Shown piece by piece: positions 1 to 52,984 of a stretch of DNA of 52,984 nucleotides. Position numbers and translations under genes: made by a program. The stretch is from the NCBI GenBank assembly GCA_021646405.1, contig SOER01000019.1, positions 1 to 52,984 of the forward strand. The letters are read 5' to 3'. Position 1 is the stretch's first letter; each line of letters starts with the position of its first letter. This stretch comes from Candidatus Loosdrechtia aerotolerans (GTDB lineage: Bacteria > Planctomycetota > Brocadiia > Brocadiales > Brocadiaceae). The notes beneath the pieces are model-generated. The model saw only the letters and a list, made by a program, of their open reading frames with translations, had not been told where the DNA came from and ran no database searches.

Positions 1-108
1 GTTGGGAAACTCTTAAGACGTTAATTCGATCGTTCAATGGCTTTGTTGCCTCTATGGCTCAGAGAACTTCTGAAGTACTTTCTCGGTGTGTTTCTTATTT
101 GTTCGGTT

Positions 109-498
109 TCAACTGCTGTTAACTATATCCATGACCATCAAATACCCCAGACAAAATATCTCATCCGGGCTAAGGAAATCAGTATCCAGTTCCTCAAGCG
201 GCACATGGTATAACAGCGACAGATAGTACATATAAAACTCAGTATTATTCTTCCCCTCAAACCTCCATGAAAGGGCATTAATTACAGCAGCCTTCGTATC
301 TATAGTATTTTCAGGAGATGAAAGAAATTCGGCAATTTCTATCCCCATTACACCTTCCAGATGCGCCCTTTTAACCATTTTAACATCCATATAAGCCTCA
401 TAAAACTTGGTAGAGGTAATGGGTGAATCTGCAGAGCTCATTCCGGGAAAGAGAAACAGTAATTTCAGAATAAGTGTCAGTATCAACGTTTTTTTCAT
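109..498 (-). CDS. Small secreted protein of unknown function
   Basis: I do not recognise a family for this 129-residue protein. Residues 1-23 form a typical Sec signal peptide: Lys-Lys at positions 2-3, a Leu/Ile/Phe-rich core, then a Ser-Ser-Ala-Asp region suited to signal peptidase I. The mature part is mostly helical and acidic with no cysteine pairs or repeats; it has no further membrane segment, so a periplasmic location is likely. A GAGG sits 11 bases upstream of the ATG. It is a separate transcription unit or the last gene of the leftward glycosyltransferase unit, 43 bases downstream of that gene. The reading is real judging from the signal peptide, but the function is unknown. Confidence 0.6.
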   Translation of the reverse strand: MKKTLILTLILKLLFLFPGMSSADSPITSTKFYEAYMDVKMVKRAHLEGVMGIEIAEFLSSPENTIDTKAAVINALSWRFEGKNNTEFYMYYLSLLYHVPLEELDTDFLSPDEIFCLGYLMVMDIVNSS

Positions 499-541
499 CT
501 CAAATTTTTCCTCGTAAAAGGCAATTCATTATCAATAAAGG

Positions 542-1816
542 TTAACGCAGGGATGGCGACCTATTCGTGCATTTACCGTCAGCAACCTGTTCAATTGCCA
601 GGCATGTATCCCGGAGGGCACGGTCAAAATCCATCTTTGCTGCCCGGTACTTGCACTGTCGTTTTACTTCCGGAGAAGACAACAGATGTACAAGTTTTTT
701 TGCTATTCTCGGTCCATGATATTTGTTCGGCGGGATGGATGCACCAACACCCAATCGTTCCAACCGGGCTGCGTTATCGGGCTGGTCGTAATTTATGGGC
801 ATAATCATCTGGGGAATACCTGCAGCTAAACCCTGTATGGCAGTTCCAATGCCTCCATGATGTATCAGCGCTGCCGCGTATGGCAGAATCAGGCTTAAAG
901 GTACATAATCAAAATGCACTATTCCATGCGGGAGTATCCGGGGTAACTGTTCACGATAACGGGTTAAAAGCACTGCCCTTTTGCCGGTTAATTGACATGC
1001 TTCAAGAGAGGCCCTGAAAAATTGCCCGCCGTGCAGCATGGCAGTACCGGGAGTAACGATAACGGGAGGGTCTCCTGCACGAAAAAATTCCATAACTTTT
1101 TGAGATACAGCGGTATTATTACTTCTGTCAAACGATAGAAACCCTGTCAACTGGGTATTTTCCGGCCAATCATGTGCATACGGGGCAAACCAGTCAGGAA
1201 AAAGTCCGAGAATCTTTTGGGGTGAATACATCCACCTGCTGAAGATATGGTGAACCTCCGGCAGACCAAATCCTGCACGGACCCTGTTGATCCCGGGAGC
1301 AAGCATCTTATCCAGTACTTTATCAGCAGCAGACAAAATAAGCCGCTTGAAAAACAACGGCAACCACCCGGGTAACGGCAATGATGCCATGACAGGAGGC
1401 TCATAAATACTCCAGAGGCCAGCTGGTTGAAGCAGAACTGTTACAAACGGCACCTGTAGTCTTTCATGGGCAATCCTTGCTCCGAACATGAAGGATGATG
1501 ATACCACAACCGTATCTTTTACATCAAAACGTTCAATAATTTCACCGATAGGTTGGATGGCGGGAAGGAATATTTCTTTGAGAAGTATTTCAAGTCCCTG
1601 ACGGGGACTCCATATGTGCGGGTTAGCTATGATCCTTTTAAAATCCTCAACACTACCGTGTTCAATGAATCCCAGCCCCGAGTTCTGTATAAGCTCTTTA
1701 AAATATCCGCTGGTGACAATGGTTACACAGTGTCCCCTGCACTTCAGACCTATCCCTAATCCTATAAAGGGATGCACATCCCCGGCGCTCCCCAATGTTA
1801 ACAACAGGATATTCAA
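542..1816 (-). CDS. GT1-family glycosyltransferase (UGT/MGT-like)
   Basis: This 424-residue protein looks like a nucleotide-sugar dependent GT-B glycosyltransferase of family 1, the group that includes macrolide, sterol and zeaxanthin glucosyltransferases. The N-terminus has the acceptor-domain glycine motif (TLGSAGDVHPFIGLG, residues 7-21). The donor-binding domain carries HHGGIGT at 319-325, followed by a Gly-Ile-Pro and a Pro-x-x-x-Asp-Gln-Pro-Asn-like stretch that contacts the sugar-nucleotide in this family. The length fits the family (about 400-430). Its ATG overlaps the stop codon of the small gene upstream by four bases (ATGA), so translation is probably coupled. The acceptor cannot be read from the sequence; a lipid or carotenoid-like molecule is a guess from the family. 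Confidence 0.85.
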   Translation of the reverse strand: MNILLLTLGSAGDVHPFIGLGIGLKCRGHCVTIVTSGYFKELIQNSGLGFIEHGSVEDFKRIIANPHIWSPRQGLEILLKEIFLPAIQPIGEIIERFDVKDTVVVSSSFMFGARIAHERLQVPFVTVLLQPAGLWSIYEPPVMASLPLPGWLPLFFKRLILSAADKVLDKMLAPGINRVRAGFGLPEVHHIFSRWMYSPQKILGLFPDWFAPYAHDWPENTQLTGFLSFDRSNNTAVSQKVMEFFRAGDPPVIVTPGTAMLHGGQFFRASLEACQLTGKRAVLLTRYREQLPRILPHGIVHFDYVPLSLILPYAAALIHHGGIGTAIQGLAAGIPQMIMPINYDQPDNAARLERLGVGASIPPNKYHGPRIAKKLVHLLSSPEVKRQCKYRAAKMDFDRALRDTCLAIEQVADGKCTNRSPSLR

Positions 1817-2058
1817 TGAGTACCTCTCAGCACTTCTGCTATTTTCCTACTGAGTTCTCTCGCAGCATTTACAGCATCTGGCTGGTTCTCGAATCTATTT
1901 ACCCCAACTGATGTAACGGTAGCATCAGGGCCAAACATCATTTTTACACCGGACATCATGCATTCATCGCCCTTACCGCATTTAATACAGGAAACATTCT
2001 CCAATACCCTGACAGAACCAGGAAAACCCATCCCCTCTTCCATCATATAAGACCTCAT
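1813..2058 (-). CDS. C-terminal fragment of a flavodoxin/NADPH-dependent FMN reductase-like protein
   Basis: The 81 residues resemble only the C-terminal tail of iron-sulfur flavoprotein/FMN reductase family members: a short Gly-Ser-Val-x-Val-Leu-Glu lead-in, a C-x2-C-x5-C cluster (SCIKCGKGDEC, residues 24-34), an MFGPDA stretch and a final amphipathic helix with NAARELSRKIAE. The FMN-binding P-loop expected at the start of such proteins is absent, and only about 200 bases separate the start from the next gene, leaving no room for the missing domain. It is probably a decayed remnant, though the intact reading frame and the ATGA overlap with the glycosyltransferase gene suggest it may still be translated. 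A stand-alone cysteine-rich domain is the alternative. Confidence 0.45.
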   Translation of the reverse strand: MRSYMMEEGMGFPGSVRVLENVSCIKCGKGDECMMSGVKMMFGPDATVTSVGVNRFENQPDAVNAARELSRKIAEVLRGTH

Positions 2059-2164
2059 TTTAACCGAGATCTTTTGGAGATAATGTATAGGTAAAATTCA
2101 GGTAAAATCCGTATAATTCATTATCTCCTATTTCCATAAGAAACACAATTTAAAAATAAAACCA

Positions 2165-2192
2165 TTGACATATGCATGCAAAGTGTTATTAT
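2165..2192 (+). promoter_or_regulatory. Sigma70-type promoter of the coiled-coil lipoprotein gene
   Basis: A perfect -35 TTGACA (2165-2170) is followed after 16 bases by TATTAT (2187-2192), five of six bases matching the -10 consensus. The predicted start near 2199 gives a leader of about 59 bases before the ATG at 2258. Seen directly in sequence; activity is inferred. Confidence 0.65.
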
Positions 2193-2257
2193 ACCTAACC
2201 AGTTAACCGAATCGGCTGCATCAGTTAAACGTATAAACGTATACAGGAAGCTCCGAT

Positions 2258-2848
2258 ATGAATAAATATGTACGAAAATACATCTGGTTTCCGCTGGTAT
2301 TTCTTCTCGGTTGCTCTGCCCTCTCACACCAAAATAATTCCCCTTCTCCAAACCAAAAGATAGCCGTGATGGATGACACTGGCAGCAGGTTGTTGGAAAA
2401 GAGGATCGACGATTTATCCACTACCATTACCTTTATTATAAATGATACGAACAGACTCCATAATAAGATGGACGAGATAAAGGTATCCAATATAACCATT
2501 CAAAAAAAGATTGAAGGGTTAGAAATAATGGTGGGGGATTTGGATAAACAAATCGCAGTCCTTGCTGCTTCCGCGCAAACCGCAGAAAGAGAAGTATTTA
2601 TGAAGGATAGTATTGTCCGGTTAACAGAATCTGCGTTTCCTGATATTCAAGGGATCCAATGGAACATCCTTAGTTTTGACCATAAAGGACAGGTAACTCA
2701 TGTAGAGGCGGAACCTACACCTGCAAGTCTTGAATACCCACGTTTTAAATTTATCATATCCTTCAAAAATCCTGAAATGCCCCGTATCATAGAGGTGCTC
2801 GGTTTTCAAGATGATCAATATCGCCTGGTTAACCTGGAGAAGAAATAA
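2258..2848 (+). CDS. Coiled-coil lipoprotein of unknown function
   Basis: This 196-residue protein begins with a lipoprotein signal peptide: positive residues at 3-7, a hydrophobic stretch, and the lipobox Leu-Leu-Gly-Cys with the lipidated cysteine at residue 19. The residue after it is Ser rather than Asp, which would favour outer-membrane sorting by the usual rule. Residues about 40-110 are rich in heptad-like Leu/Ile/Met spacing and probably form a coiled coil. The C-terminal 80 residues look like a small mixed alpha/beta domain (YPRFKFIISFKNPEMPRIIEV). It has its own promoter just upstream and converges on the GlpX-like gene. No family recognised. Confidence 0.7.
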   Translation: MNKYVRKYIWFPLVFLLGCSALSHQNNSPSPNQKIAVMDDTGSRLLEKRIDDLSTTITFIINDTNRLHNKMDEIKVSNITIQKKIEGLEIMVGDLDKQIAVLAASAQTAEREVFMKDSIVRLTESAFPDIQGIQWNILSFDHKGQVTHVEAEPTPASLEYPRFKFIISFKNPEMPRIIEVLGFQDDQYRLVNLEKK

Positions 2849-2900
2849 AAAGAAGACGACATGGGGGCATTTTACTATCTTTGGAATTTACAATGAAAGC

Positions 2901-2956
2901 ACCAAATCCCAAATAAATTCCAAATCACAATATCCAAATAACAATAGACAAACTCC
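2901..2956. repeat. Degenerate CCAAAT-type short repeat stretch
   Basis: Between two convergent genes lies a C/A-biased stretch with imperfect reiterations of CCAAAT/CCCAAAT (for example ACCAAATCCCAAATAAATTCC). The strand bias and irregular period suggest slippage-derived low-complexity DNA. No protein or hairpin explains it. Confidence 0.4.
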
Positions 2957-3014
2957 AGATCTCTTCAGGACACGTTCCACACAGCAATCTGGCTTTCAGA
3001 TAGCCCTTCCAGGG

Positions 3015-5651
3015 TTATCGAAAATGGTGTTTTAGATATTCAATCCTCTCCATCGCCTGTTGTATCCTGATCAAAATTAATCCCCGTATAGAACCAAACA
3101 ATTTATTTGATAGCCGTTCATCGGTAATGCAGGTATATGCATCTATTGCCCTGTGGTAATAATCTTCCTGTTCTTCCTCATAGAGCAGGGCCAGTTCCTC
3201 ATAAAGATTTCCGATGCGATATTGTGCATTCACTAGTGTTATTCCTTCGAACTTCTCCAGTATTTCACTAAATTTCGCAAGTGCCTTTTTATAATAGAGT
3301 TTTGCACCTTCATCGTCACCAATGTCATAGAGTGCAAGTCCCACATAGTGATACGCCTCTGCTAATGCATACGAATGCTCTTGCGCCTCTTTCGTAAACC
3401 CTTCTTTGAGTTCATCCATGATATTTTCATACCTTCGTTCCATCGCTTCAACGAGGCTGATACTCAATGGAATATGAGCATCTTCCAGCTCGTTTTGGCT
3501 CTCTATCCTTATGTATGGGAGGAACATTTTAGCCAGGCTCTTCAGACCCAGGCCCTGAACACGATACAGTTCACTTACCGAGTGAAATACCTTCTTTTCC
3601 TTTTTATAGTTCAGAATACTCTCTATCTCTTCATTCACCATGCCAAACTCTTTCTTCAAGAACAGAGAGAGTTCTTCGTCGCTTTCCCGGTTCAATTTCT
3701 TTTGTAGTTCGAGTAATTTCGTAAGGATAGCTAATTTGTAGGAAGGCTTTTTACCGTGCAGTACCGTCCTCCTGAAGAAAATAAGCCAGGGCTCTCTGCA
3801 CGAGGATTTCACGTGCCCTTCATTACCGTAAAAAACCTGCAATGCAATTCCAAGCTTGTACTGTTCCCAATCTTCCGGCTCTTTAAACTGATGATCCTCG
3901 TATACCTTGTCAATCAGATGAAAATATTCTTCCAGCATCTCCTTCATCTGGATAGAACCCACCTTCCGGTAAAGTTTCAATTCATGGGTGCTGTACTGTA
4001 GTGCCTCTTTATAATATCCCATGGCTTCCCTGTAGTGATGGTCATGACAATACCTGTCTCCGAAATATTCATAAAACCTTTTTATCATTCTTGCGGATCT
4101 GATACCTACGTCGTCTTCCCTCCCCACATGATACACCCTTTCAAAATGGCGTATTACTGCTCCTGGGGCTTGAACGGGCTTATTTGTAAGGTCATCCAGT
4201 CCTTCCACATATTCATAGAGGAAATCACATTTTTGGAGTAAATCATCATCCATCCCTTTGCACATCCTGGCCTTCAGGATGCAATCTTTTGCCTTTTGGA
4301 ACATGCCAAACTCTGCATATGCATCTCCTAACTGAATAAGAATATTCCCCAATACTTTATCATGTGCCCCCATGAAATATTTATATTGTTTCGTGTACTT
4401 GCTGATTGCTGTTGTATAGATAACTGGTACAATTTCCGCGTTTCTGCCTGCAATGCGAACGACATGTACGGTAACCCTTCCCGTTTCAGGTTCCATTTCC
4501 ACCCCCGGCACCACTCTTCCATCCGGGAACCGTATCCATGAAGTTCTTTTTATAATACTTGCCGTGAAGACTTTCTGTGTACCTCTGGCCAGATCACCTG
4601 AAGACAGGACGGTATCCCATGGCATCTCACCCCTTACTTCTGTACCGGGCCTGACAATTTTAAAATTCTTCAGGATGTCCACCTCGTTCTTCCTAAAGTG
4701 ATTCCAGTTATTAACCCTCCCCAATAATCTTCTATCTTGTGCCACATCAGCGGGTAATATTCTCAGGGTCATTTCGCCACCCAGCTCTTCAACAATAATC
4801 GCACTTAAAATCGCCTCAGGAATCCCGCCCACACCGATGATCAGATCAACTTCACCTCTGGTTACTGCGAGGGTTGGGGTAAGATCATCGTCCTCGACAA
4901 GAATTAATTGAGCGTTATGCTCTTTTATTATTCTAATAAGTTTCTCGTGTCTTGGCCTGTTCAGGACAATAATCTTCATGCGCCTGATCTCATCACGGAT
5001 ATTCTGCCAGGAATTTTCTTTGCCTTTTTCTTTCAAGATATGTTCGGCCATAAGACGCAAATTTCTTGTAATGCTGTTGGTTACGCTGATGCCGGCACCT
5101 TTATATTTATTCCCAACGATAGTCTTGACCCCGTACATATCGGGAGAATTGAATAACCCTCCCCTTTCGCTGTATCCAACGGCAAAGATTACTCCGCCTT
5201 CAGATCCCCGACGAACCAGATATCGGTCATTCTCAAAGGCACTGAGCACAATATCCGCCTCGTTATCTCTCTGCCCTGTGCCAGTACCAAACTCCTCCCC
5301 TATATAGAGCATTGGCATATCTTTCCGTTCACCCTCTGCATTCACTACATATGCCTTCCACCAATTAAAGCTGTTATAGATATGCCTGAGCCACCAGATG
5401 GCCATGCTGCGTAAGCGAAAGACATTAAAACCCTCACCGTTTGTGCTGAAATACCGTAAAGACCGTGCGGCAACAACCCCAACGGCATGTCTGAGTTCAT
5501 TTCTGTTTACCAGCTGTAATCCCCCCTCTCCGGATATCCGCAAATTGTATTTTTCCGGAATACATGCCCCGAGGATATAAGGGTCGTCTATTCGCTTTGG
5601 ATCATAACTTTCATCTTTTATAAATGAATTATCATCTCTTGATGTCTTCAT
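3015..5651 (-). CDS. GlpX-like fructose-1,6-bisphosphatase fold fused to TPR repeats (probable pseudoenzyme)
   Basis: The first ~415 of 878 residues align by eye with class II (GlpX) fructose-1,6-bisphosphatase. EGERKDMPMLYIGE at 106-119 matches the family's GEGERDEAPMLYIGE, VLNRPRHEKLIRII at 229-242 matches the LDRPRHxxLI segment, and GVGGIPEAIL at 273-282 matches GxGGxPEGVL. The metal/phosphate motif DPLEGT is replaced by SAFEND around 137-142, and the N-terminal aspartate region is unrecognisable, so FBPase activity is doubtful. Residues ~430 to the end are helical pairs of TPR type (for example LGDAYAEFGMFQKAKDCILKA and YHYVGLALYDIGDDEGAKLYYKKAL). GlpX enzymes are usually about 320-340 residues, so this is a fusion. 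ATG at 5651. A scaffold or sugar-phosphate sensor is an inference. Confidence 0.75.
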   Translation of the reverse strand: MKTSRDDNSFIKDESYDPKRIDDPYILGACIPEKYNLRISGEGGLQLVNRNELRHAVGVVAARSLRYFSTNGEGFNVFRLRSMAIWWLRHIYNSFNWWKAYVVNAEGERKDMPMLYIGEEFGTGTGQRDNEADIVLSAFENDRYLVRRGSEGGVIFAVGYSERGGLFNSPDMYGVKTIVGNKYKGAGISVTNSITRNLRLMAEHILKEKGKENSWQNIRDEIRRMKIIVLNRPRHEKLIRIIKEHNAQLILVEDDDLTPTLAVTRGEVDLIIGVGGIPEAILSAIIVEELGGEMTLRILPADVAQDRRLLGRVNNWNHFRKNEVDILKNFKIVRPGTEVRGEMPWDTVLSSGDLARGTQKVFTASIIKRTSWIRFPDGRVVPGVEMEPETGRVTVHVVRIAGRNAEIVPVIYTTAISKYTKQYKYFMGAHDKVLGNILIQLGDAYAEFGMFQKAKDCILKARMCKGMDDDLLQKCDFLYEYVEGLDDLTNKPVQAPGAVIRHFERVYHVGREDDVGIRSARMIKRFYEYFGDRYCHDHHYREAMGYYKEALQYSTHELKLYRKVGSIQMKEMLEEYFHLIDKVYEDHQFKEPEDWEQYKLGIALQVFYGNEGHVKSSCREPWLIFFRRTVLHGKKPSYKLAILTKLLELQKKLNRESDEELSLFLKKEFGMVNEEIESILNYKKEKKVFHSVSELYRVQGLGLKSLAKMFLPYIRIESQNELEDAHIPLSISLVEAMERRYENIMDELKEGFTKEAQEHSYALAEAYHYVGLALYDIGDDEGAKLYYKKALAKFSEILEKFEGITLVNAQYRIGNLYEELALLYEEEQEDYYHRAIDAYTCITDERLSNKLFGSIRGLILIRIQQAMERIEYLKHHFR

Positions 5652-5797
5652 GTCGGTAGCGATATAAGAAGATTATCCGGTCCAAATAATGCAGGAAAGG
5701 CGCAAAAAGCCGATACATAAGCATTCCGGGAATTCTTCTCCACACAAATATCCCTCTTCCGGGTGTGAATGGTTTTTCGCCTTACCTTGTTATCATA

Positions 5798-6313
5798 TCA
5801 CAGACTCCTCCCCATTGACTCTCTGTCCATTGACTCTCTGTCCATTGGGAAGATTTCCCGGAGATCTTCATAAACATGAGAAGTCATATCTGTCAAAGAA
5901 AATGTGTGAGATACAAAAGACTCATTCTCAGGCATTACACACCACTGTCCGTTTTTATATACAAATCCAAGATAAATATACTCGGGAAGCCGCATTCCGT
6001 ACAATCTCTGTTCACCGTGAATTGTTACCGTTGCCAGTATCAGGTCTTGACTTTTCTCCTGATCGGGCTGTCTATAAACATGCCATTGTATGATCTCTTC
6101 TTCGGGAATAAGGGAGTCCTCACGGTGATGCATCCCATGTCCCTTGAGTATCTGCCTGATCTCCGGTATATAATATTCAATGAAACGAGCGAATTCCCTT
6201 TCTGCTGTGTGATATGTCGTGTCAAAGTATCCTGTTTCTTCCCTGTTGTCTTTACACCCGGAGAGAAGAAGAGCACCGGTAATCGTCAGGAAAATAATAA
6301 TCTTTTGTAACAT
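5798..6313 (-). CDS. Lipoprotein of unknown function with repeated C-terminal tail
   Basis: This 171-residue protein has a short signal peptide ending in the lipobox Leu-Leu-Leu-Ser-Gly-Cys, with the lipidated cysteine at residue 20. The body contains Trp/Tyr-rich strands and a stretch reading LYGMRLPEYIYLGFVYKNGQW that suggests a small beta-rich domain. The last residues are a short tandem repeat (MDRES twice, then MGRS) encoded by 15-base repeats. The start is supported by AAGGAG seven bases before the ATG. It lies upstream of the GlpX/TPR gene on the same strand with a 146-base gap, so co-transcription is possible. No family recognised. Confidence 0.65.
   Translation of the reverse strand: MLQKIIIFLTITGALLLSGCKDNREETGYFDTTYHTAEREFARFIEYYIPEIRQILKGHGMHHREDSLIPEEEIIQWHVYRQPDQEKSQDLILATVTIHGEQRLYGMRLPEYIYLGFVYKNGQWCVMPENESFVSHTFSLTDMTSHVYEDLREIFPMDRESMDRESMGRSL
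5812..5847. repeat. 15-bp in-frame tandem repeat
   Basis: The unit CCATTGACTCTCTGT occurs twice perfectly (5812-5826, 5827-5841), with the first bases of a third copy at 5842-5847. It sits at the 3' end of the lipoprotein gene and encodes the repeated MDRES tail. Because the unit is a multiple of three, copy-number change would not shift the frame. Confidence 0.85.
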
Positions 6314-6770
6314 GAATTACTCCTTATACCTTATCAGATAACTTACGTTCTGTTATGGTATTCCCCGGAAGTGAAACCGGATATTACTTATCTATACGAG
6401 AACACACATTAAACGCTAACTCAAATCTTATGGTTATAGTCCTATTCTCTTCTGTAGTATAAAACACTTTAACCCTTTTTTCGCTTATAATAAGTAATTA
6501 TGACGAATTTTCTTAAAATTGCAAATACAGCTTTTCCTAATTCTTTTGACAACTTTTTTCTCTTAACATACCGCTCCTAACGGAGCTATCAAGCATAGTA
6601 TTTCCAAAAACTCAATGAATACAAAAACGAGTAGTTACTATTTCTCTCCTATAAAATATTCTTCCCCTCTGTTTATTTTCATATTATAATAGGATTATTT
6701 TATATTCTTTATCAAGCATGTATATTCTCTCTATCAGTCATACGTCAATTTCAAAATACAGAATAGACCT
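6314..6770. other. AT-rich non-coding spacer
   Basis: This is a divergent intergenic region between the lipoprotein and RCC1-repeat genes. It is strongly AT-rich with no credible reading frame. It contains one short hairpin, GCTCC-TAAC-GGAGC at 6573-6586, similar in design to the hairpins in the 19.7-20.0 kb spacer. A TATAAT occurs near 6685 but has no matching -35 at proper spacing. Both flanking promoters must lie here, but I cannot define them. Confidence 0.5.
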
Positions 6771-7988
6771 ATGAAAACCCAAAGAATAATTGATTTAATA
6801 TGCTTGAAAGGTGTCCTGGAACGGCCTATGGAAACTGCATTTCCCAATCGTATATCCGGCAGATTTACTATTTTATACTGGATGACAATTTTCTTCCTTT
6901 CATTTTTCATTATGAGTATGGCAGCAGCCTCCGCGTCCACAATCATACAAGTCTCCTGCGGAAATCTTCACAGCCTCGCCCTGCAATCTGATGGTATCGT
7001 TTTGGCCTGGGGACAGAACATGCACGGTCAGTTAGGAGACGGAACAAACACGAATAGAAAAACACCCGTACAGGTAAAAGGTCTTAGAGGTGTAACCGCC
7101 GTTGCCGGAGGAGCATGGCACAGTATTGCTTTAACATCAGACGGCACTGTGTGGGCCTGGGGAGGCAACTGGTCCGGACAATTGGGAAACGGTACAACAA
7201 AAAGCATAAATAAACCCTCCCGGGTTAGCGGCCTTAAGGATATTACGGCAATTGCGAGCGGAGGATTGCATAATCTTGCTTTAAAATCGGATGGTACGGT
7301 CTGGACATGGGGCCGGAATGTATATGGCCAGCTTGGCGATGGTACTACTACCGATAGAAGAACACCCGTACAAACAAGAAACCTGAACTCCGTCATCTTC
7401 ATTACCGGAGGGGCGTATCACAACCTTGCTCAAAAGGCAGATGGCACAATCTGGGCATGGGGATTCAACCAGTATGGTCAACTGGGAGACGGTTCTATTA
7501 CCAACAGAACAATTCCCATTCAGGTAAGCGGGCCTAAAGATATCAGTATGGTAGATTGTGGGGGAGATCACAGTATCAGCTTGAAGAATGATGGTACCGT
7601 CTGGGTATGGGGTCTTAACCAATACGGCCAACTGGGTGATAGTTCAACCGATAACAAGAGCACTCCGTCCCTTCTTAATAAACTTAAAGATATCGACAGA
7701 ATTAAAGGCGGTGGGGACCACACCGTTGTCCTGAAGTTAGATGGTACTCTATGGGCATGGGGAAATAATAGGAGTGGTCAGTTGGGAAACGGTACTACTA
7801 TCAGCAGCGCAATCCCTGTCCAGGTAAGTGCACTTCATAACGTTATTGCCGTTGCCTGTGGTGACCAGCACAATATTGCCCTCAAGCCTGATGGTACCAT
7901 GTTGACATGGGGATTAAACAGCACCGGGCAATTGGGAGATGGCACTGTCTCAAATAGGACTACCCCGGTTCTTGTGAGAATGAAATAA
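6771..7988 (+). CDS. Exported RCC1-repeat seven-blade beta-propeller protein
   Basis: From residue 74 the protein consists of RCC1 repeats with the signature DGTVWAWGxNxxGQLGDGT. There are six consecutive units of exactly 50 residues plus a final 32-residue unit. The strand before the first unit (IIQVSCGNLHSLALQS) can complete the last blade, so a closed seven-blade propeller is expected. A hydrophobic segment at about residues 37-55 ends in Ala-Ala-Ala-Ser-Ala and looks like a signal peptide. It fits better with a start at the ATG at 6828 than at 6771, so the N-terminus is uncertain. Bacterial RCC1 proteins have varied binding roles. The gene stands alone; its partner or ligand is not evident. 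Confidence 0.85.
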   Translation: MKTQRIIDLICLKGVLERPMETAFPNRISGRFTILYWMTIFFLSFFIMSMAAASASTIIQVSCGNLHSLALQSDGIVLAWGQNMHGQLGDGTNTNRKTPVQVKGLRGVTAVAGGAWHSIALTSDGTVWAWGGNWSGQLGNGTTKSINKPSRVSGLKDITAIASGGLHNLALKSDGTVWTWGRNVYGQLGDGTTTDRRTPVQTRNLNSVIFITGGAYHNLAQKADGTIWAWGFNQYGQLGDGSITNRTIPIQVSGPKDISMVDCGGDHSISLKNDGTVWVWGLNQYGQLGDSSTDNKSTPSLLNKLKDIDRIKGGGDHTVVLKLDGTLWAWGNNRSGQLGNGTTISSAIPVQVSALHNVIAVACGDQHNIALKPDGTMLTWGLNSTGQLGDGTVSNRTTPVLVRMK

Positions 7989-8095
7989 ATACAGCAGCCG
8001 GATTAATAAAATATTCTTATAGTAATACAGGTGGTACATTATAAACAACAAAAACCTCTACGGTTATTTCTAAAATATTTTCGGAGACAGGTTCA

Positions 8096-9781
8096 ATGAG
8101 TAATCAACCAAACAAAGTTATCTATTCCATGCTCAGGGTGAGTAAATATTATGATAAGAAACCCGTACTGAAAGATATATCCCTTTCGTATTTTTACGGT
8201 GCTAAGATTGGTGTACTGGGGTTAAATGGTTCGGGGAAAAGTTCTCTCCTGCGTATTTTAGCAGGAGTAGACAATGACTTTAACGGACAGGCAGTCCTTT
8301 CTGCCGGTTACACGATTGGGTTTCTCGAACAGGAACCGTTTCTGGATGAAACAAAAACGGTACGTGAAATTGTGGAAGAGGGTGTTCAGGAACTGGTAGA
8401 CCTCCATAACGAGTACAACCGGATTAGTGAACAATTTGCCGAGCCAATGTCGGATGAAGACATGAACAAACTGATAGAACGTCAGGGGGACGTACAGGAA
8501 AAAATTGATACACTTGGCGCGTGGGACCTGGATTCCCGTCTGGAAATGGCTATGGATGCCCTGCGCTGTCCTGAAGGGGATACACCAATAAAGGTATTAT
8601 CCGGGGGAGAGAGACGCCGTGTGGCGCTTTGCCGGTTGTTATTGCAAAAACCGGATATTTTACTTTTAGACGAACCAACAAACCACCTTGATGCCGAAAC
8701 GGTTGCCTGGCTGGAACATCATTTACAAGATTATGCGGGAACAGTAATCGCAGTAACACACGATCGTTATTTTCTCGATAACGTAGCCGGTTGGATATTA
8801 GAGCTGGACCGGGGGTATGGAATTCCATGGAAGGGGAACTATACATCATGGCTTGAGCAAAAGCAAAAGAGATTGCAACAGGAAGAAAAACAGGAGACAG
8901 ACCGGCAAAAGACCCTGCAACGCGAGCTGGAATGGATCAGGATGACTCCGAAGGGCAGGCATGCAAAATCAAAGGCACGTATTAAATCTTATGAATCACT
9001 CCTTGAACAATACAATGAAAAACAGATAAAGGAGTTGGAGATCTATATCCCGCCCGGCCCGAGACTGGGTAATCTGGTTATTGAGGCAGATAGGGTCGCC
9101 AAGGCTTACGGGGACCGCATCCTGATAGAAGAAATGACGTTTTCCCTACCGCGGGGAGGAATTGTTGGAGTTATTGGCCCTAACGGCGCAGGGAAGACCA
9201 CGTTGTTTCGGATAATTACCGGCCAGGAAAAACCGGATACCGGCACAATTCGGGTAGGCGAGTCGGTTAAGCTCGCATACGTTGATCAGGACAGGGAAAC
9301 CCTCGATCCAAACAAAACGGTATGGGAGATAATCTCAGGAGGCCATGATACCGTCCGGCTCGGTGGCAGGGAGGTCAATTCCCGCGCCTATGTAGCACGC
9401 TTTAATCTTCTCGGCGCCGACCAGCAAAAACTGATAGGAACGCTTTCCGGGGGAGAAAGGAACAGGGTACATCTCGCCTGCATATTGAAAGAAGGTGCCA
9501 ATGTGCTTCTGTTAGATGAACCTACAAATGATCTTGATGTTAATACCATGCGAGCCATGGAAGATGCTCTGGAAAATTTCTCCGGTTGTGCTGTGGTGAT
9601 CAGCCATGACCGCTGGTTCCTTGACCGAATCGCTACCCATATTCTTGCTTTCGAGGGCGATAGCAAAGTCGTCTGGTTTGAAGGAAATTATTCCGAATAC
9701 GAGTCAGACCGGAAGAAACGTCTCGGTCCTGCAGATGCCCAACCCCATCGCATCAAATATCGGCGTTTAACAAGGATATAA
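8096..9781 (+). CDS. ettA: Energy-dependent translational throttle protein EttA (ABC-F)
   Basis: This 561-residue ABC-F ATPase has two nucleotide-binding domains and no membrane segment. The first site has Walker A GLNGSGKSS (42-50), signature LSGGERRRV and Walker B LLLDEPTNHLD. The second has GPNGAGKTT, LSGGERNRV and LLLDEPTNDLD. The long linker between them and the Arm insertion in the first domain, together with the length (EttA is about 555), point to EttA rather than Uup or YbiT. EttA binds the ribosomal E site and gates the first elongation step according to ATP/ADP level. GGAG lies nine or ten bases before the ATG. It is apparently monocistronic. Confidence 0.93.
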   Translation: MSNQPNKVIYSMLRVSKYYDKKPVLKDISLSYFYGAKIGVLGLNGSGKSSLLRILAGVDNDFNGQAVLSAGYTIGFLEQEPFLDETKTVREIVEEGVQELVDLHNEYNRISEQFAEPMSDEDMNKLIERQGDVQEKIDTLGAWDLDSRLEMAMDALRCPEGDTPIKVLSGGERRRVALCRLLLQKPDILLLDEPTNHLDAETVAWLEHHLQDYAGTVIAVTHDRYFLDNVAGWILELDRGYGIPWKGNYTSWLEQKQKRLQQEEKQETDRQKTLQRELEWIRMTPKGRHAKSKARIKSYESLLEQYNEKQIKELEIYIPPGPRLGNLVIEADRVAKAYGDRILIEEMTFSLPRGGIVGVIGPNGAGKTTLFRIITGQEKPDTGTIRVGESVKLAYVDQDRETLDPNKTVWEIISGGHDTVRLGGREVNSRAYVARFNLLGADQQKLIGTLSGGERNRVHLACILKEGANVLLLDEPTNDLDVNTMRAMEDALENFSGCAVVISHDRWFLDRIATHILAFEGDSKVVWFEGNYSEYESDRKKRLGPADAQPHRIKYRRLTRI

Positions 9782-9796
9782 AGCAAGGATATAAAG
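9771..9796. repeat. 13-bp perfect tandem duplication across the ettA stop codon
   Basis: CAAGGATATAAAG occurs twice head to tail (9771-9783 and 9784-9796). The first copy contains the ettA stop codon (9779-9781), so the second copy is entirely untranslated. It looks like a recent duplication. Confidence 0.85.
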
Positions 9797-10302
9797 AATA
9801 AATAGGACACGGGTAAATCTATAGTACTCCACGGATGAAACCGAACATATTTACACATATCAGAAGGTAATTTAACCTGAGGAGGGCAGGTAAAAAAAGA
9901 GTAGAACATTCAAGGAAAGAAGACAACCATCTATTATATGTACAAAATTGTACATGTCTATTACTGGCATTACAAATATGTACAGATTGATATACAAAGT
10001 TCAAAAATAATCATCTTCCATAGCAACTATTTTTAACAAAACACCTATACAACATATCACATACAAACAAGTAATTATTTATGTAAGTTCAATAATATGT
10101 ATAAGTTAATTGTAGTATGCATATCATACATGTATTCTCTTTAAATTGTTTCACGAAAAGAATTCCTGGTTATTGGTTAATGGCATATTTCGTGCTAAAC
10201 TAAATTTGACATTAAGATTTTGGTAGTTTTTCAATATTTGCATCCATTCTATTGCGGTCCCATTTTTTCAGGGAAATTTGAGTTTATAAAAGAGGGTAAA
10301 AA
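9797..10302. other. Non-coding spacer upstream of the REC-GGDDF-methyltransferase gene
   Basis: This AT-rich gap has no convincing gene. It holds the TGTACA dyad cluster described separately, a perfect palindrome ATACATGTAT at 10136-10145, and a TTGACA at 10206-10211 followed after 18 bases by TTCAAT, which could be a weak promoter for the gene at 10303. GAGGG lies about seven bases before that gene's ATG. Confidence 0.5.
9938..9984. promoter_or_regulatory. Candidate operator: phased TGTACA palindromes
   Basis: ATGTACAA-AA-TTGTACAT at 9938-9955 is an 18-base dyad. TGTACA occurs at 9939, 9949 and 9979, i.e. spaced 10 and 30 bases, which puts all three on the same face of the helix. It lies about 320 bases upstream of the regulator fusion gene. 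The binding protein is unknown. Confidence 0.35.
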
Positions 10303-12012
10303 ATGGTTTTAAAAACGGTACAAGATTATGGTGTCGAACAAGCTCCTCGTCTTTGTATTCTGGTAGCAGAAAACAAGGAGTACATTCATCAGTTTTTAAA
10401 AACCACGCTGGAGCGGGAAGGACACCATATCATCGTTGTGGAAAAAGGCGAGGAGATCTTTCATCTTTTGGAATCGGAAGTTATAGACCTCCTCATCCTG
10501 GATAGTCATCTTCCAGATATTTCCGCTGTTGATATCTTTTACCATTTACGTGAAGATCCTTTGTGGCAGTCGCTGCCTGTTATCATGCTTGTTGATGATC
10601 AGCTCCCTGAAGATAGGGGGGAAGATCTATTCCCGGACGTAAACGATTATATTACAAAGCCGCTTACAAAAGATAAATTACTCGCACATTTGCAGATTAT
10701 TTACGAACGCTGTCTAAGAAATATAAAGCTCAACCCTCTGACCCGCCTGCCCAGCAATATTGTGATAGAACGGGAGATTAGGCACCGTATAGCCCGGAAA
10801 CATAAATTCTCAGTGCTGTACTGTGATATTAACCATTTTACATCATATAACGATACATACGGTTTTGTCCAGGGAGATACTATTATAAGGACTACAGCGA
10901 GGTTACTTTTATCATGCGTAGATCACTGCAATGATCTTGTAGGTCATATGGGAGGAGATGATTTTATTATCGTAACCTCACCTGACAAAAGTATAGGTAT
11001 TTGTGAGTCCATTGTGAAAAAATTTGACAACCTGGTTCCAAAACTTTACAGTAAGACTCACATCAAGACCGGATTTGTTGTGACTCAGGACCGCAAAGGC
11101 ATCCTCCGTAAATTCCCTTTGATTTCAATTGCCATCGGTGGTGTGAGTAATGAATGGAAGGAACTGACTTCACTGGGAGAGATTAACACCATCGGTGAAG
11201 AGATGAAGCGCTTCGCAAAACACAAAGGAGAGGGGAAATCTGCCTATGCCTTCGACCGCCGTAAAGGCCTCGCCGGGGAGGATATCGATTCTGGGTGTAA
11301 TAAAATTCCTTTTAAATCATACGAGGATGCTGCTTCTACCTTAAATAAAAGCTATCAGAGCCGGATCAAAAAAATCCTTCAGATGATTGAATGTGAAGTA
11401 TCAAAGCAGCAGAATAGAAAAAATGCATCATTATTAAGTATCGGTTGTGGATCAGGGATGATTGAAAAACAGATTATGGACCTGGGAATTCAGGTTTGCG
11501 GGATAGGGCTTTCCAGCAGAACCGTTACCGAGGCGCAAAAGAAAGGCATTGATATTTCTATTGCTGATATTAACTGCGGGTTGCCGTGCGATGACGGTGC
11601 ATTTGATATTGTGTTTGCAGGAGAGATCATTGAGCATATTATTGAAATTCAAAAATTTCTGCTTGAGGTCAAAAGGGTTCTCAAACCAGGCGGGGCCTTT
11701 ATTTTCACAATTCCTAATATGGCCAGATTTGCTGACCGTATTCGGTTCCTCTTCGGAAAAACCCCAAAACACGCTTCTTCCTGGAATACTTTACACATCC
11801 GGCATTTTACCTTTGGTTCTCTGAAAATAATCCTGGAACGCACCGGGTTTACGGTAATTCAAACAGCATCAAACGTAGTATCCTACGATTTCACATCACT
11901 TTGTAACTTCGAATCAGCGTGGTTAGCGAATCTGTTTCCGTCACTTGGGAAAAATCTTATTATCAAGGCCTTTTCGTCTCATACCCCTTTTTTAGAAGAA
12001 AAAGCAGCATAA
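10303..12012 (+). CDS. REC - GGDEF-like (GGDDF) - SAM methyltransferase fusion protein
   Basis: Three domains can be read in 569 residues. Residues ~16-135 are a response-regulator receiver with phosphoacceptor Asp67 and conserved Lys119. The usual acidic pair is Ala22-Glu23, and the switch Thr/Ser position looks like a Val. Residues ~145-320 are a GGDEF-type cyclase fold with NPLTRLP, CDINHFTSYNDTYG and GGDDF at 217-221. The fourth motif residue is Asp instead of Glu, and the RxxD inhibitory site is not recognisable. Residues ~370-540 are a class I methyltransferase with motif I LLSIGCGSG (377-385) and FDIVFAGEIIEHI. No membrane segment. The methyl acceptor is unknown; cyclic-di-GMP synthesis is possible but uncertain. 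The next gene, 60 bases on, encodes a nucleoside-phosphorylase fold. Confidence 0.8.
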   Translation: MVLKTVQDYGVEQAPRLCILVAENKEYIHQFLKTTLEREGHHIIVVEKGEEIFHLLESEVIDLLILDSHLPDISAVDIFYHLREDPLWQSLPVIMLVDDQLPEDRGEDLFPDVNDYITKPLTKDKLLAHLQIIYERCLRNIKLNPLTRLPSNIVIEREIRHRIARKHKFSVLYCDINHFTSYNDTYGFVQGDTIIRTTARLLLSCVDHCNDLVGHMGGDDFIIVTSPDKSIGICESIVKKFDNLVPKLYSKTHIKTGFVVTQDRKGILRKFPLISIAIGGVSNEWKELTSLGEINTIGEEMKRFAKHKGEGKSAYAFDRRKGLAGEDIDSGCNKIPFKSYEDAASTLNKSYQSRIKKILQMIECEVSKQQNRKNASLLSIGCGSGMIEKQIMDLGIQVCGIGLSSRTVTEAQKKGIDISIADINCGLPCDDGAFDIVFAGEIIEHIIEIQKFLLEVKRVLKPGGAFIFTIPNMARFADRIRFLFGKTPKHASSWNTLHIRHFTFGSLKIILERTGFTVIQTASNVVSYDFTSLCNFESAWLANLFPSLGKNLIIKAFSSHTPFLEEKAA

Positions 12013-12072
12013 CATCAAGAAGCAAGATTTCTATTCGTATAGATCCTCAACAAAATTACTTCAATATATGTT

Positions 12073-12783
12073 ATGACAAACTTCAGAACCTTATTTGGTA
12101 CAGAGCCAGCTGCAATTCAAAAAACCTGTGTAGTCACTCCTTTCCTTGCACCAGGTATTCTCAGGGGATTTGGTATTCAATCGTTGAAAAAAGGTAAACT
12201 TTACTCAACGGTAAACACCGGCACATTTACCCTCGTGAAAACTGGTATCAGTACCTTACTTGTCGGCGATGCTATTCTGTATCTGGAGCAAACGGCTTGT
12301 CAGGAGATCATCTATTTTGGGGCCTGCGGTCTTTCACAGAAAACAGAACAATTAACTGTTGGCAGTCTCGTTTGCCCGAGAGAATGTTTATCATTCGAAA
12401 GCTTCACGGATGTTCTTTTCAGCTATACCGATAGAATTACAACCATGTTTCCGGATCAGGGTTTATTCCATTCCTTCCTGGAAAACAGCCCGACTCAGGA
12501 CATACAACCGGTCAGAGGGATGAGTATGGGGTCGCTGAAGTGTGAGGATTTTTACAGAAATTTTTTTATTGAAAGAGGGATTGAAGTAATCGATACGGAA
12601 TGTTCGGCCTTTTTTAGCGCAGCACACTACATTCAAAGAAAGGCAATCGCTCTTTTGTACATAACCGATGTCATTGGTAAAAACCATTTCCTTGAATCAT
12701 TAAAGCTGCAGGACAAATCACACATCAATAACGCAATTCAAACGGCTTGTAAAGTAATAGATACGTTTTGCAGACAAGAATAA
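12073..12783 (+). CDS. Nucleoside phosphorylase/nucleosidase family protein (PNP_UDP_1-like)
   Basis: This 236-residue protein looks like a member of the purine nucleoside phosphorylase/MTA-SAH nucleosidase superfamily. It has a phosphate/ribose-loop-like YFGACGLS (81-88), the VIDTECSAF segment (172-180) matching the family's V-D-M-E-x-x-A with Glu176, and YITDV with Asp199 in place of the catalytic/base-binding S-D. The Met that normally precedes the Glu is Thr here, so substrate preference may be altered. It follows the methyltransferase fusion by 60 bases on the same strand and may be co-transcribed. Hydrolysis of a methylation by-product such as SAH is a hypothesis from context, not shown. 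Confidence 0.7.
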   Translation: MTNFRTLFGTEPAAIQKTCVVTPFLAPGILRGFGIQSLKKGKLYSTVNTGTFTLVKTGISTLLVGDAILYLEQTACQEIIYFGACGLSQKTEQLTVGSLVCPRECLSFESFTDVLFSYTDRITTMFPDQGLFHSFLENSPTQDIQPVRGMSMGSLKCEDFYRNFFIERGIEVIDTECSAFFSAAHYIQRKAIALLYITDVIGKNHFLESLKLQDKSHINNAIQTACKVIDTFCRQE

Positions 12784-12825
12784 AGTCCTTGCGTGGTTCT
12801 GTCAGCAAAACAGTATGCTGGAATT

Positions 12826-13806
12826 TTATATATGGTTGTGGTTGTGACTATTCTGTTTACTATTGATTTCACACTCGCAACCGAATTGAATAACCGTATG
12901 TCCGATCCTGAATTTATCACTTAGAATACAGTTAATCTGTTTTGACAGTTTTGTAGTCTCGCTAATCAACATATCCCTTGTATCAACATGTGCACTCATG
13001 GAATACATCCCGGAGGTAATCGTCCAGATATGAATATCATGTACATTATCAACACCGGGGATCTGTTTAAGACTGTCAGCAACCTCACCAATATTAATTT
13101 CTTTTGGTGTAGCTTCTAATAAGATATCCACAGATTCCATAATCAATTTATAGGCCCAGACCAAAATGAGTATGCACAGGAGGATACTGATGATAGGATC
13201 GACAATATACCAATGAGTGTAGTATATAATGATGGCACCAACTATGACGCCTACAGAAGAGAATGTATCTCCGAGCATATGAATAATTGCCGACCTGACA
13301 TTCAGGCTGTGTTCAATCTCATTACCGCCTTTCATAAGAATGTAAGCACATGCAACGTTGGCAATTAAACCGATAACTGCCACTATAAACATCTTACCGC
13401 TTGATATGGTCTCCGGATGCATAAAACGGTGGTAGGCCTCATAGAATATCCATAACGTGATCATAAAAAGGACTATACCATTAAATAGCGCAGCTATTAT
13501 CTCCAGACGATAGAAGCCATATGTCTTTTTTAATGTAGGCGGCCTTGCTGCGAAGTACAGAGCAAACAGGCTTACCAACAGGGCAAAGATATGGGTGAGC
13601 ATATGCCCTGCATCACTAATTAAGGCAAGACTGTTCGTGATAACCCCCCCAATTACCTCCACAATAAATACCGTACCTGTTATTGTAGTAGCTAAGATTA
13701 GCTTCTTTCGCTCATGGACTCGAAATAGATGTTTATGTCCATGTTCATCTTTAACTTTATAGTAATCTATGCTGTGAATGTGATCGATGATCTTTCTCCT
13801 AATCAA
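12826..13806 (-). CDS. Cation diffusion facilitator (Zn/Co/Cd efflux) transporter
   Basis: This 326-residue protein is an inner-membrane CDF transporter with about six membrane helices. Metal-site motifs are SDAGHMLTH in helix 2 and HMLGDTFSSVGV in helix 5, matching the family's HxxxD arrangement. The C-terminal ~90 residues are the cytoplasmic ferredoxin-like domain (VDNVHDIHIWTITSGMYSMSAHV). Both ends are histidine-rich (DEHGHKH near residue 22, NHNHI at the end). It would exchange Zn, Co or Cd for protons. No ATG is available in frame near the start; TTG at 13806 is the only usual start codon, although an AGGAG lies just inside it, so the start is uncertain. Converges with the phosphorylase-like gene. 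Confidence 0.88.
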   Translation of the reverse strand: MIRRKIIDHIHSIDYYKVKDEHGHKHLFRVHERKKLILATTITGTVFIVEVIGGVITNSLALISDAGHMLTHIFALLVSLFALYFAARPPTLKKTYGFYRLEIIAALFNGIVLFMITLWIFYEAYHRFMHPETISSGKMFIVAVIGLIANVACAYILMKGGNEIEHSLNVRSAIIHMLGDTFSSVGVIVGAIIIYYTHWYIVDPIISILLCILILVWAYKLIMESVDILLEATPKEINIGEVADSLKQIPGVDNVHDIHIWTITSGMYSMSAHVDTRDMLISETTKLSKQINCILSDKFRIGHTVIQFGCECEINSKQNSHNHNHI

Positions 13807-14398
13807 TAATCCGTTTCTTAAAAAATTCCATATCCGGGTTCATGTTTAGATTATAAAATGCTAAAGAACTGAAGACAAACTTTTTCTCAAAACAATCTGC
13901 TCTGTTAAATCTTTTGTTGAGAAATACTATTAACATACCAGGAATCTGTTTTTTCCTTGACCCGGAATAAGTTCCATTGTAACATGCGGCAGACTGGTCC
14001 TTCAAATTATAATTTTAACAGGAAAATACCGAAAAAGACAGATGGCAGATAAAATATATACCAGAAAAACCCTTTACCGTTATTCAATGGGAACCCATCG
14101 ATACCCTAAACCCTTATCATATCTTACAGTATAAAAAACCTGATTCCATGCCATATCCTGAGAAAAGCAATTTGCTTTATCATTCCTCCCCGCAAGAGCA
14201 TAAAGATTACATCAGGTGTAATCGCGAGGCTAAAATCACTTTCAGTGTTTGCATTTCAAGTATAAAATAATCTTGCCAAAAGATGTGCGATTGTAGATTA
14301 TATATGTTTACCATACAAAAATTAGTATTATTGATAACCTGTTACCGCATTCAGGCGGTGTAATCCCTATTAACCATCAACGGAAAAGGAGTGGCAGT
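13807..14398. other. Non-coding spacer before the GC-rich exonuclease gene
   Basis: About 590 bases of AT-rich DNA. A 68-codon leftward frame (13799-14005) overlaps the transporter start by eight bases, but it has no family resemblance and I treat it as chance. No tRNA, clear promoter or terminator was recognised. The start of the compositionally distinct accessory block probably lies near its right end. Confidence 0.4.
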
Positions 14399-15310
14399 GT
14401 GGATTTTGTAGCGATTGATGTCGAGACCGCCAATGCTAACGCGGCGTCAATCTGTCAGATTGGCCTTGCATCTTACTCAGGAAACACGATCATTGAAGAA
14501 TGGAAATCTTATGTGGATCCGGAAGACTTTTTTGATCCCGTGAACGTGTCTATCCATGGGATCAATAAGAATACGGTAGCAGGCGCTCCCCGGCTGCCTG
14601 AAATCTATAACGCCGTCCTGTCTCGTCTGAAAGACCGGGTGGTAGTTTGTCATACACACTTCGATCGTGTGGCGGTTCATCGAGCGTGCTGCCGGTATAA
14701 ACTTCCACCCCCTGACTGTGCATGGCTGGATTCAGCCCAGGTTACACGACGAACCTGGAGTCACTTTGCGTCGCGGGGATACGGCCTCAAAAGTGTCTGC
14801 GGTTTTCTCGGATATGAGTTTATTCATCACGACGCGCTCGAAGATGCCAAGGCTGCTGGTCGGATATTGATCGCCGCCATGGAGATAACCGGTTTCTCCA
14901 TCAAAGAGTGGCTTGCCCGGGTAAAATACCCCATTGATCCCTCATCTTGCACCGATAGGACGATTGTAAGACAGGAAAATTCCCGGGGTCCGCTGTCCGG
15001 GGAGGTAATGGTCTTCACCGGTGCGCTTAAGATTCCACGATGGAAAGCGGTGAACCTGGCATACAGCATCGGTTGCGAAGTTGCCAGGAGCGTCACGAAG
15101 AGGACAACCATACTCGTAGTCGGCGACCGGGATGTTCAGAGGCTGGCAAACCGCGAGAAAAGTTCGAAGCAGCGGAAGGCTGAAGAATTAATAGCCCAGG
15201 GTCAGGCAATCCGCATTTTGCGGGAATTCGGTTTCATTGAACTTGCGACCCTCACTTTAGCTGGTAGCGGTCCTGATAATGGTATCCAGCAGACAGGAGT
15301 CAATCTATGA
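14399..15310 (+). CDS. DnaQ-like 3'-5' exonuclease with C-terminal BRCT domain
   Basis: Residues 1-165 are a DEDDh exonuclease of the DNA polymerase III epsilon type. AIDVETAN gives Asp7 and Glu9, HFDRVAV gives Asp89, and HDALEDA gives His144 and Asp149. Residues ~199-283 are a BRCT domain (GEVMVFTGAL, the AYSIGCEVARSVTKRTTILVVG segment) that usually binds phosphopeptides or DNA ends. The protein is probably a DNA-repair nuclease rather than the replicative proofreader. The start is GTG at 14399 with AGGAG seven bases upstream. Base composition is clearly higher in GC than the neighbourhood (31, 35 and 37 of 60 in three lines counted). The next gene overlaps its stop (ATGA). Probably acquired by transfer. 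Confidence 0.87.
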   Translation: MDFVAIDVETANANAASICQIGLASYSGNTIIEEWKSYVDPEDFFDPVNVSIHGINKNTVAGAPRLPEIYNAVLSRLKDRVVVCHTHFDRVAVHRACCRYKLPPPDCAWLDSAQVTRRTWSHFASRGYGLKSVCGFLGYEFIHHDALEDAKAAGRILIAAMEITGFSIKEWLARVKYPIDPSSCTDRTIVRQENSRGPLSGEVMVFTGALKIPRWKAVNLAYSIGCEVARSVTKRTTILVVGDRDVQRLANREKSSKQRKAEELIAQGQAIRILREFGFIELATLTLAGSGPDNGIQQTGVNL

Positions 15311-15648
15311 ATGAAATCAATATTATAAGCCCTTATAAATATAATGGTCAATGGGTTTTCGACGACCCTGACAAGGGACTGGAGAAGGAGGCATTTGTTG
15401 CTGGTGCCGATGATATTATAGATAGAGCGGTGCAGGACATTCCAGAGGCAGAGAAAGGTTTTAATCTGATCTTTTCGCGGCACCCTTTCCCCGGATATCA
15501 GTTAAAGTTCGACCGGCAAGAATCAGAGGCTGGCGGTTACTGGTACTACAATGAGGCATTCAATATGAAAGGCTGGCTGTGCCCTGCCCTCTTTCAGTAT
15601 TTTGATAAGGCCCCGGAACATATATACGTTCAGTTCAAAAGGAAATAG
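15307..15648 (+). CDS. DUF6717-like small protein
   Basis: This 113-residue soluble protein has the look of the DUF6717 family: an N-terminal I-x-x-Y-x-x-x-G-x-WVFDDP motif, then EAFVAGADDIID and an aromatic-rich core with KFDRQESEAGGYWYY. The function of that family is not known to me. Its ATG overlaps the exonuclease stop by four bases, so the two are translationally coupled. Its GC content is also raised (32 of 60 in one line). The family assignment is from memory of the motif and moderately sure; no membrane segment or signal peptide is present. Confidence 0.6.
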   Translation: MNEINIISPYKYNGQWVFDDPDKGLEKEAFVAGADDIIDRAVQDIPEAEKGFNLIFSRHPFPGYQLKFDRQESEAGGYWYYNEAFNMKGWLCPALFQYFDKAPEHIYVQFKRK

Positions 15649-15697
15649 GAGCTACCTAACGCCGGGGCACAAAACTCGTTTAACCTAAGGAGTAACA

Positions 15698-16018
15698 ATG
15701 GCTTGGATATATTTACTCGTTGCCGGTTTGTTTGAGATTGGATGGCCGTTAGGCCTGAAACTCTCACAGGTAACAGTGCACAAGGCCGTCTGGATACTTT
15801 TTGCAGGAGTGTCTATGATTGCCAGCGGCTTATTTCTCTGGCTGGCACAAAAGTCAATACCGATGGGCACTGCCTATGCAGTTTGGACCGGGATTGGAGC
15901 CGTTGGAGCATTCGTCGTAGGGATACTGCTGTTTAAAGATCAGGCAACTATCTTTAAGGTCCTTTCAGTTACGTTCATCATCATTGGAATCGTTGGTTTG
16001 AAACTATCGTATCCTTGA
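15698..16018 (+). CDS. sugE: SMR-family exporter, SugE/Gdx (guanidinium) type
   Basis: This 106-residue protein has four membrane helices and the essential membrane glutamate Glu13 in GLFEIGWPLGLK. The pattern fits the SugE/Gdx branch (MAWIYLLVAGLFEIGW, AYAVWTGIGAVGA, GIVGLKLS) rather than EmrE. Members of this branch work as antiparallel dimers that exchange guanidinium ions for protons. AAGGAG lies six or seven bases before the ATG. It is 49 bases downstream of the DUF6717-like gene, in the same direction. I looked for a guanidine riboswitch in that short leader and saw none; there is little room for one. Confidence 0.9.
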   Translation: MAWIYLLVAGLFEIGWPLGLKLSQVTVHKAVWILFAGVSMIASGLFLWLAQKSIPMGTAYAVWTGIGAVGAFVVGILLFKDQATIFKVLSVTFIIIGIVGLKLSYP

Positions 16019-16037
16019 TCAGTACGATGGATACTGG

Positions 16038-16991
16038 TTAAAAGGCCCTTTCCCCAAAAACCTCTTCAAAACGCTTATTAAATAATTCCGGGGTAAAATG
16101 GAAATTTTGAGAGCCGTATACCTCTACTGCATAGACAGCACAAACAGATCCGATTTTTGCCGCACGGACTATATCATCTTTTGATAGTACAAGACCCTTA
16201 ATTAATCCAGCCCTATACGCATCTCCGGCCCCGGTAGGATCTGCAACAACATGCGCTTTCGCTGCAGGGATATCACAGGTTTTTATCTGATGATTTTCCT
16301 TTCTCATGATTGCAGAACCGAACTCTCCTTTCGTTACGATCAATATCCCGGTACTTTTTAAAATATCATCAACCGACATGGACGTTTTCTCCTGGATTAA
16401 CCGGAGTTCATAATCGTTGCATATGACTATTTTTGATCCGTGTATCATTTCCATCAAACGTTCTTTACTCCAGGCCGGAAGGGACTGCCCCGGGTCGAAG
16501 ATATACTGAATATTTTTCTGTTTATAGGCGGTAGAGAGATTTATCATATCGTCCAGATTTCCTGGTGAGATAATGGCGAGCGTCTCTTCCGGTGTCAGAG
16601 AATTCAGGTTAAAACCGGCACTATGCTTCATTGCACCCGGGTTAAAAGCTGTTATTTGATTATCTGATTTATCTGTAGTAATATAGGCCCCCGCGGTAAG
16701 TTCCTCCTCAATAATCCTCACGTGCTCTGTGGAGATGTTATTCTTTATTAACCAGGTTCTATACGGCTCAAAGTCACGCCCGCCTGTGGCTATTACCGTT
16801 GGATTTTCCCCGAGGAGGGAAAGGGCGTAGGCAATGTTGCCGGCAGTGCCCCCAAAATTTTCCATCAAACCGTTAATCATAAAACATACGTTGAGTACAT
16901 GTATCTTATCAGGGAATATGTGCTCAGAAAATTTTCCGGGAAAGTCCATAATCCTATCATATGCCAATGAACCAGAAACAAGTATATCCAT
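16038..16991 (-). CDS. PfkB/ribokinase-family carbohydrate or nucleoside kinase
   Basis: This 317-residue protein belongs to the PfkB family. The N-terminal signature NFGGTAGNIAYALSLLG corresponds to the family's GGxxxN region. The C-terminal signature DPTGAGDAYRAG holds the anion hole and the catalytic aspartate. The family phosphorylates sugars or nucleosides with ATP; the small N-terminal lid and the sequence look somewhat like the adenosine-kinase-like subgroup, but the substrate is not certain. A strong AAGGAGG ribosome binding site lies close before the ATG at 16991. Converges with the SugE gene with a 19-base gap. FtsH lies upstream on the same strand, 134 bases away. Confidence 0.85.
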   Translation of the reverse strand: MDILVSGSLAYDRIMDFPGKFSEHIFPDKIHVLNVCFMINGLMENFGGTAGNIAYALSLLGENPTVIATGGRDFEPYRTWLIKNNISTEHVRIIEEELTAGAYITTDKSDNQITAFNPGAMKHSAGFNLNSLTPEETLAIISPGNLDDMINLSTAYKQKNIQYIFDPGQSLPAWSKERLMEMIHGSKIVICNDYELRLIQEKTSMSVDDILKSTGILIVTKGEFGSAIMRKENHQIKTCDIPAAKAHVVADPTGAGDAYRAGLIKGLVLSKDDIVRAAKIGSVCAVYAVEVYGSQNFHFTPELFNKRFEEVFGERAF

Positions 16992-17125
16992 TTCCCCCTC
17001 CTTTTAAGGTAAACGAATTTCTGTTAAGAATATCAGGTTAAAAACATCTTCATATCATAAACATATAAAGATCATAATCAAAAGGAAAAATATAAAAGAC
17101 AGTACGATAAACCGGGATATCGCTT

Positions 17126-19075
17126 TTACTCTTTCAGCTCACATTTTTCTTTCACACTACATTCCTGAATTATCTGATCTACCTCTTGCCTGTTTAATGA
17201 TTCCTCTTGTATAAGGGTTTCCGCTAGCCGGTTAAGGGTTTCTCTGTTATGTTTCAGGATTTGTTCTGCCCGCCTTTCAGCGTCAGTGATTAATTTCTGT
17301 ATTTCCTGATCTATAAGCCATGCCATATCCTCACTAAACCGTTTCGGTTGTGCAAGCTCTCTCCCCAAAAACGGATGCTCTTCCCCCCGCTCAACGTTAA
17401 CAGGTCCTATTTTATCGCTCATTCCCCATTGAGTAACCATTTTCTCGGCAAGGGCGGTTGCCTCTTTGAGATCGCTTTGCGCCCCGGTACTTATATCATG
17501 AAAGTTAAGTTTCTCGGCAACCCTGCCTGCGAGGGCTACTGAAAGCTTATTTATCAGGTAACTTTTCGGATAAAAGTGCCTGTCCTCTTCCGGTAATGAT
17601 TGTGTAATACCCATTGCCATTCCCCGCGGCACGATACTCACCTTGTGGATAGGATCTGTACCCGGAAGCATCCGGGCAACAAGGGTATGTCCCGATTCGT
17701 GGTAAGCGGTTATTCGTTTTTCCAGATCACTTATCGTTTCATCCTTAACCGCTCCCATGAGAATCTTGTCACGGGCCTCCTCCAGATCATCCTGACCAAT
17801 TTCGTCTTTCCCCTTTCGTAAAGCGGCTATAGCAGCTTCGTTTGCAATGTTTTCAAGGTCAGCCCCTGTCATTCCCGGTGTACCTTTTGCTATCTTTTCG
17901 AGATCTATATCTTTTCCCAGTCTCTTGTTCCTTGTATGAATTTCAAGGATCATTTTACGGTCCTTCCATCCGGGCCTGTCCATTACAATATTCCTGTCGA
18001 ACCGACCGGGTCTGAGAAGTGCCGGGTCAAGCACATCTGGCCTGTTCGTTGCAGCCATGACAATAATCTCTTCATGTGGTTCAAATCCATCCATTTCAGC
18101 CAGGAGTTGATTCAACGTCTGTTCTCTTTCATCGTGTCCACCTCCTAATCCCGCACCCCGCACACGGCCAACGGCATCGATTTCATCGATAAAAATGATA
18201 CTTGGATGAGCATCTTTTGCCTTTTTGAATGTATCCCTAACGCGGGCAGCACCCACACCGACAAACATTTCTACAAACTCTGATGCGTTCACACTGAAGA
18301 AAGGAACACCTGCCTCTCCTGCCGTTGCCCGTGCAAGAAGCGTTTTCCCTGTCCCCGGGGGACCAACAAGGAGAATACCCTTGGGAATCTTTGCACCCAT
18401 TTTTCTGAACAGAGAAGGATTTTTAAGAAAGTCTACCTCCTCCCTCAAATCCTGTTTTGCGTTTTCCATACCCGCTACATCCCTGAAGGTCACATGGGGT
18501 TTTCTCACATCATAGAGCTTTGCCTTGCTCTGTCCAAAACCAAAAACACCCCGGGAACTTCCCCCCATTTGACGGGAACCCCGCAGCGCAAAGATCATTA
18601 AAATCCATATGCCGATAATAATGCCTATAGGAAGTAAACTACCCAGAAGTTTCCAGGGATTAAACTTCTCGTTGTGTGGTTCTACAGTAATAGCAACATC
18701 CCTTCTTTGCAGTTTCTCAAGCAATCCCTCTCCTTGAAAAGTGGGTAAATATGTCTGAAAATCCTTTACAGTGACAGATGTTTCTCCGTCTGACGGTGAA
18801 AGAGTTATCTCTTTACGGAATGTTCCCTTTACGTGCAAGTCGTCGATAGAAACGGATGCAATATTTCTCCTGGAGAGCTGTTCAATAAATTGGCTGTAAC
18901 TTATGGTATACAGTGTCTTCTGCTGACTGGAACTTGTAAGCCGATTAAGGCCATCCGAGGCAGAGAGGAATTGTACTCTGGAAAAGGGGCTGCAGAGGAA
19001 TATAATAGAGAGCCCTATGACACCAAGCATTATCCATTGTAAGTTTTTCAGTCTGTTTCTTTGATACTTTTCCAT
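17126..19075 (-). CDS. ftsH: ATP-dependent zinc metalloprotease FtsH
   Basis: The protein has two membrane helices (about residues 10-30 and 145-168) flanking a periplasmic domain, then the AAA+ module: Walker A GPPGTGKT, Walker [12 protein letters not shown] and the second region of homology [20 protein letters not shown]. The protease zinc site reads HESGH (the usual form is HEAGH) with a downstream Asp ligand in SDLKEA. The aromatic pore loop ([15 protein letters not shown]) is present. FtsH degrades misassembled membrane proteins and some regulators as a hexamer. I start at the ATG at 19075 (649 residues); a TTG three codons upstream is the alternative. No clear Shine-Dalgarno. The extended C-terminal coiled coil is of normal length. 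Confidence 0.95.
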
Positions 19076-19424
19076 GGTTATCAATACCGATTAATAAATA
19101 TTTATAGAGATAAAGGTTAATTTTTCGTAGTTAACCGTGTCTTTGCCCGGAAAAAAGATAAAACGTTAAAAACAGCATGTATATTCAGAAGTACAGGAGA
19201 TTATGATCTCATATTGTAGAGGAAAGGAGGCATTACTCACAACCGGATAAATTATTGGGCTGAATTCTCATGTGTTTTAACTACCACTTCTCCTCTTATA
19301 AACAAGGAGTGGATTTACCCTGCGAAACTGAATGCGGATCTAACAGGGTAAGGGGATGTTTTCGATTGATTTGGTAATTAAAATTGTTAAACATCATATG
19401 GAGGCAACGAGGGAAATATAGTTC
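19076..19424. other. Non-coding spacer upstream of ftsH
   Basis: No gene seen. It contains a small inverted repeat TACCCTG...CAGGGTA around 19316-19350 and a GGAG-containing imperfect hairpin near 19287-19315. I see no convincing known RNA. It must include the ftsH promoter, which I could not define. Confidence 0.35.
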
Positions 19425-19601
19425 CTATTTTTTACGGTAAACGTTCAGGCCGATTTTCTCATTACGGTCAGGTATCGTCACATTTCCCTCGGTTGATGCG
19501 ACAATGATGTTTTTCCCTGATGAAGAAGGACCAAATTCCTTTGATAAATCAATCTTTATATTCAAAATATTTCCTTCAACAGAGAATTCCACATTCTTCA
19601 T
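19425..19601 (-). CDS. Conserved-looking 58-residue small protein
   Basis: A short frame of 58 codons (ATG at 19601, TAG at 19425-19427) starts MKNVEFSVEGN and ends GLNVYRKK. GAGG sits eight bases before the ATG. The composition is alternating hydrophobic/polar (NILNIKIDLSKEFG, NIIVASTEGNVTI), suggesting a small all-beta or beta-alpha fold. I recall similar small proteins with the pattern DLSxEFGPSxSGKxIIxASTEGN...IGLNVY in various bacteria, which is my main reason to believe it; the function is unknown. It is flanked by non-coding DNA on both sides and forms its own unit. Confidence 0.75.
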   Translation of the reverse strand: MKNVEFSVEGNILNIKIDLSKEFGPSSSGKNIIVASTEGNVTIPDRNEKIGLNVYRKK

Positions 19602-19735
19602 GTATATAGCCTCACTTTCTCAAATACCCCTATTTAAAATCACATTACAGTTCCCTGCATTATCCTTATTATGAATATATAGCATGTTTCCCAGACAGTC
19701 AATGAGAAACTGTAACACCTTAACGTGAGAAGAAA

Positions 19736-19748
19736 GCTCCGGAGGAGC
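19736..19748. repeat. REP-like hairpin GCTCC-GGA-GGAGC
   Basis: Perfect five-base stem with a three-base loop, followed by GATATATCAC. The combination GCTCCxxAGGAGCGATAT resembles a short dispersed element type known from many bacterial genomes. No T-run, so not an intrinsic terminator. Confidence 0.45.
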
Positions 19749-19931
19749 GATATATCACTTATGTGTCTTCTATGCCACTCCCTCTGGAGCTTGCCATTGG
19801 TGTTAAGGAATTTCAGGCCAGGTGTTCCTCTCCCCTACCTGTCCCGAGAGGAGTCGAAAGGATGGAAGTGTTTAGGTGAGGGTGAAGGGAAAAGACTGAT
19901 CGCCCTTCCCTAATCCATCTGCATGTACTTA

Positions 19932-19944
19932 ACCCCGAAGGGGT
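19932..19944. repeat. REP-like hairpin ACCCC-GAA-GGGGT
   Basis: Perfect five-base stem with GAA loop, followed by GAAATGATTATAGC. The form ACCCCGAAGGGGTGAAAT with a trailing TTATAG-like sequence is the same design as the other hairpins here. Confidence 0.5.
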
Positions 19945-20004
19945 GAAATGATTATAGCAAAGGAACGGTGCTGTACTTTTTCTGGTGTTTGAGCGTAGGT
20001 GTGT

Positions 20005-20021
20005 GCAGGCTAAAGACCTGC
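20005..20021. repeat. REP-like hairpin GCAGG-CTAAAGA-CCTGC
   Basis: Five-base perfect stem, seven-base loop, followed directly by GGCTACC. The GCAGGCTAAAGxCCTGCGGCTAC pattern matches dispersed palindromic repeats seen in many environmental bacterial genomes. Confidence 0.5.
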
Positions 20022-20290
20022 GGCTACCTGTCGTTACCTTTGGCAACCTGTTGCTGCATCCGCTCTACTATAGCTTAATGCATATAGGGAGAGGTGTTTC
20101 TCTGGTACTCTGATTCAAGTTTTGAAAAAAACCTACTTTATATTTATAGGCATTTTACCTATACTTTTTATTTACTATACATTATAGAAAGGACTATTGG
20201 GTTTTTGGAAAAATTCAGAGGAAATCATAAAAAACAGCCTATGGCCCTATGCTAAAATCTCAAGCTTTTTAAAAATTATCGGTTAAAACA

Positions 20291-22318
20291 ATGGATCAAC
20301 AAATGGATACAGAAGCAAGCAAAATAAAAGAACAGTTATATGAGGCAACTCAGAGATTGAAATTTCACATGGAAAATTCTCCCTTGGCCGTAGTTGAATG
20401 GGATTCAGATCATCGGATTATCCGATGGAATTCGAAAGCTGAAAGGGTTTTTGGATGGAACAGCGGGGAGGTACTGGGCAAACGCATCGAAGAACTACGT
20501 TTTGTCTATGAAGAGGATCGGGATAACGTCAAGCAGGTAATGACTGAATTACTGGATGGCTCATGCCCAAGCAACGTTAATAAAAACCGCAATTATCGCA
20601 AAGACGGCTCTGTTATCTTTTGTGAATGGTACAACTCTGTATTATTTGATGCTTCAGGCAGGCTTGTGTCTGTTCTCTCACTTATATCAGACGTTACCGA
20701 GCGGAGACGAGCCGAGAACGAATTGAAAAAACACCAGGAACAGCTTGAGGAATTGGTAAAAGTACGTACTGCGGAGTTGAAAGTAACCAATGAACAACTC
20801 CACCAGGAAATCACAAGGCGTGAAAAAACAGAAAATATTCTACGGAAAAGTGAAGCCAGTCTTGCCAATGCACAACGAATTGCACACCTGGGGAATTGGG
20901 AATGGGATATCGTAAAAAATACGTTATGGTGGTCTGATGAGATTTACCGTATCTTTGGTTTAGTTCCACAAAAATTTGGTACAACCTATGAGGCTTTTTT
21001 GAATTCTGTTCATCCTGATGACCGGGCGTTTGTAAAACGGTCAGTTAATGAAGCCTTGTTTGAGAGAAAGCCCTATAGTATCGATCATCGTATAATCCTG
21101 CCAAATAACGAAGTGCGTATTGTCCATGAAGAGGCTGAGGTTATCTTTGATAATTCCGGCAGGGCGATTCAGATGAATGGAACGGTTCACGACATTACCG
21201 AACGTAAAAGGGAGGAGGAGGCGCTCCGTGCAAGTGAAAATAAATATCGTTTACTTGTTGAGAATTTGCCGCAGAAGATATTTTATAAGGACAAAGATTC
21301 AATATATGTGTCTTGCAATGAGAATTTTGCCAGAGACTTACATATCAAGCCGGATGAGATTATAGGAAAATCAGATTATGACTTCTTCTCAAAAGAACTC
21401 GCCGATAAATACAGGGCAGATGATAAAAGAATCATGGAATCAGGAAAGACCGAAGATATAGAGGAGTCGTATCTTGAGAATGGAAAAGAATTGACGGTCC
21501 ATACCGTCAAAACCCCGATAAAAGATGAAAAGGGCAATGTTAATGGTATATTAGGTATTTTCTGGGATATCACCGAAAAAATTACGTTACAGAAGGAGGC
21601 AGAACAGTCCAGACAATTAGCATTATTAGGTGTATTAGCAGCGGGTATAGGTCACGAGATCAATAATCCTGTAAATGGTGTTATTAACTGTGCCCAGATG
21701 CTCTTTAATAAAAGCAAGGAGGAAAGCAGGGAAAGAGACCTTGCTGCCCGGATTCTCAAGGAAGGTGATCGGATAGCAAGGATTGTTCATAGCCTTCTTT
21801 CCTTTGCCCGGCCTGTCAGTAAAGAGAAAAAGAATACCGTTAATCTACAGGAAATACTATCTGATACGCTGATACTGACAGGGGCACAATTACGAAAGGG
21901 AGGTATCAAATTAAAGGTGGATATTTCCCCAAAATTACCAGAAATTATTGCAAATCCCCAGCTCATCCAGCAGGTATTTTTAAACATTATAAATAACGCA
22001 CAGTATGCCCTGAACCAAAAATATCCAAAACCACATGATAATAAAATTATTGAGATCACAGGAGAAGAAACAAAGATGAATGATCATTCATCTGTAAAGG
22101 TTACCTTCCACGATTATGGCACTGGTATACCCGACTCTATAAAACATAAAATAATGAACCCCTTTGTTACTACAAAATCACATGGTAAAGGTACCGGATT
22201 AGGTTTGAGCCTTGTTCATAGCATTATAAGAGACCACGGGGGTAAGCTCATGATTGATAGTGTTGAAGGTGAATTTACCAGGGTTTCAGTTATTCTCCCA
22301 GTAAAAATGAAGGTATGA
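20291..22318 (+). CDS. Cytosolic multi-PAS sensor histidine kinase (orphan)
   Basis: This 675-residue kinase has three PAS domains (roughly residues 25-140, 190-310 and 325-435), each ending in a D-[IV]-T-E-[RK] linker. A coiled coil follows the first PAS (HQEQLEELVKVRTAELK). The HisKA motif GHEINNP carries the phosphoacceptor His455. The HATPase domain has NIINNAQYAL (N box), DYGTGIP (G1) and GKGTGLGLSLV (G2). No membrane segment or signal peptide, so it probably senses a cytoplasmic or diffusible signal. The HisKA sequence is of the NtrB-like class that commonly phosphorylates sigma54-dependent regulators. No response regulator is adjacent; an orphan NtrC-type regulator lies at 33.5-34.9 kb. 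Confidence 0.92.
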   Translation: MDQQMDTEASKIKEQLYEATQRLKFHMENSPLAVVEWDSDHRIIRWNSKAERVFGWNSGEVLGKRIEELRFVYEEDRDNVKQVMTELLDGSCPSNVNKNRNYRKDGSVIFCEWYNSVLFDASGRLVSVLSLISDVTERRRAENELKKHQEQLEELVKVRTAELKVTNEQLHQEITRREKTENILRKSEASLANAQRIAHLGNWEWDIVKNTLWWSDEIYRIFGLVPQKFGTTYEAFLNSVHPDDRAFVKRSVNEALFERKPYSIDHRIILPNNEVRIVHEEAEVIFDNSGRAIQMNGTVHDITERKREEEALRASENKYRLLVENLPQKIFYKDKDSIYVSCNENFARDLHIKPDEIIGKSDYDFFSKELADKYRADDKRIMESGKTEDIEESYLENGKELTVHTVKTPIKDEKGNVNGILGIFWDITEKITLQKEAEQSRQLALLGVLAAGIGHEINNPVNGVINCAQMLFNKSKEESRERDLAARILKEGDRIARIVHSLLSFARPVSKEKKNTVNLQEILSDTLILTGAQLRKGGIKLKVDISPKLPEIIANPQLIQQVFLNIINNAQYALNQKYPKPHDNKIIEITGEETKMNDHSSVKVTFHDYGTGIPDSIKHKIMNPFVTTKSHGKGTGLGLSLVHSIIRDHGGKLMIDSVEGEFTRVSVILPVKMKV

Positions 22319-22344
22319 TTTAACCATCCCCCCTGCTGAGCAGA

Positions 22345-24477
22345 TTACCGGGAGGTTTTTGTATCGGGCATGATGATCTGCGAGAGGTCGGCGATTTTGC
22401 TGGAATACAACTCATTAATCTTCTTTAAAAGCATGAGCCTGTTATTACGAATTCTCTCGTCTTCAACGTTTACAAACACTTTATCGAAGAAAATGTGGAC
22501 GGGTTTGGCAAAGGTGCGGCAGTATTCGTAGGAGGCCTCTTTATATTTTTTTTCATCTATCTTTTTTCTTATATCTGCCTCGGTATTTTTGTATATATCC
22601 CATAGTATATGCTCCTCTGGTTCGGTAAATGCATCTTCGTATATCGATCCGCCACTATTTACCTTTTTCCCTATGTTGAATGTCCTTTCAACAACGGTAA
22701 CCAAATCAGGCCACCATGATTCCTGTGAAATATCTGATATAACCTTTAATCGTTCCAGAAAATCATGAATACCGTCAAATCCTATCTCCGCATTCAGTAC
22801 GGCATTTACAAGATCATAACGGTAGCCTCTCTCTATATTTATATGAAACAATCTGTCTTTAAAAAACTCCCTTATCGATGTTGTTTTTTCTTTTATGAGA
22901 TGCTTACTGCCCGGTTCAGAGAACAGAGGAAGTAATGCCAGGGACTGAGAGAGGACTTCGGTAAGTCCTAACGGGAATTCATGCTCTTCTATAATACGAA
23001 GAATACCATAGGCATGCCTTCTCAAGGAATACGGATCTTGTGAGCCTGTGGGAATTAATCCCAGGGCAAAGCAACTGGATATGGTATCAAACTTATCAGC
23101 CAGACCTACAATTGCTCCGATCTTTGATGAGGGAATGGTATCTGCTGCAAATCGCGGCATGTAATGTTCAGCAATTGCTGCGGCAACTGACGGCTCCTCG
23201 CCATCCCATTCGGCGTATTCCCTTCCCATAATTCCCTGTAAAGATGGAAACTCACCTACCATCTGTGTCACAAGATCTGCCTTGCATAACAATGCTGCAC
23301 GCTTCACGGGCACTATATCATCAATTTTCAACATGCGGAAAGTAACCAATGTATGTGCTATGTAATCAGAAAGGGCGACTATCCTCCGCGTTCTATCATA
23401 ATAATTTCCGAGCTTTTCAAGGAAAGAAAGGGTTTTTAAATCTTCCACCCGTTTTTCAAGACGAATCTTTCTGTCTTCTTTCCAAAAGAACCGGGCGTCT
23501 GAGAGGCGTGCCTTCAATACACGTTCATTACCCCGAATTGCCGTATCTGCATTATCTTCATTTCGGTTCAATACCGCAACAAATTTCTCTATTAACTTTC
23601 CATTACTTTTCTTGACGGGAAAATACCGCTGATGTTCTTTCATGGCGGTCTCTACGACCTCTGCCGGGATATCAAGGAATTCCTTATCAAAACTACATTC
23701 AATCGCATTAGGATATTCTATGAGGTTTGTTACTTCTTCAAGTAGCTCTTCATCATCAATTACCGCATCGTATGGTTTCATAAGTTGTACTATTTTTGCC
23801 CGCACGGCCTCACGACGCTCGTCAATATCGACAACAACCTTCTCTTGTCTCAGTAACCGTTTATACAGTTCCCAGTCTGCTGCCGGTATAGTAATCCTCT
23901 TTCCCGATAAAAAAGGGTGTCCGAAGGTATATCTGTCAGCCTTAATTCCATTCATTTCCACCGGAACAACCGTATCTCCAAAGAGTGCAAGGAGTGAACG
24001 TATGGGGCGTGCAAAGAATATATGATTTTCCTTCCATTTCATCGATTTAGGAAATGAAATACCTTTCACAATCTCCCTGAGGATATCCGGTAAAAGATGC
24101 CGTGTGTCCTGCCCCTCAGTCCTTTTCATTATAAAACAGTACTCGCCCTTGGGTGTCTTCTTTATCTGAAGCTCTTTTATATCAACCCCCTGGGACTTCG
24201 CAAATCCTATACCGGCTCTTGTGGGGTTTCCTGCCTTATCAAAAGCAATTGCTGCAGCAGGACCCTGAATATCTTCCAGAATATTTTCTTGCTTCTGCGG
24301 TAACCCTTCTCCGAAGAAGACTAATTTTCTCGGTGTACCTGCACAACAAACAGAATGTACTTCTAAACGGTATTTTTTTACCAGCTCCCCAAAAAGTGTT
24401 TTCATTTGATCAAGTGCTGGTGTAATGTAACCAGCGGGGATCTCTTCTGTGCCAATTTCAAAAAGCAGATTCGTCAT
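22345..24477 (-). CDS. glyS: Glycyl-tRNA synthetase beta subunit
   Basis: This 710-residue protein is the beta subunit of the bacterial alpha2-beta2 glycyl-tRNA synthetase, which charges tRNA-Gly. The N-terminus has the family hallmark LLFEIGTEEIPAGYITPA. Further family stretches are GHPFLSG, EVTNLIEYPNAIECSFD, VVETAMKEHQRYFPV, NEDNADTAIRGNERVLKARLSDARFFWKEDR and DPYSLRRHAYGILRI. The C-terminus is the DALR-like anticodon-binding region. Length agrees with the family (about 690). The alpha subunit glyQ is not next to it, which is common in some phyla. It converges on the histidine kinase gene with 26 bases between. Confidence 0.96.
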   Translation of the reverse strand: MTNLLFEIGTEEIPAGYITPALDQMKTLFGELVKKYRLEVHSVCCAGTPRKLVFFGEGLPQKQENILEDIQGPAAAIAFDKAGNPTRAGIGFAKSQGVDIKELQIKKTPKGEYCFIMKRTEGQDTRHLLPDILREIVKGISFPKSMKWKENHIFFARPIRSLLALFGDTVVPVEMNGIKADRYTFGHPFLSGKRITIPAADWELYKRLLRQEKVVVDIDERREAVRAKIVQLMKPYDAVIDDEELLEEVTNLIEYPNAIECSFDKEFLDIPAEVVETAMKEHQRYFPVKKSNGKLIEKFVAVLNRNEDNADTAIRGNERVLKARLSDARFFWKEDRKIRLEKRVEDLKTLSFLEKLGNYYDRTRRIVALSDYIAHTLVTFRMLKIDDIVPVKRAALLCKADLVTQMVGEFPSLQGIMGREYAEWDGEEPSVAAAIAEHYMPRFAADTIPSSKIGAIVGLADKFDTISSCFALGLIPTGSQDPYSLRRHAYGILRIIEEHEFPLGLTEVLSQSLALLPLFSEPGSKHLIKEKTTSIREFFKDRLFHINIERGYRYDLVNAVLNAEIGFDGIHDFLERLKVISDISQESWWPDLVTVVERTFNIGKKVNSGGSIYEDAFTEPEEHILWDIYKNTEADIRKKIDEKKYKEASYEYCRTFAKPVHIFFDKVFVNVEDERIRNNRLMLLKKINELYSSKIADLSQIIMPDTKTSR

Positions 24478-24804
24478 AGGAAACCATTCTCTCTATTCCT
24501 TGTGAATACTTTCGATGTCAAGGATGTAAGGGTAAGGACTTTACTGAATAATATTGTAGTATGCTGTGCGGCTTTTCTGTGATACATATTCTCCCATCTT
24601 ACCAAGTATCGGTACTTTAAAAAATAATACGTATCAAATATTAATCAGTCAGACATTCAATTGCAATAAAAAAATACAGACTCCTTTTGTATACCCCTTG
24701 ACTTTAACCACCGACTTACGTAAAATCCGTACGATTATTTTAGGGTAATAGCTTCTGACGGAAAATGAGTCACCTTGAATTGATATTTATAAACAGGGTT
24801 TAAC
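24478..24804. other. Divergent promoter region between glyS and yhaM
   Basis: This AT-rich region of 327 bases separates two divergent genes. It contains the yhaM promoter listed separately. For glyS, a leftward TTGACA lies at 24521-24516 but the matching -10 is poor. No gene or RNA element such as a T-box was seen. Confidence 0.5.
24698..24726 (+). promoter_or_regulatory. Sigma70-type promoter of yhaM-like gene
   Basis: TTGACT (24698-24703), 17-base spacer, TAAAAT (24721-24726). Each box differs from consensus at one base. The predicted start near 24733 gives a leader of about 70 bases. Confidence 0.7.
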
Positions 24805-25749
24805 ATGTCAAAAAAATACATATCAGACCTTAAAAGTGGTGAACTTGTAGAAGATATCTTTCTTGTATTAAAGAAAGAAGTTCGGGAAACAAAGGAAAAG
24901 AAGCCCTACCTCAGTTTACAGTTAGCAGATAAATCAGGTCTCATAGAGGCAAGGAGATGGGACGCACCACGTCAATTGTGCGATAGTTTTCACAGGGATA
25001 GTTTTATAAAAATAAAGGGTATGGTTGAGACATTCAACAGTTCCCTGCAAATCCGCATCACCGAGCTTTTTCCCGTTGCAGATACCCAGGTACAGATGAA
25101 TGACTTTGTCCCTGCCACGGAAAACAATATACCAAAGATGATGAGTGAACTCAAACAGATCATCAAAACCATCCAGGATCCTTATCTTTTGAAGTTATTA
25201 AACGCATTTTTTTCTGATGAATCATTTTGCAGGGTATTCTCTACAGCGCCTGCTGCCATGCACAATCATCATGCCTTTTTAGGAGGATTACTGGAACATG
25301 TACTTTCTGTCGCAAAACTCGCATTGAGTTTCGCAAGGTATTATCCCACAATAAAAAGGGATTTACTCCTTACCGGGGTTATTTTGCACGATATTGGAAA
25401 AATACGGGAGTTGTCATGCAAACGGGGCTTTCAGTATACCGATGAAGGACAGCTTACAGGACATCTTATATCGGGTATTCTTATGATCCATGAAAAGGTC
25501 CAGACAATAGAAGGATTTCCGCCCGATCTCCTTAACATCCTTTTCCACCTTATATTGAGCCATCACGGCGAATATGAGTGGGGTTCGCCGGTAAAACCGG
25601 GAACGCCCGAAGCAATTGCCCTTCACCATCTGGATAACCTGGATGCGAAAGTTTATGCAGCAACAAAGGCAATCCTTGAACACAAGGATACAAACAGCTC
25701 CTGGACAGAATACATTAAAATGTTTGAGCGCAGGCTTTACAAAAAATAA
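24805..25749 (+). CDS. yhaM: YhaM-like 3'-5' exoribonuclease (OB fold plus HD domain)
   Basis: The 314 residues contain an N-terminal OB-fold nucleic-acid-binding domain (residues ~10-90, including KKPYLSLQLADKSGLIEARRWDA and the FIKIKGMVE strand) and an HD metal-dependent hydrolase domain (~140-300). HD signatures are HNHHAFLGGLLEHV, the central LHDIGKI and LILSHHGEYEWGSP. This is the architecture and length of Bacillus YhaM, which trims RNA and single-stranded DNA from the 3' end. The RNase R gene follows by about 120 bases on the same strand, so two 3'-5' exoribonucleases are probably expressed together. Confidence 0.9.
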   Translation: MSKKYISDLKSGELVEDIFLVLKKEVRETKEKKPYLSLQLADKSGLIEARRWDAPRQLCDSFHRDSFIKIKGMVETFNSSLQIRITELFPVADTQVQMNDFVPATENNIPKMMSELKQIIKTIQDPYLLKLLNAFFSDESFCRVFSTAPAAMHNHHAFLGGLLEHVLSVAKLALSFARYYPTIKRDLLLTGVILHDIGKIRELSCKRGFQYTDEGQLTGHLISGILMIHEKVQTIEGFPPDLLNILFHLILSHHGEYEWGSPVKPGTPEAIALHHLDNLDAKVYAATKAILEHKDTNSSWTEYIKMFERRLYKK

Positions 25750-25868
25750 AATTTGGGAAAATTGCCTTTAAAAGGAGATGAAATTTTGGCAATATAATTT
25801 TAAAGAAAAATGCGTATTTTTTGATTTTACCTGTCAATAATCTATAAATCGTTTACTGCAAAAACACT

Positions 25869-28010
25869 ATGATCGATCCTTCCACTATCATTCAATTTAT
25901 TCAAAGCAAAAAATACAGCCCTATGACCGCCGCCGAACTCGCAGAACACTTCGAAGTCCTCGACTCAGAATACCAACCATTTTCCGACCTTCTCCACAAG
26001 CTGGAATTCTCAGGTGATGTAGTAAGAATCAAACAGAAACAGTATGCTGATCCAAAAAAGGTACACTTAATGGTAGGCACATTGGATTGTAACCCGAGGG
26101 GATTCGGCTTTGTTGTTCCTGTGAAAAAAGACGGAGGTAAAGACATCTATGTTGGTGAAGAGGATATGGGTTCTGCCATGCACGGAGACCTTGTGGTAGT
26201 ACGATTGCCTGCAACCCCTCAAATCCCGAGAAAAAAATTTGATAAAAGGAAAAATACCTCTGGTCAGATCGTAAACATTTTAAAACGGGTAAACGAATTC
26301 GTTGTAGGCACCTTTGAGAAAACGAAACGCCTCCGGTTTGTTGCTCCTGATAATCCACGGTTATTCAAAGATATTTATATTGCAAAAGACGTTTCAAAGG
26401 GAGCGGAACCCGGGGATAAAGTCGTGGTAAAGGTCACACAATGGCCGTCCAGGCACCTTAACCCCGAAGGAGAGGTTTTTGAAATCCTGGGGAAGGAAGG
26501 AAATCCCGAAGTTGATCTTCGTTCTATTATTTATCAGTTTAAATTACCGCACGTCTTTAGCAAAGAAGCAATAAACGAGACGAAACGTATTCCCCCCAGC
26601 GTTCTCGAAGAGGAGATTCAAAACAGGCTCGATCTGCGGAATAAACCCACCATCACTATTGATCCTGAAAATGCCAAGGATTTTGATGATGCTGTATCTC
26701 TCGAAAAAACGAGGCACGGAGGCTGGCTGCTGAGTATTCATGTTGCCGATGTCTCATATTACGTAAAACCCAATACCCCTATTGATGAGGAGGCCCGGCA
26801 TCGGGGCACAAGTGTTTACTTACCGAGAGAGGTAATTCCTATGCTGCCTGAAGTATTATCAAACAATATCTGCAGTTTAAAAGAAGGAGAAGACCGGCTT
26901 ACGAAAAGTGTTCTCATAACGCTTGACCAAAAGGGGCATGTCACAAAAGCAGAGGTTAAACATTCTGTTATTAAGGTAACCAGGCGTCTAACCTATAATC
27001 AGGCCACTGCCATTCTTCATAATACTACCAATATACATCTATCAGATGATCTCAGGGATATGCTGTTCAATATGGCACATCTCGCTGAACTGCTTTTTAA
27101 AAACAGACTGGAGCGGGGAGCTATAGAATTAGACCTGCCTGAAATTTCATTAAAAATAGATAAACATGGTTATGTTAAAGATGTTGAAAAGGTGGAAAAG
27201 GATATCTCTCATAAACTTATAGAAGAATTTATGCTCCTGGCAAATGAGATGGTAGCAAAGTTCATGTTTGAGAAAAAAATGCCCCAGGTGTCCCGTGTTC
27301 ATCCGGAACCCGACGAGGAGGACATGTGGGAATTTGCAAGTTTTGTACGTGGACTGGAAAAGACAAAAATAGACCCTTTTAAAAGCAAACAGTTACAAAA
27401 GCTATTAAACAGGGTACGTGGAAAGCCAGAGGCTTATACCATAAATCTTGTACTGTTGAAATCGATGAAGCAAGCTACGTATGAAGCAGGTGAGGGGAGG
27501 CATTTTGCCCTTGCACTTGATCACTACACACACTTCACCTCTCCGATACGTCGTTATCCCGATTTGATTGTTCACAGGATTTTAGATCAGTATTTTTCCG
27601 GTGAATTGTCATCTCCCATGGTACAGAGTATTTGGAAGCAACAGTTACCCGAATGGACAAAACACTGCTCCATAACCGAACGGAGGGCAGATGACGCAGA
27701 GAATGAGATTAATAAGCTGAAGTTACTCCGGTTCTTCGAAAACCGGGTTGGTGATGTTTTTGAAGGTGTTATTAACGGTATTATGGAATTCGGATTTTTT
27801 GTTCAACTCAATAAGTATTTGCTTGAGGGGCTTGTTCATATCCGCACCCTGGCAGACGATATCTATCAGATAGACAAAAAGAATATGGCGCTTGTCGGTA
27901 TCCGGCGAAAAAAAATGTATCGGATTGGTGATACGGTAAAAATTAAGATCTATAAAATTGATTTTTTAAAAAGAGAAATAGATTTTATCCTTTATAATAA
28001 ACAAACATAG
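25869..28010 (+). CDS. rnr: Ribonuclease R
   Basis: Domains in order over 713 residues: N-terminal winged-helix-like region (1-60), cold-shock domain with NPRGFGFVVP, a second CSD-like barrel, the RNB catalytic domain with TIDPENAKDFDDAVSL (the magnesium-binding aspartates), and a C-terminal S1 domain with VFEGVINGIMEFGFFVQL. The HYTHFTSPIRRYPDLIVHR segment is also an RNB hallmark. RNase R digests structured RNA from the 3' end and takes part in rRNA quality control and trans-translation. It lies behind the yhaM-like gene; the 119-base spacer has no terminator I could recognise. Confidence 0.96.
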   Translation: MIDPSTIIQFIQSKKYSPMTAAELAEHFEVLDSEYQPFSDLLHKLEFSGDVVRIKQKQYADPKKVHLMVGTLDCNPRGFGFVVPVKKDGGKDIYVGEEDMGSAMHGDLVVVRLPATPQIPRKKFDKRKNTSGQIVNILKRVNEFVVGTFEKTKRLRFVAPDNPRLFKDIYIAKDVSKGAEPGDKVVVKVTQWPSRHLNPEGEVFEILGKEGNPEVDLRSIIYQFKLPHVFSKEAINETKRIPPSVLEEEIQNRLDLRNKPTITIDPENAKDFDDAVSLEKTRHGGWLLSIHVADVSYYVKPNTPIDEEARHRGTSVYLPREVIPMLPEVLSNNICSLKEGEDRLTKSVLITLDQKGHVTKAEVKHSVIKVTRRLTYNQATAILHNTTNIHLSDDLRDMLFNMAHLAELLFKNRLERGAIELDLPEISLKIDKHGYVKDVEKVEKDISHKLIEEFMLLANEMVAKFMFEKKMPQVSRVHPEPDEEDMWEFASFVRGLEKTKIDPFKSKQLQKLLNRVRGKPEAYTINLVLLKSMKQATYEAGEGRHFALALDHYTHFTSPIRRYPDLIVHRILDQYFSGELSSPMVQSIWKQQLPEWTKHCSITERRADDAENEINKLKLLRFFENRVGDVFEGVINGIMEFGFFVQLNKYLLEGLVHIRTLADDIYQIDKKNMALVGIRRKKMYRIGDTVKIKIYKIDFLKREIDFILYNKQT

Positions 28011-28097
28011 CTTTGATACAACCTCTAGCCTCCATTTTTTGCAGAACAGACTCGGTTTCATCCGTGAAGTACTATAACTGATCGAACGGAACAAAAT

Positions 28098-28400
28098 CTA
28101 AATCTCGTAGTCGACAACCCTCCGTTCCGTACATACCTCCATAATAAATTGTACAACTTTCATATGCTCCGGGTGTTTTTGATATGCATTAAGATCCTCT
28201 ATGCGGTTAAATTCAGAATAGAGTACAACATCGGAGGAGGCATCTGTCCCGGTAATATTAATACCAACCTCAATATGCTGAATCTCCACGATCTTCCTTC
28301 TTAATGATTCCAGAAGTTCCTTTATCTTCTCCGCATTCCCAATCTTATTTGTCCCCTTAGCAAAATCCTTTAGCCTCCATACTACTATATGTTTAATCAT
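28098..28400 (-). CDS. Dabb (stress-responsive A/B barrel) domain protein
   Basis: The 100-residue protein is a single Dabb domain: MIKHIVVWRLKDF at the start, IEVGINI in the middle, the conserved DVVLYSEFNRIEDLNAYQKHPEHMKV and the closing ERRVVDYE. This ferredoxin-like barrel forms dimers. In bacteria its role is mostly unknown, although some relatives act in polyketide or aromatic metabolism. It is a single-gene unit that converges on rnr and diverges from lysS. Confidence 0.88.
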   Translation of the reverse strand: MIKHIVVWRLKDFAKGTNKIGNAEKIKELLESLRRKIVEIQHIEVGINITGTDASSDVVLYSEFNRIEDLNAYQKHPEHMKVVQFIMEVCTERRVVDYEI

Positions 28401-28591
28401 AGAATAATGTTCTTACCGCTTATAGAAATGATATTAAAACACGAAAATTAATTTTACACGAGAGAGTAAATACTTTACGTGAATGTTATCGCCAAGTCAA
28501 TCTAAAAGTCCACGAGTAATACACCCCCTACCCCGATAGTAATCTTTATAAGAAAATCCTGCGTATGAGGAGAAAATCACATCCATTTTTC

Positions 28592-28619
28592 TTGACTGTC
28601 TTTTTATTACTGATACAAT
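28592..28619 (+). promoter_or_regulatory. Sigma70-type promoter of lysS with extended -10
   Basis: TTGACT (28592-28597), 16-base spacer, TACAAT (28614-28619) preceded by TGA (extended -10, TGn). Predicted start near 28626, about 60 bases before the lysS ATG. Confidence 0.7.
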
Positions 28620-28685
28620 GATGAAATTTATAGTTCTTATTTATTTTACCTTGTGTTTGTTTGTTTTCTTGGATACAAAAATATT

Positions 28686-30116
28686 ATGGATAAATACGAA
28701 CAGGAACGTTTTGATAAGCTCCAAAGGTTGCGCGAGAGAGGAATAGAGCCTTATGGCAAGCGTTACGATAACAAACAATCTATACAGTCGGTTATAGAAA
28801 GTTTTGTACCTGAACGGGATAATATACGGGTTAAAGCCACCGGACGAATCTCAACTATGCGCCCTCACGGAAAGACTGCTTTCTTAGACATTCGGGACTG
28901 GACGGGAAAGATACAGGTATATATAAAACTCGATGCCGTTGGTTCTGAAAAATTTGAGGCATCAAAATTATTAGACCTGGGGGATATTATCGGTGTTGAA
29001 GGTACGCTTTTTAAAACAAGAACGGGTGAACTGACGATCTATGCTAACGACTTTACTGTTCTATCAAAATCGTTACTTACACCACCTGAAAAATGGCATG
29101 GATTAAAAGATACCGAGTTAAGACACCGCCAGCGGTATGTCGATTTATTTACCAATCCTGAGGTAATGGATACCTTTCTGAAGCGTATCAGGATCCTAAA
29201 ATACATCCGGAAATTCCTGGATGTTCGGGGTTTTGTAGAGGTAGAAACACCCATGATGCAGCCTATTCCCGGAGGTGCAGTTGCGCGGCCGTTTATCACA
29301 CACCACAATGCCCTCGATATTGATCTGTATCTCAGGATTGCCCCGGAACTCTATTTAAAAAGATTGCTTGTGGGCGGGATGGAACGGGTATACGAGATCA
29401 ACAGGAATTTCAGGAACGAGGGTATTTCTACACGGCATAATCCTGAGTTTACCATGATGGAGTTGTATCAGGCTTATAGCGATTATACCGGTATGATGGA
29501 ACTTACCGAAAGCCTTATAACATCGCTTGTCAAAGAGTTGTACGGAGAATATGAAATTACTTTCGGAGAACGAAAAATCAATATGGCACCTCCATGGCGC
29601 CGTGCTACCTTTTCCGAGTTATTACGAGAATACGGCGGTGTAAGTTTTGATGATGAGGAAGGGCTAATCAGGAAATCAAAGGAACTGGGGCTTGAGAGCC
29701 ATACTGTTGATACTGGTACTATGGCAAATGCCATTTTTGAGCATACGGTAGAGCACGTATTAATAAATCCAACTTTTGTGCTGGATTATCCTACCTCAAT
29801 TTGTCCGCTTACAAAGACGTGTGGATATGATCCCCGTTTTGCCCAACGGTTTGAACTTTACATCTCTGCGATGGAGATAGCCAATTCTTATTCTGAACTC
29901 AACGACGCCCTTGACCAGGATAAACGATTCCGGGAACAAGCAGGTACTGAAGCAGATATCACAGGCAAGATCGATGAAGATTTTCTTACTGCCTTAAAAT
30001 ATGGTATGCCCCCGGCCGGTGGACTTGGTATTGGTATCGACAGGCTTATTATGATCCTGACAAACAATGTATCTATCAGAGAAGTCATCCTCTTCCCGAC
30101 CCTTAAGCCAAAATAA
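28686..30116 (+). CDS. lysS: Lysyl-tRNA synthetase, class II
   Basis: This 476-residue enzyme charges tRNA-Lys. The N-terminal OB fold (residues ~50-150) includes the family's GRISTMRPHGKTAFLDIRD. The class II core has motif 2 in FRNEGISTRHNPEFTMMELYQAY and motif 3 GGLGIGIDRLIMIL, plus RIAPELYLKRLLVGGMERVYEI. I start at the ATG at 28686 because the sequence from MDKYEQERFDKLQRLRERGIEPYG matches the family start; an upstream ATG at 28653 would add eleven hydrophobic residues with no counterpart. A good promoter lies just upstream. Confidence 0.96.
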   Translation: MDKYEQERFDKLQRLRERGIEPYGKRYDNKQSIQSVIESFVPERDNIRVKATGRISTMRPHGKTAFLDIRDWTGKIQVYIKLDAVGSEKFEASKLLDLGDIIGVEGTLFKTRTGELTIYANDFTVLSKSLLTPPEKWHGLKDTELRHRQRYVDLFTNPEVMDTFLKRIRILKYIRKFLDVRGFVEVETPMMQPIPGGAVARPFITHHNALDIDLYLRIAPELYLKRLLVGGMERVYEINRNFRNEGISTRHNPEFTMMELYQAYSDYTGMMELTESLITSLVKELYGEYEITFGERKINMAPPWRRATFSELLREYGGVSFDDEEGLIRKSKELGLESHTVDTGTMANAIFEHTVEHVLINPTFVLDYPTSICPLTKTCGYDPRFAQRFELYISAMEIANSYSELNDALDQDKRFREQAGTEADITGKIDEDFLTALKYGMPPAGGLGIGIDRLIMILTNNVSIREVILFPTLKPK

Positions 30117-30221
30117 AGAATCTTACTATTAAAAGTTCGTTGCAGAGGATGCAAAGCTCCTGAGTATTATTGAATCTGTCAATTTTATGATACACACATA
30201 TTTCTTACCATATATCTAAAA

Positions 30222-31103
30222 ATGACAAAAACGGACGAACCTCTCTACGTCACATTATCCCTCGATATTGATCCGGATGCCAATAGTCCTGTTAAGGGCC
30301 AATACGATGCCCTTTCCTCTCCCGTACAGTACGGTACCGTACGCGTTGAGGCTTGCAAAAGAGGACTGGAGAAAATATTCGAGTTATTCGACATATATGA
30401 TATACAAACAACCGTATTTTACGAAGCACGAACAGCACAAATGCTCATATCGGATGGAATGGATCTGCCTAAATTATCCGAGGGGCATGAGATAGCATGC
30501 CATTCACTCAGGCACGAAGATTTTTTAGGAAAGGTATCGGGTGCAGCTATGGAAGAGAATACCGTTGAGGAAACAATCAAAAAGGCAACGGAAATTCTTG
30601 AAAACATCTTTGGATGCAGGATAAAGGGATTTCGGGCACCGTATACGAGGATCAATCGTACCATAATAAAGGTCTTAGAACGTTTAGGATTCCAGTATGA
30701 TTCTTCTGAAACGGTAACCCTCGGTACTGCATGGGCTGGCAGACCATTTCCTCTCAGGACTTATGGTTCAAACCTGCCCGAACTGGCATTACCCTCTTTT
30801 CATGACAAAAAAGGTAAAAGGATGTCTTCGTATCTATGGGGTATTTTTGAGGGCAGGAGGACTGCCAGCGAATACGTTGATGCGGCAGTATGGGCAAAAG
30901 ACAGAGCAGAAGGAGGACTCTTTCTCTTTGCAATACATCCATGGCACTTATACGTAGATCACCAGGGAAACGCTTTCAGTGAAGAACAGGCAACAAAAAA
31001 TTTGAAGGATTTAGAGTATATCCTTCTACAAATAAAGCACATGGAGGGGATTCAGATGATCAGGCAGGATGCCTATCTGGAACATTGGTTACAGGTACGG
31101 TAG
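30222..31103 (+). CDS. Polysaccharide deacetylase (NodB-like) family protein
   Basis: This 293-residue protein has the NodB homology fold. Motif 1 is LSLDIDPD (Asp15, Asp17), the metal-binding motif is HSLRH (His94, His98), FRAPYTRI corresponds to motif 3, and IHPWHLY near residue 240 corresponds to the last motif with a catalytic histidine. There is no signal peptide, so it acts in the cytoplasm; cytoplasmic relatives remove acetyl groups from sugar-lipid intermediates or hydrolyse C-N bonds (PuuE type). The substrate is not known. A bioF-type gene follows 10 bases later, then alr, all on the same strand. Confidence 0.85.
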   Translation: MTKTDEPLYVTLSLDIDPDANSPVKGQYDALSSPVQYGTVRVEACKRGLEKIFELFDIYDIQTTVFYEARTAQMLISDGMDLPKLSEGHEIACHSLRHEDFLGKVSGAAMEENTVEETIKKATEILENIFGCRIKGFRAPYTRINRTIIKVLERLGFQYDSSETVTLGTAWAGRPFPLRTYGSNLPELALPSFHDKKGKRMSSYLWGIFEGRRTASEYVDAAVWAKDRAEGGLFLFAIHPWHLYVDHQGNAFSEEQATKNLKDLEYILLQIKHMEGIQMIRQDAYLEHWLQVR

Positions 31104-31113
31104 TGGGGTTAAT

Positions 31114-32295
31114 ATGGATTTTATCTTACATGAATTGAAGATGTTAAAAAACATGGGATTGATGCGTGAATGCAGGATCATCGAGGGTACGCAGGGTCCG
31201 CATGTTCATATACAAGGGAAACCGTACATATCTTTCTGTTCAAATAATTATCTCGGACTTGCCAATCATGCAAAGATAAAACAGGCCGCAGTTGAGGCCA
31301 TTCACCGCTATGGATGGGGCACCGGTGCATCACGATTAATCTCCGGGAACATGATGCTTCATGAAGAGCTTGAAAAAAAGATTGCAGAATTTAAGGGTAC
31401 GGAGGCAGCCATTCTGTTCCCAACGGGCTATATGGCTAATCTTGGCGCCTTATGCACTCTTGTTGCAAGAGGAGACATCGTTATCGGAGACAAATTGAAC
31501 CATGCAAGTATTATCGACGGTTGCCGGCAATCAGGCGCTACGTTTCGTATTTATCCTCACAAGAATATGAGCCAATTGGAATCGTTACTCAGGAAATCAT
31601 CAACATTCCGCAGAAGATTAATCGTTACCGATAGTGTATTTAGTATGGATGGTGATATAGCCCCGTTACCCGATATTGTGAATCTCGCGAAGAAATACGA
31701 TGCCATGCTTATGGTAGATGACGCACATGCTACAGGTGTATTCGGCCAACAGGGAAAGGGCATGATTGAATACTATAGCCTTGAAGGAAAAATCGATATT
31801 ATTATGGGATCACTGAGCAAGGCAGTTGGCAGCATTGGCGGATTTATCGCCGGAAGTAAATGCCTTATAGAATTCTTAAGAAATAAGGCCCGGTCCTTCA
31901 TGTATACCACAGCCCTGCCACCTGCTGTATGTGCGGCATCACTGGCAGGATTAACGCTCATTCAGGAGAATACCTCCCTCATTGATACCTTATGGAAAAA
32001 TATTACCGGTGTAAGATCTCAACTAGCACAGTTTAGTAATACTATACGAGTGGAGAGCCCTATCATCCCTATCATTATTGGATCCGCGGAGGATGCGCTT
32101 TCCCTGTCTCTAAGGCTTTATAAAAACGGTATCTTAATTCCTGCAATCAGACCGCCGACAGTACCCCCCGGTACAAGCCGGTTACGCATTTCTCTGATGG
32201 CTACCCATACTGAAGAAGATATCCATACCTTAACAGATACCTTGAGAACCTGCGGATTCTTAACTGATAAAAACCCAAATGATAGAGGATCGTAG
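31114..32295 (+). CDS. bioF: 8-amino-7-oxononanoate synthase (BioF-like) PLP enzyme
   Basis: This alpha-oxoamine synthase (393 residues from the ATG at 31114) has the AONS pattern: CSNNYLGLANH, GTGASRLISGNMMLHEELE, the substrate region KLNHASIIDG, VDDAHATGVFG, and the PLP lysine in GSLSKAVGSIGG. SRLISG favours BioF over the threonine-specific KBL (which has RFICGTQ), but serine palmitoyltransferase-type relatives share many of these motifs. BioF condenses pimeloyl-ACP with alanine in biotin synthesis. No other biotin gene is near; its partners are a deacetylase and alanine racemase, so the specific role stays open. A GGGG-rich site precedes the ATG. Confidence 0.82.
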   Translation: MDFILHELKMLKNMGLMRECRIIEGTQGPHVHIQGKPYISFCSNNYLGLANHAKIKQAAVEAIHRYGWGTGASRLISGNMMLHEELEKKIAEFKGTEAAILFPTGYMANLGALCTLVARGDIVIGDKLNHASIIDGCRQSGATFRIYPHKNMSQLESLLRKSSTFRRRLIVTDSVFSMDGDIAPLPDIVNLAKKYDAMLMVDDAHATGVFGQQGKGMIEYYSLEGKIDIIMGSLSKAVGSIGGFIAGSKCLIEFLRNKARSFMYTTALPPAVCAASLAGLTLIQENTSLIDTLWKNITGVRSQLAQFSNTIRVESPIIPIIIGSAEDALSLSLRLYKNGILIPAIRPPTVPPGTSRLRISLMATHTEEDIHTLTDTLRTCGFLTDKNPNDRGS

Positions 32296-32371
32296 AAAAA
32301 ACCTGATCGTAAAACGTCATGTAAGTTTGTAGATTTGCAAACATAAACAACGAAAAAGATTTAAAAAAATT

Positions 32372-33490
32372 ATGCACAGACCAGCATGGGTTGAAATTGA
32401 TTTACCTGCTTTGCGATACAACATAACGGCTATAAGAAAGTGGATTGGGCCGCATATCAGAATAATGGGTATCGTTAAGGCGGATGCTTACGGACATGGC
32501 GATTATGAAGTAAGTAAGGTCTTGCTGGACCACGGTGCCAAGATGCTCGGCATAGCTATTCTTGAAGAAGGTATACAATTGAGAACGAAAGGTATAAAAG
32601 CACCTCTGTTACTTCTTGGAGGAATCTTTGAGGAACAGATCGATGCAGTTATCCGGTATGATCTGATACCAACCATCTATGATGTCAGCCTTGCTTCCCT
32701 CTTATCACAAAGAGCAGGTAATCTCAGCAGGATTCTCAAAGTTCACATCTATGTAGATACCGGGATGGGAAGCATAGGCGTAAAACATACAAAGGCTGTA
32801 GATTTTGTAAAATGCATAAAGAACATGAAGAATCTTCTTGTCGATGGAATATATACCCATTGTTCACGCTCCGATGAAAAAGATCCGGAATATACACAGG
32901 TACAAATACAACGATTTAAAAATGTATTGACAGCCCTCGACACAATGAATATTTCTATCCCGTTGAGACATATGGCAAACAGCGGGGCAATCATTCAATA
33001 CCCCGATACATATTTTACTATGGTCAGGCCCGGTATCTCACTGTATGGGATATATCCCTCAAAAGAGGTAACAAGGGAAATTGGCATTAAGCCTGTTATG
33101 AGCTTTAAAACAAAGGTCATTCATATAACAGATAAGGAACCAGGAGAGAGTGTGGGCTATGGAAGGGGGTACAAGGTTACCAAACCTACCCGCGTTGCGA
33201 CCCTTCCGCTCGGGTATAACGACGGATATAACCGGTTACTTTCAAATCAAGGAAAGGTTCTTGTAAAAGGTGTAAGGACATCTATCATTGGGCGAGTTTG
33301 TATGGATCAGTGTTTTGCGGATATAACGGATATAGAAGGTGTTTCCGTTGGAGATGAAGTTGTACTATATGGAACACAGGGACAAGAGACGATTTCGATA
33401 GAATCGATTGCTCAACAATTAAACACGATACCCTACGAAGTTACATGCAACATAAGTAAACGTGTGCCCAGGATCTACATTAACCAATAG
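32372..33490 (+). CDS. alr: Alanine racemase
   Basis: This 372-residue PLP enzyme makes D-alanine for peptidoglycan. The PLP lysine is Lys36 in IVKADAYGHGDYEV. The catalytic tyrosine is in GESVGYGRGYKVTKPTRVATLPLGYNDGY, and GRVCMDQ is the C-terminal domain hallmark. Length matches the family (about 360-375). It is the last gene of the deacetylase-bioF-alr run and ends 10 bases from the stop of the convergent response regulator gene. Confidence 0.95.
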   Translation: MHRPAWVEIDLPALRYNITAIRKWIGPHIRIMGIVKADAYGHGDYEVSKVLLDHGAKMLGIAILEEGIQLRTKGIKAPLLLLGGIFEEQIDAVIRYDLIPTIYDVSLASLLSQRAGNLSRILKVHIYVDTGMGSIGVKHTKAVDFVKCIKNMKNLLVDGIYTHCSRSDEKDPEYTQVQIQRFKNVLTALDTMNISIPLRHMANSGAIIQYPDTYFTMVRPGISLYGIYPSKEVTREIGIKPVMSFKTKVIHITDKEPGESVGYGRGYKVTKPTRVATLPLGYNDGYNRLLSNQGKVLVKGVRTSIIGRVCMDQCFADITDIEGVSVGDEVVLYGTQGQETISIESIAQQLNTIPYEVTCNISKRVPRIYINQ

Positions 33491-33500
33491 AGAGGAGGAT

Positions 33501-34874
33501 TCAGCTAATTCCTAATTTATCCATTTTATACCGTAAGATCCTTCTTGTTGTTTTCAGGAATTGTGCAGCTTTTGTTTGTCTGCCGTTTGCTTTTATCAAT
33601 GCTTTTTCTATCAACGCTTTTTCTATCCGCGATACGACAGTATCAAGCGATTCAGTTCCTAATAAGTCGCCCGGATTTATTAAATGAAACGGGATATCGT
33701 TATCATTTCTTCTGATTTCTAATGGAAGATGTTCGCAAAGGATACTTTCATTATCACCATAAAGGGTAAGAACCCTCTCAACAACATTTTTTAGTTCCCG
33801 TATATTTCCCGGCCAGCAGTAGTCTTCCAGCAATTTCATCGTTGATGGATGGATTCTTTTGGCCTTAGCATGAAGTTCGTCTTTATATTTTTGAAAATAA
33901 TGATCTATAAGGAACGCTATATCATCCTTCCGTTCCCTTAACGGTGGCAAGTCTATTGGAACAACATTTATCCGGTAGAATAAGTCCTCGCGGAATATCC
34001 CTTTCGCTATCGCAGATTTTAAATCAACATTAGTGGCTGCAATCAACCGAACGTCAATACTGATTGTTTTTGTGCCACCCACGCGTACAAACTCATATTC
34101 CTGTAGAACCCGTAAAAGTTTAGCCTGATTCGGTAAACTCATTTCGCTGATCTCATCGAGAAATATAGTACCTCCGTTTGCCAATTCAAAGCGCCCGGCT
34201 TTTCGGTCAGTTGCATTGGTAAATGCCCCTTTTTCGTGTCCGAACAATTCACTCTCTAAAAGTGTATCATGCAAATTAGGGCAGCTTACTGCAACGAAAG
34301 GCTTCGTTTTTCTCAAGCCCTGAAAGTGTATTGCCCTTGCAATGAGTTCTTTTCCTGTACCACTCTCACCCCGGATAAGCACGGGGGAATTCCCTTTTGC
34401 TACCCTGACAACCGTATCGAATATCTGCTTCATTGCTGGACTCTGCCCGATAATATTGCTAAACTCAAAATCCTTATGTATCTCTGAGCGAAGATATGCT
34501 ACTTCCTGCGAAAGCGCCCTCGACTGGAGTGTCTTATCGATAATGAGCCTAATCTCTTCTACATCAAACGGTTTAATCACATAATCGGAAGCGCCGAGTT
34601 TCATAGCCTCAATAGCAGTCTTAACTGCTTTTACAGCGGTAACGACGATAACGTCGATATCAGGTACCACTTTATTCATCTCTTTGAGAACATCCAGCCC
34701 GCTCATTCCAGGCATAATAATATCAAGGATTACCAGGTTAATACTTTCACCATGGAGTATTTCCAATGCCTTTGCCCCGTTATTGGCGGTAAGAACCCTG
34801 TAATTGTCTTTTAGTATCATTCTGAATGATTCCAGGATGCTTATTTCATCATCAACTACCAGAATAGTTTTCAT
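33501..34874 (-). CDS. NtrC-family sigma54-dependent response regulator (orphan)
   Basis: From the ATG at 34874 this is 457 residues (upstream start would add eight). The receiver (1-120) has VVDDE and phosphoacceptor Asp51 ([10 protein letters not shown]). The AAA+ domain (~140-370) has Walker A GESGTGKE, Walker [11 protein letters not shown] and the arginine finger region [14 protein letters not shown]. The sigma54 contact loop reads GAFTNA instead of GAFTGA. The C-terminus is a Fis-type helix-turn-helix ([27 protein letters not shown]). It activates sigma54 promoters when phosphorylated. No kinase is adjacent. AGGGGT precedes the start. It lies 77 bases downstream of the pabC-like gene on the same strand. 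Confidence 0.93.
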
Positions 34875-34951
34875 AATTCTGATACCCCTATTTTCCAAAA
34901 GTACTGAGAGATAGTTTGTATTTTCCGTTATCCTAAATATAAAATCTATTG

Positions 34952-35815
34952 TTATCGAAACAGGAGTTCTGTCTGCTTTTTATATTTATCTTGCAAGAAC
35001 TCTGTTAGAGGACCCGGGGTATGTTTTCCTATCAATTGTCCGTCAACTTTTGAAACAGGCATGATTTCCATGAGAGAATTCGTAATAAAGATCTCGTCTG
35101 CTCCGAGAACCCTTTCCCGTGTAAAAAGTTCCTCTACCGCATCCACAGTATTTTCCTTACATAATTCCAGGACAATCTTTCGTGTAACACCGGGAAGGAT
35201 ATTTGCGTGCAGAGAAGGGGTAATAAGTATGTCTTTCTCAACAATAAAAATATTACTTACCGTACATTCAGTAATATAATTATCGGTATTTAAAATGAGT
35301 GTATCGTGAGCACCCTTTTCAATCGCATCCTTTTTCATGAGGTAATTCGTTAGAAAATTCAGTGTTTTATGATGCGAAAGAGGACAGGTGGTACTCCTTT
35401 TCTTGCGAGAAGTGACAAGAGACATGCCTGTCCTGTATAGTATGTCTGGGTAAGCAGCAAGGGGTTTTACATGAATAACAAAGGTTGGGCTTTTTATTTC
35501 TGCAGGAATGAGTCCGCCGATTCCATATCCTCGGGACAATGTCATTCGGATATAGGCATCTGCCAGGTTATCCCTGTCCAGGAGTTGATTAATGGTACAT
35601 TGTATTTGCCGGAGGGTATAGTGGAAAGGGATATCAAAATACTGAGCTGAATTTGAAAGGCGTGCAACGTGGTCTTCAAGGCGAAAAAGCTTCTTACCGT
35701 AAGTCCTGAAAGTTTCAAAAAGCCCGTCTCCATAAAGAAAACCGCGATCCAGGGTACTGAGAAGTCCTTCTGTTTCTTCTATAATTTTGTCATTGAGAAA
35801 GATTGCACAGGACAT
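34952..35815 (-). CDS. pabC: Class IV aminotransferase, probable aminodeoxychorismate lyase (PabC)
   Basis: This fold-type IV PLP enzyme (287 residues from the ATG at 35815; a TTG at 35827 is the alternative) has the PLP lysine Lys150 in LSHHKTLNFL and ECTVSNIF, with DRGFLYGDGLFETFR at the N-terminus. These features are shared by branched-chain aminotransferase, D-amino acid aminotransferase and 4-amino-4-deoxychorismate lyase. Its position 190 bases downstream of pabB on the same strand favours PabC, which makes p-aminobenzoate for folate. The nearby alr makes D-amino acid aminotransferase a weaker second choice. Confidence 0.8.
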   Translation of the reverse strand: MSCAIFLNDKIIEETEGLLSTLDRGFLYGDGLFETFRTYGKKLFRLEDHVARLSNSAQYFDIPFHYTLRQIQCTINQLLDRDNLADAYIRMTLSRGYGIGGLIPAEIKSPTFVIHVKPLAAYPDILYRTGMSLVTSRKKRSTTCPLSHHKTLNFLTNYLMKKDAIEKGAHDTLILNTDNYITECTVSNIFIVEKDILITPSLHANILPGVTRKIVLELCKENTVDAVEELFTRERVLGADEIFITNSLMEIMPVSKVDGQLIGKHTPGPLTEFLQDKYKKQTELLFR

Positions 35816-36005
35816 GATTGTTTTCAATCTGAAAGAATCCGGAGTATGGTGAGCTCTGGGAATATTTTTCTATTCCGATACTTAAGAGATTATAATGAAC
35901 AAAAAAGAAACAACCTATTGGTAAGGGATAGGCCTACTTTAAGTTTTTTACTATATACAATACCACGGACGAAAGCAAGCTTTTTCATTGAAAGTTTTTA
36001 CCGGG

Positions 36006-37415
36006 TTACGTCGTATACTTTAATGAATCAATGAGGGCCTTTGCCTTATACATAGTCTCTTCGTACTCCTCTTCTTCTTTTGAGTCAGCCACAATGCCGC
36101 TTCCAACCTGGAAATACACAGTCTTACCTTTTGTAATAAAGGTACGTATAGCAATATTGAGGTCTACGTTTCCATTAAACCCTATGTACCCTATTGCGCC
36201 CGTGTAAACACCCCGTTTCGTTGGTTCGAGTTCATCAATAATCTGCATAGCGCGTATCTTCGGTGCTCCGGTGATAGAACCTCCGGGAAATGTAGCCTTG
36301 AGGAGATCTATTGTATCGTACTGCTCTTGTAAATCACCTTCTATTGTAGAAACGAGGTGATATACCGTAGGATATGTTTCCAAAACCTTCCTCTCCACAA
36401 CTTTTACAGAACCGTATTTACATACCCTCCCTAAATCGTTACGTTCAAGGTCAATAATCATCGTAAGCTCCGCATCATCCTTTAAACTGGAAAGTAAGTC
36501 CTGTTTCATCCTGTCATCTGTCTCTTGATTCCGCCCTCTTGGTCGCGTTCCTTTAATAGGACGGGTTTGAACACGTCCGTTGTTTACGTAAAGGAACCGT
36601 TCCGGGGAGGAACTGACAATAGCGGTATCGTCAAAAGCTACATAACACGAGAATGGAGCCGGATTCACACAACGCAGCCTTTTATAAAGTTCATATGAGG
36701 AAATCCCTATTTCTGTTTCTATCCGGTGGGAAAGGTTAACCTGATACACATCACCCGCACTGATATAGTCCTTAATATGTTTAACAGCATTCAAATAATA
36801 TTCTCTTGTAAAATTAAAACGTAAGGCGGGTTTCCCTACATCCAGACTGGATTCAGTGCTTACCTGTCTGGGAAGAGCATCCGTTTTTCTCTTCAATGTA
36901 CGAATAATCTGTCCGGCTTTATCTTTTATTGAGTTGTCTATACCAAAATCAACCCCAATTACATAGCATTTTTTCAGGAGATTGTCATACGAAATAATAG
37001 TATCATAGAATCCAAAAAACATATCAGGTAAATTGATATCATCAACAGTCCTGCTATCGATTTTTTCAATAAAACGATAGAGATCATAACCAAAATATCC
37101 GACGATACCACACTGAAAAGGAATGGACTCGTTTATATTTTTTAGTGAAAATTGTTTCAATAATTCCCGAAGGTGTTCAAAAGGATTTCCCTCTGATGTG
37201 AGGCTGCCGTCTTTATCAGTCAGGATAATTGTACGACCCTTTGTTTTAACCGTTAAAAAAGGATTAAAACCAAGAAATGAGTATCTTGCTATTCCTTCTA
37301 CCGGTAAAGCACTATCAAGAAAAAATACGTTTGTATGAGAGGTAAACCGGCAGAATGCCTCTAAAGGAGAGCAGGCATCCTTGACCTCGTGAATAAAAAT
37401 TTCACTTTCTGGCAC
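36006..37415 (-). CDS. pabB: Aminodeoxychorismate synthase component I
   Basis: This 469-residue chorismate-using enzyme starts with a GTG at 37415. The active-site stretch PIKGTRPRG has the lysine typical of PabB (anthranilate synthase TrpE has PIAGT). Further hallmarks are DLERNDLGRVC, VYHLVSTIEG, TFPGGSITGAPKIRAMQIIDELE and GIGYIGFNG-like GAIGYIGFNG near the C-terminus. It converts chorismate with ammonia supplied by the PabA glutaminase to aminodeoxychorismate; pabA is not in this window. The gene has its own consensus-like promoter, back to back with that of the recombinase gene. Confidence 0.93.
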   Translation of the reverse strand: MPESEIFIHEVKDACSPLEAFCRFTSHTNVFFLDSALPVEGIARYSFLGFNPFLTVKTKGRTIILTDKDGSLTSEGNPFEHLRELLKQFSLKNINESIPFQCGIVGYFGYDLYRFIEKIDSRTVDDINLPDMFFGFYDTIISYDNLLKKCYVIGVDFGIDNSIKDKAGQIIRTLKRKTDALPRQVSTESSLDVGKPALRFNFTREYYLNAVKHIKDYISAGDVYQVNLSHRIETEIGISSYELYKRLRCVNPAPFSCYVAFDDTAIVSSSPERFLYVNNGRVQTRPIKGTRPRGRNQETDDRMKQDLLSSLKDDAELTMIIDLERNDLGRVCKYGSVKVVERKVLETYPTVYHLVSTIEGDLQEQYDTIDLLKATFPGGSITGAPKIRAMQIIDELEPTKRGVYTGAIGYIGFNGNVDLNIAIRTFITKGKTVYFQVGSGIVADSKEEEEYEETMYKAKALIDSLKYTT

Positions 37416-37468
37416 GCGTCTGCATCCGTTTCTGCTAAGGAATCAACAAAAATCAATTTCTAGTGGTA

Positions 37469-37497
37469 ATTCTAGAGAGGGTATAAATTTTTGTCAA
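37469..37497 (-). promoter_or_regulatory. Sigma70-type promoter of pabB
   Basis: Read leftward: TTGACA (37497-37492), 17-base spacer, TAGAAT (37474-37469). The -35 is perfect and the -10 has one mismatch. Predicted start near 37462, about 47 bases before the GTG. Confidence 0.72.
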
Positions 37498-37539
37498 GGT
37501 AAATCATTGTGTATTATGAGGTAAAACACTATTTTACCC

Positions 37540-37568
37540 TTGTTATTTCAATTCTGGTATGCTACTAT
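37540..37568 (+). promoter_or_regulatory. Possible promoter of the Xer recombinase gene
   Basis: TTGTTA (37540-37545), 17-base spacer, TACTAT (37563-37568). Weaker than the divergent pabB promoter. The leader of about 130 bases includes a CCGGG...CCCGG hairpin with a nine-base loop near 37637-37656. Confidence 0.4.
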
Positions 37569-37705
37569 CTGCATCCGAATCCTCTTAAAAATTAAAAGGA
37601 TAAGGTGATTTTAGCTTGCCCTTCCTAGTGCCTTAAGCCGGGAACCCTAAACCCGGGTAGTTACGATTTATTTGTGTTTTACTGTATCTCGTGGGTCTAT
37701 AGTAT

Positions 37706-38578
37706 ATGCAAAAACACATCAATAAATATCTCTCACATATTGAGCATGATAAAAATTTTTCGCCACAGACTATTCGGGCATATCAGAATGATCTTAATCA
37801 GTATCTTTCATTTCTCGTAGGTGAGAGATGCAATGATCTCGGAGGTATTACCCGTTTATTGTTAAGAAAATTTCTCGCCTTTTTAAAAGGACAGGATTAT
37901 TCAAAGGCTACCATTTCAAGAAAATTGATATCAATCCGGTCCCTTTATAAATTCCTCTGCCGTGAGGGTGTCCTGGAATATAACCCTATAGAGGATATGC
38001 GGACGCCAAAACTGGATAAAAAGCTTCCGGAATTTATGAGTGTCAATGATACCGAAGTGCTTTTAAATCAGCCTGACCTGGATTCTCCTTTAAGCGTCCG
38101 TGACAGGGCTATCATGGAAACGTTATATAGTACCGGCATACGGGTAAGTGAGCTGGTAGGAATCGATGTTACAGACATAGACTTCCTCAATGGATCTGTT
38201 AAAGTAAGGGGAAAAGGAAAGAAGGAACGCTTGATGCCTATCGGAAATCATGCCTTACAGGCTATACAATCATATCTAAAGAAAAGGAAAGATACAGATA
38301 ACAAGGCCTTGTTTTTAAATAACCGCGGAGGGCGCCTTACAGACCGCAGTGTAGCCAGGATGTTAGATAAATATGTAAAAAAAGCCGGTCTAAGCAAAAG
38401 GATCTCCCCCCATACCTTTCGTCATAGTTTTGCAACACATCTCTTAGATAATGGCGCCGATCTGCGATCCGTACAGGAGCTTCTTGGTCATGCAAATCTC
38501 TCGACCACTCAAATCTATACCCACGTAACTACAGAACGGCTGAAACAGGTATACGATAAAACGCATCCAAGGGCATAA
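37706..38578 (+). CDS. xerC: Tyrosine recombinase XerC/XerD family
   Basis: This 290-residue protein has a SAM-like core-binding N-terminal domain (1-90) and a catalytic domain with the full active site: Arg146 (STGIRVSEL), Lys172 (RGKGKKER), His236 and Arg239 (HTFRHSF), His262 (LGHANLS) and the nucleophile Tyr271 (IYTHV). Length and lack of any phage context fit the chromosomal dimer-resolution recombinase; XerC and XerD cannot be told apart reliably here. It acts at dif with FtsK. No dif-like site was recognised in the window. Confidence 0.9.
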   Translation: MQKHINKYLSHIEHDKNFSPQTIRAYQNDLNQYLSFLVGERCNDLGGITRLLLRKFLAFLKGQDYSKATISRKLISIRSLYKFLCREGVLEYNPIEDMRTPKLDKKLPEFMSVNDTEVLLNQPDLDSPLSVRDRAIMETLYSTGIRVSELVGIDVTDIDFLNGSVKVRGKGKKERLMPIGNHALQAIQSYLKKRKDTDNKALFLNNRGGRLTDRSVARMLDKYVKKAGLSKRISPHTFRHSFATHLLDNGADLRSVQELLGHANLSTTQIYTHVTTERLKQVYDKTHPRA

Positions 38579-38671
38579 TGCTGAAAAACTTCATGAAATA
38601 GCAGAACAGGTAAAATGGAACTTCCGGTTTTGTAATTGATAATTTCCCGTATTCCTGTTACATTACTCGTT

Positions 38672-39739
38672 ATGAGAAACGCAGAAGTACCATTTCAACA
38701 AAAACCATATTTGCGGAAATATAGATTTTTCCCGTTTCGTGAATATTTGAAAGAGCAGTTTCCTTATAAGGTGTATAAAATACCGCTCCACGCCGGTTTC
38801 ACATGCCCGAATCGTGACGGACGTGCCGGGACGGGTGGCTGTACCTACTGTATCAATGAAAGTTTTAGCCCAAATGTTAAGGGGCCATATTTTTCCATAA
38901 AAGAGCAAATAGAGAAGGGCAAGGAGTTTCACAGAAAAAGATACGGCGCGGAAAAGTTTATTGCCTATTTCCAGTCTTTTACCAATACGTATGCAGATAT
39001 CGATACCCTGAGATCATACTACGAAGAAGCGTTATCAGATAAAGATGTGATAGGAATCTCTATCGGAACACGGCCTGATTGTGTAACAGATGATATTTTA
39101 AACCTTATCAATACTTACACACACAAATACCACGTATGGATTGAATACGGACTCCAGTCTATACACGATACAACGTTACGGCGTGTAAACAGAGGACATA
39201 ACTATAAAGTATTTTTAGATGCCATACATCGCACAAAAAAAACTTGCATACACATATGTGTTCATGTTATCTTAGGCTTGCCTGGTGAAACAAGAAACGA
39301 TATGATGGAAACAGCCGGGGCTATTGCGCGTTTGGGTATCCAGGGGATTAAGCTTCATCACTTATATGTAGCTAAAAATACCGTACTGGCCAAAGAATAT
39401 TTTGAGGGCAGGATACAAACAATGGACGTGAATACGTATACCAAGCTTACTGTTGATTTTCTGGAACGTATACCATCAGATGTTACAGTACAAAGATTGG
39501 TAGGTGATACCCACGGCGATTTCCTTATATCACCGACATGGAAGGCCAGCAAGGCCTCTATTACATCAGGTATTACCCGGGAATTTGAGTACAGAAATAC
39601 GTACCAGGGCTTCCTCTGTAATAAAAACGGGCCAGGGCTAACACCTGAGGCTTATGAGGATCATGGAACCCTATCCCCTGGTAAAGACAAACCAGGGCAG
39701 GATTCGGAGAAGTTAAAATTATCTACGATAGAAATATAA
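38672..39739 (+). CDS. TIGR01212-family radical SAM protein (YhcC-like)
   Basis: This protein (355 residues from the ATG at 38672) has the radical SAM iron-sulfur motif of the YhcC/TIGR01212 family: HAGFTCPNRDGRAGTGGCTYC, in which the cysteine spacing is wider than the classic CxxxCxxC. Other hallmarks are YFQSFTNTYAD, GISIGTRPDC, WIEYGLQSIHDTTLRRVNRGH, HVILGLPGE and GIKLHHLYVAKNT. The family function is not settled. I chose the ATG over a TTG twelve codons upstream. The gene ends one base before a tRNA-Gly, so both could share a transcript. Confidence 0.9.
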   Translation: MRNAEVPFQQKPYLRKYRFFPFREYLKEQFPYKVYKIPLHAGFTCPNRDGRAGTGGCTYCINESFSPNVKGPYFSIKEQIEKGKEFHRKRYGAEKFIAYFQSFTNTYADIDTLRSYYEEALSDKDVIGISIGTRPDCVTDDILNLINTYTHKYHVWIEYGLQSIHDTTLRRVNRGHNYKVFLDAIHRTKKTCIHICVHVILGLPGETRNDMMETAGAIARLGIQGIKLHHLYVAKNTVLAKEYFEGRIQTMDVNTYTKLTVDFLERIPSDVTVQRLVGDTHGDFLISPTWKASKASITSGITREFEYRNTYQGFLCNKNGPGLTPEAYEDHGTLSPGKDKPGQDSEKLKLSTIEI

Positions 39740-39740
39740 T

Positions 39741-39814
39741 GCGGGCGTAATTCAGTGGCAGAATACCAGCTTCCCAAGCTGGGTATGGGGGTTCGATTCC
39801 CCTCGCCCGCTCCA
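39741..39814 (+). tRNA. tRNA-Gly (anticodon CCC)
   Basis: A complete cloverleaf. The acceptor GCGGGCG pairs with CGCCCGC over seven base pairs. The anticodon stem CCAGC/GCTGG encloses the loop TTCCCAA with anticodon CCC. The T arm is GGGG-TTCGATT-CCCC. The discriminator is T, as expected for bacterial tRNA-Gly, and the CCA end is encoded. It reads GGG codons. Confidence 0.96.
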
Positions 39815-39828
39815 TTCCATAATAAATA

Positions 39829-40854
39829 TCACACCGAAAATACCCCCCGCTGAAGGTGGAGTATTTTTGTCACCATGTTTTCAATTAATAAAGTAATATT
39901 GGCGTTGTGGTCGAGATATTCAAACGATGTTTTGATTACCGGTACAATACGGAATAATACGTCATCTGACAGGGAATTACTCTTGAGCACCAGGGCATCC
40001 TTCCAATCTCTGTAATAGAGTTCGTACCCTCCTGATTTACATACCAATAGGTCACGATAATACAGAAGAAACGAGAGCAAAAGCTCTTTTACCAGTACTC
40101 GTTTTTCCTCTAATACTTCTAAGTCCTGAATATGCCATTCATTCAATAATTCTTTAGAAAAGGTTAGGTTATCATCGCATTCTAATCTCAAAAGGCGGTC
40201 AATAAGCCAGTTTCTCTTTTCAAGGACATGTGTATCACAGAGTAACGCAGCCCTTTCCATACTGCCATTAGACAGAGAAGCTATCTGCTCTGCCTGATTA
40301 CAATCCACGTGGAAACGATGTATCAGAATTTCTTTGATACTATCAAATGTTAAAGGTGAGAATCTTACTATTTGACACCGGGACCGAATTGTATCTTTAA
40401 CAGCATCTAGTGAGGTTACAATAAGTATGATAATTGCATAGAGAGGCGGCTCCTCAAGGGTTTTTAACAGGCAATTAGATGCCTCCTCATTCATCTTGTC
40501 TGCCGATTGAATGATTACCATCTTCTGTTTCGATTCCAGAGGCCTTACATTCAAAAATTCCTGGAGATACTTTAGTTGTTCTATCTTGATTATCCTGCTA
40601 TTTTTTTCAGGAAGTATAAAAAGCAGGTCGGAGAAAGCGTTGTTTTCGATTCTCTGACAGTGATAGCAGGTATCACATGCATCTCTACCGGGATGTTGGC
40701 AAAAAATCGCTTTTGCTAATTCTTTAGAAAAGAGTACCTTACCAATCCCCTCTTGACCAGTAAAAATATAAGCGTGTGCTAAACGCTTGTTTGTGATAGC
40801 ATTCTGAAATAGCTTAACAGTTTGATTCTGGCAAGATACTACTTTAAAAGACAT
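39829..40854 (-). CDS. holB: DNA polymerase III delta-prime subunit
   Basis: This 341-residue clamp-loader subunit opens with a SFKVVSCQNQTVKLFQNAI lead, then GQEGIGKVLFSKELAKA. The latter is a P-loop with Val where Ser/Thr is required, consistent with the non-ATPase role of delta-prime. A zinc-binding cluster follows (CDTCYHC with an upstream His/Cys). SADKMNEEASNCLLKTLEEPP and the SRC motif (IRSRCQIVRF), which acts as arginine finger in the complex, are clear. It loads the beta clamp together with tau and delta. Convergent with tRNA-Gly. Confidence 0.92.
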   Translation of the reverse strand: MSFKVVSCQNQTVKLFQNAITNKRLAHAYIFTGQEGIGKVLFSKELAKAIFCQHPGRDACDTCYHCQRIENNAFSDLLFILPEKNSRIIKIEQLKYLQEFLNVRPLESKQKMVIIQSADKMNEEASNCLLKTLEEPPLYAIIILIVTSLDAVKDTIRSRCQIVRFSPLTFDSIKEILIHRFHVDCNQAEQIASLSNGSMERAALLCDTHVLEKRNWLIDRLLRLECDDNLTFSKELLNEWHIQDLEVLEEKRVLVKELLLSFLLYYRDLLVCKSGGYELYYRDWKDALVLKSNSLSDDVLFRIVPVIKTSFEYLDHNANITLLIENMVTKILHLQRGVFSV

Positions 40855-40945
40855 GAAGAACTTTGATTAGGATACATCGTATAATAGCGGTAAAAGGAGT
40901 GGCAGTAATACCATATTACCCTTACAATTCATTAAAGAGGTTATG

Positions 40946-41248
40946 TTATTCCTCGTCATAATCATACTCTTCTTCTTCTTCCTCCTCTTCTTCCTCTTCT
41001 TCTTCCTCCTCTTCGGTCTCAAGTATTGCCACGATATCACCTACTTTTACAGCATCACCTTCCTGGGCAAGTATCTCAACCAACCTTCCTGATACAGGGG
41101 CAGTAACATTGAATGTTGTTTTTTCTGTAATCATTTCAACGAGGTCTTCACCCTCTTCAACTTCTTCATCTTCTTCTACATACCAAAAAGAAACAGTTGC
41201 TTCGTCACCATTATCTTCTACTTCTGGTAATTCCACTTCAACTCTCAT
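40946..41248 (-). CDS. Stand-alone lipoyl-domain protein with a poly-glutamate tail
   Basis: Residues 1-77 form a biotinyl/lipoyl attachment domain. The modified lysine would be Lys43 in MITEKTTFNVTAPVSG, in the position of the (D)K of E2 lipoyl domains, and the flanking beta strands (VEVELPEV, GRLVEILAQEGDAVKVGDIVAIL) fit. Biotin domains have MKM at this place, so lipoate is more likely. The tail has 16 consecutive Glu (79-94) then YDYDEE; 43 of 100 residues are acidic, and only two are lysine. No E2 catalytic core or dehydrogenase neighbour is present. AGGGAG lies seven bases before the ATG, and a perfect consensus promoter is upstream, so high expression is likely. The partner enzyme is unknown. 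Confidence 0.82.
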   Translation of the reverse strand: MRVEVELPEVEDNGDEATVSFWYVEEDEEVEEGEDLVEMITEKTTFNVTAPVSGRLVEILAQEGDAVKVGDIVAILETEEEEEEEEEEEEEEEEYDYDEE

Positions 41249-41339
41249 GTCCGTTCTCCCTAATTATCAAAGCAATCTTTCTGTAGATGAGCCTAAAACT
41301 CAATTAAAATCCCTTTTCAATTAAGAATTAAGGAACTGA

Positions 41340-41368
41340 ATTATACTTAACGATAAATAGGTTGTCAA
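41340..41368 (-). promoter_or_regulatory. Perfect consensus sigma70 promoter of the lipoyl-domain gene
   Basis: Read leftward: TTGACA (41368-41363), 17-base spacer, TATAAT (41345-41340). All twelve positions and the spacing match consensus. A second TTGAC half-box lies just upstream. Predicted start near 41333, leader about 85 bases. Confidence 0.85.
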
Positions 41369-42156
41369 GCGTCAAGGCAATAAATAAAACAACGAAAAGA
41401 AAAAACCGCTCCCACACCAATATTTACTTAAGTACTTTAACAATATACAGATACGAAATAGCTTGACTTAATTAAAAATATAGTTTAAAATTTATGCGTT
41501 TTGAATGTTAATATATTTTACCAGGATTCTCAATACCTTCTCAGCAAATCTCTATAAAAATTATATCTGAAAATCACTATTTGTGAACTGAATAGTCTAT
41601 ACATTTAATACAGATGGAAATGTTAGTTTCGGCCTAAGAGAATGTTGTTAGAGGTTAGTTGTTCAGGAAAAAGAGACTGTAGAAATGAATAAGTAACATG
41701 GTGGTGAAATTGTGCTTTACCTTCAGACAGGACGTTATTTTGTGTTGTTGAAGTACTATCTTAGTTTATGGTTATCGGTGTGATAGCCATATTGCCATAA
41801 GAAGATTTGAAAGAAGAAATTTTTATAACGAAATGAGATGAATTTTGTTTGCGTTTTACACTATACAAAAATCAAATGGATACCAGTGGGGCAACAGTGG
41901 GGTATTCCCGCTTATCTTGTTTTCTAGTATAATGATTGTATTTTAAAGATACAATTCCTTTCAGGAAGTTTTGTTAAAGGTCTTATTATTCATTTCTATT
42001 CTGCTCAAATCTACATATCACTTAGGTCATGTTTCATCCAAAAGTCTCATCTATTTTCATTTTTCTCAGTCTTCATTTTTAATTATCACCTACACTACTG
42101 AGGTTTTTATCGTTTATTTCTGGAGGATGAGTTTGTAATTAGCTCATAAACTAAAA
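41369..42156. other. Long AT-rich spacer upstream of rny
   Basis: Nearly 800 bases without a credible gene. It contains a hairpin ATGGTTATC-GGTGT-GATAGCCAT at 41768-41790 (nine-base stem, one G-U pair) and a TATAAT near 41930 without a good -35. A four-codon frame (ATG AGT TTG TAA) follows a GGAGG near 42122-42137, just upstream of rny. No recognised RNA family. Confidence 0.4.
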
Positions 42157-43713
42157 ATGCAAATATTTCAATTACTTGGGTACATCCTTCTTCCTGTGGC
42201 TATTCTCCTTGGCTATTTCGTTTGTGTTATCATATCCAGGAGGAAACAATCAGCCAGTGAGAAGAGAATACAAAATCTTGTTGAAGAAGCACAGCGGGAG
42301 GCGGAAAAGATTAAAAAGGAATCTGAATTAGCAATAAAAGCCGAACTGTACCAGCACAGAGAGGCTTTTGAAAAAGAGACCCAGGAAACGAAGATAGAGT
42401 TAAGGCAGCAAGAAAAAAGGTTAAGCAAAAGAGAAGACAATCTGGAACGTAAGATGGAGTTGTTGACAAAGAAAGAAAGATATATTGACACCTTCTCAGC
42501 CAACCTCACTTTAAAAGAAAAAAAATTAGACGAAAAGAAAGCAGAACTCGAAAGAATCATAGAAGAAGAGAATAGAGCACTCCTTAAAATTTCCGGATTA
42601 TCGAAGGAAGAAGCTGAAAGGCTTTTATTAAGCCGACTGGAAAAAGAACTCGATATCAAATGTTCTGAATTAATTTCAAAGAAGGTAACAGAAGCAAAAG
42701 AAAGTGCAGAACAGATCGCTATGTCCTTAATCAGCACGGCAATTCAACGGTGTGCTGCAACTCATACAGCTGAAAACATTGTAAGTTCTATCGAACTTCC
42801 GAATAATGAGATGAAGGGACGCATCATCGGACGTGAGGGCAGAAATATTCGTGCTTTTGAGAAAGCAACGGGGATTGATGTTATCGTAGATGATACCCCG
42901 GGAGTAATTGTTCTTTCCGGATTTGATAGTGTTCGTCGTGAAATAGCAAGGCAGTCAATGGAAAAACTGATTCTTGACGGAAGGATTCACCCTGCCCATA
43001 TCGAAGAGGTTGTTAAGGAAACAGAAAAGGAAATTGAACAGGTTATTCAGGAAACGGGAAAACAGACCTGTTTTGACCTGGGCATTCATAATGTTCATCC
43101 GGAAATAATCAAACTACTGGGGAGATTGAAATATAGAACGAGTTACGGACAAAACCAACTGCAACACTCAATTGAGGTTAGTAATCTCATGGGTATTATT
43201 GCAGGTGAGTTAAAGTTAGATGTTCCATTAGCAAAACGATGCGGCCTTTTCCATGATATTGGCAAGGCTATCGGTCCTGAAATGGAGGGTACACATGCCA
43301 CAGCAGGTGCAGACCTTGCAAAACGCTACGACGAAAAACCCGAGGTTATTAATGCAATTGCCGGCCATCATGAAGAAATACCAATCGAATCTATCTACAC
43401 AGTACTGGTAAGTGCGGCCGATGCTATTTCCGCCGGAAGACCGGGTGCGAGAAGAGAGACTCTTGAGAAGTACATCAAACGGCTTGAAAAACTCGAAGGA
43501 ATCGCAACTTCTTTTACCGGTGTCGAAAGTGCATACGCTATTCAGGCAGGAAGAGAAATACGCGTAATGGTGTGCCCCGATAAAGTAAACGATAAGATTG
43601 CGGCAAAAATGTGCTATGATATTTCTAAGGAAATTGAAAATCAGTTGGAATATCCGGGAGAGGTCATCGTTACCGTTATCCGGGAAACACGATTTGTTGG
43701 ACATGCGAGATAA
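42157..43713 (+). CDS. rny: Ribonuclease Y
   Basis: This 518-residue membrane-anchored endoribonuclease starts mRNA decay. In order: one N-terminal membrane helix (residues ~8-27), a long charged coiled coil (~30-200), a KH RNA-binding domain with MKGRIIGREGRNIRAFE (~225-240), and an HD domain with QHSIEVSNLMG, LFHDIGKAIGPE and IAGHHEE. The C-terminus ends in the family's VTVIRETRFVGHAR-like form. Length is typical (about 520). mnmG starts six bases after its stop, so the two form an operon. Confidence 0.96.
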   Translation: MQIFQLLGYILLPVAILLGYFVCVIISRRKQSASEKRIQNLVEEAQREAEKIKKESELAIKAELYQHREAFEKETQETKIELRQQEKRLSKREDNLERKMELLTKKERYIDTFSANLTLKEKKLDEKKAELERIIEEENRALLKISGLSKEEAERLLLSRLEKELDIKCSELISKKVTEAKESAEQIAMSLISTAIQRCAATHTAENIVSSIELPNNEMKGRIIGREGRNIRAFEKATGIDVIVDDTPGVIVLSGFDSVRREIARQSMEKLILDGRIHPAHIEEVVKETEKEIEQVIQETGKQTCFDLGIHNVHPEIIKLLGRLKYRTSYGQNQLQHSIEVSNLMGIIAGELKLDVPLAKRCGLFHDIGKAIGPEMEGTHATAGADLAKRYDEKPEVINAIAGHHEEIPIESIYTVLVSAADAISAGRPGARRETLEKYIKRLEKLEGIATSFTGVESAYAIQAGREIRVMVCPDKVNDKIAAKMCYDISKEIENQLEYPGEVIVTVIRETRFVGHAR

Positions 43714-43719
43714 GAGACT

Positions 43720-45570
43720 ATGGACAGAGATTTTGATGTAATCGTAGTAGGTGCCGGGCATGCAGGATGTGAAGCTGCTCTTGCATCTGCACGCATGGGA
43801 ATGAGAACTGCGCTGCTTACTATGAACCTGGATACGGTTGCACAGATGTCATGTAATCCTGCCATTGGCGGATTGGCGAAAGGTCAATTGGTCCGTGAGA
43901 TCGATGCCCTTGGTGGTGAGATGGCAAGGGTGATTGATGAAACAGGCATCCAGTTCCGAATGCTTAACACAAAGAAGGGTCCTGCCGTACACTCTCCGCG
44001 TGCTCAGGCCGATAAAAAAGCTTATCAATTTCTGATGAAAAAGAGATTAGAAGACCAAAGCAATCTCTCGCTCCGGCAGGAGATTACTGATGGTCTTATT
44101 ATTGAAGATAAAAAGGTAACGGGGCTCATCGGTCAGAGTGGTATACCATATAAGGCAAAAGCTGTTATCCTTACTACAGGTACATTTCTCAAAGGTCGTA
44201 TTCATATCGGTGGATTCAGTACCTCCGGCGGCCGGAATGGAGAACTTTCTTCTGAAAAGTTATCAGATTCTTTACGGGCAGCAGGCTTTGAAGTAGGACG
44301 TCTTAAAACAGGGACATCCCCGCGTCTGAATGGCCGCACTATTAATTATAAAATACTCACGCCACAGCATGGAGATGATGATCCGAGGCCTTTCTCGTAT
44401 TCTACCGGAAGGATCCTTCGTCCTCAAGTCCCCTGTTATATTACCTATACGAATTCCACTACCCGTAAAATTATTCTGTCCAATCTGAACCGCGCGCCGC
44501 TTTATACGGGACAAATTACGTCTGTCGGACCACGGTATTGTCCCTCATTAGAAGATAAGATTGTGCGCTTTTCAGAGAAGGATCAACATCAGATATTCCT
44601 TGAGCCAGAAGGTCTGAATACACACGAGGTTTATTGTAACGGAATTTCTACCAGTATGCCTCATGATGTTCAGGAAGCACTCGTTCATTCTATCGCCGGC
44701 CTGGAATCGACGGAGATTATTCGCTATGGATATGCTATTGAATATGATTTTATACCGCCTACACAACTCCTTCCATCTCTGGAAACGAAACGGATAAAAA
44801 ATCTTTTCCACGCAGGCCAGATTAATGGAACTTCTGGCTATGAAGAGGCTGCCGCCCAGGGAATTATAGCGGGTATCAATGCTGCGTTAACAGTACAGGG
44901 AAAAGAGCCCTTTGTCTTGAATCGTTCAGAAGCATACATCGGTGTCCTGATCGACGACCTTGTCACAAAGGGTACTCAAGAACCTTACCGGATGTTTACT
45001 TCCCGTGCTGAGTACCGGCTTCTTTTACGTCAGGATAACGCAGACAGAAGATTATCGAAATATGGATATCGGTACGGGCTTATTTCTGAACAGCAATGGA
45101 ACAAGCTGCGGGAAAAAGAACGTACAATAAGGGAGGTTCTTTCTTATATGGACAAAAAAATGATAGGTCCTGATACCTTAACAAAGGTCTTGAGCCGTCC
45201 GGATGTGACGTTCAGTCACCTCCTTGCCATCGACCCGGAAATCAATCGAAGGCAGATCATAAAGGAAACACAAGAGCAAATAGAAATTGAAGTAAAATAT
45301 AAAGGGTACATAGAACGCCAGGAAATTCAGATCGAGAAGTTTAAAAAGATGGAAGATTTTAAAATACCCTCTTGGCTTGATTACAATACTATTGCTGAGT
45401 TACGGAAGGAAGCACGCCAAAAACTATCCCATATTCGTCCCGTTTCTCTCGGGCAGGCCTTTCGTATTTCGGGGGTCTCACCTGCCGACATAACCATCCT
45501 TATGATCTACATTGAGGGAAAAAGATCAAAAGATAATCTGACCTCCTCGGGAAAAACACACACGAATTAG
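43720..45570 (+). CDS. mnmG: tRNA uridine-5-carboxymethylaminomethyl(34) synthesis enzyme MnmG
   Basis: This 616-residue FAD enzyme (GidA) modifies wobble U34 of several tRNAs together with MnmE. The FAD-binding N-terminus is VVGAGHAGCEAALASARMG. Family hallmarks follow: MSCNPAIGGLAKGQLVREIDALGGEM, FRMLNTKKGPAVHSPRAQADK, GRLKTGTSPRLNG, GQINGTSGYEEAAAQGIIAGINAAL and EPYRMFTSRAEYRLLLRQDNAD. The C-terminal helical domain for tRNA binding is complete. mnmE is not in this window. Second gene of the rny-mnmG operon. Confidence 0.97.
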   Translation: MDRDFDVIVVGAGHAGCEAALASARMGMRTALLTMNLDTVAQMSCNPAIGGLAKGQLVREIDALGGEMARVIDETGIQFRMLNTKKGPAVHSPRAQADKKAYQFLMKKRLEDQSNLSLRQEITDGLIIEDKKVTGLIGQSGIPYKAKAVILTTGTFLKGRIHIGGFSTSGGRNGELSSEKLSDSLRAAGFEVGRLKTGTSPRLNGRTINYKILTPQHGDDDPRPFSYSTGRILRPQVPCYITYTNSTTRKIILSNLNRAPLYTGQITSVGPRYCPSLEDKIVRFSEKDQHQIFLEPEGLNTHEVYCNGISTSMPHDVQEALVHSIAGLESTEIIRYGYAIEYDFIPPTQLLPSLETKRIKNLFHAGQINGTSGYEEAAAQGIIAGINAALTVQGKEPFVLNRSEAYIGVLIDDLVTKGTQEPYRMFTSRAEYRLLLRQDNADRRLSKYGYRYGLISEQQWNKLREKERTIREVLSYMDKKMIGPDTLTKVLSRPDVTFSHLLAIDPEINRRQIIKETQEQIEIEVKYKGYIERQEIQIEKFKKMEDFKIPSWLDYNTIAELRKEARQKLSHIRPVSLGQAFRISGVSPADITILMIYIEGKRSKDNLTSSGKTHTN

Positions 45571-45631
45571 ACCCGAATACCGCAAGACCTTTACCCTCTC
45601 CTTTTCATCATGAAGAAATAGCATACAATGA

Positions 45632-46972
45632 TTAGGTAATGTTCATTGTCATAAGAAACTCAGCATTGGTCTTTGATTTGGCCAACCTATTTTTCAGTAA
45701 TTCCATAGCCTCTATCGGATTCATTTCATTCAGTACCTTTCTCAGCACCCACATACGCTTAAGCTCTTCCGGGTTTACGATGAGTTCTTCCTTTCGGGTA
45801 CCGGAACGGGTAATATCAATGGCAGGAAATAACCTGCGGTCTGCTAATTTTCTGTCTAAATGTAATTCCATATTGCCAGTACCTTTAAATTCCTCAAAGA
45901 TCACCTCATCCATTCTGCTTCCCGTATCAATTAATGCTGTTGCAATAATGGTAAGACTACCGCCCTCCTCAATGTTTCTCGCTGCACCAAAAAATCTTTT
46001 CGGTTTTTGGAGTGCACTTGCGTCTACACCACCGGAAAGGATCTTCCCGCTGTGGGGAACTTCGGTATTGTATGCCCGCGCCAATCGTGTGATAGAGTCA
46101 AGTAAAACAACAACATCCCTGTCATATTCTACCATCCTCTTCGCCTTCTCAATCACCATCTCGGCTACCTGTATGTGCCGGCTTGCAGGTTCATCAAAGG
46201 TAGAGCCAATAACTTCAGCATCAACGGACCGATCCATATCGGTTACCTCTTCCGGCCTCTCATCAATCAGGAGGATGATAAGGTAAACTTCAGGATGGTT
46301 TTTTCGAATGCTATTGGCGATCTTTTGCAGCAGCACCGTCTTACCGGTACGCGGGGGCGCCACAATAAGTCCTCTCTGACCCTTTCCGATCGGGGTAACC
46401 AAATCCATGATTCTCGTCTCTAATTCTATAGCATCTTTTTCCAGAAAGAGCCTCTCTGTAGGATGTAGAGGGGTCAGATCATCAAAAACGACCTTATCTC
46501 CCATAATTTCCGGATTTTCAAAATTAATAGCCTCTACCCGTAACAGGGCAAAGTATCTCTCATTATCCTTTGGCGGCCTGATTTGACCCGATACGATAGC
46601 GCCTGTTCTTATACCAAACCGGCGGATTTGTGATGGAGAAATATAGATATCATCCGGGCAGGGAAGATAATTATAATCCGGCGACCGTAAAAACCCAAAA
46701 CCTTCCGGAAGTACTTCTACTACCCCCTCTCCGTACATAAGACCATTTTGGTTCACCCTTTCTTTAAGGATCTTAAAGATCAGGTCTTGTTTTTTCAATC
46801 CCGTGTAGTCCCTGATACCCTCTTTTTTAGCTGCATCTTGTAATTCCTTAATCGTCATCTTCTGCAGTTCAGTAATATGCATTTCTCCCCGTTTGATTTC
46901 TTCATATTTCTCATTTGTTTCTTTTTCTTGATCTATGACAGTAGATCCTCTTTTACCATTTATTGGTGCCAT
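45632..46972 (-). CDS. rho: Transcription termination factor Rho
   Basis: This 446-residue hexameric RNA helicase ends untranslated transcripts. It has an N-terminal Rho-N helical region ([32 protein letters not shown]), the primary RNA-binding cold-shock fold ([30 protein letters not shown]-type region), Walker [11 protein letters not shown], the segment [10 protein letters not shown], Walker [16 protein letters not shown] and the Q/R-loop parts. AAGGAGG lies eight bases before the ATG, a strong ribosome binding site. It lies 24 bases downstream of coaE and completes a polA-coaE-rho operon. The window's scarcity of hairpin-plus-T terminators agrees with a Rho-based style. Confidence 0.97.
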
Positions 46973-46996
46973 GTAATTTCCCTCCTTAAGGTAAAA

Positions 46997-47608
46997 CTAA
47001 TTTTCTTCTATATAATGTTTCCAAAATTCTCTCACTTGCCGAGATGTGTTCTCTATGGTAAAGTTGTTATCAATAATATAATCAGCCCTTTTTTTCTTCT
47101 CCTCGATGGACATTTGAAAATGTTCTCTCTTTTCTAATTCCCCCTTCTCCCATCGCCGCCCGACCTGACTCCTCGCTGTTCGCTGGTCTTTCCCTGTATT
47201 TACAAAAACAATAAAATCACATAAGAGGGAGAGATCAGATTCCTCTAACAATGCAGCATCAATAACAACAGCTCTTCGCCTTCCTTGCTTTTCTATGGTA
47301 TCAATTTTTGATTTTATCTGTTCAATAACAGGAGGATGTAAGATATTACAGAGTTCATCCAGGCGAGTTTTGTCCCGGAAGACGACTTCAGCAAGCCTGG
47401 AGCGATCGATCCTATTACGGATATCCTGGACAGTAGTTCCAAACTTTTCTATAATTTTATCTCTATATTCCTTACGGAGGATAAGCTTGTGACACATCTC
47501 ATCGGCATCGATATATTCTGCACCCAACGATGCAAACAGGCGTCCTACGGTACTTTTTCCGCTCGATATACCACCCGTTATACCGATAATTTTCAGTTGA
47601 AAGCTCAT
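46997..47608 (-). CDS. coaE: Dephospho-CoA kinase
   Basis: This 203-residue P-loop kinase catalyses the last step of coenzyme A synthesis, the ATP-dependent phosphorylation of dephospho-CoA. The P-loop is GITGGISSGKSTVGRLFASLGA, followed by YIDADEMCH (substrate-binding Asp) and VVIDAALLEESDL, with the lid region RTARSQVGRRW. Its ATG overlaps the polA stop by four bases (ATGA), which implies translational coupling. This enzyme is typically about 200 residues. Confidence 0.95.
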   Translation of the reverse strand: MSFQLKIIGITGGISSGKSTVGRLFASLGAEYIDADEMCHKLILRKEYRDKIIEKFGTTVQDIRNRIDRSRLAEVVFRDKTRLDELCNILHPPVIEQIKSKIDTIEKQGRRRAVVIDAALLEESDLSLLCDFIVFVNTGKDQRTARSQVGRRWEKGELEKREHFQMSIEEKKKRADYIIDNNFTIENTSRQVREFWKHYIEEN

Positions 47609-50271
47609 TCCGTTTCCATCCAGTTTTTTCCTGTTTTCATGTTTACTTTAATCGGAACATTTAGTATAACTGCACTGCTCATTTTTTCCTGAACCATAGA
47701 TTTTGTACGTGCTAATGTATGCTTGTTAACTTCGAAGAGGAGCTCGTCGTGTATCTGGAGCAGCATCTTCGCCTCATATGCCCCTGTCTTCAACTCCGCA
47801 TGTATTCTATTCATCGCAACTTTTATTAAATCAGCCGCAGAACCCTGAATAATGGTATTTACGGCAATGCGTTCTGCGAGGTTTCTCCGTTTTGCGTTTT
47901 TTGAATTAATATCAGGTATAAATCGTTTTCTACGAAAGAGTGTTTTTACATATCCGCAGGCCTTTGCCTCCTCTACAGCCCTGTCCTTAAACCTCCTGAC
48001 ACCATGATACAAATGAAAATAGGCATGAATAAACTCCTGGGCCTCTTTTATTGATAACCCTGTATCTCTCGACAATCCGTATTCATTCAGCCCATAAACA
48101 ATACCAAAATTCACCACCTTTGCATTTCTCCTCATTTCCGGAGTTACCTGTTCTATCGGAACATTGTAAATGGTAGAAGCAACAGAAGCATGGATATCCT
48201 TATCCTGTTGAAATGCCGTTATTAAAGCCGCATCTTCCGAAAAATGAGCAAGAACACGCAATTCAATTTGAGAATAATCAGCAGACAGGAACACGGCGTC
48301 CTTATCACAGGGAACAAACGCACTCCGGATTTGTCGTCCGATATCTGTCCGGATAGGAATATTCTGAAGGTTCGGCTCGCTGCTGCTGAGTCGCCCTGTT
48401 GCAGTTACCGTTTGATTAAACGTTGTATGTACCTGGCCGGTAGCAGGATTTATCATATCCGGCAAGGCATCAACATACGTATTTTTTAATTTAGTAAGCT
48501 GCCGGTACTCCAATACCAGTTTTGGTAACGGATGATGCCATGCAAGGGCAGCAAGGACATTTGCATCGGTCGATAAGCCAGTCTTTGTACGCCTCATCTG
48601 CGGTAACTCAAGCTTTTCAAAAAGAACCTCTCTCAGTTGCTTGGGTGAATCAATATTAAATTCATAATCTGCTGCAGCATAGATCTCTTTTTCAAATTGC
48701 TGCAGTTTTGCCGTTAACTCATGAAACATATCTTTCAGAACACACGTATTTATACATATTCCATTCCATTCCATCTCAGCCAAAACATAGATTAAAGGAA
48801 TCTCTACCGTCTGGAATAAGTGCCATAATCCTTCTTTTTTCAGGAGAGGTTCCATGAGTCCGGCAAGCCGGAAGGTAATGTCGGCATCCTGACAGGCATA
48901 CTGACAAACCTTATGAACCTCTACCTGGTCCATAGTGATTTGCTCTTTACCGGAACCAATGAGTTCTGAAATGGGTATTGCTTTGTACGAAAGATATTCA
49001 AAGGCTATATCATCCAGGTTATGATTTCTCTTAACCGAGTTAAGAAGGTATGAGGCTATCATAGAATCAAATACAATTCCCTGTAATTGAATAGCGTTCG
49101 CTTTCAGTACAAGCAGATCATATTTGATATTCTGTCCGACTTTCTTAACATTCTTATCTTCCAAAACTGTTCGAATTTCTGGCAGTACTGCATGCGCATC
49201 CAAATGCTCAGTACCCTCAGGTGCCAGCAGGGGTATGTAATAGGCCTCCTTTGCCTGCCAGGAAAAAGAAATACCAACAATCCGGGCTTTGAGAGGATGA
49301 ACGCTTGTTGTTTCCAAATCTATAGCAAACACCTTCTGTTTTTTCAATTGTTCAAGGAATTTGCCAAACTCTTCATCGGTACGTATAAGGTAATACTGTG
49401 TCTCCTCTGTCTTTGCAGTTGCAACCATGTCTGTCAGGAGCGAGGTAAAACCAAATTCCCGAAATAAGTTTTTTAATTTTACACTTTCATTCATATGAAA
49501 CCTGCAGGCGTCCATATCTATCTGGATAGGAACATCGGGGTGCAGCCTCAACAATTCCCGGGAGAATTTGGCCTGGTCTGCAAATAGCCCCAGGTTTTCC
49601 TGCCTCTTTTTTCCGGAAATATGATCAATATTATTCAAAACAGATTCCAGCGATCCCCATTTTCGGATAAGCTCTTGTGCTGTCTTATTCCCAATTCCCG
49701 GGACTCCGGGTACGTTATCTGCATGGTCCCCTGAAAGCGCCAGGACATCTATTACCTGGTCAGGACGTATGCCCTTTTCTTTGAAAAGGATTTCCTGATC
49801 AATTACCATGTTTTTCTTTATGTTAAGTATCTTTACGTGCGGACTTAATAATTGTTCCATATCTTTATCCAAAGATATAATAACAGTCTCAACACCTTTA
49901 CCCGATAATATTTTTACCATTGAACAAATTACATCATCTGCTTCATATCCTTTGGCAGCATAAATAGGAATATGATACGCCCTTGTTATTCTGTAAATGA
50001 GCGGAATTTGTATCTGTAATTCATCAGGTGTCGACTTACGGTTTGCCTTGTATTCTTGATAACTTTTATGTCTGTGAGTGGCACATTTTGTATCAAATAC
50101 CATCGCGATATACTCAGGACGGTACTCCCTGAGCAGCCTTTGTAACATCCTTGTAAATCCGTATACCGCATTTACGGGTTTCCCATCGGGTGTCGTAAGC
50201 TTTGCTGTGATAGCATAATATGCTTGATAGCAATGCGAATGTCCATCTATAATAAAGAATCGTTCTGGCAT
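47605..50271 (-). CDS. polA: DNA polymerase I
   Basis: This 888-residue polymerase has all three domains. The 5' nuclease (1-~290) starts FFIIDGHSHCYQAYYA and contains AKGYEADDVI and SGDHADNVPGVPGIG. The 3'-5' exonuclease (~310-480) keeps the metal-binding pair in FAIDLETTS, so proofreading is probably active, unlike Taq. The polymerase domain has TGRLSSSEPNLQNIP, motif A SADYSQIELRVLAH, motif B RRNAKVVNFGIVYG and motif C LLQIHDELLFEV. It fills gaps in repair and removes Okazaki primers. First gene of the polA-coaE-rho operon. An upstream leftward TTGACA with TACCAT 17 bases on (50647-50619) is a weak promoter candidate. Confidence 0.97.
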   Translation of the reverse strand: MPERFFIIDGHSHCYQAYYAITAKLTTPDGKPVNAVYGFTRMLQRLLREYRPEYIAMVFDTKCATHRHKSYQEYKANRKSTPDELQIQIPLIYRITRAYHIPIYAAKGYEADDVICSMVKILSGKGVETVIISLDKDMEQLLSPHVKILNIKKNMVIDQEILFKEKGIRPDQVIDVLALSGDHADNVPGVPGIGNKTAQELIRKWGSLESVLNNIDHISGKKRQENLGLFADQAKFSRELLRLHPDVPIQIDMDACRFHMNESVKLKNLFREFGFTSLLTDMVATAKTEETQYYLIRTDEEFGKFLEQLKKQKVFAIDLETTSVHPLKARIVGISFSWQAKEAYYIPLLAPEGTEHLDAHAVLPEIRTVLEDKNVKKVGQNIKYDLLVLKANAIQLQGIVFDSMIASYLLNSVKRNHNLDDIAFEYLSYKAIPISELIGSGKEQITMDQVEVHKVCQYACQDADITFRLAGLMEPLLKKEGLWHLFQTVEIPLIYVLAEMEWNGICINTCVLKDMFHELTAKLQQFEKEIYAAADYEFNIDSPKQLREVLFEKLELPQMRRTKTGLSTDANVLAALAWHHPLPKLVLEYRQLTKLKNTYVDALPDMINPATGQVHTTFNQTVTATGRLSSSEPNLQNIPIRTDIGRQIRSAFVPCDKDAVFLSADYSQIELRVLAHFSEDAALITAFQQDKDIHASVASTIYNVPIEQVTPEMRRNAKVVNFGIVYGLNEYGLSRDTGLSIKEAQEFIHAYFHLYHGVRRFKDRAVEEAKACGYVKTLFRRKRFIPDINSKNAKRRNLAERIAVNTIIQGSAADLIKVAMNRIHAELKTGAYEAKMLLQIHDELLFEVNKHTLARTKSMVQEKMSSAVILNVPIKVNMKTGKNWMETE

Positions 50272-50842
50272 TCCAGGATGGTGATATACACTATAAGGTT
50301 ATGTCAAAAACCTTTCGCACAATAAGATTTATTTAGAAACATTTTTTAGATAAGACATGTGATTGCCAGGCAAGAACTAATTAAAGAGGTGATATACCCT
50401 ACAATTTATTATTTATACTCTATTTCTTTACTGTGGAAAATGCAGTACCGAAAAAAATGCTAACGAGGTTCTGTAATGTTACATTTCAAATTTAGACATA
50501 CTAGAATAATACGCACAGGGGAAGGTTAGCTTAGTTCTTTGCTAACTTTAGGCTGGACAATTTCGTCATCAACCACTATAAAATGTTACTATGTTATGAT
50601 TTTTATTTACTAAGCCAAATGGTAGCATTTTACAAAATATTTGTCAAGCCTAAATTCATTGAATTTTAGCAAAATAACCTTTTATTTTTCTGTACTATAT
50701 TATGATCTATTCACCTGTTACAATACTTGTGAAAAGTGCGGGAATATCCTTGAAAATATTTATCAGAATTGTTATCCTTTTGATGTAATTATTATAAATA
50801 TCTGGTATATCGTTTTAAAAGTGCCACATTTCGAAGATTTAT
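50272..50842. other. Divergent AT-rich spacer between polA and tRNA-Met
   Basis: No gene seen. It contains a hairpin (50523-50548: stem of about eight pairs built on GTTAGC/GCTAAC with a ten-base loop) and a leftward TTGACA/TACCAT pair at 50647-50619, a weak candidate for the polA promoter. The tRNA promoter is not clear; TTGATG with TGGTAT 17 bases on lies about 60 bases upstream of the tRNA. Confidence 0.4.
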
Positions 50843-50918
50843 GGCGGTGTAGCTCAGTCGGCAGAGCAGCGGACTCATAAGCCGCGTGTCGGGGGTTCGA
50901 TTCCCTCCACCGCTACCA
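50843..50918 (+). tRNA. tRNA-Met (anticodon CAT, elongator type)
   Basis: Complete cloverleaf with acceptor GGCGGTG/CACCGCT (the G1-U72 end pair is G-U), D arm GCTC/GAGC, the anticodon loop CTCATAA with anticodon CAT, T arm GGGGG-TTCGATT-CCCTC, A discriminator and encoded CCA. The loop CTCATAA and the form of the stem fit elongator Met better than the initiator. Ile2 (lysidine) tRNAs also carry CAT but differ in the stem. The anticodon stem GCGGA/GCCGC leaves position 31 A opposite 39 G, an A-G mismatch. Confidence 0.92.
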
Positions 50919-51080
50919 AATCTAAAGGACACACCCCCAGACAAAAAACAGATCATGTAACTTATCTTCCAGGAAGAACTTTTTGTTGTATGGTATAACA
51001 GATTACCAGATAAGCGTATTCCTGAACGTACATAATAAAAAATACGTATAATTTTTTGAAAAAGGGAGAAGTTTTCCACT

Positions 51081-52169
51081 ATGAGTTTAAACTGCGGTAT
51101 TGTTGGATTGCCAAACGTAGGAAAATCCACAATCTTTAATGCATTAACGTCAGCGAAAGCTGCCTCAGCAAATTATCCTTTTTGTACCATTGATCCCAAT
51201 GTAGGCATTGTCACCGTACCAGACGAACGCCTCTATACAATAGCCGGAATTATTCCTACAAAAAAAATTATTCCAACAACCGTTGAATTTGTCGATATTG
51301 CCGGCCTGGTGAAAGGTGCCAGCAAAGGTGAAGGGTTAGGAAATCAATTCCTGGGTCATATTAAAAACGTTAATGCTATTTTACATGTGGTGCGTTGCTT
51401 TGAAAAAAGCGATGTTACGCATGTTGAGGGAGAAATACATCCGGTACGGGATATTGAAATCATTAATACGGAATTGATCCTTGCCGACATAGAGACAATT
51501 GAGAAACGGCTGATAAAGAATGAAAAACTGGTAAAGACAGGCGATAAAAATGCCATCGCTTCAGTTGCTACGCTAAAAAAGGTTCAGGGTGATTTGAATA
51601 ATAATACACCGGTAAGGTTACAGGAACTGACTGATGAAGAGAAAAGACACATCGATGATTTACATTTAATGACGGTAAAGCCTGTGCTCTATGTTATTAA
51701 CGCTTATGATTTTGAAAAAGATAAGCAGTACATAAACAGCGTAATAGAATACTCAGCGAAAGAGAATTCAAAGTACGTAATCATTTCAGGAGATATCGAG
51801 TCTGAGATCGCCCAAATGGAGCCCTCCGAAAGGAAAGCATATTATGAAGAAATGGGCATGGAAGAGTCCGGATTGGAAAAATTAATACGGGAGACGTACA
51901 ATTTGTTAGGTTTGATTACGTATTTTACTGCGGGTCCAAAGGAGGTGAAGGCATGGACGATTAAACAAGGGACAAAAGCACCTCAGGCTGCCGGTGTCAT
52001 TCACTCCGATTTTGAACGTGGTTTTATCTGTGCAGAAACCTACAATTATCATGACCTTATTACCCTTGGTTCTGAACAGAAGATCAAAGAACGAGGGCTC
52101 TTGAGACTGGAAGGAAAGGAATACGTTGTAAAAGACGGGGATATTGTGCATTTTAGATTTAATGTATAA
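51081..52169 (+). CDS. ychF: Ribosome-associated GTPase YchF (OLA1 family)
   Basis: This 362-residue protein is of the Obg-like YchF type. G1 is GLPNVGKSTIFNALT (residues 8-22), G3 is DIAGLVKGASKGEGLGNQFLGHI, and the C-terminus is a TGS domain (GPKEVKAWTIKQGTKAPQAAGVIHSDFERGFICAE). FxxxxxNPxxGxxxxPD-like CTIDPNVGIVTVPDERL is present. YchF prefers ATP over GTP, binds ribosomes and has been tied to oxidative stress responses. Length equals the family norm (363 in E. coli). It lies 160 bases downstream of tRNA-Met. GGGAG is 12 bases before the ATG. Confidence 0.96.
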   Translation: MSLNCGIVGLPNVGKSTIFNALTSAKAASANYPFCTIDPNVGIVTVPDERLYTIAGIIPTKKIIPTTVEFVDIAGLVKGASKGEGLGNQFLGHIKNVNAILHVVRCFEKSDVTHVEGEIHPVRDIEIINTELILADIETIEKRLIKNEKLVKTGDKNAIASVATLKKVQGDLNNNTPVRLQELTDEEKRHIDDLHLMTVKPVLYVINAYDFEKDKQYINSVIEYSAKENSKYVIISGDIESEIAQMEPSERKAYYEEMGMEESGLEKLIRETYNLLGLITYFTAGPKEVKAWTIKQGTKAPQAAGVIHSDFERGFICAETYNYHDLITLGSEQKIKERGLLRLEGKEYVVKDGDIVHFRFNV

Positions 52170-52200
52170 GGTATTTCAAGAATATTTTCATTTCTTTTGT

Positions 52201-52359
52201 AACTATTCAGGTTCAAGGTTCAGAGTTAAAAGCCAAGTAGGGTAGAGCATTACCTGTCAAAAATATCTGTTTGGAGGTTTATGGAGAGCACAGAGCGGTC
52301 AATCTTGCTCCTTACCTGATCCTTAAACCGTTAACCTTGAACCCTGAACCTGAGCAGTT
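52201..52359. repeat. Inverted-repeat element (MITE-like), about 159 bp
   Basis: The left arm 52201-52230 (AACTATTCAGGTTCAAGGTT...) and the right arm 52330-52359 (reading inward on the other strand AACTGCTCAGGTTCAGGGTT...) are near-perfect inverted repeats of about 30 bases, separated by ~100 bases with no gene. It lies between ychF and a convergent gene. The arms contain internal GGTTCA reiterations. No transposase, so a non-autonomous element or long Rho-independent structure is the likely reading. Confidence 0.6.
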
Positions 52360-52370
52360 GCGGAGAATTT

Positions 52371-52856
52371 CTAAAATAATTCAAAAAGTTTAAGACGTTT
52401 AAAAAACCATGGAACGGTCATCAAAAATATCCCCACAATGAGATTAACCCTATATTCAGGTACTATAAGGAACAGCACAATAAATCCGATCCCCAAAATA
52501 GTTACAATTAATTTAAAAAGAGAAAAGGGAATTTTTCTAAGTAGTGCTGAAAGGTATTGAAAATTGGTTATATCAGGAAGAATATCTATCCTTACATTTT
52601 CTATGAATTCAAGGGCTTGCTGAGTAGCCCACATAGTAAGCTCATTTTTAGATGGTCCCCAACCTCCTGAAAATTGTTGATTTAATACGTTTTTAGAAAC
52701 AATTAAAGCGTCTTGAATGTTGCCAATTTGAATAAAGAAATTTCCTACGGCTGGTAATGTAAAATGCCTTAAACGGAGTCTTCTATATTGTTTTCCATAT
52801 TCATCTAAGGTATCGTATTCGAACTGCATTTCTTCATAAACATATTCCTGCTTCAT
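52371..52856 (-). CDS. Membrane protein of unknown function
   Basis: From the ATG at 52856 the protein is 161 residues (a TTG at 52883 adds nine). The N-terminal ~110 residues are soluble and mixed; the C-terminal ~50 residues contain two hydrophobic segments, a ILGIGFIVLFLIVPEY-type helix and VNLIVGIFLMTVPWFF, so a C-terminal membrane anchor is likely. I do not recognise the family. A Trp/Phe-rich loop (GGWGPSKNELTMWATQQALEF) is the most distinctive feature. The gene converges on ychF with the inverted-repeat element between. Its upstream part is at the window edge but appears complete. Confidence 0.5.
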   Translation of the reverse strand: MKQEYVYEEMQFEYDTLDEYGKQYRRLRLRHFTLPAVGNFFIQIGNIQDALIVSKNVLNQQFSGGWGPSKNELTMWATQQALEFIENVRIDILPDITNFQYLSALLRKIPFSLFKLIVTILGIGFIVLFLIVPEYRVNLIVGIFLMTVPWFFKRLKLFELF

Positions 52857-52984
52857 ATATCTGACATTCAAGAGGTTTTTCAAAGAGGAGATAAAATTTA
52901 ATTGATTTTTTAGAAGGATAGATTAATCTACCCGGTAAAAACCTTCAGAAAAGAAAGGAAAAGGTATGCCGGGGAGTGATTCTT

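Follow-up and report, generated by a model that had tools for sequence, protein, structure and literature searches.

A Receiver-GGDDF-Methyltransferase Fusion Protein in Anammox Planctomycetes

Results

A Single Open Frame Joins a Receiver, a GGDEF-Type Domain, and a SAM Methyltransferase

We analyzed a 52,984-nucleotide stretch of Candidatus Loosdrechtia aerotolerans (contig SOER01000019.1), referred to here as the window. Its forward strand carries a gene that encodes three domains in succession, with a plausible ribosome-binding site upstream (aaGAGGGTaaaaaATG). The features considered below are:

10303..12012, + strand: REC-GGDDF-methyltransferase fusion gene, 569 aa, ATG start, single open frame (ORF; Pfam; full-length orthologs in three genomes)
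10351..10716, + strand: receiver (REC) domain, residues about 17-138 (Pfam Response_reg; alignment; structural match to the PhoB receiver)
10726..11268, + strand: GGDEF-type domain of the GGDDF subfamily, residues about 142-322 (Pfam GGDEF; subfamily tree; diguanylate cyclase fold match)
10951..10965, + strand: GGDDF signature, residues 217-221 (GEDNF or SEDNF in three orthologs)
11269..11343, + strand: poorly ordered linker, residues 323-347 (pLDDT <50 throughout)
11344..11982, + strand: class I SAM methyltransferase domain, residues about 348-560 (Pfam Methyltransf_11/23; 3cc8; structural matches)
12073..12783, + strand: nucleoside-phosphorylase (PNP)-superfamily protein, 236 aa, 60 bp downstream of the fusion (Pfam PNP_UDP_1, 40.9 bits)

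Each domain of the fusion passes its Pfam cut-off: Response_reg at residues 19-130 (61 bits versus 30.2), GGDEF at residues 145-261 (70.4 bits versus 23.8), and Methyltransf_11 at residues 378-468 (62.8 bits versus 21.2). Methyltransf_23 also matches residues 370-520 above its curated cut-off. Together with orthologs of the same length in three genomes, these matches show that the three-domain chain proposed from sequence alone is genuine. A misassembly, or two genes joined in error, is ruled out by the orthologs, which are full-length, 63% identical, and share the domain order and length. The region around the linker (residues 323-355) is 42% identical to the orthologs. No transmembrane segment is evident in the 569-aa protein; hence, it is reasonable to regard it as soluble.

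An AlphaFold2 model built from a 19-row alignment (mean pLDDT 78) contains three folded domains, with the methyltransferase domain confidently folded. Its pTM is 0.42, so the relative placement of the domains is not predicted. The modeled receiver superimposes on that of PhoB (Z 20.2, rmsd 1.6, 121 residues), and the GGDEF domain on diguanylate cyclase folds (e.g., 5llw: Z 21.7, rmsd 1.9, 156 residues). For the REC-GGDEF part as a whole (residues 17-317), the best structural match is DgcR (Z 22.2), where an rmsd of 6.8 reflects domain placement. The methyltransferase domain matches the solved SAM methyltransferases 4htf, CmoM, and 3cc8 (Z 20-21), and 3cc8 is also its nearest PDB sequence (E 3.6e-14).

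The Fusion Is Rare among Sampled Planctomycetes

Hydrazine synthase alpha (PF18582) is present in the window's genome, in a genome of the same genus (G001), and in the genomes of a sister genus (g5), and is absent from all 14 control genomes; the fusion-bearing organisms are therefore anammox planctomycetes. A dsrA search made for the same purpose stayed under its cut-off. In two sister-genus genomes, the fusion lies ~20 kb from the hydrazine synthase alpha gene (G012, C1:1856351 and 1877131; G005, C4:470018 and 490015); in the window's genome, the two genes are on different contigs.

All three sampled sister-genus genomes carry an ortholog of 569 aa. Across the phylum, the fusion was found in 4 of 392 sampled genomes, all four of them anammox planctomycetes and belonging to two genera, which agrees with the earlier statement that such a combination is uncommon. 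Beyond the window's genome and the three sister-genus genomes, it was not found among the 62 genomes of the order. The whole-genome scans covered this phylum, and outside Planctomycetota absence rests on weaker scans: the full fusion was not found in 72,556 plasmids (31 records match the REC-GGDEF or GGDEF parts, none covering 80% of the query) or in viral contigs, and genome contigs searched with short exact peptide patterns returned only one REC-GGDDF protein without a methyltransferase (L013) and one receiver match. Further matches were REC-GGDDF proteins without a methyltransferase, EAL-CBS-GGDDF proteins, and membrane- or HAMP-linked GGDDF proteins, the last assigned by eye.

We found no description of a REC-GGDEF-methyltransferase architecture in the open-licence literature searched. 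The architecture can thus still be called apparently novel, as first proposed, but the novelty is smaller than it seemed, GGDDF being ordinary for its subfamily. The fusion combines ordinary modules in a way specific to this lineage, and amounts to a response regulator whose enzymatic output is unusual.

The Downstream Phosphorylase-like Gene Is Uncoupled from the Fusion

Upstream of the fusion, a glpX-like gene and an RCC1 gene are conserved in the sister genus and in G001. The glpX-like gene (3015-5651) encodes an 878-aa protein whose fructose-bisphosphatase match is confined to residues 99-309; it adjoins the RCC1-repeat gene (6771-7988), a pairing conserved in anammox genomes. G001 lacks the fusion, and the region next to its RCC1 gene is filled with transposase-like reading frames (L065, G001:C1:453000-472400). 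An MKTSII/MKASII gene is a neighbor common to G001 and the sister genus, lying beside the PNP-type gene in the former and beside the fusion and an HD-domain-like gene in the latter. The simplest history is an ancestral fusion locus from which the fusion gene was then lost in G001 and the PNP-type gene in the sister genus.

The short gap and shared strand could mean that the fusion and the PNP-type gene form a functional pair, for example in SAH removal or as a nucleotide-signaling defense pair, and the PNP superfamily match comes with weak similarity to MTA/SAH nucleosidase. However, the PNP-type gene occurs without the fusion in G001 and in G020 (another anammox genus), is absent from the fusion-bearing sister-genus genomes, and encodes a protein that matches no PADLOC model. 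Because the two genes are uncoupled across genomes, neither is the PNP-type gene an obligate partner nor do we judge it functionally coupled to the fusion; a functional pair is highly improbable. The PNP-type protein is divergent, and at E 0.001 no relative turned up among PDB sequences; it is 67-68% conserved in G001 and G020.

No partner kinase is adjacent to the fusion gene in the window. A defense system was rejected, the PADLOC matches being generic methyltransferase and receiver cross-hits only. Further downstream, the protein encoded by 14399-15310 joins an RNase T exonuclease to a BRCT domain, the latter a weak match.

The Receiver Pocket Is Damaged Only in the Window Copy

The receiver had been described as having lost part of its acidic pocket, and this is true of the window copy. 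In the alignment, the acidic pair reads E23-N24 and V97 occupies the T/S position, while the phospho-acceptor D67 and K119 are kept, so that the phosphorylation pocket (acidic pair, D, T/S, K) is incomplete. The second residue of the acidic pair is the usual Mg2+ ligand. All three sister-genus orthologs retain an intact pocket (E-D, D, T, K), and the damage is private to the window copy in this comparison. Receiver phosphorylation is therefore plausible in the sister genus, judging from these residues, whereas the window receiver can probably be phosphorylated weakly or not at all.

The GGDEF Motif Has Decayed in the Orthologs

The cyclase-like domain of the window copy reads DINHFTSYND...GGDDF, and those of the orthologs read DINHFKSYDD...GEDNF or SEDNF; ND is thus retained in the window and changed to DD in all three sister-genus copies. 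The inhibitory RxxD site is not recognizable, as the sequence-only reading had noted: the window copy has H208-x-x-D211, and none of the four copies has the I-site arginine, the position being His or Tyr/His. Active cyclases without an I-site exist. Neither the window copy (GGDDF) nor its orthologs (GEDNF/SEDNF) conform to the cyclase motif definition, [G/A/S]G[D/E]E[F/Y] (PMC8835794).

The idea that GGDDF is a peculiarity of the fusion did not survive comparison, since a broad GGDEF subfamily has it as its standard signature; it is present in every other GGDDF-type relative checked. In an IQ-TREE phylogeny, these relatives and the fusion split from the four canonical GGEEF response regulators in the comparison set (bootstrap 100), and the GGDEF domains of the window and sister-genus copies group nearest the REC-GGDDF protein L013 (bootstrap 83), with L012 also near. 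By this grouping, the fusion belongs to the GGDDF subfamily, its signature retained in the window and lost in the sister genus. One relative (L045) has EAL, CBS, and GGDEF domains and a carboxy-terminal-protease neighbor, from which we infer that it is the PA3258 gene. Stand-alone REC-GGDDF genes adjoin an xseA-like gene in three genomes (L022, L023, and L026; planctomycete families f95 and f24) and in two of these lie between that gene and purH, with neighbors named by eye; this conserved neighborhood could point to a connection with purines or DNA repair.

The published record on GGDDF proteins is mixed. GSU1937 makes cyclic dinucleotides, and no effect of PA3258 (GGDDF/EAL) on c-di-GMP was detected (PMC8835794); Bordetella DdpB, of unknown activity, has a GGDDF domain together with a CBS domain and an EAL domain that is mutated (PMC12805831). 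Hence, GGDDF alone decides nothing about activity. As far as sequence can tell, the sign of catalytic loss is the decay to GEDNF or SEDNF in the three orthologs, not GGDDF.

The window copy might nevertheless be an active or partly active cyclase, of the c-di-GMP or cGAMP type, to which the methyltransferase is an accessory. It keeps GGDDF, ND, and the guanine-contact positions, and GSU1937 is a precedent. Against this, F179 is followed by T180 instead of the K usual in the subfamily, the DxD motif reads DIN, the I-site arginine is missing, the motif is lost in the three orthologs, and PA3258, cited as having no effect on c-di-GMP, is of the same subfamily type. We regard an active cyclase as unlikely. 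Because the sister genus has lost the motif and no classical cyclase site is common to all four copies, c-di-GMP synthesis is not their shared function. Of the earlier suggestion that inputs may work by binding, rather than by standard phosphorylation and c-di-GMP synthesis, the part on c-di-GMP synthesis is supported, as this is not a conserved job; the part on phosphorylation does not extend to the sister genus, where the intact receiver pocket makes phosphorylation plausible.

The Methyltransferase Is the Candidate Output

The C-terminal domain has a class I SAM methyltransferase profile and a Rossmann-like fold. Motif I reads SIGCGSG (residues 379-385); all four copies have SIGCG, with Ser replacing the motif I acid, and all keep D422. 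The strand-2 acid that binds the SAM ribose is Asp in the three orthologs and G402 in the window, a substitution that the sequence-only reading had missed. Its proposal that the methyltransferase is the output agrees with ours, in that methyl transfer would be the natural output of such a fusion. Methyltransferase activity of the window copy is uncertain because of the change from D402 to G, and SAM binding may be weak given this change and the Ser in motif I.

We examined the genomic context of the closest sampled non-fusion relatives (L030-L033) and of a paralog in the same genome (L002), identifying neighbors by eye from their sequences. L031, L033, and L002 adjoin glycosyltransferase-like genes, and L031 also a flippase-like gene; L032 adjoins an acyltransferase of the sugar-O-acetyltransferase type, and L030 a second methyltransferase. 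Since the relatives are only 22-34% identical to the fusion domain, transferring a substrate by context is weak, and the fusion gene itself lies outside any glycan cluster. In the anammox organism Kuenenia, as many as five methyl groups occur on the S-layer glycans, and one of these varies (PMC5088730). Kuenenia belongs to the same family, and its sampled genomes probably have no fusion gene. Because the methyltransferase relatives mostly adjoin glycan-biosynthesis genes, our guess, by analogy, is that the methyl acceptor is a glycan or sugar of the cell surface.

Active-Site Losses Differ between Lineages, with Purifying Selection in the Sister Genus

Catalytic losses fall in the receiver and methyltransferase of the window copy and in the GGDEF domain of the sister genus. 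We estimated dN/dS from NG86 counts. Within the sister genus, the whole gene gave 0.12-0.23, compared with 0-0.08 for folD and the HD-like gene of the same loci; with about 3-8 nonsynonymous changes per domain, the differences between REC (0.16-0.26), GGDEF (0.11-0.18), and methyltransferase (0.07-0.16) are suggestive only. The degenerate GGDEF domain of the sister genus is thus still constrained. Between the window copy and the sister genus, the overall ratio is about 0.17-0.19, an average that also covers the sister-genus branch; no ratio is given for the GGDEF domain, which is saturated at synonymous sites.

These values bear on two further explanations. The window copy could be a decaying gene without function, only the sister-genus orthologs being at work; its missing receiver and methyltransferase residues and the loss of the gene in G001 would fit. 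Yet its frame is fully open, all its domains score above the Pfam cut-offs, and the ratio of about 0.17-0.19, for all its averaging, speaks against decay, which we find improbable. Alternatively, the whole protein could be a non-enzymatic scaffold, its three domains turning into pseudo-enzymes that bind a phosphoryl group, a nucleotide, and SAM/SAH and signal by protein contact. That losses differ by lineage and that G001 dispenses with the gene are what a scaffold would allow, but in the sister genus the methyltransferase has the lowest ratio of the three domains, small counts notwithstanding, and keeps its strand-2 acid. A scaffold is doubtful, though to be taken seriously.

Discussion

We suggest, with a probability of roughly 45%, that the fusion is an orphan response regulator with a SAM-dependent methyltransferase output, a GGDEF-derived regulatory or dimerizing module, and a glycan-type acceptor. 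The receiver and the GGDDF-subfamily domain would form a regulatory and probably dimerizing module, in which the latter may no longer be needed as a cyclase. This module, itself presumably regulated by phosphorylation or nucleotide binding, would control a methyltransferase tethered through a flexible linker, whose likeliest acceptor may come from cell-surface glycan biosynthesis, as a small molecule or a sugar. A more specific form has a rather low probability: phosphorylation and a nucleotide would both gate the methyltransferase, the one-time cyclase domain would sense GTP (or a nucleotide related to it) rather than make c-di-GMP, and a signal would in this way be coupled directly to the methylation of a metabolite or surface glycan.

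The fusion resembles the REC-GGDEF response regulators PleD, WspR, and DgcR in having a receiver followed by a GGDEF-fold domain. Unlike them, it has no I-site arginine, belongs to the GGDDF subfamily, and carries an extra C-terminal methyltransferase; its motif is eroded in the orthologs, and its receiver pocket is damaged in the window copy. With EAL-CBS-GGDDF proteins (PA3258-like and Bordetella DdpB-like) and stand-alone REC-GGDDF proteins (L012, L013, L022, and L026), it has in common the GGDDF signature and the conserved C-terminal part of the domain, but none of the subfamily proteins examined has a methyltransferase domain, and the sister-genus fusions have lost GGDDF. The fold and most SAM motifs are those of Methyltransf_11/23 enzymes (3cc8 BCE_1332, 4htf/CmoM, and glycan-cluster methyltransferases), and an H-x-x-x-F element after the methyltransferase core is common to the fusion and the glycan-cluster relatives. 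The fusion differs from these enzymes in being joined to a REC-GGDDF module, in the Ser at motif I, and, in the window copy, in G402.

If the methyltransferase is the regulated output, methyl transfer of this kind would join the known outputs of response regulators; if it is not, the fusion would be a lineage-specific domain shuffle. A signal-gated methyltransferase would give the GGDEF fold a direct signal-to-methylation output. The preferred reading, if true, would also provide a clear case of a GGDEF domain kept under selection after loss of its catalytic motif, and, with genetic tools for anammox bacteria in short supply, a way into how these organisms adjust a surface that is heavily methylated.
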